From Stictocephala bisonia (taxonomy: Eukaryota > Arthropoda > Insecta > Hemiptera > Membracidae), in contig JAQJVL010000126.1 of assembly GCA_035578905.1 (NCBI GenBank), forward strand, positions 744,001 through 808,000: DNA of 64,000 nt, written 5' to 3'. The notes beneath the pieces were generated by a model, which saw nothing but the letters and a program-made list of their open reading frames with translations, ran no database searches and was not told where the DNA came from. Positions within the stretch are counted from its first letter, which is position 1. Each line of letters begins with the position of its first letter. A program made the translations under genes and the position numbers. Of this stretch, positions 1 through 64,000 are shown one piece after another.

Positions 1-109
1 AGTTCCCGTATAGCTGAACGTTTTAATGAGCTGCTTAGTTGATAGTTAAATGAAGTTATCATGAGATTTATTTATGTTATTTATTCTTAATACGTTGATC
101 AAAAAGATA

Positions 110-336
110 TGGGTTTATGGATATCGTACGAGGGTGTATGCACTGATGTAGTCTTTGTTACAAACTACGGCTAATTTAACTTGTAAAGTGTAATTATTAA
201 TAAGCTCAATAACAAATGAACAGTCGCTTGTTATCAGCTGATCATTCTCAAATTTTGTTCTGAGTCTGATATTGGGATCAAATCAAAATCTTTAGCTTAT
301 GAAGCTCAGCTTTAACCAACTACACCACCAACCAAT
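110..336 (-). mobile_element. SINE-like element with tRNA-like head (degenerate)
   Basis: Read on the minus strand, 336-271 begins TTGGTGGTGTAGTTGGTTAA, an A-box-like D-arm. A hairpin with a CAT anticodon-like loop (AGCTTCATAAGCT) follows, and then GATTTGATCCC, which resembles a B box (GGTTCGANTCC). The body (260-110) shares CAGCTGATAAC, CAAAGAC and CTCGTACGATATCCAT with the plus-strand copy at 42125-42228. It cannot fold as a functional tRNA. Confidence 0.4.
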
Positions 337-2428
337 TTAATCATATACAAATATATAGGCCTAGGTACATGGGAAATTTCATACTTGGTAAACTAAATAC
401 TCTTTACTATAGTTAGTATGAAATATTGTAATATTATTGACAGGTATACTGTATTCCTTAACCATATCACCGAAAAAATATTCAGCAAAGGATCATTCTA
501 AGATTAAAAACGAATAAAAATCATGCAGGTTTAACACATCTATTTTTAGGAACCATTTATCCTCTACTCAAAAATGCATATTAAATATGTTAGACCTACC
601 TGCGGGATGGAGAAAAACTAAAAGTGTAGTCAATAAACCTAACATCATGAGGAATGCTAAAGAAACAAACTAACACGTCACATTGTAATTTGTTAAGATG
701 AACATAGGAGCACATCCACAAAACTTCTAGGGAAATGGTAATAGTTTCATTTTTACCAAAAACTAACGATGTTGGTAATGCTTTAAAAATGCAGTCTTTG
801 CAGACAGGAAGAAAGAGATTCGGAACTAAACATCACTAGAATAGCAATATTAGTCATAAATATCATAAATTGTGGGCTAAAATCAGCTATGGTGGACCCA
901 AGCACCCTCCCTGTGGTTCCATTCGAGCTGTGCCATTTCGGCGAACTGCCACTTGCGGCGCTCCATCCGTCTTTACCCTGATCTCAAAGTAATAAATTAA
1001 TTGAGGGGTCAGATAAGTTTGGGTTGTAATTGGTAGAAAAAATCCGGTTTGCCGCAAATAGCACCACACCCCTCTCAATACCGTACGGCTGTTGACGAAT
1101 CAACCACACTCCACTTATGAATGTTGAAGTCGTTTACCCAGTATCTTGTTCGTATTTAAGTCAATTTGTTAACCAGAATTCCCTTAGTAGTTCTTTGGCA
1201 ACTAGCAGAACTATTTCCTGAGTTTTACTGAAGAAGCCTGGCCCCACAACACCTCACACAGTTCTTCAACGTCCATTAGAATCACTTTATTTATCGAACC
1301 ACGAGTGCCAAATGAGTGTCTGCGAAACTCCTGGACGTGAGATTTATGGCTGGTCTCAAAGCGACCTGTCAGCTGTTTATTTTTATACAACAGCCGATTC
1401 GGTTTCGGCTTAGTAGCGTTTTATCGACGGTGACAACTATACCATTAAAAATACTCTTGGCTGGACGTCAATGCTTTGATATTGCACTGATTGCCGTTCT
1501 GTCTTTTCACTTTCATTGGGATATAGGCCTACGGTCCAAGAATTACCCACATGATTAATAATAATAAATAATATGCTATTTTATTATTATTAATCACGTA
1601 TAGGCCCAATCATATCACGAGTTGTTTTGGATTTTATGGGTGCTCACATTTGTTTCATTATTTCGGAATGAGTTTTCTTTCACTACACCATGCTTTTATA
1701 GTTTTTTCCTGCCATCTTCTGGCCAACTTTCTAATAAAAAATCTGAACTTTTGACTGAATATTTTCATCTTTGAAATGCCACTTTGTACAACTACTTTTT
1801 TTAGGTCTTATTTTATTGTTTCTGTTTTTGCCCTACTTGGATTTTCACAAAATTCTACAGTTTGCTTTATTAACATAGTGGCTTCTATTTCTTTATACGC
1901 CAAAGAAATTTTAATCCTCATTTTATCATGTAATGATATTTTAGGAATAGATTTTTACTATCTGGTTTTCCCAACCTGTTATACATAGTAAATGTGAAGG
2001 TTCTGATTCTGTTGGGAAACACGGCTCCAATCACACGAGAGACGGACTGAACAGTGAACAGTGGAACAGAATGACTGGTCAGACTCTCCAGAAGAATGGC
2101 TGGAGCTGGAGGAAGCTGTGCTACGGTCTACTGCTTCTGGACGTGTAACCCTGTAATTGTTTGCCGGATGTGGTATCGATAGCGGAAGTCGACTGCAACA
2201 ATTGAGTTGAAAATGCACTCGTATCCACCATTGTAATTTCTTTATTGCAGTTTACGTTTTATTCACTTGAGTCTCGAAAAGTAATTATCCAGATAAAGCA
2301 TTGAATCACTTCATCCTTGCACACGACAACAGTTATATGTTGATCGGGCATCAACTTAACGGCCTTTGACGATTTGCCCGCAATCCTACCTGCGATAATG
2401 GCCGTGATCCAGGGAGACCCCAAACCAG
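337..2428. other. No gene seen; two GC-richer patches
   Basis: About 887-1080 and 1995-2220 are less AT-rich and hold short minus-strand frames of 63 and 79 codons without family resemblance. The remainder is AT-rich with TAGGCCTA at 356 and 1524. Confidence 0.4.
1553..1595. repeat. AT-rich near-perfect palindrome
   Basis: GATTAATAATAATAAATA pairs with TATTTTATTATTATTAATC, with one extra base, around a six-base loop. Confidence 0.75.
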
Positions 2429-2444
2429 TGCTCGAGTTGCGCGC
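2429..2444 (-). repeat. Dispersed 16-mer GCGCGCAACTCGAGCA, copy 1
   Basis: An exact reverse-complement copy of the 16-mer found at 3380 and 3740. It lies in a GC-richer patch with a short open frame (SGINLTAFDDLPAILPAIMA on plus, ending at a donor-like CAG|GTAGGC at 2459) that I could not identify. Confidence 0.8.
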
Positions 2445-2678
2445 AACGCCGATCTCAGGTAGGCCGTCCGCTCAAAAATACAACTTGAGATTCCGAATAG
2501 CACTAAACTTATACCACAGAATAAACATATATCTGCTTATTCTGTCCTTTATGCCTTCTTGGTTATTTACCTAACTTATATACAAACAACGAATAATCCA
2601 CAATACGTTTACTATTAAGCGGCAAGTTCTGTTAGAATCTTTTTACTTAGTAACTTGTAGATGTATTATTATATACAA

Positions 2679-2723
2679 GTTTCAAAGTATCTGTGTATTA
2701 CATCCATACAGATACTTTGAAAC
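2679..2723. repeat. Perfect 16-bp hairpin
   Basis: GTTTCAAAGTATCTGT (2679-2694) and ACAGATACTTTGAAAC (2708-2723), with a 13-base loop. No run of T follows. Confidence 0.85.
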
Positions 2724-3337
2724 CTATACTTTTCATAAAATCGAGCTGAGTAATGGCTTTGTTCCAGTACTGATTAAGGTTTTCCCTGATGAATCTTTTT
2801 ATTCATCATAATCGTTATAATTTATTCACCACTCAATTGTACAAATATGCCTAATTCGGTGGATTATAGCTACGATGCGTTGTCGTTGATAAAGTGGAAG
2901 ACAAACGAATCCTGCAAGCGAATAGCAAACCAAGCCCAAACTTTAGTATGTGCGTAAATTAAATATTTCTCTGTATATTTAGGTTTTATTAGTCTTTTTA
3001 GTTTCTTACATATTTGATCATGTGTTTTGAAGACTATTATTGTTTTTGAGTAGTGAATGTAATTCTTTCCAAGTATAATTTGAATGTTATGTACATTGTA
3101 TACAAACCTTTAGTTGCCTTAACTGTTAACGATACGTCTTTATACTAATAAAATAAAAAATAGGTAAAATTCATCGGTGAATAGTTTGGAAATTAGTATT
3201 TATATTTAATTGATGATATAGAATATTTAGTATTTGTATTGAATTCACTAAATATAAAGTTAGTTTAAGTATGAATGTTTATTATTAGAGCATTGGAAAC
3301 TTTAGTGATTTCGTTGCTGGTACGGCTGCAGGTAGTT

Positions 3338-3395
3338 ACGCGCAACTCAAGCACTAGATGTATGACTCTCTTTGGCACTGCGCGCAACTCGAGCA
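3338..3395 (+). repeat. Dispersed 16-mer, copies 2 and 3
   Basis: ACGCGCAACTCAAGCACT at 3338-3355 (two changes in the 16-mer) and an exact GCGCGCAACTCGAGCA at 3380-3395, 40 bases apart in the same orientation. Confidence 0.85.
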
Positions 3396-3739
3396 TACAT
3401 TTAAATTCTTTATTGTGTAGCATGACAATTTTTTGATTGTATTACACTCGTCATTAAATAAGTCTACCTTAAATTTAAAGATTGTACAAGAAACTTAATA
3501 AATGTACGGTAACAAAAATATAAACTTCTCCCAGAGCAATGCAAAACAAAATCTGTGTAGAATATTACGCTTTTATGCTATGTATCCGATAAATACTCAC
3601 CATCAGAGGAAAAAGCTTTAATTAAAAGGTGATTACGGAGTAATTTTTTGAATCTGATCGAGTTATGTTCTAATTTAATATTTTGTGGCAATTTGTTAAA
3701 TAATTTTGGCTGCATATTTTACGAACCCTAGGTCATAAA

Positions 3740-3755
3740 GCGCGCAACTCGAGCA
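3740..3755 (+). repeat. Dispersed 16-mer, copy 4
   Basis: An exact copy, directly followed by CGCCCAACTT and the small palindrome TGCCCAG-CGCA-CTGGGCA (3770-3787). Confidence 0.85.
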
Positions 3756-3795
3756 CGCCCAACTTAACTGCCCAGCGCACTGGGCAATAGGTCCA

Positions 3796-4330
3796 ACTTT
3801 CAAATGTATTTTTAAATAGTTTTATATAACATCTGTTTCAGAACCCACGAAATTTCAGATATACTACGATGAGACCGCCCATAATTCTCCCTGTTTTTAG
3901 TTTTGCCCTTGGCACGTTCCTTAGGGTCATTCACTTCGGGATAAAGGGTTGGATCTTTTGGGGAAGATGTGCGCTGGATGGGCAAAAACTGCTCTTATAT
4001 TGCATCTCTAGGTTAGGTTGTAAATTACCAGATCACCTGTTAGGGCTGTCCGCCGAGACGGGGTGAACGGTCTACCAAAGTGCCGCTCGAAAGGGCACAA
4101 CAAAAAAATTTCCCCAACAATGAACTGTTTACAATACAGGTGGTTACTTCCGCGTTGAAGGGTTCTTTTCTTGCTTTCAATTTGCAACCCTTTCCGAGGA
4201 AATGCCTTTATGAGGGCTGGCCTTTATTAGGGTTGTTGCGACTATCTGGAGCAGTGCAGTCAACGCCCGCCTCTAAGGGCTGGGTCGGACCCTCTACCCT
4301 TCACACATCCAAGGTCTAAAAGGAAGTAGT
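3796..4330. other. GC-richer unassigned patch, no gene called
   Basis: Two short plus frames (3869-4066 and 4080-4319) are open only because A+T falls here. They use no recognisable motif. Sharp edges against AT-rich flanks suggest a decayed mobile element or an old exon. The 530 bases cannot be assigned. Confidence 0.3.
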
Positions 4331-5362
4331 CGTCGCCGATTTATTTAACGTTTTATAGCTAGAAGGTTGTAAAATAGCCCAAATAACCATACAAAAAATG
4401 TCAGATGAAATGTTTAAAGGCCTTATTCTACCCAAGTTTGTTGGTACGAACAATTTACTGGTCCCTCATTGATACATTTCATTTACTATTTTATTAGTTG
4501 CACTTTTTATCTGAATACATTTTACTATATTTAACCCTTGTTATATTTGAATTATTGAAATTTATTGAAAGGCTGTAGATTTCGTTTTAAACAGCCATAA
4601 TGCTAAAAGAGCAATTCGGTTAATTTAATCAGGTTTATAGTTCCTTTTGTTTTTTAATCGATACTCAGCCTGGTTAAAACTGTAATTAAAAAATGATAAA
4701 GTATGACATAAATGTTGCCGCTTAGATGAGTTTCCAAGGTTTTTGGCTGAGAAGCTTAATTGTAAACATTACAAAATGCAGTACGGAATCCTTTTATTTT
4801 GTATTTAACATTTTAATTACTTCTCACCATAGGCAGACGGTATCGTTTGTTTTAATCACATGTTTGTTGAAATACTCTATCAGGTGATTTATATGAGCAG
4901 GCTGCACGTATAACTTCTCAGAGAGCCGGCTGTTAGCAACATCACACCTTTCTTTTCTGACTTTCTTGTCGGCAACTGACACATATTCTAAGTCGAATAA
5001 GATAATATATTATAATATGACATGATTATACAAAAGATAATTATTTTTCCAGGTTTATTAGATAAATTGATGAGGAAAAGTCCGTGAGTATTTGTTTGAT
5101 TCCAAAGGTAGTGCTCAACAATGCTACTTGATAAGAAGGATAAACCTATATGACTAAATAAAAATAGTTTGTCCTTATTCCAATTTTTAAGTTAAAACAA
5201 CGACATCATTGGTTAAAATAATTAGAACATTAGTAGTCCATAATTAGGTTGCAAATATAGAAAGAGAAATTTGCTTATACTACAGAAAACAAATCATAAA
5301 GTATTTTTATTGATAAAAGGTCATTTAAATGATAAATACTGAATATTATTCTATAATATCAG

Positions 5363-5400
5363 GGTTCAGTAACATTTCGTCCCGGTAACATTTCGTCCCG
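5363..5400 (+). repeat. Left terminal inverted repeat
   Basis: Two perfect tandem copies of GTAACATTTCGTCCCG occupy 5369-5384 and 5385-5400, preceded by GGTTCA. The right terminus mirrors this arrangement. Confidence 0.88.
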
Positions 5401-5535
5401 CTGCTAATTTCCTAGAAAAAATGAACATTTCGTCTTGCTCAGTTTTACAAATTATTAAGCCAACTAATAAAGTAACATCTCGTCCCGACGAAAGTTTGAC
5501 AAGGGTTGAGGAACGCAACTCAGGTAAACGAAGGT

Positions 5536-5585
5536 CTAACCTAACCTAACCTAACCTAACCTAACCTAACCTAACCTAACCTAAC
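5536..5585 (+). repeat. Interstitial telomere-type repeat, CTAAC x 10
   Basis: Ten perfect copies of CTAAC, i.e. (CCTAA)n on this strand and (TTAGG)n on the other, which is the canonical arthropod telomere repeat. It lies wholly inside the inverted-repeat transposon, so it is interstitial and not a chromosome end. Confidence 0.93.
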
Positions 5586-5810
5586 CAATTTTTTATTAAT
5601 TTTTTATTATATAGACTGCCAACTTAATTGAGGAATTGATAGTGTTTGCCGATTGAGAGGAGGGCGGAAGACAAGCACAAGTATAAAACGTATGAGGGTC
5701 CTACAAACAGTTTTTGTAGACCTGTCAAACATACAATAGCATATGTGCCGGGACGAGATGTTACTAGTAGACAGGTAGAGAGTTCACACCTAGCACCACG
5801 CCCGTGGAAT

Positions 5811-5848
5811 CGGGACGAGATGTTACCGGGACGAAATGTTACGACACC
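5811..5848 (-). repeat. Right terminal inverted repeat
   Basis: CGGGACGAGATGTTAC (5811-5826) and CGGGACGAAATGTTAC (5827-5842) are the reverse complements of the left copies, with one T-to-C change in the inner one, followed by GACACC. Confidence 0.88.
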
Positions 5849-6297
5849 AATATCAGAGGACCTTTTCTTTACTAGGAGTAAAAGTGTGTCCAAGAATTTT
5901 CAGAATTATCGTAATATAACTATAAATATATTTTGTATTGAAAATAACTTGTTAATACGTAAAATGCATGTGGCACATTAAAACTGGCCATGTAGGTAAC
6001 AACCGAAAGCTATAAATTAAATAGGCTCTAATTAAAATGTCAGGATATTTTACCTTCACAAATCCATAAAAGTTCCAGTTTCCCGTTTACGCACTTACCT
6101 GGAGCATTGGAGTGACGGGTGTTATCTCCTGTCCTTTCACACTTTTAGTCTTAAATTGTCTAGAGAGGTCAATTCCGTATAATAATGACTATAAAAGTCT
6201 GATAGTCTGGTAACAAATCAGAAGCCATGTGTTGGCTGGATAATTATTTTTGGCATTTGGATTTTTGGTGGCTTGCACAAATTTTTAAAGGAACAAA

Positions 6298-6475
6298 ATT
6301 AATGTTGTTGTTATTATTTCACCATATTATTAACGGTATCATTAATGTTGTTGTTATTATTTCACCATATTATTAACGGTATCATTAATGTTGTTGTTAT
6401 TATTTCACCATATTATTAACGGTATCATTAATGTTGTTGTTATTATTTCACCATATTATTAACGGTATCATTAAT
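6298..6475 (+). repeat. 43-bp tandem repeat, 4 perfect copies
   Basis: The unit starts ATTAATGTTGTTGTTATTAT and ends TATTATTAACGGTATC; four identical copies plus the first six bases of a fifth. Perfect identity suggests very recent expansion. Confidence 0.96.
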
Positions 6476-6963
6476 TTGTCCAATCCTCAATTCTTTACTT
6501 TTATAAATCCTCGTCAACTAAAACACAGATTTTCTCAAACGGCAGACCAATAGTTCTTGGTCGTGATATAGCAACTATTTGTCAAATGACTTGAAAAACG
6601 TCTTTATGAAAAGGCCGAAGTTGTAAAGTCCTCTCTAACTCTTAACCCCATCTAACACTTTGTGTTTGAGAGTTTTCACAATTTTGCTTGAGGTAAATAT
6701 GCTTTGGTTTGATCTAGTATGGTACCTCTCAATAGCCTTCAAACCCTCTCAGCAAAAAGACAGTAATATTTTGGCTAGTTGTGGTTGTGCAGTGATGTGT
6801 TACTTTAGAATGTATGCAATAATTAACTTGCTTCCGAATTCTGAACACTGGAGCGGCTCCTCAATGTGATATGCTGATACTTGTTCATGAATGCATGAAA
6901 GTATATAGATCCAAATATTACAACATTTTGAGATATAGGCTGCAATTTACATTATGTAATAAA

Positions 6964-7185
6964 GATAATCTTCTTTCATGCAGAAAAAGTGTTTGTATTA
7001 AAAAATAAATGGAGTTACTGATCTTTCTTATACTTTATGATAGGCTGTGTTTATTTTATTAAATAATGCATGTTTCCCACAGCCAAAAAGTTACCTTTAC
7101 TCAAGATCATTAAGTAAATTTATCTTTTAAGGTCTGCGTGCTTCGCAGACACAAGATGAACACTTTCTGCATGAAAGAAGATGAT
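6964..7185. repeat. 28-bp inverted repeat, arms ~165 bp apart
   Basis: ATAATCTTCTTTCATGCAGA plus AAAAGTGTT (6965-6993) pairs with AACACTTTCTGCATGAAAGA plus AGATGAT (7159-7185), apart from two extra bases and one or two mismatches. Confidence 0.6.
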
Positions 7186-7440
7186 GTTCTTCTGCTCATA
7201 TGCTTTTCTCACATGATTCAGACGAAAAGTTTGGCTGCATGAAGGATATGAACTGAGCTATTCTCACAAGATTTGTATAGCTCACAGCAAAAAAGTGATC
7301 ACTTCGGTTGCGTGAAAGAACATGAACTGGGCTTCACTCATATACATTGTGTAGCTCACATCCCAAAAGTAGAACAGTTTGGCTGTGTAACATCTCGATC
7401 TGAACTTTACTCACATAATTTGCGAGCTTCCTAACAACAA
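7130..7440 (+). repeat. Degenerate ~75-bp tandem repeat, about 4 copies
   Basis: Recurring blocks are TTTGGCTGCATGAA or TTCGGTTGCGTGAA, CATGAACTGRGCT, CTCAC and TGTATAGCTCAC, at a period of about 75. A small hairpin GTCTGCG-N5-CGCAGAC opens it (7132-7150). Divergence is high. Confidence 0.65.
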
Positions 7441-8935
7441 AGACAAACATTTCAAATCGAGATGACACATGCATATACAGTATATCGAATTCTATTCTAC
7501 ATTCCTTTCCGGAACAAATTTAATTGACTATAATAAATTACTTAGCGATTAATAATATGATTGGGACGATTACTAAATCCACCAAATTATGCACGAGATG
7601 GATGTAGACTAGATTACTAGGTTACGTTTGTTTAGCCGTGAACAAATTCTTATTTTGATAGTGGTATATTATATTGACCGAAAATCGATAAAACCATACT
7701 TGGCTAAGTAAAGGACAAAGGTTTCAATTTACAGATTGTCGAACAATACCAATTCACTTTATAAGGTTGATCAAATGTAAAGAATATTAATATATAATTT
7801 ACGACTTTTGCAAACGTTAAACCACTAAAAATGCTAATTAATTTGAATGAAAATATTGTATGCTCACAGATAAGTTGGGTGGTCATTTTACGAGAAATTC
7901 GATCTTCATTGAATGAAATCTCTATTACGTTGACTTGTTCCCAATCTAGAAAGTAGATGTGATCCAATGAAAGTGGCTGTCGACAATCCAGTGCAGTATA
8001 CAGTGTTGTGGAGGTCAGTTATCAATGAGAGAGCTCCAGAGAGCGTTGGCGGGAGGGCGGCAGAACATCTGGACTTGCCTCCCCAGTCCCCAACCTTGCT
8101 ACTACCTGTCCTACAAACATTTCCTCCATCTTTGCTGTTTTGTGTGTGATTCATTACTCTGGATCACTGGAACAGTTCATATTTTTTTTACTATAAAAGA
8201 CGAATCAGTAGTTTTTATGAAGTTTTATAATCATTCATTTTGGTAATTATCACTCTATATTGGACAAATCTTGTTCTAAAAGTACAGTTACTGAATTATT
8301 TTATTAGTCTAACAGCAATTTTAATTGTTGCAGCTTATTCATTCTTATAATTAACTATAAATAATAATCGTATTATGATTTTTTTAATTTTCTAAAATTT
8401 TGCATAAATGTTTAGCAATGTCACTTTTTGTTTTGTTGATACACTATATCAGTTATAGAAGTATAGTTTATGTCTGAAACTAAATTCAATACGTTTATAG
8501 AGGAATAAATATAATGAGACATTCGTTACATCTCTTTGTAAAAACTCGAATGTGATTCTTTCCAGCTATTTGTAATAAAAGCTTTTACAACATATGCTGA
8601 ACAATTAGCAGAAATGTAACACTTAGCAGTATTTATTTTAGAGGAAACCTCCCGTTTTAATTGATATGAAATATCTGCATTTATTATTGTTCCGTCAGTT
8701 TGAGAGTTTTAAAACAATATTTGTTTACAATCAATATAAACTTGCACTTATCACGATTTAAAATTAGTTTAATATAATACTAAAATCTAGTTTTAAAAAA
8801 ACACAAAGTAAACAGCAAATTTAATCACCGCTTGCAAATTTATTAATGTTCTCGTAAATGCGTATATTGGTGTATCGAATAAAATTTAACCAAATTTGAA
8901 CACGAAACGGAATGTTAAGAAGCTTTTGGTAAAGA

Positions 8936-8984
8936 ACAATACAAGTGAATGTCACTTGTGTTGTTTGATGTTCACTTGTATTGT
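8936..8984. repeat. Perfect 14-bp hairpin
   Basis: ACAATACAAGTGAA (8936-8949) and TTCACTTGTATTGT (8971-8984). A third related half, TCACTTGTGTTGT, lies in the 21-base loop. Confidence 0.85.
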
Positions 8985-11575
8985 ACTTCTGCCAACACGT
9001 AATGTGATGGTCAAGAAACTAGATTCAAAAGTAATACAACATCATCGGATAGATATGATTTAGTTAAATATTGTTGATAGTTCAAGTACAAATGATTATT
9101 TTCATTAGCAGTAGGATATACTGATAATTTTGTATTTGCCTGTTTTTTATTTTTTTATTTTTGTGAGCCGAGGAGGTAAAAAGTCATTTACGAACGATGT
9201 GTAGGGCCCTCAAATTATTTCCATGTGTTGGTCTCTATTTTAATGTCATAAAATAAGCTGGGTAGAAGAGCCAATTAAAAAGAAATTATAAAATTGCAGG
9301 ATTTAAATATTTTTCGAATGTAAAGATCACAAATTTAATTTTTTCTTATTTTTTATATTAGATCGTTAAGTTTATTATAATTCCATTTTCATATTTGTAC
9401 AATTTGGTAATACCCTTATTTCAGCAAATCTTGAACTTGATTAAATTTATGTTATAGATGAAAATAAGATTATACAGTATTACAATAAGATTTATAGAAA
9501 TAATAAAGGGGGTTCCGTTGTTAAAGGAGGTCTATTGTTCTTTATTTCCAACTAATAACAATTCTTATTACATACAAATTATTCAGACTTGTCCTTCAAC
9601 ATCACAGAGATCGTGGAATTGGACTTCATCATCTGGATGACAAAGGGTGCCGTCCGAGGTCGCAGGTGTGTCGAACAGAATACACAAAGGAAGGGAGGTT
9701 ACCATTAGAGGCCCCTTCTTTTTCTTAAAAATTTATATATAATTAAGTTCCTTGAAATCACATCTTTCCTATCCGATTTTCGTAAGGTATTTGTGTGTCG
9801 GGAAACAAATCACTTGCCTTGCTATCAGCTTACAGCCGCAATACCTGCCATTTAGAGTCTGACACTTGAACCTCAGTTCCTTGTGGAAACTGCTCCACCA
9901 TACAGTAAAACTGTTTTTTGGCGGTTCTGTTCAACTAAGGATCTCGAGCTTGTTGAAGCCTCCAACGGTCTTCAAATTAGGAAGTCATTCCAAATTGTTT
10001 ACGACAGGCTGGCAACTATTTAGTTGCTTGTATCTGTAAATCTAACCCAGCAGTCGTGGTTATATCTGCAGGTCTCTCTACTAAACTACTAGTAAGTGCT
10101 GTTAGACCACGATGAAATTTATTATCAAATTCCTCAGATGAATTTGTTCATACTCATCTTATGAACAGGGTGTGTACCTATATAGTGTGCCCAATCAGTA
10201 CGGCAGTTTTTCTGGTGGTATGCTCTGTATGTTGTGTTTTCTATCACTAGGATGGGTATATGGTCAATGATCGTGTTCTACCCTGTGTCTGATGCTTCAA
10301 TTGTAAAATGAGAAACCTTTAAAATATACTCATGTTTTTTATATACAGATATATACACAAATGTACAGATCAGGAATGTAGTGGAGCCTACTAATGAAGG
10401 ATGTGTGGAAAAATCTAAAACACTGAATCCTAGTTGGTTATACCTGAGAGTAAAAAGTGCTAAAGCCTTCATGTATTTACTAAATGTTTCTAAATAAGCA
10501 ATGAGCTCACTTTTACATAGAATGTGATTTAAGAAAATATCAAACAAGGATATAAATTAATGTATTATTGTAGATCTAAAAAAAAAAAATATGAATTCAA
10601 TCTCTTTGACAGTCCAACATGACGAAGTCACAGACCGTTCAACATGGCGAGCTGTGTACGACAATTGAACCTCAATAGTTTTGAGTCTGGGAAGTGAAAC
10701 CTGTTCTATAAATTCGTGAGATTCTAAAGAGCTGTCTAGAAGAGTAGTTCTAGGCTCCAGTCAGAAGAAGCGTGGAATAAGACATTTTCTTTGGGCCTAA
10801 TTACATAAAATCACAAACAGTTTAACAACACGATAAACTTGGCACTTCTGCGGAATCCCAAAAAGTGTTGGATAGTATACTGGTCTGGATTAGAACTAAG
10901 AAGCCACATATTGTTCTAGACAGCCTTGGCATAGTCATTGTCAGATGGAATATGTTCTAAAGATATTTTCTAGAATACTTGTTCTCTACTTAAAAATAAC
11001 AGAAATTTTATATGGCACAAATTTCTTTGCCTTTTCCACCAAAAATTCATGCATTTTGGTTACTCAGTTGATTACCTAAAATTTTAACTACTGTTACTTG
11101 AGATTCTCGTATTGTCCTGTTCATGATATTGGGCTGGTATCTGTCCTATTTCACTACTATACATATTTTATCATCTTCCACCAATCTCTACTATCTGCTT
11201 CCCTCAGATCATGCCTTTGGGTCAGCTGGTTTCCTCACGTTATTAATCAAAATTTCAGTCGTCATTATCTTTTTCTTTATACAACTGCGACTTCTCGTCC
11301 TAATTTTCATAATCCTCCCCCGATTCATCACCGCCCCCACGAGGGTGTGCGATGCCCCCACCCTCTAAACTCCCCCTCTGCTCTCAATCCAGTTTTTTCA
11401 GGCCGTGTTCACACGCTCGGGCGAGACAGGGTCTTTTTGGCCCGGTACAGTCTCGGCTAGAAGTTTCTCTTGCTCAGCCGACCAACAAAAAAACAGCCCC
11501 GTAATTCTTATAGATCATTTAGCGCCACTTGTCAACAATTAGGGGTTTTTAATGAAGTTAATAGGGTTAGTGGAG
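8985..11575. other. No gene seen
   Basis: Short frames (89 codons minus at 10278-10547, 120 codons plus at 11098-11460) have hydrophobic or Pro/His-biased composition expected of random AT-rich or pyrimidine-rich DNA. The segment 11290-11460 is C-rich. Confidence 0.4.
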
Positions 11576-11616
11576 TCACAGAAGCTAATCTCAATGTTTG
11601 TTATTAGCTTCTGTGA
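11576..11616. repeat. Perfect 14-bp hairpin
   Basis: TCACAGAAGCTAAT (11576-11589) and ATTAGCTTCTGTGA (11603-11616), with a 13-base loop. Confidence 0.85.
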
Positions 11617-11789
11617 AACTAAGCATCATTTAAACTAAGCAATTGAATAATTTGTTAAAAAATACTAAAAGTTGGTTTTAAGTTTAACTTACTATTATTT
11701 AGGTGCAATACTATAAAATATAGTTACTATCACATGACTGACAGCAAAAAAAAAAAATAGTGTTATGTTTTCAACGTCTAGGTATAAAT

Positions 11790-11930
11790 GTAGGCCTATG
11801 TTTGTTACAACATAACTTTTTAACGACTGAGCCGATTTCAATTTACTTTGGTTTAGATTCATCAATCCAGAAGTTCCATAGGACTGCTCATTGACCAGAG
11901 TTAAAAATAGTTAAAAAGTTATTGTTAATA
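11790..11930 (+). mobile_element. Possible retroelement tail fragment
   Basis: ACAACATAACTTTTTAACGA followed by CTGAGCCGATTTCAATTTAC resembles the '..AACTTTTTAACGACTGAACCGATTTTGAT..' stretch common in insect interspersed elements. It is followed by simple TTAAAAATAG repeats. Confidence 0.35.
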
Positions 11931-12073
11931 GTTAAAAATAAAATATCATCCTAAATTGGTAATTTATAATATATATTTTAATAAGTAAAATATGATAATG
12001 TTTGCGTTTTAAATAACAAATGATCAGTTAATACCTGGTAGTGTTTGAAAGTAGTTTGTTGACGATTTATTGC

Positions 12074-12206
12074 TTGTACTGGTAAAACTGTTGGAAAACT
12101 TCAACACTTCAAGTGTTTTTAACTAACACCTAAAGTGTTAGTTAAGTATTAGTTTTAAAAACGCTTGAAACATTGGACATCTTCAACAAATTTACCATTA
12201 CCTGGT
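12074..12206. repeat. Imperfect palindrome with perfect core, fold-back element
   Basis: The core TTAACTAACAC (12119-12129) pairs with GTGTTAGTTAA (12135-12145) across five bases. Imperfect pairing continues outward through TTCAAGTGTTTTTAA / TTAAAAACGCTTGAA to about 12080 and 12205 (GGTAAAACTGTTGG versus TTCAACAAATTTACC). It resembles a short MITE; no target duplication was found. Confidence 0.55.
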
Positions 12207-13438
12207 GTTTACTTAGAGTGAATACTAATTACTGAACAGTTTAGTCATTTCTATTTGTATTTTAATTTCATTAATTATTAGGGGTCTACATAATACATTG
12301 TATTGTATTGTATATATGCACTTGAACTATTTTTAATGATACAGTAAAATTCAACATTTAAGTATACTTTCGAATTTTTAAACTCCACGGTCAACAAATA
12401 TTACGATCAAACTGTGATGACCTTAGGAAATTTATTAATTTTATTAAATACAATGAAACGCTAATTTTATTCACAAAAACTGCGTTGTGATAAATTAATG
12501 TTATAGCAAACTTCGACAAATTACTATAGCTACAACAATGGATTTAAGTTAGCCTAATACTTTAAATAAAAATCCAATGATATGTCAAATAAATATACTG
12601 AGAGTCCATGCACTTTTGGCACACACGCCTGAAGCCGTGCTGAACAGTTCAACAGTCGCAAGTTGAGTTAAGTTGTGCCACATTAGGGGCCCACTTGGAG
12701 CCACATCATCCACCCGTCCCACCCTTGGATGATGATATGTCTTCTTGGAGGCCCACCCACCCTCCCTCACATATGTCTCTTCCTGTCTATTCATAAACCC
12801 TTTCATATGTCTCTTACCTGTGTATTTTCTACTTAATGGCAAGGGTGTCACTCAAATTTACTTCTTGCTGACCACCCACTCTAAGTACTGTCTCCGTAGG
12901 GCTCTCCACCACCCCTACGTGCGTCTAGACTTGTACGCTTTATAAAATCGTCCCAGTGGAATGTCTCTCTAATATACATGCTGCAAAAAGAACAACTGGT
13001 GCAAATAGAAGTGAACATAACATGGCTGATGATCCTAACATCGCTAGTACAAGCTACAAGAGATTATGGGTCCACCCGATCACCCCACACACCCATTAAG
13101 AGACATTGTGGGATTTATACGTATTTCAGTACTCCTAGATGCATCTCGGTATTCCATATATGAATTTTATGAAGATTAATTTTGAATATGGTAATGAAGA
13201 CACGTGGAGACAATATGTTTCTTTTTTATTTGTGAGTATGGGAATTGCAATTCAGGAAGCCTTAAAAGGCACGACAAAATTAATTAATTTTGTCAATGAT
13301 GGTGAGTTTTTCTTTCCGTAATATTTTTGACAGCATAGAATAGAAATTAGTTTATTGTGAGATAAAAATTAATTTCACCACTGACCGAATTAAAAATATT
13401 GCAGGAGTATCAGCCAATTACTTTAAATCAAATTTATT
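12207..13438. other. No gene seen; GC-richer centre
   Basis: About 12590-13110 has more G+C, with CCACCC-type pyrimidine runs and a duplicated CATATGTCTCTT (12772 and 12805). The open frames here lack recognisable domains. Confidence 0.35.
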
Positions 13439-13637
13439 GCAATATAAGTAAAAAATGTACAAATATTTTGGCGATCGATTTCGATAAACTATGTTTACCT
13501 TCCTCCGACCAGAGGAATTCATAAAGGAATTTCCTATTCTACGGATGGCAAACTTGGTTTACCGAAATTGATCGCAATGTTTGTTGAACATTTTGTAGTT
13601 ATATTGTAAAACATTTACGTTGTGTGAAGTTCAATTT
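13439..13637. mobile_element. Inverted-repeat element, copy 1 of a small family
   Basis: The left arm (from CAATATAAGTAAAAAATGTA) and the right arm (ending ATTTTGTAGTTATATTGTA) pair imperfectly over about 50 bp around a centre containing GTTTACCTTCCTCCGACCAG. It continues to TTGTGTGAAGTTCAATT. No frame is present. The fold-back shape and a relative at 41581-41738 suggest a MITE or a decayed element end. Confidence 0.6.
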
Positions 13638-14155
13638 TTTTATTTTATTGAATGAGTATTAAAACTATACCTAAAACGAGTTAGCTGACAAAAAGCATCT
13701 ATAACAACAGGTCCTTTGCACCCAAGCCAAGGTATAATATCCTAAGCATTTGGGTATATAAAGCCGAAGCAGAAATATGTATACAAACAAATGAAAATAC
13801 CATAAATATTATAAATGATATTGTTATTGATATGAATTTACTACTGTATTAGCGTTCGCACAATCCCAAGAAAATTAATTGTTAATATATCTCGGATTAG
13901 GATTTGTGTGCCTGACTAGTAAATGTTTACGAAAAGAAATACGTAGTTAGGAAATTATTAAGTTAACTTATATTTCAATAAACACGTGATAAAATCGTGA
14001 TCTCATAACTTGGTTAATTTATTTGTGAAGGTAGGATTTTAAATCTGTGTTTGTTTTCAAAAAGGTCACCGTTTTAAATTTTAAATAAATAAATGTTGAA
14101 TACTATTTGTAACTGAATTCATTGAGTAGACCAGTGTCACTACATATGTAATCAG

Positions 14156-14250
14156 ACGAGGGTGGGCTGCTGATAGGAGCCACTCCAGGGTTCTCCCCCG
14201 TGAGAACCAAGAGGCCTGACCTGTCCAGTCCACTCCAGCTCCAGCTCCAG
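14156..14250 (+). CDS. Possible GC-rich exon, strand ambiguous
   Basis: A 95-base GC-rich island interrupts AT-rich DNA. On the plus strand it is preceded by AATCAG and followed by CAG|GTTACT. The open frame (two bases, then 31 codons) reads EGGLLIGATPGFSPVRTKR and then a Pro/Ser/Gln segment, ending in phase 0 and so compatible with the exon at 25159. On the minus strand a better acceptor (TTATCCCCAG, ending at 14256) opens a frame of about 33 codons ending ...SGSYQQPTLV-stop, which would be a last exon. Both readings look protein-like and only one can be right. The polypyrimidine tract is weak on the plus strand. It may also be neither. Confidence 0.25.
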
Positions 14251-14339
14251 GTTACTGGGGATAAAATATGACACACTTGCCTCCTTCCAACCTACATGTA
14301 ACGGCTCAACAAGGAATACTAATAAAACTCCCTACACTG

Positions 14340-17300
14340 TACAAACTGTTGCTCACGAGCGTAACATTAAAGGCTAACACTTATTCAAATATATATTGAC
14401 TTATGACTGAGGATGGTAACATGGTTTACAAACTGTTGCTCACGAGCGTAACATTAAAGGCTAACACTTATTCAAATATATATTGACATATGACTGAGGA
14501 TGGTAACATGGTTTACAAACTGTTGCTCACGAGCGTAACATTAAAGGCTAACACTTATTCAAATATATATTGACATATGACTGAGGATGGTAACATGGTT
14601 TACAAACTGTTGCTCACGAGCGTAACATTAAAGGCTAACACTTATTCAAAAATATATTGACATATGACTGAGGATGGTAACATGGTTTACAAACTGTTGC
14701 TCACGAGCGTAACATTAAAGGCTAACACTTATTCAAATATATATTGACATATGACTGAGGATGGTAACATGGTTTACAAACTGTTGCTCACGAGGGTAAC
14801 ATTAAAGGCTAACACTTATTCAAATATATATTGACATATGACTGAGGATGGTAACATGGTTTACAAACTGTTGCTCACGAGCGTAACATTAAAGGCTAAC
14901 ACTTATTCAAATATATATTGACTTATGACTGAGGATGGTAACATGGTTTACAAACTGTTGCTCACGAGCGTAACATTAAAGGCTAACACTTATTCAAATA
15001 TATATTGACATATGACTGAGGATGGTAACATGGTTTACAAACTGTTGCTCACGAGCGTAACATTAAAGGCTAACACTTATTCAAATATATATTGACTTAT
15101 GACTGAGGATGGTAACATGGTTTACAAACTGTTGCTCACGAGCGTAACATTAAAGGCTAACAATTATTCAAATATATATTTACTTATGACTGAGGATGGT
15201 AACATGGTTTACAAACTGTTGCTCACGAGCGTAAGATTAAAGGCTAACACTTATTCAAATATATATTGACTTATGACTGAGGATGGTAACATGGTTTACA
15301 AACTGTTGCTCACGAGCGTAAGATTAAAGGCTAACACTTATTCAAATATATATTGACTTATGACTGAGGATGGTAACATGGTTTACAAACTGTTGCTCAC
15401 GAGCGTGAGATTAAAGGCTAACACTTATTCAAATATATATTGACTTATGACTGAGGATGGTAACATGGTTTACAAACTGTTGCTCACGAGCGTAAGATTA
15501 AAGGCTAACACTTATTCAAATATATATTGACTTATGACTGAGGATGGTAACATGGTTTACAAACTATTGCTCACGAGCGTAAGATTAAAGGCTAACACTT
15601 ATTCAAATATATATTGACATATGACTGAGGATGGTAACATGGTTTACAAACTGTTGCTCACGAGCGTAACATTAAAGGCTAACATTTATTCAAATATATA
15701 TTGACTTATGACTGAGGATGGTAACATGGTTTATAAACTGTTGCTCACGAGCGTAAGATTAAAGGCTAACACTTATTCAAATATATATTGACTTATGACT
15801 GAGGATGGTAACATGGTTTACAAACTGTTGCTCACGAGCGTAAGATTAAAGGCTAACACTTATTCAAATATATATTGACTTATGACTGAGGATGGTAACA
15901 TGGTTTACAAACTGTTGCTCACGAGCGTAAGATTAAAGGCTAACACTTATTCAAATATATATTGACTTATGACTGAGGATGGTAACATGGTTTACAAACT
16001 GTTGCTCACGAGCGTAAGATTAAAGGCTAACACTTATTCAAATATATATTGACTTATGACTGAGGATGGTAACATGGTTTACAAACTGTTGCTCACGAGC
16101 GTAAGATTAAAGGCTAACACTTATTCAAATATATATTGACTTATGACTGAGGATGGTAACATGGTTTACAAACTGTTGCTCACGAGCGTAACATTAAAGG
16201 CTAACACTTATGACTGAGGATGGTAACATGGTTTACAAACTGTTGCTCACGAGCGTAAGATTAAAGGCTAACACTTATTCAAATATATATTGACTTATGA
16301 CTGAGGATGGTAACATGGTTTACAAACTGTTGCTCACGAGCGTAAGATTAAAGGCTAACACTTATGACTGAGGATGGTAACATGGTTTACAAACTGTTCC
16401 TCACGAGCGTAAGATTAAAGGCTAACACTTATTCAAATATATATTGACTTATGACTGAGGATGGTATCATGGTTTACAAACTGTTGCTCACGAGCGTAAC
16501 ATTAAAGGCTAACACTTATTCAAATATATATTGACATATGACTGAGGATGGTAACATGGTTTACAAACTGTTGCTCACGAGCGTAACATTAAAGGCTAAC
16601 ACTTATTCAAATATATATTGACATATGACTGAGGATGGTAACATGGTTTACAAACTGTTGCTCACGAGCGTAACATTAAAGGCTAACACTTATTCAAATA
16701 TATATTGACATATGACTGAGGATGGTAACATGGTTTACAAACTGTTGCTCACGAGCGTAACATTAAAGGCTAACACTTCTTCAAATATATATTGACTTAT
16801 GACTGAGGATGGTAACATGGTTTACAAACTGTTGCTCACGAGCGTAACAATTAAAGGCTAACACTTATTCAAATATATATTGACATATGACTGAGGATGG
16901 TAACATGGTTTACAAACTGTTGCTCACGAGCGTAACATTAAAGGCTAACACTTATTCAAATATATATTGACATATGACTGAGGATGGTAACATGGTTTAC
17001 AAACTGTTGCTCACGAGCGTAACATTAAAGGCCAACACTTATTCAAATATATATTGACATATGACTGAGGATGGTAACATGGTTTACAAACTGTTGCTCA
17101 CGAGCGTAACATTAAAGGCTAACACTTATTCAAATATATATTGACATATGACTGAGGATGGTAACATGGTTTACAAACTGTTGCTCACGAGCGTAACATT
17201 AAAGGCTAACACTTATTCAAATATATATTGACATATGACTGAGGATGGTAACATGGTTTACAAACTGTTGCTCACGAGCGTAACATTAAAGGCTAACACT

Positions 17301-18745
17301 TATTCAAATATATATTGACATATGACTGAGGATGGTAACATGGTTTACAAACTGTTGCTCACGAGCGTAACATTAAAGGCTAACACTTATTCAAATATAT
17401 ATTGACATATGACTGAGGATGGTAACATGGTTTACAAACTGTTGCTCACGAGCGTAACATTAAAGGCTAACACTTATTCAAATATATATTGACATATGAC
17501 TGAGGATGGTAACATGGTTTACAAACTGTTGCTCACGAGCGTAACATTAAAGGCTAACACTTATTCAAAAATATATTGACATATGACTGAGGATGGTAAC
17601 ATGGTTTACAAACTGTTGCTCACGAGCGTAACATTAAAGGCTAACACTTATTCAAATATATATTGACATATGACTGCGGATGGTAACATGGTTTACAAAC
17701 TGTTGCTCACGAGGGTAACATTAAAGGCTAACACTTATTCAAATATATATTGACATATGACTGAGGATGGTAACATGGTTTACAAACTGTTGCTCACGAG
17801 TGTAACATTAAAGGCTAACACTTATTCAAATATATATTGACATATGACTGAGGATGGTAACATGGTTTACAAACTGTTGCTCACGAGCGTAACATTAAAG
17901 GCTAACACTTATTCAAATATATATTGACATATGACTGAGGATGGTAACATGGTTTACAAACTGTTGCTCACGAGCGTAACATTAAAGGCTAACACTTATT
18001 CAAATATATATTGACATATGACTGAGGATGGTAACATGGTTTACAAACTGTTGCTCACGAGCGTAACATTAAAGGCTAACACTTATTCAAATATATATTG
18101 ACTTATGACTGAGGATGCTAACATGGTTTACAAACTGTTGCTCACGAGCGTAAGATTAAAGGCTAACACTTATTCAAATATATATTGACTTATGACTGAG
18201 GATGCTAACATGGTTTACAAACTGTTGCTCACGAGCGTAAGATTAAAGGCTAACACTCATTCAAATATATATTGACATATGACTGAGGATGGTAACATGG
18301 TTTACAAACTGTTGCTCACGAGCGTTATATTAAAGGCTAACACTTATTCAAATATATATTGACTTATGACTGAGGATGCTAACATGGTTTACAAACTGTT
18401 GCTCACGAGCGTAAGATTAAAGGCTAACACTTATTCAAATATATATTGACTTATGACTGAGGATGGTAACATGGTTTACAAACTGTTGCTCACGAGCGTA
18501 AGATTAAAGGCTAACACTTATTCAAATATATATATTGACATATGACTGAGGATGGTAACATGGTTTACAAACTGTTGCTCACGAGCGTAACATTAAAGGC
18601 TAACACTTATTCAAATATATATTGACATATGACTGAGGATGGTAACATGGTTTACAAACTGTTGCTCACGAGCGTAACATTAAAGGCTAACACTTATTCA
18701 AATATATATTGACATATGACTGAGGATGGTAACATGGTTTACAAA
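14340..18745 (+). repeat. 87-bp satellite array, about 50 copies
   Basis: The unit starts ACAAACTGTTGCTCACGAGC and ends GAGGATGGTAACATGGTTT. Copies are highly alike. Two linked variants recur: AACATT versus AGATTA after GCGT, and GACATATG versus GACTTATG. Two copies (around 16201 and 16361) are only 67 bp, and one near 18530 has an extra TA. All six frames of the unit contain stops, so it is non-coding. Confidence 0.97.
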
Positions 18746-18764
18746 ATCAATCCCTATTATATTT

Positions 18765-18803
18765 GTACTTATATCATAGTACATTTGTTTTGTGTGAAGT
18801 TCA
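18765..18803. mobile_element. Inverted-repeat element, terminal fragment (copy 3)
   Basis: GTACTTATATCATAGTACAT and then TTTGTGTGAAGTTCA match the right end of copy 1 (13597-13635). The fragment begins 20 bp after the last satellite unit, marking the satellite edge. Confidence 0.5.
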
Positions 18804-19944
18804 CTTGATTTATATTTATTCATCGATAGGAAGTTCAATTTCATAAATATTTTCGGACATTAATTTAGCTATAATGACATATTTGGGTATTGAAAGGAAA
18901 TTACAAATTTTACTACAAATTTGGCTGAATCTAACAAGATTACCGAAGTACCTCTCTGTACACATATGGGTGGGCGGGTGGATCACAAACTCTGTACGTT
19001 AATGGATGGGTGGGTGAGTCACAACCACGTTAATAAAGTCACTATTAATAATGTTATGTTTCATATGTGAAATTACTAAAATGAGAATGTATAGCAAAGA
19101 AACGGGAGGAGGTAACCTTATAGTAGAACAGTCTGGCATCACTTGAGATAAATACAGGCAAAGTACTAGCATTTTGGCAGCTTTCGTATTGATTTATTCA
19201 CTATTTTAGTATTATCTTGTGCTTACTTTAGTCTTAACTTTTAGATTATATTCTATTTTTTTCTATTAACATTACACCATTTAGTTACAAAAAAACTCAA
19301 ATATGTCCCTTGTGTGGTGTTAGTAGGACTAATGACGGCGGTGTTGAGCCAAATGGGCATAATTTCTTATAATTACGAGTATTATTATTACCCATGGAAA
19401 ATAATAAGAATGTTCTATCATTAAGTCTGGATTCCTCACTTTGTTTGATTTTGTCTTGGGGTGTAATTTTCCAACAACTAGGCCAGCAGGTGATTAGTGA
19501 TATAGTTATAGGCAAATTTATTTATACTCTCCTTATGACAGCAAACACAATTTACACAGTTGCAAGTAAACTGTTTACTTATTCTTTACAACCAAACCAA
19601 CCATGATTAGTTTGAGAAAATCACCTTCTTTTTTTTCTAAACTACTTTTATATTCTTAAAGAATCACTGGCTAAACATCCTTCTTATGATCATGTTTTAT
19701 AATTAAATTGATCGCTGAACAAATTCTCACCTTCCAAGACTGACGTGTGTCAAACCGAATTTAATTCAAAGCTACGTAAGTTGTTTGTTCATTCCAACAG
19801 CTGATTAATGAAACTATTATAAACAATCGATTGTCAAATTAGTATTGCCATAGGGCTTGCATTGATACTTCTAAGAGCCCATGGGCTGGTTTCCTGATGG
19901 AATTATAAATAAAGGTAAGCCTATGTGTTAACCAGAGACCCTAA

Positions 19945-20056
19945 GAATGTCCATGCAAAATTTCAGCTGAATGGGCCCAGTAATTTTGGCGTGATTGGAA
20001 AACTCACAGATAGACATACAGACACCGTTAGATTTTTTATATAATAGTAAGATAAG
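19945..20056 (+). mobile_element. Retroelement 3' end fragment
   Basis: ATTTCAGCTGAATGGGCCCA, GTAATTTTGGCGTGATTGG, repeated CAGACA-type steps and a run into TTTTTTATATAATAGTAAGA follow the layout of 3' ends of widespread insect non-LTR and related elements (parsing 'AAATTTCA..CGGTCCAGTAGTTT..GCGTGA..ACAGACA..TTTATATATTAGTA'). No coding remnant is joined to it. Confidence 0.55.
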
Positions 20057-20984
20057 ATGGTTAATACGTGTTTTACAGAAGAAATCTTGACGATCCAACT
20101 TCCAGCAATTAAGTTGTGGAATATTATTTCTAAACCCGATTTTGATATCATGAGAAAGAATGGTCGAGAGGACAACATTCTCTGTCGACCCAAAATCGGG
20201 GACACGCGAACTCTGTCTACTGTTGGCAGGGAGCAGGCCACTTCCGGTGGCAAATGACGAACGCTTCCGCTTCTTTGGTCTTTACTGAGTTGCCGCTGGA
20301 CCAGTAAAACGCTTAGAAAATGTAAAAATGACTCAGATCACAGCTATATTAAGAGCCTTTATGGACCAATTTAGATGGGTTTAACTTCCGGACTTTTTAA
20401 ATTTTGTCAAAAAAGCTCTTTTATTATCAAAGAAGTACACGTACACCATTAGAAAAGACGTCTCTTTCGTAATGTAATCATTCGACGACAGAAGAGTTAT
20501 CTGGGTTTGTGGTTCCAACGTTCATTCTACGCTTTCCGCATCAGAAAATAAGGCTGAACAGAAAAGAGGTAGGAACTTGTGATCCATCGATAGGAAGATA
20601 ACGGCTTGTGACATAAACTTTCGCTGGCAGATCTTGTCCTTGAAACATTCCCAGTGAAACGTAACGTTTTTGGTTTATAATCCACAATTCGATGACGGTA
20701 GAAAAGTGTTCTCACTAAATGCCGCCATTCATCCAACGTTAACCGTATTAAAATTGATAGCGACTATATCATCTAATGATAAGCCTACATATTTTAAGTC
20801 TAAGTACCTCAACTACTTGTTTCAAACTACGAACTGTACTAAGTAAGCAATATCAATTGTATCCAAAACTGACTACTTTTTGTATACTTTCTATCGCCTA
20901 CTTCTTTGTACATATCGCCTACTATGTAGGTGCCACAGCTGGTCTACAGACAACCACCTTTATTAACGTAATCTACTAGTCCAA
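20057..20984. other. No gene seen; weak internal duplication
   Basis: A TTCGACGACAGAAGAGTT segment at 20482-20499 and ATTCGATGACGGTAGAAAAG at 20688-20707 are similar in the same orientation, suggesting an old ~205-bp duplication. Frames of 66-69 codons are unremarkable. Confidence 0.3.
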
Positions 20985-21680
20985 GTTACCATGGCCTCAG
21001 ATTATGGTCGTGATCTAGCAGACCCATATCATATCGACTGCTTTTTACGTGCCCCAGCTAGTCCACTATATCACCTTTATCCACATGACCGATATTCGTT
21101 TGAGTTACCGAGGCCCCAGAGGTGTGGTCGTGATCCAGCAGACCTACATCACATCGACTACTTTGTACGTGCCCCAGCTGGTCAACAATCACCTTTATCC
21201 ACGTGACCGATAATCGTTCATGTTACCGAGGCACCAAAGTGTGGTCGTGTTTCAGCAGACCTACTACATAACACCGACTACACTATATAAGTGCTCTCTC
21301 TAGCTGGTCGACCATCTCCTTTATCCACGTGACCAAGACCTTAGATATGTGGTCGTGATCCTGCAGACCCATATCACATCGACTGCTTTGTACGTGCCTC
21401 AGGTGATTAACAATTACCTTTATCCACGAGACCGATAATCGTTTGCGTTACCGAGGCCTCAGAGGTGTGCTCGTGATGGATATACTACGACGGTCGTGAT
21501 GGATATACGTAGGAGAAGCCTACACCCACATCACATCGAATATTTTGTTCGTGCCTCAGGTGATCGACAACCACCTTAATCTACGTGGCAGATAGTCGTC
21601 CGCGTTACCGAGGCCACAGACCTACATCACATCGAGTACTTTGTACCTGGTCTACCTGATCGATCATCACCTTTATTACT
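20985..21680 (+). repeat. ~120-bp strongly diverged tandem array, about 6 copies
   Basis: Copies begin with GTTACCGAGGC or similar (about 20986, 21107, 21222, 21448, 21606). They share GTGGTCGTGATCCAGCAGAC, CATCACATCGACTACTTTGT, ACGTGCCCCAGCTGGTC and CCTTTATCCACGTGACCG. Spacing is irregular (115-160 bp). The 71-codon frame at 20991-21206 is open because two copies share a phase; later copies break it. Confidence 0.85.
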
Positions 21681-22883
21681 ATTCTACAACTCTGTTCCCT
21701 TCTCTCTAACTGATACATATAACTTTTGTACAATAGTTTGTTATGTAAGGTAGTTACACAATAATAAACAAAAATACAAACAGTAAATATATAATGTGGT
21801 ACATTTAGATGGTGGCTTATAAATGGAACTAAGTAAAGACGTCAAACATTTGTTTTGTTTGTCATACATCAATATCTTTGCATTAAAATAAGCATTTATT
21901 CGTCCATACATAAAATTGTTGGTATTGAAATTATTTGACGATCAGATAAGAAAACAGTTTTTAACTAACACAAAAAGTAAAGTCTATGTGTTTTTAATGT
22001 TACATCTACTAGAGCTACACGAATTAAAGCCAGATGAAGTTAATACAACGTGAAATAAATATTTGACCAGCCGGCAAAAATATCAAATACAAAAAGTGGT
22101 TACTCGACATTATCATTATTTGACAGAAGAATGATCAATAAAATGAAAGCATGAAGAATCAAGCTTTGCTATACTTTTTAGGCAATCTTTACGGGCAAAA
22201 AAGGAATTTTTTTACTAGATTTGAAGGAAAAAGAATAAAATTCAATAAACATTGATTAATATCATATGTGAACTTTTTCTTTGAATTAAAACAATAATAA
22301 AATAGTTCAATATCAGTAACTAAAAAATGAAATTTGTAATATACAGATTTTTTATAAATAATTTTTATCGGTGTCAAATTTAAGTATTTTCTGTAATTTT
22401 GTCAGTTTAATGTCTAGATCTGTACATTCTGGAAAATACAGGAGAATATAATATTAGATCCACTGCCCAAATCTATCTCTCATTATTATAAAATTTATTT
22501 TTATAGTAATTTTTTAATAATGAATAGATTTACGATTGAGAAACACTTTATGTCTCACGATATACTTAAGACAGGCGAGTTTCTTTCCAAGAAAAAGAGT
22601 GAAGATGCATAATTGTCACGCACCAACTTAATTGTAGGCTTTTTGAAGTCACGAATTGTCGTGACTGAGGGTTTCTCCTTTAAAAAACATATACAGACTA
22701 AACATAAATATGATTAATGTTTCTGTTTATGGGCTGTTATTTTTCAGATACTCCTCTCAATTTAGTACATATTTTTATCCAAATTTAATATAATCTGTGA
22801 TTTTTTTATCGTTTATGTCTAGTGTTATATCACTTCGTAATAAAATAATATCTGAGATTTTCAAATACATTTTTACTATCATA

Positions 22884-23258
22884 TTACACATTAACTTCAT
22901 TTATTAAATTTTTTAACGTTTTTTGCTTAAAGTGGGTGGTTTTGACGACACTAATTGTGCTTTGAGGTTTTTGATGACTTAGTTCTACAAAATCTAACAA
23001 ATCAACGAGTGGAGCTTTTGAGTGGATTCGATAAACGCATAGATTGGTGGGCGAGATTTCAAATGTTTTATTCAGAAATATCGTTTGCTCGGACCCGCCA
23101 AATACAGTACCGATGGCCATAGAATTCCTATTAAGGGGCTGATACGCAAATGTAAACCAAACGCTATCTTGAAGAACCTGCTTGCTTGCGCCAACTGGTT
23201 TTAGTGCCGTTGGATTTAAAAGCCGGTTTAAAAGCGTTGATAGGTTAATAGAGTATAC
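22884..23258 (-). CDS. Unidentified 124-codon open frame, partial gene or transposon fragment
   Basis: The minus strand is open from just after a TAA at 23259-23261 to a TAA at 22884. The first ATG is at 23120, but 46 further in-frame codons lie upstream, so the ATG is probably internal. The peptide has mixed composition, with segments such as ALKPVGASKQVLQDSVWFTF and IGTVFGGSEQTIFLNKTFE and a Lys/Asn-rich end. It has no signal peptide or obvious membrane helix. Local G+C is raised at 23040-23230. One open frame of this length is roughly what chance gives in 64 kb of this composition, so length alone proves nothing; the unbiased amino-acid mix is what makes it worth listing. It could be a C-terminal exon or a transposon fragment. 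Confidence 0.28.
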   Translation of the reverse strand, partial: VYSINLSTLLNRLLNPTALKPVGASKQVLQDSVWFTFAYQPLNRNSMAIGTVFGGSEQTIFLNKTFEISPTNLCVYRIHSKAPLVDLLDFVELSHQKPQSTISVVKTTHFKQKTLKNLINEVNV

Positions 23259-25147
23259 TTATCTCTAATTAGTGATTAGACGGAGTTGAAAAAAAATATA
23301 AAAGAAAATACGTAAAAACTCGAACGCTTTAATTGAAAGGCCAAAACAAAACAGTTTTTTGTTTACTAAACTTCTGATCGCTCGTTATAAACATATGTGT
23401 TAGAGAAGTTGACCTCGACAGATAGTTTTTATTTACATTGTGCTTTGTAAATTACATGAGCGGACGACTATTTTGTAGGTGACAAACCATCCACTCGAAT
23501 GAGTTACTGTTTGTGAACATATCACAGTTCCTGCTACAAATAGCTTTCATCACATCAGTATAGCCACTATCCAGGATCTGACCTTACCTAAGTCCTTGAT
23601 GCTTAAATGTCCTGCGATAATTAAACTAACTGTTGATGTCCTCCCGATATCTGGGCAAATATTGAGTCAGCTGATTTGATCAAGGATAATTCACCGGCCA
23701 TGTGTACCTTTACACGGTCATTATGATCCCCACTAGGTCAGTAGGTTATCTGAGCCCAAGCCTACCTGCTTGGTCAGTTTTTCTCTAAATTTTAATCATA
23801 AATCTCGTTAATTTGCTAATGATATGGCTTTGTTGCTTTTCGTTGACAAAAAATTAACTACAAATCTAAATCAAACCATTATAGACTAACATTTATGGCT
23901 ATTAGTAGGTCTTAATTAAAATTATTCAAATAACCTTGGGGTTAAAGGATAAAAAAGCAAGTAATGACTGTGCTAAACTTTATTCTCTTAATCGTTGTTT
24001 TGATGGTTTTTTCTGTTGTATTTTTTGTTTAAAGAGTCACATTTACAAAAAAATCTGTAGTAATTGAATAGTAAAATGTGCAGATTTATTGGAATTGAAA
24101 TAATTCGTTCCTGGACACATTTTAAAACGGGTTGTCATACTTCCAAGTTATTTTTGTAAACATACACTTTTATATTTTAATTTTTGGTTTGATATTGCTT
24201 GCAGTTAGAGTGTAATGTACTTGCCATTTGTGTAGGAGAAGAATTTCGTAAAATGAAATTTGATACTTAACTGTTTCAAAAATGATAGGTGTATTTGTAA
24301 CGTTTGAAAGTTCTAACGATTTCAGATTAAATTAAGATTAATTAGTCTGTACCAAAACAAAACAAGATATGATATTACTGAATTATTTTTAGGCATTTAA
24401 GATAGTGTATACTGTATTAAAATTTAATTTCTATCACACAAAATAATGAACTTACAAAGTTGTTTACATTTCAGAAGAATATTTTGTATTTTATATTTTA
24501 TGTATTTTGTCTTTTAAAATTTAGAATTGGTAACTAAGATTGGTTATGTTATCCAAACGTCTTCTTGACAATGTCCGGATAATCGGAGAGCCTTTCAACC
24601 GACTTTCGTCCGGATTGAGACAAATCATGTAGTTTCTAGGAATAATAATTGCTTTTCTCCTCCTAAGAATATAATTTGGAATTAAAATTAGTAACATTAC
24701 AATTTTCGGTTGAAATAAATTGTATTTGCTGCACCCATAGATTGCAAAAATATGAGTTTATACAGTGGACTGTATTTATACACTATCTTTTAATAACAGC
24801 TGTTTTGTGTTTACGTGATCAGTAACTTTCCGGTATATTTCCAATGCATGGCGTAACACAAGAATGAAAATAATATTATTAACATAAATGAAAAGAGAAT
24901 TTTCCTAATTACTGTATATTATAATTTAATTAATATAATTCTATTTGCCAAATTTGAATGTTATATAACAGAATTAGTTGCCATATGGCTTTCATCTATA
25001 TGGTGGTGTTCAAAGCCGTCATTGAGAATTTCAACTCACACAATTGATTAACAAAATAGTTTGCACAAATTTTAACTATAATGTTTAGTTTGTAAACATG
25101 TTTAATATTTTCTCTTGGCTAGGTATCCGGTGGTTGAGTGATTGTGG
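23259..25147. other. No gene seen; AT-rich, possibly intronic
   Basis: Neither strand has an exon-like GC rise before the acceptor at 25148. Homopolymer-rich sequence only. Confidence 0.4.
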
Positions 25148-25158
25148 TTGCGTTTCAG

Positions 25159-25260
25159 ATGTCAGGCGTACACCCGCACCACCACCACCCCGCGCATACG
25201 CACGCACACCCTATGTACAACACTGAGAAGCTGCAGAGAGCTCCCTTGCTCAATTCACAA
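25159..25260 (+). CDS. Histidine-rich coding exon (34 codons), gene unidentified
   Basis: A pyrimidine-containing acceptor (TTGCGTTTCAG) at 25148-25158 and a donor CAA|GTACGA at 25261 bracket exactly 102 bases. The first frame reads MSGVHPHHHHPAHTHAHP and then a mixed segment MYNTEKLQRAPLLNSQ. The second frame is open but Thr/Arg/Cys-biased, and the third has a stop. Local G+C is far higher than in the flanks. His-rich stretches of this kind are typical of long, low-complexity insect transcription factors and RNA-binding proteins. Both boundaries are phase 0, the same as the end of the 51480 exon, so this could be an alternative N-terminal or cassette exon of the same plus-strand gene. The ATG directly after the acceptor may be fortuitous. 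No domain is visible. Confidence 0.5.
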
Positions 25261-26119
25261 GTACGACTTTACTATATCACTTACACTTACTAACACACTA
25301 ACGTAGTCTAGACTTGGCTTGCTAATTTAGTCAGGTGGTTCACCTAACAATAATAAATTAATCTTTACTAAAAAATATGTCTTACCAGTGTGACTGAATT
25401 ATTTCAGTTTTAGTTTTGATTCTATCATGTTTTGCTAATATTTTTGTTAACATATTGAATGAAAAAATTTAATTTATTTTAAACAAATTAATAAAAAACA
25501 ACATAATAATTTATTATGTTGTCATCTTAGTTTTAAAATATTGGATTAGCAAGATCATTATATATTTATTTTGTTTTGTATATGCATTTAGGTTGTTTTT
25601 AACTTTTTTCATCTATAATATCATAATATGCTATACCTGTTCTATGAGTATCAACTAGTCATAGTGATTTTTAAGTTAATAACGGGAAACTCAGTATATA
25701 TAACAATTCCTTAACAAATGCTTAATTGATGGAGATATTTAAGTTATTAAAGAACATTCTCTTAACATAAATACAACTTCCTATTCAACTTCAAAAATGA
25801 TTCTTACAAATAGAGGAAATAAAACAATAGCAAGATTGACAACTAACAATCTAGAATACCATTGAAACGTATTACAGTATTATGTGACGTTTTATTACTC
25901 GTGATTATCGTAGTTTTGGTGCGGTACAGAACACTGTCCATCGCCACAACTACCCAATATTTATAAATGTAATCCTGGGAAGTTTACTCTGATGGATTCA
26001 ACTAACTACCATTTCCACTACCTGAGTCACATAGACTTGGGATAACTGTATGAACTTTACAATATGTAAAGAAAAGGCTACATTGTTATGTTACTGTGGA
26101 GAACGATGACTTATTTTCC

Positions 26120-26280
26120 GATCTGATTACTAGGACTTTCAGAAGTGTATGGCATTGTCTAACTCTAGAATCCTGAAATTTGCCGATCTAGTCACTCGGA
26201 CTTTCAGAAGCGTATGTCATTGTCTAACTCTAGAATCCTGAAGTTTTACTGATCTGATAACTAGGACTTTCAGAAGCGTG
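26120..26280 (+). repeat. 66-bp tandem repeat, 2.4 copies
   Basis: GATCTGATTACTAGGACTTT at 26120, GATCTAGTCACTCGGACTTT at 26185 and GATCTGATAACTAGGACTTT at 26251 start successive copies that share CTAACTCTAGAATCCTGAA. Confidence 0.88.
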
Positions 26281-27322
26281 TTTTAGTATTCCAGATCAAC
26301 GGTCGACTGCCACCCGCAAGAGGGTGGATTGAGAGGGTGGATGTTTATTCAGATGTAGTGTTTGACTATGAATGGCTGGATGTAGAGCAGTAGAACTAGG
26401 CCTTCTATCGGAAGCTCCCACCCCTTCAACAAACAACTCTGGCCAGAACAAATACACCTGTATTCCACCCCTATGAGCCTTTTGTCGTACCATGCCTGTC
26501 TAACGAGTTTTTTAAGTTCAAAAATTCCAGTTTAGATAATCGTTTGGACTCACATACAAATTTGACCCACCTTACTTTGCGAAAGATGTTTTAAATAATC
26601 GTTCTTACCAAAAACCATATACGACTTTGTTTTGTCCATTTCCCCCCTTAGGGCAAAGTGTGTTGTCCTTTTTCTTTAGTACTTTGATCTCCTAAGAGAT
26701 TTATCTTTGACAATTGATGACGCTAATTTCCCCAGACAAATTAAACTGATCTGACTGTTACCATAAACGTATAAATAACCATAGTCATCTTACAGGTATT
26801 ATTATAGCTGTTGATACATTTAAAATACAAACTTTATATTTAAAATATTACAAGCTGTCTTGCAATATAAAATCACTTATCTCAGAACAAACGAAGGAAG
26901 CATATAAATTCTATCTTTAGCTAATTGGCCAATACTAATTGACATAAAACTACTAGGCAAGGCTATGGTTCGTTCCAATTATTTTCAAAATGTTCATTCT
27001 TCACATTTGTTATAAGAATCAACACAAACTTTGTTCGTTGATGTACGTAACTACCTTTTAAATCCTGAACAGTTTTTATGGTGACTGTGGCATGATTTCG
27101 ACCTTTCACTGCATCCACAGCTGGATTTGTGATTTTAAGTTTTCTATCAAACAAAGCTTTTCTAGTTGAGGGGTTTACGTTATATGTAACTATTTAACAT
27201 TTCAATAGCTTGAACTAATTTGTTTTTAATCCATACATTTAATTGTTATTGCTTCAACATCAAATATGAGGTTAGAATTAATAATAACTTTCCATAAATT
27301 AAATATTTATCTCTTTGATTAG

Positions 27323-27998
27323 GTTTAACTGGTCTAGTCTGTTTAACTGGTCTATTCTGTTTAACTGGTCTATTCTGTTTAACTGGTCTATTCTGTTTAA
27401 CTGGTCTATTCTGTTTAACTGGTCTATTCTGTTTAACTGGTTCTATTCTGTTTAACTGGTCTATTCTGTTAACTGGTCTATTCTGTTTAACTGGTCTATT
27501 CTGTTTAACTGGTCTATTCTGTTTTAACTGGTCTATTCTGTTTAACTGGTCTATTCTGTTTAACTGGTCTATTCTGTTTAACTGGTCTATTCTGTTTAAC
27601 TGGTCTATTCTGTTTAACTGGTCTATTCTGTTTAACTGGTCTGGTCTATTCTGTTTAACTGGTCTATTCTGTTTAACTGGTCTATTCTGTTTAACTGGTC
27701 TATTCTGTTTAACTGGTCTATTCTGTTTAACTGGTCTATTCTGTTTAACTGGTCTATTCTGTTTAACTGGTCTATTCTGTTTAACTGGTCTATTCTGTTT
27801 AACTGGTCTATTCTGTTTAACTGGTCTATTCTGTTTAACTGGTCTATTCTGTTTAACTGGTCTATTCTGTTTAACTGGTCTATTCTGTTTAACTGGTCTA
27901 TTCTGTTTAACTGGTCTATTCTGTTTAATTGGTTTATTCTGTTTAACTGGTCTATTCTGTTTAACTGGTCTATTCTGTTTAACTGGTCTATTCTGTTT
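27323..27998 (+). repeat. 18-bp minisatellite, about 37 copies
   Basis: The unit is GTTTAACTGGTCTATTCT, nearly perfect throughout. Exceptions are single-base indels (near 27440, 27467 and 27522), one 5-bp duplication near 27642, and a copy with two transitions near 27930. There are no spacers and no open frame. Confidence 0.97.
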
Positions 27999-28623
27999 CA
28001 GACGCTTAGTTTACTAATTTTTCTGGTGCTTTGAGAACAAGTCATATCTTCATGCCAAATTTCTAGTTTATTGGCAGAGTTATCGGGTCTAAATCTTTTA
28101 TTATTATTATAGGTCTTTTTTATGTACTTTATGTAGTGTTTGACCTATAAATATTTCCAAAGAGATGAAATCGTAAGTTACTAGTTGTTTTGGTGTAGTA
28201 AAAAGCACAACCCTTTTTTGTCTATTATTTCTCAATTTTGTTAAATATTGACCTTGAACTTATTTTCGGCTATTTTCACACCTTTAAGTAGTATAAACAT
28301 CACTTATGAATCTGGAATAACAATACATTAAGAGCCTGTAAATGTAGTGGGATGGCAACCATCTCCTTTTTAGGACGATCAACAAACAGTAGTTGTATAC
28401 AACGACATGTAAGACACTGAACTGTTAACAAGCTGCTATCAACTAAACACCCGTAATTCAGCCGTCAGCCAATTTACGTACGAATAACAAAGCTATTAGC
28501 GAGTTTTTGCACTACTCCTTCCGAGTTCAGCAGGTACAACCAAACCCCTCTTCACGGGTTTTTGCACCGACTCGGCACGCGAACAGCGAACCTCAACTGG
28601 CTTTTTGCGACTCGCCAGTGTTC

Positions 28624-28664
28624 CCTAGATCATGTACACAAACATTTTGTTTACATGATCTAGG
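28624..28664. repeat. 19-bp hairpin with one mismatch
   Basis: CCTAGATCATGTACACAAA pairs with TTTGTTTACATGATCTAGG across three bases. It sits in an otherwise GC-richer patch (28507-28700). Confidence 0.85.
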
Positions 28665-29379
28665 CTGCACAATTGAGTTGGGACTTAGTCGTCAAAGAAA
28701 CAGATTGTTCATAGAGGATATAATATATGTAGTTAACATTTCTAATAAAATATAGTTTTCATCAAATTAATGAAATATGGTGAACAAAAATGACACTTTA
28801 AAATTATAAGACACCAATAAAATACAAATCTGGCGTCATCAGATTGACTATTAAAAGTTTTTGATTATGTATTATAGACTGTACTGTCCAACCCCAAAGA
28901 ATATGCTACATCCAAATAAAAATGCAAAAATAAAATTTACTCTGGCTATTGGGCTATTAATAAATAGCCCTTTCTGAGCTAAGTCAAAGTCAGATAGTAA
29001 CAATGACTACACTCGTTCATCTTCACTAATCACAGTCATTCTCCCCTCATATTCGCCAATATCTCTACGATCGGCGTCTTAGAAATGAATGAATGAATAC
29101 ACTTTATATTCAACTATTCTGTCTGAGTATTGGACAGTTGCAATGAAAAGTTATATATGTACATTCACCTAGTATCATATTGCAGCTTAGTGTCAAACTC
29201 CCTCTATGAATTTTGATAAAAAATATCAACAGAATTACCAGATATACTCCTCAATAACCATAAGAATGCATATTTAGGACCTCTCAAAAAATAAGATTTC
29301 TAGTAAGTCAGGGCTCTTGATTCTTAATTGTTAGACGTGTATAGCTTTGGGTCTTTCTTTCTAGTGTCCATATTGTCTA

Positions 29380-29530
29380 TGATTTTGGATAGAGTGGATC
29401 AGAGAGAGATGGGTCGATAGCTGCTAATATCTATAGGAGGTTCATTTTGGTATTTTTGGCATATTTTCACTATTTTAAATTTTTCGCAGACACACCCTCC
29501 ATTAGTGGATTCTCATGCTCTATCAAATAT
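29380..29530 (-). pseudogene. Decayed non-LTR retrotransposon reverse transcriptase fragment
   Basis: The minus strand of 29402-29425 encodes SSYRPISL, the hallmark N-terminal reverse transcriptase motif of non-LTR elements (usually SNYRPISLL). It is preceded in frame by KYQNEPPIDI, where a VPIFKKGDPTDI-type segment is expected, and followed by an SKI-like PKII. Stops and frameshifts occur on both sides and no catalytic YADD box is seen nearby. Jockey/CR1-type elements are the likely source, but the clade cannot be fixed from this fragment. Confidence 0.65.
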
Positions 29531-30177
29531 CTGACCTTTCAATCACTAGACATTTAAGCGTTGCACTTGACCGTTAAAAGGTGGCTCAAGTTACACCTAA
29601 ATGCTCTCAACATCAGTGACAAGATCGTAGAATTGTTTATAGTGATCTTAATGCTTTAAAAAATTATACCACTCTTAAGTGACAATTATCTAGATTAATT
29701 TCGTAAATGAATGAAAACATCGTTTTTTTTTCATTTTAGAGAATTTAACTTAGAAGAATTTAACTATATACAGCTAAATTATCAACGATCAATAAATAAA
29801 GAAGTGCAGTATGCAAGAACATCTCACAAAATTTGCTGTTATATGATTTTTTGTGTTGTATAAAACAACTGGAATATGCAAAACTGTCCAATAGAAGCAT
29901 ACATTTTTGTCATGCTTGTTTAATTTTACATACAAACAGGTTTTAAATGATTCTCTAAATACTTTTATTTTGGTTCAATATATATTTTGAGTTTACGATT
30001 TGTTAATGTGTTTTTGTACCTTTGTATAGAAACAAGGTCACTTTGTTTTAAGAATAGTGAGAGACCTTTTTGTAAAAAAGGCACAACAAAATTCTAAAAT
30101 GAACTGCTATACCGTATTTATATTAACACTTCAACTGACAAAGCATAAATAAAATACATGTAATCGACGGACTAAAA

Positions 30178-30246
30178 ATGCAGCCAAGTCTGACGTTCAG
30201 TGAGCAATTCCAGAGTGCAAACCTGTTCTACAAATGTTACAAGTAA
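30178..30246 (+). CDS. Possible 22-codon small ORF or exon
   Basis: The ATG at 30178 (A at -3) opens a short frame, MQPSLTFSEQFQSANLFYKC plus two residues, then TAA. Just downstream, CCAGCAG|GTGAGC at 30279 is a strong donor sequence, so the patch 30178-30278 might be a non-coding or 5' exon. G+C is moderately raised. Nothing else supports translation. Confidence 0.12.
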   Translation: MQPSLTFSEQFQSANLFYKCYK

Positions 30247-30299
30247 TCGCCAGCGATAGGCATGCTAGAGCCAGCAGGTGAGCTGGCAATCTCGACTGT

Positions 30300-33200
30300 T
30301 ATTACACTACAGCTACAAATCTGTCTTCCTTATGCATTTTAAGTAACGTCCAGTAAATCTCTATTAATCAAAATAATATTTGGCTTTAAACCGAGTGCAA
30401 AATTCAGTTTTATGTGTATTTACATATACAGTCTACGAAGGCTATGATTTACATGGTTCACTAATCGACTTGCCATTAGTGTAACTACCGACTTGCTGCA
30501 AACCAATTCGAGCCAACCCCATGACCTCACACACCGCAATTAGATAGAACTTTCTAAAAGTGAACTAGTACGTAGCTCTTGAGGACACACCTTCAACTAT
30601 TAGTGAAAATCAATTATTTAAGATTATATGGATTAGTCTTTAGGATACAATATAAAGACTCTTCAGGGCTTTAAAGAAAGTAGGATGTGTAAGAAGAACA
30701 TTAATGTAATATTAAAAATAGGAGAAAATTGTCTACCTCATCTTTGTATCCATTTAGTCCTTGATGGAATTGTTAGGGGCTTAAAGAAAATATGTTTGAT
30801 GTATACTATGACATTTTTTAATAACTACAGAAGTAAGGGTATTTTTAGAAGCAAGAGGTACATTGGAGATTCCAGATAGTGAAGTAATACTGGGAAGAGA
30901 TGAACTGAAATAACACAAAAAAACAAACCAAATGGATCATAATAATCTTAAAAGTAAAAAAACTGTATTTATGGATTTTTTAATATTCTTTAAAATGCCT
31001 CATCTTTACAAAAACAAAGAAAGTAACTATAACAAAAAAATATTACCCACAAAAATAAATTGGAGACCATAAACCAAACTTTCAAATTACAGATATGATC
31101 ATTTTAGAGACATGCAAGATACTTATGAAGAGGTAATTATAATTCTTCATGTGCAAAATTGACAAGAGATAGCATTTTAGTGACTTGGTCAATTTGGGTC
31201 AAATAGATCACTTTCGTGTTCAATGCTCTATCTACTATTCCTACCTTCAAGGCCAAACCAATCTTTTTAATATCAGAAGTACCTGGGATTTCTGTGTAAA
31301 TTCTGGGGCTACTGTGGTAGTCCTGGGGTGTCCATGTTACTCTTGGTGTTATATATTATGTCAATTCTGATGTTTTTTTGCCACCACTATGATCACAGCG
31401 TATTATTGTTCTATGTCAGCCGTGGTCTTGGAATCGATATTTCATCTCTGGACTTGCTGACCTCTCTTAACTGTGTTAACGCTGGCATTTCTGAACCCCA
31501 GCTCGAATGGCTTATCTAAACTTTATAAACAGTGTCAATTTTGACGCGGGCTTGCTCCCGTGGGATTGTTGTGCCAATCTTACTTAATAATTTGACTTTG
31601 TAAGATACAAAGTAACATGCGTATTGCTTCCATCGACCATGTACCATAAGTTGTTTTTTCCACGCCTCATTTAAAACGGCCAGACCTTAAATGAGGCTGT
31701 TTATTTTATTCAATAACCTTTGTTCCTAACACTTAAATAATTATTTCTGCTCCGTAAATCAGTTTGACGTGTACAATACGGCATTGCCTTCGGTGTTGAA
31801 ATCCCTTATGAAAAGTAACACTGACATCAATTATGAAACAATGATTTCTTTTTCATTGACATACAATTCAGACACATAAAGAGTGGTCGTAGGCCATATA
31901 AAGTATTTTGGAGCAAAGTATCATAAGTGCATTTTTTTAGCACTTGAAAAAGGTTTAGGTTTTACCAAATCGAAACGTCGTGATTGGTCATTTTCACGTA
32001 ATGATGGCAAATGTCCAACTACCTTTGTCTCCCTCATCTGATACGCATCATTAACAAATTTCCAAAACAAATATGTGGTTTGTTATATACCTACCATTAG
32101 ATTATTGAGTTAATTCACAATGTAATAGCTTGGTAGTGTTGTAATCCTCAATTCTTCCTGTCAAAATCAATATGCTACATGTATATCATTAAATTAATTT
32201 AATTGAACTTAAACAACCGATTGGTTCCCGTTGGGTGAGTCACTCATGTTGTTCTAATGGGACATTTGTTTACCACCTAAAACTATCCCTATTTATTTAA
32301 GATATGATATTTTTTAATTTTTCGGGCTCGACCATATTTGAATCAACGTACAGTTCCAATTTAAACATTTTACATTGGAATTGGAAGTAGTCAAACATTT
32401 ATGTCAGTCAGTGAGTCATTCTAAACCTACTTTCTATCATGGTGATTTTAAGCGGGCGAAAGCTGTAAAACTTTCTTAAAATAATAGAAGTGTTGTCGGT
32501 AATACTGGGTTCAACTATTACACCTACTAGAGACGATGCAACCGGAAACGCAATCACTATGATCACCGTTGCCTACCTCAACATCTGCAGCAGACGTTGA
32601 GATAAGCAGACCAAACTATAAGTTTGGGTGTCTGTCACCCATGGAATTAATTTATTTCTGGTAGAAAGACATTTCTTCACAATAGTCTCTATTACCACAA
32701 ATCCTGATGGCTTCTCTCTCAATGTGTACATTTGAACACCTTAAGTTACGATTCTTATTCAAATTCGCATTTGAAAATATTTAAAGTGTATTAAGAAAAC
32801 CCTATTAAAACAAATAAAAATCCTCATTCGTACACAGAACAATTCGTGGACAGTAACTAATGTCAGTTGAATAATCTACCCTCTGACATTATTATTCAGT
32901 GGACAGATTATTAAATAAAATAAAAAAAATAAAAAAAATTAAGTACAAATTATTCTAATGAGTATAAGGATTTGTCATTGAGTATATTCTAAAGTTTTGT
33001 CTTAAATTAACACAGTGTACGGTATATTTTTTTTCATGTCAACTAGTAATTTCTTAAGAAATTTAGCACCCATAAATCCGAACAAATCAGTAGCTATTGT
33101 TTCAACAAATTCCTTGTGACATAATGACAATTACAGAAAAATAAAATAAAAACCTGTTAAAAATCAATATTATTTTATGATGAAATTAATTCAAATGTTC

Positions 33201-33571
33201 TCCAACTAATCTAAAGTAAAATTAAATGTTAAAATAAATAACGATAAGAAATAATACTCTATTAACTTAGTTATCAATACAACATTTAAAACATTTGACA
33301 AGCCCATAATTAATTACGTGGAAGGTCAACTGTGAGCCTTGGCAACAATAGAATACCATTCACATTGTTGTACGTCGTGTTGTTAGGGCATCGCGTGTTC
33401 TTCCATCAGAAGTTCCAAGAAGGTGAGCGGCATTGTGTGAAATTATGAAACAATTATGAGGCGGATGGTCTACTTACCGACGCTTGATAAACTCAGCCTG
33501 TAATAAATCACAGCTAGCAATAATTGTCATGTCAAGTAATCTTGTTATCTCATGACAGAAATTAACAATTC
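30300..33571. other. No gene seen
   Basis: AT-rich with a few longer clean stretches (about 32520-32640 and 33310-33440, the latter with GTGAGCCTTGGCAACAATAG) that might be conserved non-coding DNA. Frames of 61-64 codons at 30685-31519 have no family resemblance. Confidence 0.35.
31664..31697. repeat. Perfect 11-bp hairpin
   Basis: GCCTCATTTAA (31664-31674) and TTAAATGAGGC (31687-31697). No poly-U tract follows, so it is not terminator-like. Confidence 0.75.
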
Positions 33572-35370
33572 GTCACGTTCAAGGAGGGAAGAGGGTGACT
33601 GAAGTGATTGTTGTTCAGCTGTACTCACGAGTCAGTCAACTTAATAAAATGTCACGTTCGAGGAAGGGAGGGGGTGACCGAAGTGATTGTTGTTGTTCAG
33701 CTGTACTCACAAGTCAGTCAACTTAACAATATGTCACGTTTGAGGAAGGGAGGGGGTGACTGAAGTGATTGTTGTTCAGTTGTGCTCATGAGTCAGTCAA
33801 CTTATTTCGTCATGTACGAGGAAGAGAGGGGGTGACTGAAGTGATTGTTGTTCAGCTGTACTCGCGAGTCAGTCAACTTAATACGTCTTGTACGAGGAAG
33901 AGAGGGGGTGACTGAAGTGATTGTTGTTCAGTTGTGCTCACGAGTCAGTCAACTTAATACGTCTTGTACGAGGAAGAGAGGGGGTGACTAAAGTGATTGT
34001 TGTTCAGCTGTACTCGCGAGTCAGTCAACTTAATACGTCTTTTACGAGGAAGAGAGGGGGTGACTGAAGTGATTGTTGTTCAGTTGTGCTCACGAGTCAG
34101 TCAACTTAATACGTCTTGTACGAGGAAGAGAGGGGGTGACTGAAGTGATTGTTGTTCAGCTGTACTCGCGAGTCAGTCAACTTAATACGTCTTGTACGAG
34201 GAAGAGAGGGGGTGACTGAAGTGATTGTTGTTCAGTTGTGCTCACGAGTCAGTCAACTTAATACGTCTTGTACGAGGAAGAGAGGGGGTGACTGAAGTGA
34301 TTGTTGTTCAGCTGTACTCGCGAGTCAGTCAACTTAATACGTCTTGTACGAGGAAGAGAGGGGGTGACTGAAGTGATTGTTGTTCAGCTGTGCTCACGAG
34401 TCAGTCAACTTAATACGTCTTGTACGAGGAAGAGAGGGGGTGACTGAAGTGATTGTTGTTCAGCTGTGCTCACGAGTCAGTCAACTTAATACGTCTTGTA
34501 CGAGGAAGGGAGGGGGTGGCTGAAGTGATTGTTGTTCAGCTGTGCTCGCGAGTCAGTCAACTTAATACGTCTTGTACGAGGAAGAGAGGGGGTGACTGAA
34601 GTGATTGTTGTTCAGTTGTGCTCACGAGTCAGTCAACTTAATACGTCTTGTACGAGGAAGAGAGGGGGTGACTGAAGTGATTGTTGTTCAGTTGTGCTCA
34701 CGAGTCAGTCAACTTAATACGTCTTGTACGAGGAAGGGAGGGGGTGGCTGACGTGATTGTTGTTCAGTTGTGCTCACGAGTCAGTCAACTTAATACGTCT
34801 TGTACGAGGAAGGAAGGGGGTGGCTGACGTGATTGTTGTTCAGTTGTGCTCACGAGTCAGTCAACTTAATACGTCTTGTACGAGGAAGGAAGGGGGTGGC
34901 TGACGTGATTGTTGTTCAGCTGTACTCGCGAGTCAGTCAACTTAATACGTCTTGTACGAGGAAGAGAGGGGGTGGCTGACGTGATTGTTGTTCAGCTGTA
35001 CTCGCGAGTCAGTCAACTTAATACGTCTTGTACGAGGAAGGAAGGGGGTGGCTGACGTGATTGTTGTTCAGTTGTGCTCACGAGTCAGTCAACTTAATAC
35101 GTCTTGTACAAGGAAGGGAAGGGGGTGGCTGACGTGATTGTTGTTCAGCTGTACTCGCGAGTCAGTCAACTTAATACGTCTTGTACAAGGAAGGGAAGGG
35201 GTGGCTGACGTGATTGTTGTTCAGTTGTGCTCACGAGTCAGTCAACTTAATACGTCTTGTACGAGGAAGAGAGGGGGTGGCTGACGTGATTGTTGTTCAG
35301 CTGTACTCGCGAGTCAGTCAACTTAATACGTCTTGTACGAGGAAGGAAGGGGGTGGCTGACGTGATTGTT
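33572..35370 (+). repeat. 76-bp tandem array, about 24 copies, with dimer structure
   Basis: The unit starts GTCTTGTACGAGGAAGAGAG and ends GAGTCAGTCAACTTAATAC. Early copies carry GTCACGTT, middle copies GTCTTGTACGAGG with GACTGAAGTGATTG, and late copies GGCTGACGTGATTG. A second variable site, GTACTCGCGAG versus GTGCTCACGAG, alternates from copy to copy between about 33850 and 34330, giving a 152-bp higher-order unit. Confidence 0.96.
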
Positions 35371-36725
35371 CATTGAGAGTTACTAAGACATCGATCGTAG
35401 ATATATGGGTGAATATGAGAGCGACTAAGCGTGGTGAATGTAGATGGCCGATTGTTATCATTGTTACTAAGGTTTACTGCTCCTTAAAAGAGCTATATAT
35501 TAATATTCCAATAACCAGGGCATCTAAGATACCTACAGCTTTTCCTGGAATCTGAACCAAGTAATATTGGTCTGATTTTCAACTACTTGATCAGCCTGAT
35601 ACTCAGATCTCCTTCCTCATAACATTTGGGCTCTGACTACCACCCAACATGGACATCTCAGGCTTCTCTAGTATTGTCCATACAAATGACAACCTTTAAT
35701 CAGACGCATTTTGCTAGCGAGAGGACCGAGCGTTGGACCTATCGCCTACAATTTCCACAACACTTTGTCCCAAGTAGCTGGGTTACAACACTGCGCCTCT
35801 AGCGCTGCCTAGTGATAAGAAATGTCGGTTTTTTGCGGCCAAAATGTATTTATTCTCCCCATTAGGACCAATATTATTTTTTTTTCGAATCAATCAAAGC
35901 TTACTCAACGGTAAGTTAGTTTATAAGTTTGTTAGTTAGCCGAATTTAACGGTTTATATTTTTACAAATGATTGAATAAATGCTTATTGTTGAATGTTTT
36001 TGGTTTTTACAATTTTCTGGTGTTTTCATTCAAACTAATATTTTAAATTAGAATAATTATAAGAACATGTATCACAAATATACAAATACGCTAACAAATC
36101 ATCATTATCAATTATAATACCTTCAAAATGACTTAATAAACCTAATAATTGTGGAACATACATAAACGATCTGCTTCATTCCCAGATATTTATTAGTCTT
36201 ATGAAGAATATTTTAAAGCCAATTCAGCCCCCCTCTTAACAATACAGCCTTGTTAAATATTTAAAATATTTTTAGTATTTAGTCTGCCGTTCGTCAAGAA
36301 AAAATCTGAAAAAATGTGCCTTTTGATCTCTTGACCATGGCAATCCATCCACAGCCTCACCTGGAAACTAAAACTGTTTCATATTTCATGGTTTTGAACC
36401 AAGACACCCGCCTGTGCATATTGACTGTCATGCTAAGTTTTATAAAACTAGAAATAAACCTACACAAAAGATACAAAATCCAGTAATTGAATATTAGAGT
36501 AAGAACAATGTTTTTAATAATCTTTATTGGAGCACTTTTAATGATAATGATTATTATAAAATAAGGCATCAATTACTTTGAGGAAAGTAAAAAAGAGGAG
36601 TGAACATTTTGTCAAGTAATTGATATATCGTTTTCTATTGGCCAAAATAATAAAACAATACAGTACAATATTGTACTAAATATATAATTACTCATTCAGT
36701 AGTGTAGTAAAACATGTACACGTTT

Positions 36726-37479
36726 GTTAGTCATAAATGAGTATGGTAAAAGGTAATCATAATGTGGGTAGGCGTACCACTGTTAGTCATAAATGAGTAT
36801 GATAAAAGGTAATCATAATGTGGTTAGGCGTACCACTGTTAGTCATAAATGAGTATGGTAAAAGGTAATCATAATGTGGGTAGGCGTACCACTGTTAGTC
36901 ATAAATGAGTATGGTAAAAGGTAATCATAATGTGGGTAGGCGTACCACTGTTAGTCATAAATGAGTATGATAAAAGGTAATCATAATGTGGGTAGGCGTG
37001 CACCAGTTAGTCATAAATGGGTATGGTAAAAGGTAATCATAATGTGGGTAGGCGTACCACTGTTAGTCATAAATGAGTATGATAAAAGGTAATCATAATG
37101 TGGGTAGGCGTACCACTGTTAGTCATAAATGAGTATGGTAAAAGGTAATCATAATGTGGGTAGGCGTACCACTGTTAGTCATAAATGAGTATGGTAAAAG
37201 GAAATCATAATGTGGGTAGGCGTACCCCTGTTAGTCATAAATGAGTATGGTAAAAGGTAATCATAATGTGGGTAGGCATACCACTGTTAGTCATAAATGA
37301 GTATGGTAAAAGGTAATCATAATGTGGGTAGGCGTACCACTGTAAGTCATAAATGAGTATGGTAAAAGGTAATCATAATGTGGGTAGGCGTGCACCAGTT
37401 AGTCATAAATGGGTATGGTAAAAGGTAATCATAATGTGGGTAGGCGTACCACTGTTAGTCATAAATGAGTATGGTAAAA
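36726..37479 (+). repeat. 56-bp tandem array, about 13 copies
   Basis: The unit starts GTTAGTCATAAATGAGTATG and ends GGTAGGCGTACCACT. The rare variant GCGTGCACCAG followed by AATGGGTATGG appears at 36996 and again at 37388, exactly seven units (392 bp) apart, indicating block duplication. Confidence 0.96.
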
Positions 37480-40285
37480 TCGTAAGGTTATGAAACTTAA
37501 TATTTATACTCAGTATCCATAATATAAAAAACCAAAATAAAAAACTTCCAACTAATGCAAACAGATCCATATTTTTTCCAAAAATCCCTAATTAAATATT
37601 TGAGAAAGAAACGTATACAATTAGGATCCAAGATTTCATACTTAATGTACTTACCAACCAATAAACAATTTTTATTCCTATAGGTTCCTACTTATATGAA
37701 TATTGGTTCTTGAAATAAAAGTATTATTGATGATTAATTAGAGATGCCAGTTTACTTTCACATCCCTTATAAATACGTAATTTGTAGATTCTTAATGGGT
37801 TTGCGAACACAACAAACCATAAAGTAATAAAACGAGATAAACGAGGAATCACCATAATACTGCTTTAAACCAATTTATGAGCTTTCCAGAAGAAATAAAC
37901 TCCCAAATGAATATGCCTCAGTGCCTCCAGAGACGGTCACATTGATAAATGATTAAAATTAGTAATGAACGAATTCTGCATTCAATAATGATAATTCTGC
38001 ACAAACGACCTATGACAGTTTGTTAAAGTTTGTGGTGTCCAAAAATTTTGTAAATCAAATACTTATATGTATTTATTTACAAGAAATACAGAGAGTATTA
38101 TTAAAATATGAAACTTAACGTTGTAAAATATATACAATTATATTTTACATATGCATTTATTTTGACATATCACACATTTATTCAAGGATAAATCTACATA
38201 CTGCAATATGACATAAATAAATAATAAATCATAGTCGTCAAAATACATATGTAGCTGAAAGTTCATTCAGTCATTTGTAGATAGAATCTAGAAGTTAATA
38301 CTTTTTTTAAAGTGAAATGAACAATTTAAAAACTATCATGAAGATAGTAAATGAAAATATACATGGTAGAGCCAAAGCCTCTATATGACAATTAAGGAGC
38401 TGGATTCTTCGATTATCCACCAAACCTTTGTATCATAGTGTCAGATAACATATTTTTAGATTTAAATATATAGCACTGCTTTTAGTTTTTTCATGCTGTA
38501 TGCTAGGATTTTAAAAATTTTTAAAAACATATTTTGCTAATTGTTTACTTCTTAAATGTACGGTATTAAGGAAAAATGATAAAATTAGTTCCTGTGTGTC
38601 CTTTTTTTATACCATGGGCGAAGCATCAAAGTTTATAGCAATTATAGAGTCAACTTATTTAGTATGAAGTTTTCCAAATCTTTACTGTCAAACCTTTTTG
38701 CCTCGTCCTACTCATGTAGATAAAAACAGTCATAAGTGTCATTTCACACATTCACAGCTTACGGACCTATAATAAATATGACGTTACTGCCCTTTTCAAA
38801 CTACACTTTTGTAGGTATGTGGAGGGTACCATTAAATGATTGATATAGAATTTGTTGACAAAACTTGTGGATTATTTAAGGAAGCTGAGTGTCACAAACA
38901 ACCTAGTGCCAGCACAGTAGTAATAATGAGTGCTTCCCATAGTCCAGTAATAATCACGAGTTTTAGGTCCAGTTCAATGCTTAATAAACATTTTCAATAC
39001 AATTATTTTCATCAAGAAATTTACACATACACAAATTTATGAAATCGCGTATATACTCGTATGTGGGGTTTTTTAAGATCAATATAGAAGAACATTAATT
39101 TCTAAAAAGAAAAAATATGTAATTAATGGTTTATTATTTTTTTACTTTTTGTAACGGGAGAACATAACGGCCCTCTCTTGTTATTCTTAAAGCAATTCAT
39201 CACGGTGACCAACGAATTTTTACGGAAGTTTTGCATAGAAGGCTGACCCAGCCTGCCCAAATCCTGGGCGCGCTTTGTCAAATCACGGCGAAAAGATAAA
39301 AGAATCGCGCAGATGTTCCGAGTCTGCCTGCCTCCCCACGCTACGGCGATGCTGGGAACCACGTCTTTAGAAATTTCTATAAAAACGCTAAAAAGGAAAT
39401 AGGGTCGTGGAGGGGCAGACTGGGGTGCGGCTATTTATAAACTATGAGGAAACGCACATTTTTTGGGGTGGCTCCCCTAGAAAACGTTGAAATTCTGGAA
39501 TAATACGTAATTTTCAATGGCATCCACAGGTCCTCCCCTCAAAACGGATGACCAATTTTGACGATTTCTCCGTGTATCTTGATTTTTTCTCACGGCTCAG
39601 GTAATATGACCTTGACCTGTCCAATCCCCCCAGACTCCTCTCCCTTCCATGTTACTTTAGTGGCGAAATATTTGCATACTGTCATAAAGCAAACGTGAAG
39701 CTTCCAATATTTTGGAAAAACGGCATGATTCCTGATAAAATCCTCTTAAAACTTAAAAAAAACACGCAATTCAAATTTGTTAATTTAAATTAATTAAGTT
39801 TTATTGCTCAAATTTGTATTTTAAAAATTATTTATTATGGTAAATAAAATAAATATATTTTTAAATTTTTTAAACACATTTTTACAGTCAATGATTACAA
39901 AAATTTGTCGAAAAGCTAACATAAGATAAACAAGAATTAATTGTTTTAGTAATCTCTTTATAGTAGGCTTACAGTAATAGTAATTTCAATAAATTATTAG
40001 AGTCCAGTGGAACCAAGAATATAAAAAAGGAGCACAGGTATTCTCATTTTTTCTTCCTGGTATGGTGTAACAAATGAGTCAAAAAATATTGGTAGTATAG
40101 GCCTATATGAGAATTTTTAATATAGGCTATTACTATATTTACTAATCTCACTAGTAGCCTATAAAATGTATTAGGTGCATCTTGTTAGATATTATTTTTT
40201 CATATACTTGATCATAACGTAATTTTAAAATTAATGTTAAAACTAAAACATAGCCATCCTAAGAACACATAACTGGGTGGAAAAA
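37480..40285. other. No gene seen; GC-richer block near 39.16-39.70 kb
   Basis: About 39160-39700 is GC-rich and holds a 79-codon minus frame (39123-39362) with AVAWGGRQTRNICAILLSFR but no recognised domain. The block ends sharply at both sides, like an inserted element. The rest is AT-rich. Confidence 0.35.
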
Positions 40286-40717
40286 CTATACACCTATGAC
40301 ATTTCTACACAGTTTTTTAATAAATGTTATGAGGTGATTGGAAGCCAAACCAAAACGGAAGGCGTCTGGTCTCACATCACCTGGGAGCTTGGAGGGACAT
40401 ATGGTTCGAGACGAGCGTGGGGCGGAGGGTGGTAGTTGGAAAGATGAGCATTTTTTACCCGAAGCCAACCGGCCAGCCGTGCAAGCTCCACAGTGAAAGA
40501 AAAATGCCATCAGTGAGTGAGTGAGAGTGAGACAGAGAGAGAGAGATGGAGAACAACCAGTTTTCTCCCTTTTAAGCCACCCCTCCCCTTGCTGGACAAA
40601 AAAGGTGGCCGGTCTTTTTCAGTTCTAGCAAGTCACTGGCGTCTTCAGCAGAGGGGTTCCCCTCCACGCGTTTGAACCCTCGGAGCCGGACAAAAAAATC
40701 TAATATCTGTCTCAAAA
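40286..40717. promoter_or_regulatory. CpG-rich patch, possible alternative promoter or regulatory element
   Basis: This stretch is distinctly richer in CpG and G+C than the 5 kb on either side. It includes a GA/GTGA microsatellite at 40511-40546 and clusters such as GGCCGGTC and GAGCCGGAC. The open minus frame at 40286-40510 has no recognisable product. In AT-rich insect genomes such islands often mark promoters or conserved regulatory DNA; that is inference here. Confidence 0.25.
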
Positions 40718-40867
40718 ATGTCAAGCGCAACCAACTCGGCCGAAATAGTGCAAGTTTTTGTTAACTTTTTTCAATTGAGGTGGGGTTTTTATGCAAACTG
40801 GGCGCGCGCTCCTTGTTTGTTTTGGCTGACCGCCTGGAAGTGTGAACAATTAAGGAAGATACTATAG
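40718..40867 (+). CDS. Possible 49-codon small ORF in a CpG-rich patch
   Basis: The ATG at 40718 has A at -3 and begins MSSATNSAEIVQVFVNFFQL, followed by a Trp/Cys-rich tail and TAG. It lies at the right end of the CpG-rich patch 40286-40867. There is no family resemblance and no splice evidence. A chance frame is as likely as a real small protein. Confidence 0.12.
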   Translation: MSSATNSAEIVQVFVNFFQLRWGFYANWARAPCLFWLTAWKCEQLRKIL

Positions 40868-41580
40868 CAGTTTCGTTTTTTACTCTTCTTCATCATTTTT
40901 TTCTACCAACCTTTCCGTTTTTACACATGTTTTTATTCGCAATAAAGTTGCCACTGGATATATATGTATTAATCCCCTTACCGGGTAGCTGACCGACCTT
41001 ATATCCTTTTCACTTCCTCTTCCTGGTTTATAAGTGAATTCCTCGATGATGCCTACTTTATTTTGGTTTAGTATATCAAAAATAAGCATAAAGTTGGGGA
41101 CTTTATTGTTTTTTTCTTTTTTCAATTAATTGATTTTAGAACTACGGTAAATTATCATTACTTCGAAAATTAATCATTTTTGTGACGTGTGTGCTCTGTA
41201 CTGTCAAGAACAAGGCAAAGCTGTTTAAAGGATGAGAAATAAGATAAGGATAACTGAATAAGATAGATGAAAAGGATAACTGAAGTGTTTTATTAGGTAT
41301 TATTAATTTATTCTACTATGTAATAATTTTAATCATGGTTATGTAAAAAAAAGGAATGTTATTATTTCCTTATTACGGTATTTAAAACTGTGTTTTGATA
41401 AGTGACAGTCACATTTTATCTTTTACGAGTTATGTACTAATTGGAAAGTTTTGATTTTTAGATAAATTCTTTAGAAATAATAATTGTTTTTAATAGATTA
41501 TGTAAATCATTAACAATTATCATTAATTAGCATGTAATTGAATGTAACAATACAAATGTATACAAAACAAGAACAAAATC

Positions 41581-41738
41581 TATAAAATATTGTGGTGGTC
41601 GATTATGATGAACCACGTTTACCTTCCTGAGAACAGAGGGAAAAGGAATCATTGATCAAAACATTTCAATAAATCACTATAATATGGTACATTTTTCAAC
41701 TTATATTTTACTACATTTTTGCTGTGCGATGTTCAATT
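41581..41738. mobile_element. Inverted-repeat element, copy 2
   Basis: It shares with 13460-13637, in the same order, the blocks AATATTKTGG, GTTTACCTTCCT, CAGAGGRA, AAAGGAAT, CTTATATT or GTTATATT, and TGTGYGAWGTTCAATT. It is diverged but collinear. Confidence 0.6.
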
Positions 41739-42124
41739 ATTTTGTCATTAGTCTCAAGATTCACAATATTGCAACATATTCAAAGTAAATTTTTGGCAAG
41801 TTAATTACCATCATTCAATAAAAACTTTTCTAACAACAAGCGCCTTTTCGAACAAAAAGCTCATTTCACTTTATTGTTTATGTTATTTTCTCCAAAACTT
41901 ATATTTGATAATTTCAGTGTATGCATGCTTAATTTATCCGATTAAATGTAAAGAAAGCAGCAGAGGATAATTCTAGATGTAAATTTATTGAAAAGTGCCA
42001 ACATTTAGTCTAAACATTGTGAATAATGTCAAAAATTAATTAGATCAGAATACATTTATTTCTTGAGATCAATAATAATTTATTTGTTTTATTTAATTTA
42101 TTAATAAGACGTCAATTTTCGATG

Positions 42125-42228
42125 TATGGGCGAATATGGATTTCGAACGAGTATGATGAGTGTGAAAAAGCGAACGTGGTCTTTGTTGCGACAAATGAAA
42201 AGCTGATGGTTATCAGCTATCCATTCCG
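42125..42228 (-). repeat. Second copy of the SINE-like body
   Basis: TATGGATTTCGAACGAG, GTGGTCTTTGTTGCGACAAA and GGTTATCAGCTATCCATTC match, in order, the sequence at 114-258, which carries an extra ~46 bp in the middle. No tRNA-like head is present here. Confidence 0.5.
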
Positions 42229-42352
42229 TCTCGCCCAAACATCGTACCAAACTTACGAACGCTTCATGTACCGTCATGACAGGGATTGACAAGTTGAGAT
42301 CGATACTTCGACCGTCTTCATCAAAGCGGTATCGGGTGAGGATGAGTCTCTA

Positions 42353-42515
42353 ATGATCGCAGCTAATCCCTTGATCGCACACTGGAGCGAGATTAATAGT
42401 CGAGCTCACCGTGAAATCACCGCTGGTAACCCGAGTCGGAAGGGTTGGGGCGGTTTTTTTGTCTGCGATTATTGGCAAAATACGAATGCGAGCTCGGATG
42501 CTATACAATCGCTAA
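42353..42515 (+). CDS. Candidate small exon or ORF with strong splice donor
   Basis: A 77-codon open frame (42290-42523) has an ATG at 42353 and runs into a consensus donor GTAAGT at 42516-42521, giving 54 codons plus one base (phase 1). The peptide contains NPLIAHWSEINSRAHREI and a Trp/Gly/Phe-rich segment, with no recognised domain. The patch is CpG-rich and unlike its flanks. Its left neighbour (42125-42228) is a dispersed repeat, so this may instead be transposon-derived. Phase 1 does not match the phase-0 exons elsewhere in the window. Confidence 0.22.
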
Positions 42516-42764
42516 GTAAGTGATGGTCTTCATAGTGAATAAACTAGGGTCTATGTTAAAAACACGGATTAATTGTGATATTTCATTTTCTGTGTAGGAT
42601 AGGCTAGTTAGGAATTTTTGCTAGGAGAACATATATTTTTGATATCTATTAATTTTTTATCCATAAATGAAACTCGAGTCAACAATTAATTGTTGATGAG
42701 TAAGTCGATTAAGAATTGAAATAATTATGATTTTAATAGATATTTATCTGGTTGGACCGTTGCT

Positions 42765-42847
42765 AAGTATCGGACATATACAATATCATTCCATTTACCT
42801 GACTACGAGCACCCCCAACTCGTCTGCCTAATAGGACCCAGAAGTCC
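42765..42847 (+). repeat. Left copy of a direct repeat flanking the 105-bp array
   Basis: It starts AAGTATCGGACATATACAAT and ends CCTAATAGGACCCAGAAGTC. It is about 85-90% identical by eye to 44643-44728 on the other side of the array, so the array sits within, or grew from, an ~85-bp duplicated sequence. Confidence 0.85.
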
Positions 42848-44580
42848 CACTACACCACCTACGAACACGACCCAGAAGTCCCACTACGCCACCTACGAAC
42901 ACGACCCAGAAGTCCCACAACACCCTTATGAACACGACCCAGAAATCCCACTACACCACCTACGACCACGAACCAGAAGTCCCACTTCCCCCCTACGAAC
43001 ACAACTTTGGCTATAAGTCCCACAACACCCTTATGAACACGACCCAGAAGTCCCACTACACCACCTACGACCACGAACCAGAAGTCCCACTACAACACCT
43101 ACGACCACGAACCAGAAGTCCCACTTCCCCCCTAAGAACACAACTTTGGCTATAAGTCCCACAACACCCTTATGAACACGACCCAGAAGTCCCACTACAC
43201 CACCTACGACCACGAACCAGAAGTCCCACTTCCCCCCTACGAACACAACTTTGGCTATAAGTCCCACAACACCCTTATGAACACGACCCAGAAGTCCCAC
43301 TACACCACCTACGACCATAAACCAGAAGTCCCACTTCCCCCCTACGAACACAACTTTGGGTAAGTCCCACAACACCCTTATGAACACGACCCAGAAGTCC
43401 CACTACACCACCTACGACCATAAACCAGAAGTCCCACTTCCCCCCTACGAACACAACTTTGGGTAAGTCCCACAACACCCTCATGAACACGACCCAGAAG
43501 TCCCACTACACCACCTACGACCACGAACCAGAAGTCCCACTTCACCACCTACGACCACGAACAAGAAGTCCCACTTCCCCCCTACGAACACAACTTTGGC
43601 TATAAGTCCCACAACACCCTTATGAACACGACCCAGAAGTCCCATTTCCCCCCTACGAACACAACTTTGGCTATAAATCCCACAACACCTTTATGAACAC
43701 GACCCAGAAGTCCCACTACACCACCTACAACCACGAACCAGAAGTCCCACTTCCCCCCTACGAACACAACTTTGGCTATAAGTCCCACAATACCCTTATG
43801 AACACGACCCAGAAGTCCCACTACACCACCTACGACCACGAACCAGAAGTCCCACTTCCCCCCTACGAACACAACTTTGACTATAAGTCCCACAACACCC
43901 TTATGAACACGACCCAGAAGTCCCACTAGACCATCTACGACCACGAACGAGAAGTCCCACTTCCCCCTACGAACACAACTTTGGCTATAAGTCCCACAAC
44001 ACCCTTATGAACACGACCCAGAAGTCCCACTACACCATCTACGACCACGAACGAGAAGTCCCACTTCCCCCCTACGAACACAACTTTGGCTATAAGTCCC
44101 ACAACACCCTTATGAACACGACCCAGAAGTCCCACTACACCACCTACGACCATAAACCAGAAGTCCCACTACACCACCTACGACCACGAACCAGAAGTCC
44201 CACTTCCCCCCTACGAACACAACTTTGGCTATAAGTCCCACAACACCCTTATGAACACGACCCAGAAGTCCCATTTCCCCCCTACGAACACAACCTTGGC
44301 TATAAGTCCACTACGAATACAACTTTGGGTAAGTCCCACAACACCCTCATGAACACGACCCAGAAGTCCCACTACACCACCTACGACCACGAACCAGAAG
44401 TCCCACTACACCACCTACGACCACGAACCAGAAGTCCCACTTCCCCCCTACGAACACAACTTTGGCTATAAGTCCCACAACACCCTTATGAACACGACCC
44501 AGAAGTCCCATTTCCCCCCTACGAACACAACTTTGGCTATAAGTCCCACAACACCCTTATAAACACGACTCATAAGTCTC
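42836..44580 (+). repeat. 105-bp compound tandem array, about 16 copies
   Basis: Each 105-bp unit is built from three related ~35-bp pieces that share AGAAGTCCCAC: one with CACCACCTACGACCACGAAC, one with CCCCCCTACGAACACAACTT, one with AACACCCTTATGAACACGAC. The plus strand is strongly C/A-rich and G-poor. Because 105 is divisible by three, frames stay open over several units on both strands (35-residue repeats containing SHYTTYDHEPEVPLPPYEH on plus). In-array stops, frameshifts (for example TTTGGGTAAG) and lack of a start or splice context argue that it is non-coding. Confidence 0.95.
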
Positions 44581-44642
44581 ACTTCAACCTTAGTTAAGTC
44601 CATAGTTCATAGTCCATAACTATTCCCCTCATGTCCATACTT

Positions 44643-44728
44643 AAGTATCATACATATACAATATTATCATACCATTTACCTGACTACCAGCACCCCCAAC
44701 TATTCTGCCTAATACGACCCAGAAGTCC
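44643..44728 (+). repeat. Right copy of the direct repeat flanking the 105-bp array
   Basis: It matches 42765-42847 in order and orientation with a few substitutions and a 3-base length difference, and likewise runs into GACCCAGAAGTCC. Confidence 0.85.
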
Positions 44729-45310
44729 TACTTCACCCCCTACGATTACTACCCAGAAGTCCACTTTACCCAATGAACATGACTTCTAATAAACTATTAC
44801 GTCCTCTATTTGTGTCCAAGTTGATGGTGCGATTGTTCGGTCATGAGGATTAAAAAAATAAAAGTCCACCGTTCACTGCTTAGGTGTGGCTACATAACTT
44901 AACGAAGGGTGAGGTGCGGACCGGAGGGAAGAGGGACATTTCATACAAACTTTGTTGTATATGCATATTTAATATTCTTAATAAGACATTTGTTTCGTAT
45001 AAGCAACACATGATTCTATATTTGTTAAATTATGAACAATAGGAACTACATGTTACTTTATAATAATTTCAGGTATAAGTACACATTTTCTATTATAAAA
45101 GATTTTGGATAACTTGTTTTCACCTTTTTTTGTCAGCATGTGTTACTGTGCTAATACACATAAATGCAAATTGACATTCAATTAATTACACCTTAAAAAC
45201 GTATTTAATCGAAATTTAAAATTACAATACTTCACAAAACTATATAAATCTAACACTCCGTCAAATATAACGTAAAATATTTATAGATTTTATCATCCCG
45301 TACGTAACAA

Positions 45311-45670
45311 TATATAAATATAAAAGTGGGAACCGTTTAAAAGTAGTGGAACAAATTAATAACCATAAACACACAATATTTACCAACAATGCCTCCTTAG
45401 AAGAGACGCGAGCCAACACAATAGGTCTGTAAATAGGTGATAATAGTCTAGGTGTGCGCGGCGAGTGAGTGTGCGTGCGTGCGAGTCGGCTAATTACCTT
45501 ACGCGCAGCATATCCACGGAAATGTTCTCATCGAGCGTAGAGGTGCGTGCGTGAATTGAGTGGAGAAAAGGAAGAAGACGGACATTGAACGTCAATAGAA
45601 AGTCCGATGTTCACCCGTTGTCCAACAGTTAGTGTCTTCGTCTACAGGACTACGACGTCACTAGGAGTAT
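45311..45670 (+). promoter_or_regulatory. CpG-rich patch behind a TATA-like tract
   Basis: A TATATAAATATAAAAG tract at 45311-45326 precedes a segment (about 45400-45660) full of CpG, including GTGCGCGGCGAG and repeated GTGCGTGCG. It resembles an alternative promoter and leader about 6 kb upstream of the 51480 exon. No convincing coding frame with a donor follows, so function is inferred from composition only. Confidence 0.25.
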
Positions 45671-46383
45671 AATCTTTGTAGAGACTCGATAAATCTAAGT
45701 TTCCTTGAGAAGTTAATTAGCCATTTTAAATTTACTGTAAAAATGTTTTGTTGATTTGGTTTTTTTTAGTTGAGTTGATACTCCTTCATTAGTATTCTTT
45801 TTCACCCTAGTGTTGGGCTTGTTCAGAATGAATTTTACTACGAGTAGGCCTATATGGACAAATCTCGTTTATCGGCGTAGATCCTCGATAAAATATATAT
45901 ATTTCAATTTTTTTCAGCACCAGAGTGTTTTTTTAACTAAACGGTTCCCACAAGGTGTGTTTTCAGTTATGTATACGTTTTTGAGACTTTCACCCCTCAT
46001 CATCCTATGGTACAAACATTCTTTACTTCCATACTACAAAGGTATTTTTAACGCTTCTAGTGTTTAAGAAACAACACAATGTCCGGTGTGTATAGAAACT
46101 TTCCTCTTAGGGGTTACTTACTCATTATACTAATTTCAATAAAACAAGATATCGAAGAGTAAGTCAAACTATATTATTACCAAAAACCCTTAAAACGACT
46201 TCATACTGTACTTCAAACTAAGATCGTCTTTCAGAAAGCCATGTCTTTTTACAAACAATTACAGTTGCAAACAATTATGAAATACAAGACACTCAATATA
46301 AATAGTACAAACAAAAATTATAAAAAATTTATCAATAAGTAATTCACAAAAAAATTACCGAAAAAAATAATTAATAACAACAA

Positions 46384-47250
46384 AGTCATCCAACAAAGTA
46401 TGTATATCCACAAGGTACAAGGGACGTGATAATAATAACTAAGTCATCCAACAAAGTATGTATATCCACAAGGTTCAAGGGACGTGATGATAATAACTAA
46501 GTCATCCAACAAAGTATGTATATCCACAAGGTACAAAGGACGTGATGATAATAACTAAGTCATCCAACAAAGTATGTATATCCACAAGGTTCAAGGGACG
46601 TGATGATAATAACTAAGTCATCCAACAAAGTATGTATATCCACAAGGTACAAGGGACGTGATGATAATAACTAAGTCATCCAACAAAGTATGTATATCTA
46701 CAAGGTACAAGAGACGTGATGATAATAACTAAGTCATCCAACAAAGTATGTATATCCACAAGGTACAAGGGACGTGATGATAATAACTAAGTCATCCAAC
46801 AAAGTATGTATATCCACAAGGTTCAAGGGACGTGATGATAATAACTAAGTCATCCAACAAAGTATGTATATCCACAAGGTACAAGGGACGTGATGATAAT
46901 AACTAAGTCATCCAACAAAGTATGTATATCCACAAGGTACAAAGGACGTGATGATGATAATAACTAAGTCATCCAACAAAGTATGTATATCCACAAGGTA
47001 CAAGGGACGTGATGATAATAACTAAGTCATCCAACAAAGTATGTATATCCACAAGGTTCAAGGGACGTGATGATAACAACTAAGTCATCCAACAAAGTAT
47101 GTATATCCACAAGGTACAAAGGACGTGATGATGATAATAACTAAGTCATCCAACAAAGTATGTATATCCACAAGGTACAAAGGACGTGATGATGATAATA
47201 ACTAAGTCATCCAACAGAGTATGTATATCCACAAGGTACAAGGGACGTGA
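46384..47250 (+). repeat. 58-bp tandem array, about 15 copies
   Basis: The unit starts AGTCATCCAACAAAGTATGT and ends GGGACGTGATGATAATAACTA. Variation is concentrated in GTACAA versus GTTCAA and in the number of GAT triplets before AATAACTA (one to three). Confidence 0.96.
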
Positions 47251-47989
47251 ATGGACCACTTCAGTCATGTACAGAATCGTTGACGATCTGTTAACACTAG
47301 AAGCGCTTGAAATATTCAGCACACAAACAATCCAACGTCAGTAATTTTTTTTCAATCAGCAGATATCTTATATCATTTTGGTATTAAGAACTTAACTTTC
47401 TCATTTATACTTTTTCTTTCTTTTCCTTACTTAGGAACGTTAAGCCTCTCTTTGAAAATAAAATAAAACTACGACTTAAAATAAATTTGGTCCATTTGTA
47501 AAATGTACCGGTAGTTAAAGGAAGGCTTGAACAAGCGATCACATTTTATTATGTTTTTGGAATTAAATAAAAATAAGTTACAACTGACTGTGAATGGACG
47601 AATTTGTGTCGTAATAATAAGACGCCATCTTAAATAAACATTTAACGTTAAACTATGTAAAAAAGGCCTTTACTATCTTGATATGTACAATCATTGAAAC
47701 CTGAAGAATTACAGAATAATGTCCTACCCAGCTTAAATCCTACAATGATTTGTAAATTCACGTCTTTTACAGAATAAATTATAAATAGTTTTAATATATG
47801 TTTTCTGATGTGCAATCATAACAAACGTTGCCCACTGGCAATTCTACACCACAAAATGCATCACATCAAATTAATTATTCTTAATATGTTAAACAACATT
47901 TCTGCCATTCTTACTGAGCGTAATTTTTTATCAGTTGCCACAGATAACAAACCAAAAATCCCATAATTACCAGTTTTTTAATTTAGTTC

Positions 47990-48240
47990 CAGTGGATGTG
48001 TATCGTGCGTGATGTGGTTTGGTTTGCATAGATATTTAATTAAGTCGGAACGTACACCGCCGAGATGGCCAGTTATGATATACTCTCTCATAATTAGGCT
48101 CGCAGGGGTGGCCACTGGCCGATGAAATGCTCAAATCCACACTCTCTCTATCTACACAATGGCCTAGAACGGTATAATTTGACGTTTTGAACTGTAATAG
48201 AGAGAGTGGGTTGTTGCTTAAGGTACTTCAACCTTGATAT
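47990..48240. promoter_or_regulatory. Possible conserved non-coding element
   Basis: A less AT-rich segment holds homeodomain-type TTAATTAAG and ATAATTAGG cores, and inverted ACTCTCTC / GAGAGAGTG blocks (48139-48147 and 48199-48207) flanking a gene-less stretch. It has no open frame. The call rests on texture alone. Confidence 0.12.
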
Positions 48241-48910
48241 GAATACAAGGGCTAATTAATTTGGATATTAATGATGATAATATCATTAGTTAGAGTACAT
48301 TTTTATAAAATGAGCACTTCTATTAAAAAAATTTCTATAGGAATAGGACATTAGCAAGTAAGTGTGATGCACTTATTTATGTATATAATATATAAGGCAA
48401 TGAATAGTATGTTTAGTTAACTTAAACAAGTTTAGGATGATTGTCGGGGGCCTACTTCTTCAACCCATCGCTTGGCTGCGTCCTACCTTACGTAACCTAA
48501 CATAACATATCTAATCATATCTACATGAAGTTTTGTCTGCTTCAGGAAGTCTGACAATTTCCCCATCTCTTTTCGCTTCTCATAAGGTGTGTATTCATTG
48601 GTACGAACCGTAAGTATACTGACAACCTAATCCGGAAGTAACCTACAACGTCGTTTGTAGCATTGTGAGGAAACAGTAGCCAGTCCTAGGAAATATATTA
48701 CAAACTCCTAAAATATTTATTTATTCTTCGTAAAATAGTACAAAGAATAATTTTGAACAACAGAAGGGTAGAAGTCTTCCTCAAACAATTACAAGGATAT
48801 TCTTAATTGGGTGAGTTAATTTGTCATATGGCATATCTACGTTAGTGGAATTTTTGACAGAGTGTATAAACGCCAATGAAGAATGGTCCGAATTCCTTCA
48901 GCAAATTTAA

Positions 48911-48980
48911 GTTGCTGAACCCCCTGGGATTTGAACCCTTGGCCTCTGCATTTTAAGCAGAAGCGCTAGCCACTAGGTTT
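48911..48980 (-). repeat. tRNA-like sequence (pseudo-tRNA or SINE head)
   Basis: The minus strand has a D-arm-like TAGTGGCTAGCGC, an anticodon-type hairpin TCTGC-TTAAAAT-GCAGA (48945-48961) and a B-box match GGTTCAAATCC (48927-48937). The acceptor ends do not pair and the T-stem has mismatches, so it is not a working tRNA gene. The anticodon position would read AAA, which is unusual. Confidence 0.5.
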
Positions 48981-49849
48981 AAAAGAGGCCCGTCAACATC
49001 CATCTAACAAAGGCAAGATGGATTGTAAGAGGGAAACACTACAACAATTATTTTAGATTCATTCTATTATAAGAATCCACTGTTTGAACTAAAAATTAGT
49101 TCAGTTGTCATCATGTCTTACTGCTAAATAATATAATTTTGCATTCATGGAAAAAATCCCAGCATGAGCAAGGCTGGGACACCCAAAAAAAGCAACAGAA
49201 GGGCGCCGTTTGCAGGAGCGGTGACATAAAATACTGTGCACTACTACATACAAGAAGCTGGCTCCGCAATCAACTTTATTAGCGAGCCCACAAGACCTGA
49301 CTTTGATCACTGGTAAAATAAATAACTGCATCTCAACTAAACTGACACAACGATGGTGTTGATTATCCCTTAAATGAAAAAAGCTGCTATTAGAATACCA
49401 CTATATTTATGTCACTATTGTTTATTACCAGGTGAATAAAATACGTGAAATCAATGTCAGAAAATTTGTTGGGCCCTATATGAAAATTAATTAAAAATAT
49501 ACTTAAGGGAATTCATTCTTTTAATAAATACTTTGGATATCTTGTATGTTTGGTCTTTTAGGGTCAATAAAATAACAACATTCTAGTCTCAAATTGTAGA
49601 AATAAGATACAATCAATTATTAATTGATATAATATCGCAGTAATTAAAATTAATCTCCAATTACACCATGCTTTAAAATAAAATCATAGCAAATTGAAAT
49701 TTGAAAGGCTGTTTTTATGTAGCACGTTCGCCGGTTACAGGTATCCGCTCTTCTCACAATCGATGGGTGGCGAGTTCTTGTATTTTCTCATCAATAATGT
49801 GGCGGGGTAATATTGTTCTCAATTCTACAATTTTACATTAGTTACTTTG

Positions 49850-50230
49850 TACGTTGTGTTGCGTTCAGTTCAGGCGGCAAAATCGCCAAAATGACGAAAC
49901 CGAAAAGTATCGTGACTTGTTTGGATGTCACTTCGGAGAATTCCTTTGATATTGAACTTTAATAGATTGTGTAAGGTGTCGAAGAGTTATTTGGGGGTCA
50001 ACCAGCAGACATCACCACATGCGCACAACTGCGCAAAGAAAAACGTAGTATAAGCATTCCCACCATTTAAATTTGGGAACTCGACAGAAAAAATGACCGA
50101 AATGTCATACGTGTGCCTCGAGCAACGCGCGTCAGCTAAAGCATTAAAAACGCGTGACTGAAGCGGGATCGCCGACTTTCATATTCCGGTTCGGTTTTCG
50201 GGCCGAACGCGTTACATAAAAACATCTGAA
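49850..50230 (+). promoter_or_regulatory. CpG-rich upstream region of the 51480 gene
   Basis: Dense CpG (GCGTTCAG, CAACGCGCGTCAG, AAACGCGTGACTG, GGGCCGAACGCGTTAC) lies 0.6-1 kb upstream of the putative promoter. Two tiny frames are present: ATG at 49890 (25 codons) and ATG at 50093 (22 codons, starting MTEMSYVCLEQRAS). These could be small peptides, an upstream non-coding exon or regulatory DNA. Confidence 0.28.
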
Positions 50231-50837
50231 AGGAGAGGAATATTTGTTCTTAACTTACCTTGATAATGAAGACAAATTTAGTTTCTTTTTAACACAAGTT
50301 ATGAACATAATCTATTGAAACTTACTTTGATAAGAGTTTCGGTCTTTATTGTCCAATCATGGCAATGAAATTGGTTCTATCATGTCAAAACAACCTGTAT
50401 ACTCTTTATTTAGTAACCTTTCGGAGCAAATCTTAATGTATAATCAAGGTGTTGATTCAATTTTATATAATGTTGATTTAAATAATGCAATCAGGCATAG
50501 GTATTAAATTAATCCAGCATGGGAAGTTTGGATTTGCTAAATGGTAGGACATAACTATTAGTGAAATGACAATAACAAATATGGGTAAAATAATATATTA
50601 TTAATAAATTGAGCTCCTGATGAGCAAAACGAACAACCTAGAGGGGTCTATATAATAAATTGTTCATTAAAAGCATTTCCCATATAAATCCGCTACGTTA
50701 AAGTGGCTGCAGACGTATTTATCTAGGTACAAGTACACTGACATATCTCGCTATAGTGTTCTGTAGTAGTGCATGTGTGTAAACAACTTGTACTGGTGTA
50801 TGTGTACGGACTCGTTATCTTTACACACCCACGGAGC

Positions 50838-50867
50838 TATAAAGCCACGTTACCGCGTTTTTTATCA
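50838..50867 (+). promoter_or_regulatory. Candidate core promoter: TATA box plus initiator
   Basis: TATAAA at 50838-50843 is followed by an initiator-like TCAATG whose A is at 50867, placing the TATA box about 29 bases upstream of the putative start, the usual spacing in arthropod promoters. It lies at the left edge of the GC-rich leader of the 51480 exon. A second initiator-like TCAGT at 51264-51268 could be an alternative start inside the leader. No transcript evidence is available. Confidence 0.4.
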
Positions 50868-51479
50868 ATGTAAAAACTCTCTCTTTGTGAATCGAATTGT
50901 ATAACGAGTGTGAGTGAGCGATCTTTGTTTCTTTGTGCAGACTCCCCAAACACTCTCTCTTTCTCTTGCCGCCCCTCCTCAGTGCCAGACGCCCCCCACT
51001 CTGTGAGGTTCCCCGCCCGATCCCCACTACCGCCCCTTCCGTAGCAGACCGCGCTCACGCCAGCTCGCGCCGCACCACAACATAGTAATCCGTCAGACCA
51101 CGAGCTAGGCTACCTCTTTTTAGTTAGTTTTTTTTACCCCTTTAAGTTTCCCCTTTATCATTTTATTTTAATTTCTCCCAGTTTCATCGATGTGTCCCTC
51201 CCGTTTCAACAGGAACAGCGACAAGTGAAAGAGTATTTCGGCCGTTTTGTCCCAGTGCGGCGGTCAGTGGTGTTTTCGGCGCTGGCTGGCAGCCGACCAA
51301 AAGCGCGTGTGATCCTAACCTAACTACTGGGACTTTTAAATAGCACCGCGACGTGATTGAGAGTCCCGGCGCAGCAACACTGAATCTATCAGCTGTTCTC
51401 TTCGGTCTGGATCTGTTTACAAACACAAACTGCGGTGTCCGGTCGGAGTGTTATGTGCTGACGAAGTGTGGACGAGGGT
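50868..51479 (+). other. Putative 5' untranslated leader with short upstream ORFs
   Basis: This ~610-base stretch is much richer in G+C and CpG than its surroundings and has no long frame joined to the main start. It contains at least three upstream ATGs with early stops: ATG-TAA at 50868, a 12-codon frame at 51190-51228, and ATG-TGC-TGA at 51453-51461, only 18 bases before the main ATG. Such uORFs usually dampen main-frame translation, so translational control is plausible but inferred. Longer overlapping frames in other phases lack a proper ATG and look like chance products of the GC content. Confidence 0.4.
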
Positions 51480-51671
51480 ATGGAAAGCACTGTGGTAGAG
51501 TACCGAGCCCGATCGGGCCTAGAGTACCACAATTCACCCTTGGGTGGCACCACTATTTCCGAGTGCAACGACTACAATCAACAGCGAAATGAGGACCTCA
51601 ACAAACACTGGTACAGCAACCCCGGTACACCGCCCACGCTGGTCAGCATCGTCTCCCCCCAGCCCATCAAG
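51480..51671 (+). CDS. N-terminal coding exon (64 codons) of an unidentified gene, possibly a transcription regulator
   Basis: The ATG has G at -3 and G at +4, a good initiation context, and is preceded by an in-frame TGA at 51459-51461, so this start is firm if the exon is real. Sixty-four codons follow to a donor AAG|GTACTT at 51672, so the exon ends in phase 0. The peptide begins MESTVVEYRARSG, is hydrophilic, has no signal peptide or membrane segment, and ends in a Pro/Ser/Thr-rich stretch with the motif GTPPTLVSIVSPQPIK. Such low-complexity N termini are common in transcription factors. No catalytic or DNA-binding domain lies in the exon. The body must lie downstream of a long intron, beyond the window or in exons I could not recognise. 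The frame would otherwise run on to 51701, and that 10-residue tail looks intronic. I do not recognise the family; 'transcription regulator' is inference from composition, the CpG-rich leader and long introns. Confidence 0.62.
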
Positions 51672-52447
51672 GTACTTCACCTATGTTCAACTCATTCATA
51701 GATAATACGATCTTCATTCCCTTATGTAGATCTCGAAATATAGGCTAAATAGGTTACTGATTTTGACTATATTTTAATTTAATTCGTACTCGTTAATCGA
51801 ATTTTTACGAATATTAAGATTGATTTTTGATCTAGGGAATGAATATTTTTAGTTGGCGGTTTAATCAAAGTTGATGTCAATAATTCCAGTCAGTTTAACA
51901 AAAAATAAAATATTTAAAAGATGAGAAAAAGCTCCGGTCTAAAAAGGTATAATTGAGTACTTTTATTGTCATTAGATCGTATAATAAATATTTTAATGAT
52001 TGATATGTATCATAGCTAATAACTTACTGTAGCTGCATAATCTAACATTATTGAAAACTAAGTCAATTTTTCAAATAAAACTATTAATCGTTTTTAAGAA
52101 AATTAGCCTAAATTCCATTGTGCATATAACATTTAAATTTATTTTTGTCACTAAACCCATTTAGGCCTTTAACAACTGTAGTTAGGCCTAAATTTAAGGT
52201 TAGGCTAGCTTTAAAACATACTCCACGTAGAAAGCGATCTAATCTTGACGCCTAAACTTACTGTAGTGTTTGTAGACCTACAATAGGCTACATCAAACGC
52301 ATTGTGTGCACACTGCACTCGACAAGTACAGAATACTGGAGTAGCAGACTCAATGGGCGTTGCCTCTGAGGTTTTGTGTGATATTGACAAAGAGAAAGAA
52401 AGCAGATATTTGTCGTTTTGTCCTCGTCTTCAATGCGGTGTACTTCG

Positions 52448-53655
52448 GCGACGAAATGGGATTTCCTATTTAGGTATATGGAGAGTGGATAGATAAGGTG
52501 GTTGTTGGTCGGCCTAAACGAAATATGATTTAAAAGACTTACATGAGGGTGGTTGTACAAGGTGGTTTTGTTAAGCTATTTACAACGAATTGAGTTTTTT
52601 GTTGCCCTACATTTACTTTTCAGCGCGGTTGGATTTATGACGAAATGGGAGATCAGATTATTTACACGTAGAATGGTTGGACAAGGTGCAATTGGTCAGC
52701 CTATTTACGACAAAATGGGAGTTTAGATTATTTACATGGAGGGTGGTTGGATTTATGACGAAATGGGAGATTAGATTATTTACACGTAGAATGGTTGGAC
52801 AAGGTGCAATTGGTCAGCCTATTTACGACAAAATGGGAGTTTAGATTATTTACGGAAGGTGGTTGGATTTATGACGAAATGGGAGATTAGATTATTTACA
52901 CGTAGAATGGTTGGACCAGGTGCTTATTGGTCAGACTATTTTTGACGAAATGGGATTTGGATTATTTTCATGGAGGGTGGTTGGGTAAGATGCTTATTGG
53001 TCAGCATATTTACGACGAAATGTGGTTTTATATTATTTACATGGAGTGTGGTTTGATAAGGAGCTTATTAGTCAGCCTATTATCGAGGAAATGGGATTTT
53101 AGATTATTTACATGGAGGGTGGTTGGATAAGGAGCTTATTGATCGGCCTATTTACGACGAAATGGGGTTTTATATTATTTATATGGAGTGTGGTTTGATA
53201 AGGAGCTTATTAGTCAGCCTATTTACGACGAAATGGGAGTTTAGATTATTTACATGAAGAGCGGTTGATATGATGTTTATTGGTCAGCCTCTTCTGACAA
53301 CATGGGATTTTAGATTATTTACATGGAGGGCGGTTGGATAAGACGCTTATTGGTTAGCCTCTTTACGACGAAACGGGAGTTTCGATTATTTACATGAAGA
53401 GCGGTTGATATGATGTTTATTGGTCAGCCTCTTCTGACAACATGGGATTTTAGATTATTTACATGGAGGGCGGTTGGATAAGACGCTTATTGGTTAGCCT
53501 CTTTACGACGAAACGGGAGTTTCGATTATTTACATGGAGGGTGGTTGTTTAAGGAGATTATTGGTCAGCCTATTTACGACGAAATGGGAGTTTAGATTAT
53601 TTACATAGAGGGTGGTTGGTAGGAAATATTCTTTGAGTGCCTATTGGGCAGCCTA
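52448..53655 (+). repeat. ~71-bp diverged tandem array, about 17 copies, inside the putative first intron
   Basis: The core unit is built from TTGGTCAGCCTATTTACGAC, GAAATGGGAGTTTAGATTAT and TTACATGGAGGGTGGTTGG. Copies differ much more than in the other arrays, except for an exact two-unit (140-bp) block at 53251-53390 that is repeated from 53391. Confidence 0.92.
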
Positions 53656-56022
53656 TTTATATGTTACAAACCCACTTGTTTTTTTTGTTTTTTTGTTTTT
53701 TGTATTTACATGAATGCCAAATATGGATATAATGCCTTTTTAGTTGATTGTTCACGTAAGCTTTTAACTTTATTCACAACTATTAAATACAGTGTTTCAT
53801 TAATCGTTGAACGTTTCGTATAGAAGGTGAACGGAAACATCAAGGCGGAGTCTGCGTGTTTAAGGCAGATATAATCTTAAAACAGAGAGTGTGTACAAGA
53901 GTAGGCTTTTTGAGTAATGGCGACTGCCGAGCTGTGAGCAACAGGGTCTAAAAGGTCCGCATAGTTGGAATAGGCCCGTCTGGAGGGTAGGTCAGGTGGT
54001 ATTGTCTCCCCCTCTCTTCAGGGCCCTTTGTCAGCCCTCGGAGACCTGTAGGATTTATTATACTAGTCTCCGTTCTTTGTAATTTGTTCTCAGAACATTT
54101 GTTAATCTCAAGCGAGCTTTGTTAGCCCTAAAACACCTTGTATACAATGGCTCCAACATCGTTAATTATCAACTTCTCTCACATATCAGGAATCAATTAA
54201 AGAAGTGAAACCATCCTTTGAGAAGAGTGTTGATAGCTCGTTATCTGGAGCTGATTTGTACTCCTCTAAGTTTCTATAATATTCAGTGGTGAAAAGTCAA
54301 AACCGCCATCAAAACCCTCTCCATACAAGTATTTCATTTAGTACTTTTTGATATTGTACGAGTAAAACAACCCTAAACTAGATAACTATTATATTTTATA
54401 CAATTAGGCTAATGACTTAACGATGACGTGAAATTTGGAGGAGGTTTACTTAATTTGATCAGTAAAAAGGACCTCCAATTAATTGTCTGTAACGTACAAT
54501 AAAATGTTTATAAGTTAATGAAATTTTTATAAACTAAAAAACCTCTTTAATTTACTTTCTCTGATCATTGTTTTTCAAGTAAAATCATCAATATCAACAA
54601 ATTTTCAGATTTAGAGAGGGAAAATACATGGAATACGAATTAGTGGTTAACAAAATTAAATAATGTAACCTACAATGTTATTCTAAAATATGTTTACAAA
54701 ATGATATTTCAACTGGATGTTACTTAGTGATGTGTTATTGCTTTGTAGAGTTATTTTAAATATTATAGGTATGTTTGTTTATGTTTTAATGGCCTAATGA
54801 TATTTATTAATAATATTGTCTTTTACTTTGATTAAACCGTACACTTTCCTAAAAACCCTACACTCCAAAATCTTAATATTGGAGAGATTTTAGCATAGTA
54901 TTGTTTTTTTATTCTTCAACGAAGTTTTACATGAATTTTTAATTATGTATATTATAAAAGAAAACATTCGACAACCCATAATTTCTGTTGTATCTAGAGA
55001 AAGAAAAATATTTACCACTCGATGCGATTTTGTTATTGTTACCTAATTTGTTGATAGTTTTGATAGTTATAGGCAGAGGTTAAATAGACATAAATACGGT
55101 ATCTCAATTTTCTGTTGAGAAGTTTATGATGGATAGATATAGGATATATAAATAATTACAACAGTCCACTTACCCATCCTTCAGTAATCACCTATTCTGG
55201 CGCTACTGTTCAATATAGTATCAAGATGGATTCAAACAATTTACTCTCTAATTTAAGAATTTTAAATTAAGTTAAGAAAAAATTAAATGTAGAAACCAAC
55301 GAACATATAAGATACGTCTTTATTGGTACGTACTGAAATTTGTAGTAAATGTAGATGAGTGCATGGTAACTGAACAATTACTCTTCTAGATTCAACATTT
55401 CCTGCAATATTTAGTAAACTATCAATTAGTACCACCCTTAAAAAAACTATCTTTCACAATCCAAGCTGTCAACTTTGACTAACTAACGCCAAGTTATTAC
55501 TGGCGTGGATTATTTATTGCTAATAATGTTAATGAAGGCAATTTTGAGATATTCTCACTGTTAGATTAAACAAAGAGCAATCCAGTTTCATCTGTTTGAA
55601 GTGAATAAAAATCAAAAACTGTAAATACACTAAAAAATGTAATATTTACGTTTATACATAAGATAGGCATAAATCGTTTTTAAAACAGTACTACATACGT
55701 TTTTTATAGTATTAGTAACTTTCCAATTAGTCTTGGAGAATAACATTTTTCGAATTCAGTACAAATGTGCGAAAATCTGAAAAAAATTGTGTTGTGAAAA
55801 ATTGTTACGAAAAATTAAATTAGTTACATTTTTTTTACATTTAAACAAAAAGTTCAGAATATATTCGATAATTAATGAAAATATTAGCCACTTAACAACA
55901 AATAGTTATTTCCCCAATCAAATCATACATAACCGTTAGTAAATGTTTAAACAGAAAAAACTAAAATATACAGTATCAATCAATTGATCTAGTTGATAAC
56001 AACTAACATGTTTTGATAATAT

Positions 56023-56041
56023 AAAAAAAAAAAAAAAAAAA
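56023..56041 (+). repeat. 19-base A tract
   Basis: An uninterrupted run of A. No target duplication or element body is visible upstream, so I do not call it a retroelement tail. Confidence 0.9.
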
Positions 56042-56334
56042 CTAATGAACAATAAATCTACATTGCTATAAAGGGTAGAATGCTGGTGAAAGTGTTATGT
56101 TTAGAAATTATAGATTATTGGTTACAGTATTTTTATTTCAAATTACATGTGTATATTTACATACAATCACGGATCATTTTTGCTACATTTTTATCTACGT
56201 AATCGTGAACTGCACGTTTCATGTCCGACTTGCATTTTATTTATTTTATTATATTATGTGTAGTTCTGTATTTTCAACAGGAACACAAACGGATTCCATT
56301 ACTTGGATTTCAAATAGGATTATACTTTTTTTTT

Positions 56335-56374
56335 AATATCCGTATAATCCCATTGAAAACATTATACGGATATT
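56335..56374. repeat. Perfect 14-bp hairpin
   Basis: AATATCCGTATAAT (56335-56348) and ATTATACGGATATT (56361-56374). GGGATTATA or its complement also recurs on both sides (56316, 56345, 56378), suggesting a local duplication. Confidence 0.85.
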
Positions 56375-57124
56375 AAATGGGATTATATCGGTATAATTAT
56401 TTACTATCCCATACAGTAATTATCTCACTGAAATATGTTTACGGTGTCCATAGTTTGATAAATGTTCAAATTCCATCTTTGAGAAACAAAAATTTAATAA
56501 CATAAGTATCATTAGTTAAATTGGTGATTAATTCAATTAAAATAACCAAACTATAAGCTCATCTACGTATGTATTCACAAATACAAATTTAGATTTACTT
56601 TATGTATATTAAGGCAAATAATTTGTATAAATACTTTGTCAATAACATAATAAATCAAACGTATCATTATCGTTGATTATTAACTTAATACGAAGTAAAA
56701 TAAAATATTAAGAAATGATGTCTTAGAAAATTATACAAACGTACAAAATTATATCATGTGTTTTCTCAAGAAACTAAAAATAATAAGTCTTAGGGACTTA
56801 TTTTTCGTGTGGGAATGTTGCAATTTATAAACTTATTTTGTAAAAATGGCGTTTGCCGTGTATGTAAATATATACATATGTGTATGTACATAGTGTGTAT
56901 GTAAATATAAACACTTTAACAACTTAACATTTATTCTTGTAAGACTTTATTAAAAAAGGTTCCATACTATTAAAAAAATACATAATTGTAGCTCATTTTT
57001 CAGAGAGAAAATCTGTGTAAAAACTAATAGATAGTGTTTAGAACAAGAGTAGATAATAACATTTAGTGTCATTAAATGTAACCATTGATAACACTAGACA
57101 ATAAACATGGTAAGTTGTGATTAA

Positions 57125-57167
57125 AAGTCGGCTTACAATATGTTAGATAGATTAAGTAAGCCGACTT
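57125..57167. repeat. Perfect 12-bp hairpin
   Basis: AAGTCGGCTTAC (57125-57136) and GTAAGCCGACTT (57156-57167). Confidence 0.82.
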
Positions 57168-57867
57168 ACAGTAGGTCTATTGTCTGTAACGAAATCTGCC
57201 TGAATAAATTGTTGTTTCTGTAGAATTTACTGTCCTATTTGATAAGAAACTAGGAAATTAAGTTACAAGTATGTATTTTATTACTAAGATTTTTTTTCAG
57301 AGCATATGTAGTTTTAAAAAAACTGAAGCCTTTTTTAACTATAAATATATATATTAGGCTTACCATATTCACTGTCACAGCTTAGTTTTAAAATAAGCTG
57401 CCAAGAAGAGAGGTGAATATTGAAAATATTATTTTACAATTTATTAAAGTTTTATTTATCGATGATAAAGGTAATTTTGGCGATACACAGTAGAATAAAT
57501 AAGTTTTATGTAGAAGACAGTGGGGCTTCACTATAACAGTACGTAGCAAATCTATGTATCAGACATACACCACATAAAGGCTAACCAACAAATGTTAAGT
57601 TGATGTAAACCGATATAATGTATAGATTACATTACCAGAACGTGTGAGCTAACTGCTTTCCCATGACTTGTACACGACCTCAAGCATATACGGGCCATGG
57701 CTTAGGATCAACCTACTTTAGAATTGTTAACCAAATAATCTTAAAATGCGTCCTCCGAGTTAGCGTAGTAATAAGCATTAAATAATAAATTAAAGGAGTT
57801 AGCAGATAGCTAAAAACAATTAAAGTTATTGCAGACAATTTTGACAATTTCGCGAGGACTATTATAT

Positions 57868-57910
57868 GCATTATTATTAGCTGAACCCGCCCGCTTCACC
57901 GGTCGTAATA
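57868..57910 (+). mobile_element. Possible element terminus motif
   Basis: ATTAGCTGAACCCGCCCGCT followed by TCACCGG resembles the conserved 'AGCTGAACCCGYGCGCTTCGC' motif at the ends of many arthropod interspersed elements. Retroelement-like phrases continue at 58700-58960 (CCAAAGTTGTAGATCGCC, TACAAAATTTCAGCCTCGTA), so a ~1-kb decayed element may span 57.87-58.99 kb. Confidence 0.3.
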
Positions 57911-58372
57911 TTGAGTTTGAAGTCTTGCAATCAAAATATAAGTGAAAATTCCAACATTTCAAGAACATCAAAAAATTACTTAGTAAATCAAAACTAAACA
58001 TTGTTTTTGAAAAAAAAACAAAATTATTTAATATAGCATCCAATTTAGAACAGCTGATGTTATGAATAATTTACTACTTTACTTGAAGTTTATCCTACTT
58101 CAATTTTATTCAATTTGTTTTTATTTAACAGCTGTTAATCAAATAAATCAATCAATTAATATACCTCTATAAGAATACCATGGACATTTTGGAGGGCAGT
58201 GGGACGGAGTCCGGAGGTCGGAGGAGAAAATCCTTTCTTAGTGAGCCTCTAGAGGCCAAGATAAACCTATGTAAAAATGTTCAAGTAATCAGACGTATAG
58301 TTTTGGAGAAATAGTGATGAGTGGTAAATAACTTTTATATAAATAGATTTTTTAAATTAAATTAATTCCGAT

Positions 58373-58650
58373 TGAAATCAGTTTGTTCTCTTAGATAATA
58401 AAAGTTTCAGTCTAGAAAGATCTAAGTACTTTTAGAGGGCGCAAAGTACGGTAATTAACTCTGAATCAGTGAAATATCGTGTGTCTAGCCATGTTTAGCC
58501 ACGTCCTATGACCTGGCTATACATGTGTTCAGGTTAAAATGTATATTTTCCCATTGAATACAGTATGTTCTCCTAGATAACAAAGTTTTACAGTCTAGAA
58601 AAATCTGTTAGTCTACTCTTAGAGGCCGTAAATTAACCAATTTAATTTAC
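58373..58650 (+). repeat. Diverged direct duplication, ~180-bp spacing
   Basis: GTTCTCTTAGATAATAAAAG with CAGTCTAGAAAGATCT and CTTTTAGAGG (58384-58437) recurs as GTTCTCCTAGATAACAAAG with CAGTCTAGAAAAATCT and CTCTTAGAGG (58569-58625). Flanking ATTGAAATCAGT and ATTGAATACAGT also match. Confidence 0.6.
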
Positions 58651-60699
58651 ACGCACAAATTAAGAATCTAGCTCTACGTAAGGACAAAGGAGGTGAGATA
58701 GAGCAAAAAGTCATAGAGCCAAAGTTGTAGATCGCCTCAAATCAGGCACAGAAAATGGCGTTAGTTTTGCTGTAGAACCGTTCATATAGCCTTTAAAGTC
58801 CAAATAGAGAAACGCTGTTTTTGGCATTTAAAATGTTTGGCACTAAAAAGGCTGCCATCTTCGATCTAGTAAGAATTTTTCAAAATCCCTTCTTATTGCA
58901 CATATACAACATAATAACCTTTGATTTTACAAAATTTCAGCCTCGTAGGCTTAGTACTTTTTTGCTTACAACGATGAATATAAATAGATGAAACGTAAAA
59001 AATTATATAGTTGAACACTTTTTTATTTTAGAATTTTGTATCCCTTTCATTTCAATATTGAAGTAGTCTACGTACCGGTTTAACAAAGCGGTATTTATAG
59101 TATTGTAGTTGCATTTTAGATAAGAATAGTTTAGTATTTTTTACACAGTTAAATAAACATGCCTCTTATTTCTTTTTAGAAACGAGAATTTAATATTCGA
59201 TTTCGATTATTCTAAAATGTTTCTAAATATTTGACATTTCTAGAATTATGAAAATGGAACTGTACTGTATGACTATATGTACTGAGTATTGCAGTAAGCA
59301 ATATGAGTTATTATTAGGCCTAATCTGCAAATAGTAACATAACCTTTTGAAAACTACTTTTAGGAGTTTTATATTAAATTTATTTATGCAACAAGTTAAT
59401 ACAGCATTGTTACCTATGTAACAACGTAAATTATGAAAGATACGTTCAATATATTTTCTTATTACATCAATACAGTCATATTTAACAATATATCGCAAAC
59501 TATGATTTTAACATGAATAGACCATACATATATTTCATTTTTATTTTATTTATTTATTTTTTTTACATGCACAATACAATATTATGTTATTGTTACCCAA
59601 ACAAATATTTAGTATGGCTCGACATTGCTGAATGAATGCTTTTTTCTAAAAGATTTTTGCAAAATATATACAGTATTGAGGTAAATTCATTGTGACTGCC
59701 ACATATGAAATTGACGAGTCATTAGATATTGCTAATATGGTTTTTACTTATAATTGCTGTATAATTACAGAGTTCACAACTTCCCAAAAAGCCAAGTGAA
59801 ACTGTTGTTTCTAGTTGAACTACCAAGCAACTAGTTATCAGTTAATAAACTCACGCGAAGTAGGTTTTTATGTTTGTCAATCATTTGTTTCAAAATTAAA
59901 TTTTAACCAACTGGATTTTTATGTTTCTTTCACTGTGTTCGAATCTTTTAAAGGGAGGTTAAGAATTAAACTTATTCATGGCTCAAGTAATTGCCACCCA
60001 GCCGTTTAGCACCTCCACTAGTGTGATTTCACGCAAAAACTCATTGATCAAGAATGCATTTGAACGACTCTACTCTGCTGCAAATGATCATTTAACTTTA
60101 TATAAATTGTTTTTTCTTGCGTTATACACGAAGATATACGACATCCCCATCTTAATCACACCAGGATAACTCAAAACCTCTCTGATTGGAGTCTATGAAA
60201 CTACTTTTCTCTTTTACCCCAGAAATAAGATATGCAAATGGATGACAAGCTGTTGGAATTGTGCTAAGTCTAACTAAACAACATTAATAAAGACTAGCCG
60301 GTAGCTTTGTTGGTTAAATTTGAGTTCAAGACTAAACTTTCCGGAGTTAAACGACTTTAACTTATAAAGAAATATTTTGCCTTAGCTAGCCTAAATAGGT
60401 AGTCATTTCGTTCTATCATCTACACATATTTGCCAGTTATTCATTCATTACCATCAATGTTTACTCTACATCAATGTTCATTACTTGTGGTTGGGATATT
60501 TGTGTAAAGAGAACCAATATATTAAAGGATCATGTGGAAAAATTGATTTTTTACCGAAGGAAAGTTTTGTTTGACATAAAATGGTTAGAAATTTAAAACA
60601 AAAACATATTCATTTTCTTCCCTTCATTTCTCAGATGAAAGACTCGTTACCTTCAGTTTATAATTACAATAGTTCTTAAAATGTTTCAACGATCGCCTT

Positions 60700-60963
60700 C
60701 AAGATGTTAGCCTAGTCGTACTGTACAGCTGTACGCCCGTAGTAACCTGATCCCGCGTCATTGTAATATTTTAATGACTATTGCATCTTGACACGTTGAC
60801 CAGTAATTACCGCGCGACACAAACCGCCGTCCTGTAAGTAGCCAATGGTACCCGCACCGATGTATAATTGGCGAGACGGTGGGCAAAACACACAGGGTGC
60901 GTCATCCGTTATTATTCTATTAAACACTTTTAAATTATATAGTTTAGCGATCAATGCCCACAC
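60700..60963. other. GC-richer patch with a 61-codon minus frame
   Basis: The minus frame 60963-60778 contains DDAPCVFCPPSRQLYIGAGT and GYLQDGGLCRAVITGQRVK. It is protein-like but unrecognised, lies inside the putative first intron and may be transposon-derived. Confidence 0.2.
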
Positions 60964-61199
60964 TACGAGTTCTTAGAGTAAATAACAGTTAAATAATCCA
61001 ATTTAACATGTTAAAAAATGTGTGTACGTATATTTTGTATCGATATATTGTTGGATTGAGAATTATGGGAACGTTAATTAGAAGTCATATGTGTATGGTT
61101 AATACAAAGAGACAGTTAACAATTTTATGTGAAGAATGATGTAACAAAAAGTAGTTAGGAATTGTGTGAATTGTATTTAAGGGCAAGAGGTATAGAAGT

Positions 61200-61510
61200 T
61201 TTATTAAAGGGCGGGTTGGAGAGGGACGTTTTCTTAAGACAGGTTGTGAGTGTGCGAGAAGAGTACGGGGGAAAGAGCAGTTGGAAGTTGTTTGTGATCG
61301 AAGGGTGGAAAAAAGAGTAGATTGGAGTTTACGTTATGGACGGTAAGGAGATGAGTAGTGGGGAGTTAGTGACGTATAATGGGGAATAAGGAGTAATGTG
61401 TTTTATGCGATAGATGGCGGAGAAAGGAGTAGTAGAGAGTTTTATGTCAAGGATATATGGTAAATGAGCAATTAAACGTTGCATGTGAAAGATGGTTGGA
61501 GAAGAGATGG
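61200..61510 (+). repeat. Decayed G/A-rich tandem repeat, ~40-bp period
   Basis: Blocks like GGAGAAAGGAGTAGTAGAGA, TAATGGGGAATAAGGAGTAA and AGATGGTTGGAGAAGAGATG, each followed by TTTTATG or GTTTACG, recur at roughly 38-42 bp. The strand is nearly free of C. The period is blurred, so the boundaries are approximate. Confidence 0.5.
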
Positions 61511-61758
61511 GAAATAACTATTATCTGTTTATAAAAACACTCCTGACTTCAGAAAGTGTTTCTTGTTTTATGTACCTTACTTATTTGGGATTATTGTCGA
61601 AATATTGGCGTTGTGAGGATTGGCTTGAAACTGATTTTTTAATGAAGAGGTGATAAAAGCTTACATAAAATGATAATAACCTTTCTAATTAAAATTTTTG
61701 TTACAGTTAATTTCTCGAATAAATCTCATATAAAAATATGTAACCTTAAAATAGTTAG

Positions 61759-61788
61759 TGTGTGTATATATATATATATATATATATT
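61759..61788 (+). repeat. (GT)n(TA)n microsatellite
   Basis: GTGTGTGTA followed by about eleven TA steps, ending 61787. An ordinary simple repeat. Confidence 0.93.
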
Positions 61789-63114
61789 AAAACTTCGGTA
61801 CAAAATATCGAATGTGAAATAAGAAAGTAAGTTACATTCAGTCATCATGTCTCTCAAGTTTATGGTTGCCAAGGGTGAACCATAAATTCCAATGAGAAGC
61901 GCGTCCCTCGTTATTCGGTTGGTCTCAAAAAGCTACTGCTGATCCCATTGGTGATTCTACCTCGCTGATACTGCAGATTTATTGTCTGACTGGTTTCACT
62001 CCATTGGTATCTGAAAACCACAAAATGGGTCTAAAAGCCCACAGGCGTACGTTTAACAGGTCTTTGTGAAGCGCATCTGCATAACCACCAGCACCTTTTT
62101 AATGAAAACCGGATCAAAATCGACTGGAGGTGGCTACAAAGACTGTATAAGGGCTCGCCATTAATCACTATATCGACTTCCTGCTGTTTATTTACGATTA
62201 ATTGACTTCTGTTGTCCCCAATTATAATTTATCCGCGTGTCTAAAAAGCTAAGATGTGTTTTTATTAACTATATTACAGAATACACTTAAATTATTAAAT
62301 ATAATTGACAATAGCACTTACCCCGGTATGCCGTCGATGGACGATCGGTGAATCTAAATTAGTTCTTGGTACTGATGATGGGGGTTCTCTGGGAAAGGTG
62401 TATTGAACTATAAGTGTCACTATATAAAATGTATTTGTAAAGACCTGTCATCTGAAGTAGTGTTATAACGATCAACTTTCAAAGTCTACATCATTCATCG
62501 AACCAATTTGGTTAGTTTTTAAGTATTGGAGTTTCATCTGATATTTTTTTTCATTTTTCCGATAAATGTAACTTAGTTACTGTATTTACACACAATATTT
62601 TAAAATTGATAAGATACAGTTTAGTTGTTAATATGTTTATTACATTGTTTTCTTAAGAAAATGTATTCATTCCTCTGTTGTTGGTTGCCTGTTAGTTTTA
62701 AGTTTTTTTAGTGCACCATTGGTTTTTGTGGAGGTCTTATTTCCGCGTATTATTGTTAGTGCTGTGTAATATAATGTAATAGTACAATATATTTGTTCTT
62801 TAGCTGTTTTATAATAAAAAATAAAATAAAATTGAAAATATATTCTTAATTAAAGTACAATTAATATTTAATTACAAATAAAGTCAAAGACAAAGCAATG
62901 TTTACATTTTTAACATAATATTTGTAAGTGTTAACATTATCAAAATCATATCGTGTTTGGGCTTGTATTAAATACAATTGCAATTACAATTCAAAATGAG
63001 TTTTAAATTGATAGGTAATATTTGAAGTTATCGTTCATCAATTAGGCTGCTGGCATAACCCAAATGGGCCTGTCAGTGTGCGTGCGTGAGTGAAGGGCCA
63101 GCCGCCTTCAGTGC

Positions 63115-63161
63115 TTTAAAGTGATAACATAACAGTGATAATTTTATGTTATCACTTTAAA
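63115..63161. repeat. Perfect 18-bp hairpin
   Basis: TTTAAAGTGATAACATAA (63115-63132) and TTATGTTATCACTTTAAA (63144-63161), with an 11-base loop that repeats GTGATAA. It is the longest perfect hairpin noticed in the window. Confidence 0.88.
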
Positions 63162-64000
63162 ATTATTGATTAATAAATAAGTTGATAGTCTTCCAGAACA
63201 GTGTTATTGGAAATGACTACTGTTTTTTCTATAAAGGAGGACATTGATTATGTTTTTGATAATGAAATGGTAGGCCTAAATACTTATTACTTGTGCTCAC
63301 TTAGCGTGATGATAAGTCCTACCTGTGTGCGGACTTTGGGAGCCAAGTTATCGTCATATAAATATATACAAAGTTTTTAGATAAATCTTAACATGAAAAT
63401 ATGTCATAAAAGTCAACTCCTTCCTGAGGCAATGTTATGGAAGTTGTGTTCAAAATGTATTCGATCGACCATCTCAAAGTAGATTTCAAATTATTTTTTA
63501 TAAAGTGGTTTATATTTTAACAGAATGTCTTTTAAGATATATCTAGAGAGTTTTATTGTATATTACTTTCTTTATTGTCTCATTTTGACATTTGTGGCCG
63601 CGAAACTTTCCAAGTCAGGTTTCGCCTCGTAAATAAAATGAGTAAAATTGCTAAATCCTTTATATAAAAATTGATTTAAATGGTTTACTTCTTTATATAA
63701 CTTATGCCGTAAATTGTGACCAGACGCATTTGGAAATAATTTGCCTACGTAAGTGTATTTATGTACTTACAGTATGACGGAATTGTAACTCTTAAAACTC
63801 CAATCATAAAAAAGAACATTTTACTAAATCAATAAATATTTTTATCTATGATATGTTTTTATTGTGTAGTTATTTTGTTTAGTTTTGTAAGATATAGAAA
63901 TACATAAAAATATAAATATATAACAAACATTTTTAAAAATATTTCTACTGGAAATATAAGCTTTTTCAAACGTCCTGAATTCATTACAAATCAATATTCC

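What the first reader, a model, noticed from the sequence alone, without database searches (positions are those of the whole stretch)
5363..5848. Fold-back transposon carrying a telomeric TTAGG run
A complete non-autonomous element (38-bp inverted repeats made of doubled 16-mers, 8-bp target duplication AATATCAG) contains exactly ten perfect CCTAA units. If other genomic copies also carry the run, this family disperses telomere-type DNA to interior sites, and telomerase-like or break-repair capture may have created it. Doubled termini plus two further internal 16-mer copies also suggest multiple transposase-binding sites.
Basis: partly seen in the sequence, partly recalled or inferred. Interest (0 to 1): 0.75.

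Follow-up and report, generated by a model that had tools for sequence, protein, structure and literature searches.

The report
Jumping genes patched with telomere repeats
In this genome a family of jumping DNA elements has repeatedly lost its middle and had the break filled with a short repeat of the kind found at chromosome ends, and the patched copies then spread to new sites.

Summary
The window element (5363-5848, 8-bp duplication AATATCAG) is an internal-deletion derivative of a Mutator-like element (MULE); a 4.8-kb copy has frame-broken FLYWCH and MULE domains. The left-end signature occurs 58 times in the 1.68-Gb assembly: 34 places carry CCTAA units at an internal-deletion seam, 24 show none there in the stretch read (10 of these read for about 1 kb only). 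Five different seams carry it (A 20 copies, B 10, C 1, D 1, E 2), about 13 others do not; a random point lies this near a run 0.5% of the time. A 10-bp marker sets A and B apart from C and E; I infer three or four independent gains. 43 of 44 two-ended copies have 8-bp duplications, so patched copies transposed. Other repeat families carry such runs too; in one (3342 candidates) 20 of 20 copies read had it. Best reading: telomere-type repeats served as filler in repair of breaks inside transposons and were multiplied by transposition. Synthesis by telomerase (a domain is present) or copying of existing repeats is unresolved.

The parts
5355..5362 (.). left copy of target-site duplication AATATCAG
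5363..5848 (+). non-autonomous MULE derivative, 'form B', 486 bp
5363..5400 (+). left terminal repeat: GGTTCA plus two 16-mers GTAACATTTCGTCCCG
5422..5437 (+). internal 16-mer copy, 75% identical
5472..5487 (+). internal 16-mer copy, 94% identical
5536..5586 (+). telomere-type run (CTAAC)10.2 at the deletion seam: left breakpoint after GAAGGT (5535), right breakpoint before AATTTTTTATT (5587)
5587..5608 (+). right edge of the seam: AATTTTTTATT twice (once in copies L013-L017)
5748..5764 (-). internal inverted 16-mer copy
5811..5848 (-). right terminal repeat, two 16-mers (inverted) plus outer 6 nt
5849..5856 (.). right copy of target-site duplication AATATCAG

Best explanation
A MULE-type DNA transposon suffered double-strand breaks or aborted gap repair inside its copies. 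In several independent events the ends were rejoined with telomere-type (CCTAA)n DNA as filler, leaving internally deleted elements with the run at the seam. Shown: the run lies at seams with several different breakpoint pairs, flush or within about ten extra bases, where longer copies are continuous. Shown: copies of the patched forms sit at different sites with their own 8-bp duplications, and run lengths differ between them. Inferred: the filler came either from telomerase extending a broken 3' end or from copying existing telomeric or interstitial repeats. Form B, to which the window copy belongs, probably arose from form A by a second deletion flush with the run.
For: Breakpoints on L060 coordinates: A 199|4378, B 200|4592, C 960|4564, D 959|4728, E 1024|4615, all with the run. 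Longer run-less copies read through these points. Copies: A 20, B 10, C 1, D 1, E 2 (tally) of 58 left ends. A run of two or more units lies within 15 bp of 0.48% of points; 5 of 18 seams then has a chance of 2e-8, and 4 of 17 (B counted with A) of 1e-6. The 10-bp deletion marker is in 27 of 27 A and B copies tested and in none of C, E (3 copies) or 12 long copies. E shares with run-less L050 a base that no other of 38 copies has and matches it at 98-99%, a little better than other long copies. Retained bases at the run-side break continue the telomeric register in A (4 nt) and C (3 nt). E holds GTTAG, AGTGC and then AACCTAACC between its flanks, as if both ends had been extended. One telomerase RNA-binding domain exon is present. 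Elsewhere a run is flanked flush by a 9-bp direct duplication (L109) and another by a 15-bp one, 5 bp off on one side (L106). Other repeat families hold runs, family 4 at two different left breakpoints.
Against: At D no base and at E a 4-base insertion lie at the run-side break, so telomerase priming is supported at 2 of 4 seams only. The runs of C, D, L064 and the A copies L022, L065, L074 hold variant units (CCCAA, AACAT, CCAAA) although the elements are young, which fits copying of degenerate repeats better than fresh telomerase synthesis. C and D are single copies, E two. All five runs have the same orientation, which random filling does not predict (four independent cases are too few to test). 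Direct repeats of 7 bp or more beside the sampled runs are no commoner than in mismatched pairs (3 of 24 against 63 of 552). That CCTAA is this organism's telomere repeat was not shown: 20 of 20 contig ends lack arrays. Three A copies (L020, L025, L031) keep only a degenerate run or one unit.
Confidence: 0.72

Rival explanations
1. The run was gained once in a long ancestor and then acted as a deletion or recombination hotspot: later deletions ended flush with the run, or other copies received the run by template switching from a run-bearing copy.
For: B shares its left breakpoint (within 1 bp) and the 10-bp marker with A, so at least one such secondary flush deletion is likely. Existing runs are plentiful as templates. 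E is only slightly closer to L050 than to other long copies.
Against: A and E cannot derive from each other by deletion, since A keeps less than E on the left and more on the right. A common ancestor would need about six flush deletions, and no such copy was seen among the 58 left ends, 10 of which were read for about 1 kb only. E shares its private base with run-less L050. Variant units differ in part between A, C, D and E.
Confidence: 0.17
2. Ordinary microsatellite growth by polymerase slippage at chance CCTAA motifs.
For: Run lengths vary between copies of one form, from one to eleven counted units in A, so length change does act after the gain.
Against: The long-copy sequence at the breakpoints of A, C, D and E holds no CCTAA seed; the same pentamer appears at several different seams; the pattern read backwards is absent from the genome (0 against 2956).
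Confidence: 0.05
3. The element took up telomeric DNA by inserting into chromosome ends and leaving with it.
For: None found beyond the motif.
Against: The run lies at internal-deletion seams, not outside the terminal repeats, and the duplicated 8-bp targets of the 43 copies are not telomeric units.
Confidence: 0.03

Closest known systems
Short interstitial telomeric sequences inserted at double-strand breaks in mammals and other vertebrates (PMC2246262, PMC7215372, PMC8537989; passages seen)
   Same: Telomeric repeats appear at break sites with deletions, duplications or extra bases; [quoted passage not shown] telomerase present.
   Different: Here the breaks are inside DNA transposons, recur at several seams of one family, and transposition multiplied the product. 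[quoted passage not shown]
Gap filling (filler capture) in TIR transposons of metazoans, Pack-TIRs (PMC8277862, passages)
   Same: Break inside a TIR element, template switching to a filler, microhomology at the seams, later mobilisation as multicopy element.
   Different: Fillers there are biased to nearby sequence (56.9% within 15 kb); 'telomer' does not occur in its main text.
Phantom MULEs and the Tm1 Mutator/Foldback family of root-knot nematodes (PMC6446971, PMC3169594; passages)
   Same: FLYWCH with MULE domains, duplications of 8-10 bp, composite inverted repeats built of short tandem units of varying number (Tm1).
   Different: Tm1 units are 13-15 bp with mostly 9-bp duplications; 'telomer' does not occur in the Tm1 paper's main text.
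Microsatellites carried by transposable elements in penaeid shrimp (PMC7878876, passages)
   Same: Transposable elements act as carriers for the spread of short tandem repeats; (AACCT)n is named there as telomeric.
   Different: The passages seen do not place (AACCT)n at internal-deletion seams or invoke break repair.

Membership tests
Mutator-like elements (MULE) | MULE transposase domain in a related longer copy | tested here: met
   PF10551 E 9.1e-10, 39.3 bits against cut-off 27.6, in L060
Mutator-like elements (MULE) | target duplications of 8-11 bp (PMC6446971) | tested here: met
   8 bp with at most one mismatch in 43 of 44 copies with both ends; L052 fails
Phantom subgroup | FLYWCH zinc finger with MULE domain (PMC3169594; PMC6446971 lists none, FLYWCH or SWIM) | tested here: met
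   PF04500 E 1.5e-8, 35.1 bits against cut-off 23.6, in L060, in another frame than the MULE domain
Phantom subgroup | transposase falls in the Phantom clade | not tested
   no transposase tree was built; the L060 frame is broken and was not mended
Fold-back (FB) elements | long composite inverted repeats of variable length (definition partly recalled) | tested here: not met
   arms of about 32 nt with one to three 16-mers: composite and variable, but short
Break-repair interstitial telomeric sequence | empty ancestral sequence known, run inserted at the seam | tested here: met
   longer run-less copies against forms A, C, D, E
[quoted passage not shown]
   A 4, C 3, D 0, E not flush
Break-repair interstitial telomeric sequence | motif is the organism's telomere repeat and telomerase is present | tested here: inconclusive
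   one telomerase domain present; 20 of 20 contig ends, 250 bases each, lack arrays; the search for 100-base arrays did not complete
TERC-ITS | flank reverse-transcribed from telomerase RNA | not tested
   the telomerase RNA of this organism is not known here

The most novel reading that the evidence does not exclude
In this genome telomeric repeat addition is a routine way of filling breaks in the germ line, and DNA transposons are the main vehicle that turns such rare repair scars into thousands of interstitial telomere-type runs, so that most short runs are transposed copies of a few repair events.
Probability: 0.4. Interest if true: 0.75.

Novelty: new variant of a known kind. Interest (0 to 1): 0.6.

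Why it matters
Insertion of telomeric repeats at breaks was worked out in vertebrates from single loci compared between species. A multicopy transposon offers many near-identical breaks with known longer relatives in one genome, so the source of the filler (telomerase or copying), its frequency (here 5 of about 18 seams) and its rules become countable. It also gives a route by which telomere-type DNA is spread to chromosome interiors.

Tried and rejected
Rejected: the run as an ancestral part of the element (longer copies read through its place); slippage alone; chance; insertion into telomeres. A tree of the shared end segments (38 copies) resolves little because copies differ by only a few percent; only the 10-bp marker and single substitutions carry weight. 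Contig ends (20 ends of 10 contigs) held no telomeric array. The window has no open frame of 130 aa or more under table 11. The organism could not be named. The searches for long telomeric arrays, for the right-end pattern and with a long-copy stretch did not complete.

How counts were made: the list of about 18 seams was made by eye. I merged 1011|3514 with 1015|3530 and left out the nested insertion at 215|929, the insertion at 3520|3679 (L069), duplications near the left end (L017, L050, L051), the rearranged L150, the interrupted or truncated right parts of L073, L074, L151 and L154, and the divergent L156-L158 (about 80% alike). L157 shows a 10-base two-unit match inside MULE-like sequence, not at a seam. 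Thirteen short loci (L026, L029, L036, L038-L047) were replaced by longer fetches of the same places (L048-L060). Ten run-less left ends were read for about 0.9-1.1 kb only: L070, L071, L076 (its right part in L049), L150, L152, L153, L155-L158.

Full report
Observation. Direct reading confirms the element at 5363-5848, its 8-bp duplication AATATCAG, two 16-mers at each end, three further 16-mer copies inside, and a pure (CTAAC)10.2 run at 5536-5586.

Copies. A DNA search scored 40 of 202 candidates. The 32-base doubled 16-mer has 132 hits with up to three mismatches, of which the first were listed. A left-end signature has 58 hits with up to two mismatches, all listed, and each of the 58 places was fetched, 10 of them for about 1 kb only. 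34 of 58 carry CCTAA units at a deletion seam: form A 20, B 10, C 1, D 1, E 2 (sequences; tally). Among these L020 has a degenerate run, and L025 and L031 keep only AACCTAAC. The other 24 show no run at a seam in the stretch read; L060 and L070 hold runs in nested foreign elements. Of 63 loci scanned (some are single ends, and L049 and L076 are the two ends of one copy), 44 show both ends, and 43 of these have an 8-bp duplication with at most one mismatch (37 exact). L015/L016 share one insertion site and L057/L059 another. Terminal 16-mers number one to three per end.

What the family is. L060, a 4.8-kb copy, holds a FLYWCH finger (PF04500, E 1.5e-8) and a MULE transposase domain (PF10551, E 9.1e-10) in separate frames. 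With 8-bp duplications this makes the family a MULE of Phantom-like make-up; passages of PMC3169594 characterise Phantom transposases by FLYWCH plus MULE, and PMC6446971 gives 8-10 bp duplications for Phantom. No transposase tree was made.

Where the run sits. Against L060 as it stands, the run-bearing seams are A 199|4378, B 200|4592, C 960|4564, D 959|4728 and E 1024|4615. Longer run-less copies read straight through, for instance GAAGGTCCTCTGTG on the left and AGAGGATAACATTATC on the right. About 13 further seams without a run were found: 1011|3514 (with 1015|3530), 956|2942, 196|2962, 211|3561, 1047|2164, 2446|3037, 3771|4723, 996|2947, 4764|4811, 959|3107, 4041|4820 and 1057|3665, 215|3106. 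In 212,762 bases of the window and of loci L048-L062, the element itself left out, 26 runs of two or more units put 0.48% of points within 15 bp of a run; five of 18 seams then has a chance of 2e-8, four of 17 of 1e-6. These loci are not a random sample of the genome.

Independence. 27 of 27 form A and B copies tested share a 10-bp deletion (CTTAATTTTTATTAGCTAAGG to CTTAATTGAGG); C, E and 12 of 12 long copies tested lack it; in D the region is gone. L048, truncated on the left so that its seam is lost, also has it. So B is probably A after a second deletion. The E copies share with run-less L050 a base found in no other of 38 copies and match it at 98-99%, slightly better than other long copies. 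A and E cannot be derived from each other by deletion. No long copy with a run at such a place was seen.

Mechanism clues. The retained right flank continues the telomeric register for 4 bases in A and 3 in C, for 0 in D, and E has extra bases. The E seam reads GCACTCAGGTTAGAGTGCAACCTAACC: a short G-strand piece, a fold-back of the flank, then the C-strand run, as if both broken ends had been extended. On the other side, variant units in C, D, L064, L022, L065 and L074 fit copying of degenerate repeats. One telomerase RNA-binding exon without stops is present (C54, E 2.5e-13) and matches solved telomerases (best E 1.2e-11); the rest of that gene was not sought. I therefore hold break repair with telomere-type filler as likely, and leave its source open.

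The rest of the genome. (CTAAC)4 in one phase occurs at 2956 places, the reversed pattern at none. Of the 100 places listed I read 33 (isolated ones, in order along contig C1; not random). 15 of 33 matched other fetched sequence: 12 of them at 92% or more, in family 3 (six, one seam, runs of 60-160 bp), family 4 (three, with two different left breakpoints), family 5 (two) and family 2 (L103); L083, L089 and L107 only weakly or over a short stretch. Family 2 has 3342 first-look candidates (40 scored); 20 of 20 copies read around the spot carry two or more units at one place. The query held the run, so that sample leans towards it. Family 4 has 679 candidates (40 scored). Run-less long relatives of families 2 to 5 were not read, so for them the seam reading is an inference. 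Two single loci have direct duplications beside the run: 9 bp, flush on both sides (L109), and 15 bp, flush on the right and 5 bp off on the left (L106). Direct matches of 9 or more occur in 2 of 24 loci against 5 of 552 mismatched pairs; at 7 or more there is no excess, 3 of 24 against 63 of 552 (nine of the 33 loci, family duplicates and degenerate arrays, were left out). One run lies inside a 29-bp inverted repeat (L107).

Novelty. Ten paper searches listed no paper whose title or abstract start describes telomeric repeats at internal-deletion seams of DNA transposons; the listings were capped, only open-licence papers are held, and of most papers only the listing was seen. Passages were seen of PMC7215372, PMC2246262, PMC8537989, PMC8277862, PMC7878876, PMC3169594, PMC6446971 and PMC8977481. 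The parts are known (telomeric insertion at breaks in vertebrates, filler capture in TIR elements, microsatellite carriage by transposons); their recurrent union in one family, followed by amplification, I have not found described. PMC8537989 suggests that transposons did not disseminate TERC-ITSs in vertebrates; here transposition does disseminate telomere-type runs.

Noticed in passing
C126:741707-742292 (L061 2345-2930), about 1.7 kb before the window starts: A second element family (GGTGGCACTCGAGGTGCGACATGG ends, internal 36-bp minisatellite) with a CCTAA run; 3342 candidates genome-wide, 20 of 20 read carry it. Another version with different interior and run is nested in L060 with a 9-bp duplication.
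   Followed up: partly
L077, L082, L084, L092, L097, L100; nested in L070: Family 3: 98-100% identical flanks and one seam with runs of 60-160 bp, so probably a very young spreading element.
   Followed up: partly
L085, L087, L093, L080: Family 4 has runs at two different left breakpoints; L080 shares GGTGCTTATTGAAGTAAGCAA before its run but has other outer flanks.
   Followed up: partly
L106, L109: CCTAA runs with direct duplications on both sides, 15 bp (5 bp off the run on the left) and 9 bp (flush), as expected from filling of a staggered break.
   Followed up: partly
L107: Run of nine units inside a 29-bp perfect inverted repeat.
   Followed up: no
L060 coordinates 956-960 and 1011-1024: Several deletion breakpoints, with and without runs, fall in or within about 10 bp of CCCAGCTGGG and CAGCTG palindromes (with sequences).
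   Followed up: no
L055 (C1573): A Tc1/mariner-type transposase frame (weak DDE_3 match, 24.3 bits, below the cut-off of 28.6) nested in a MULE copy.
   Followed up: no
window 14340-18745, 27323-27998, 33593-35370, 36725-37479, 42835-44528, 46374-47250, 52627-53619: Many long minisatellite arrays (periods 18 to 261 bp) in one 64-kb window.
   Followed up: no
window 6298-6479: 43-bp unit repeated 4.3 times, 99% matches, 450 bp after the element.
   Followed up: no
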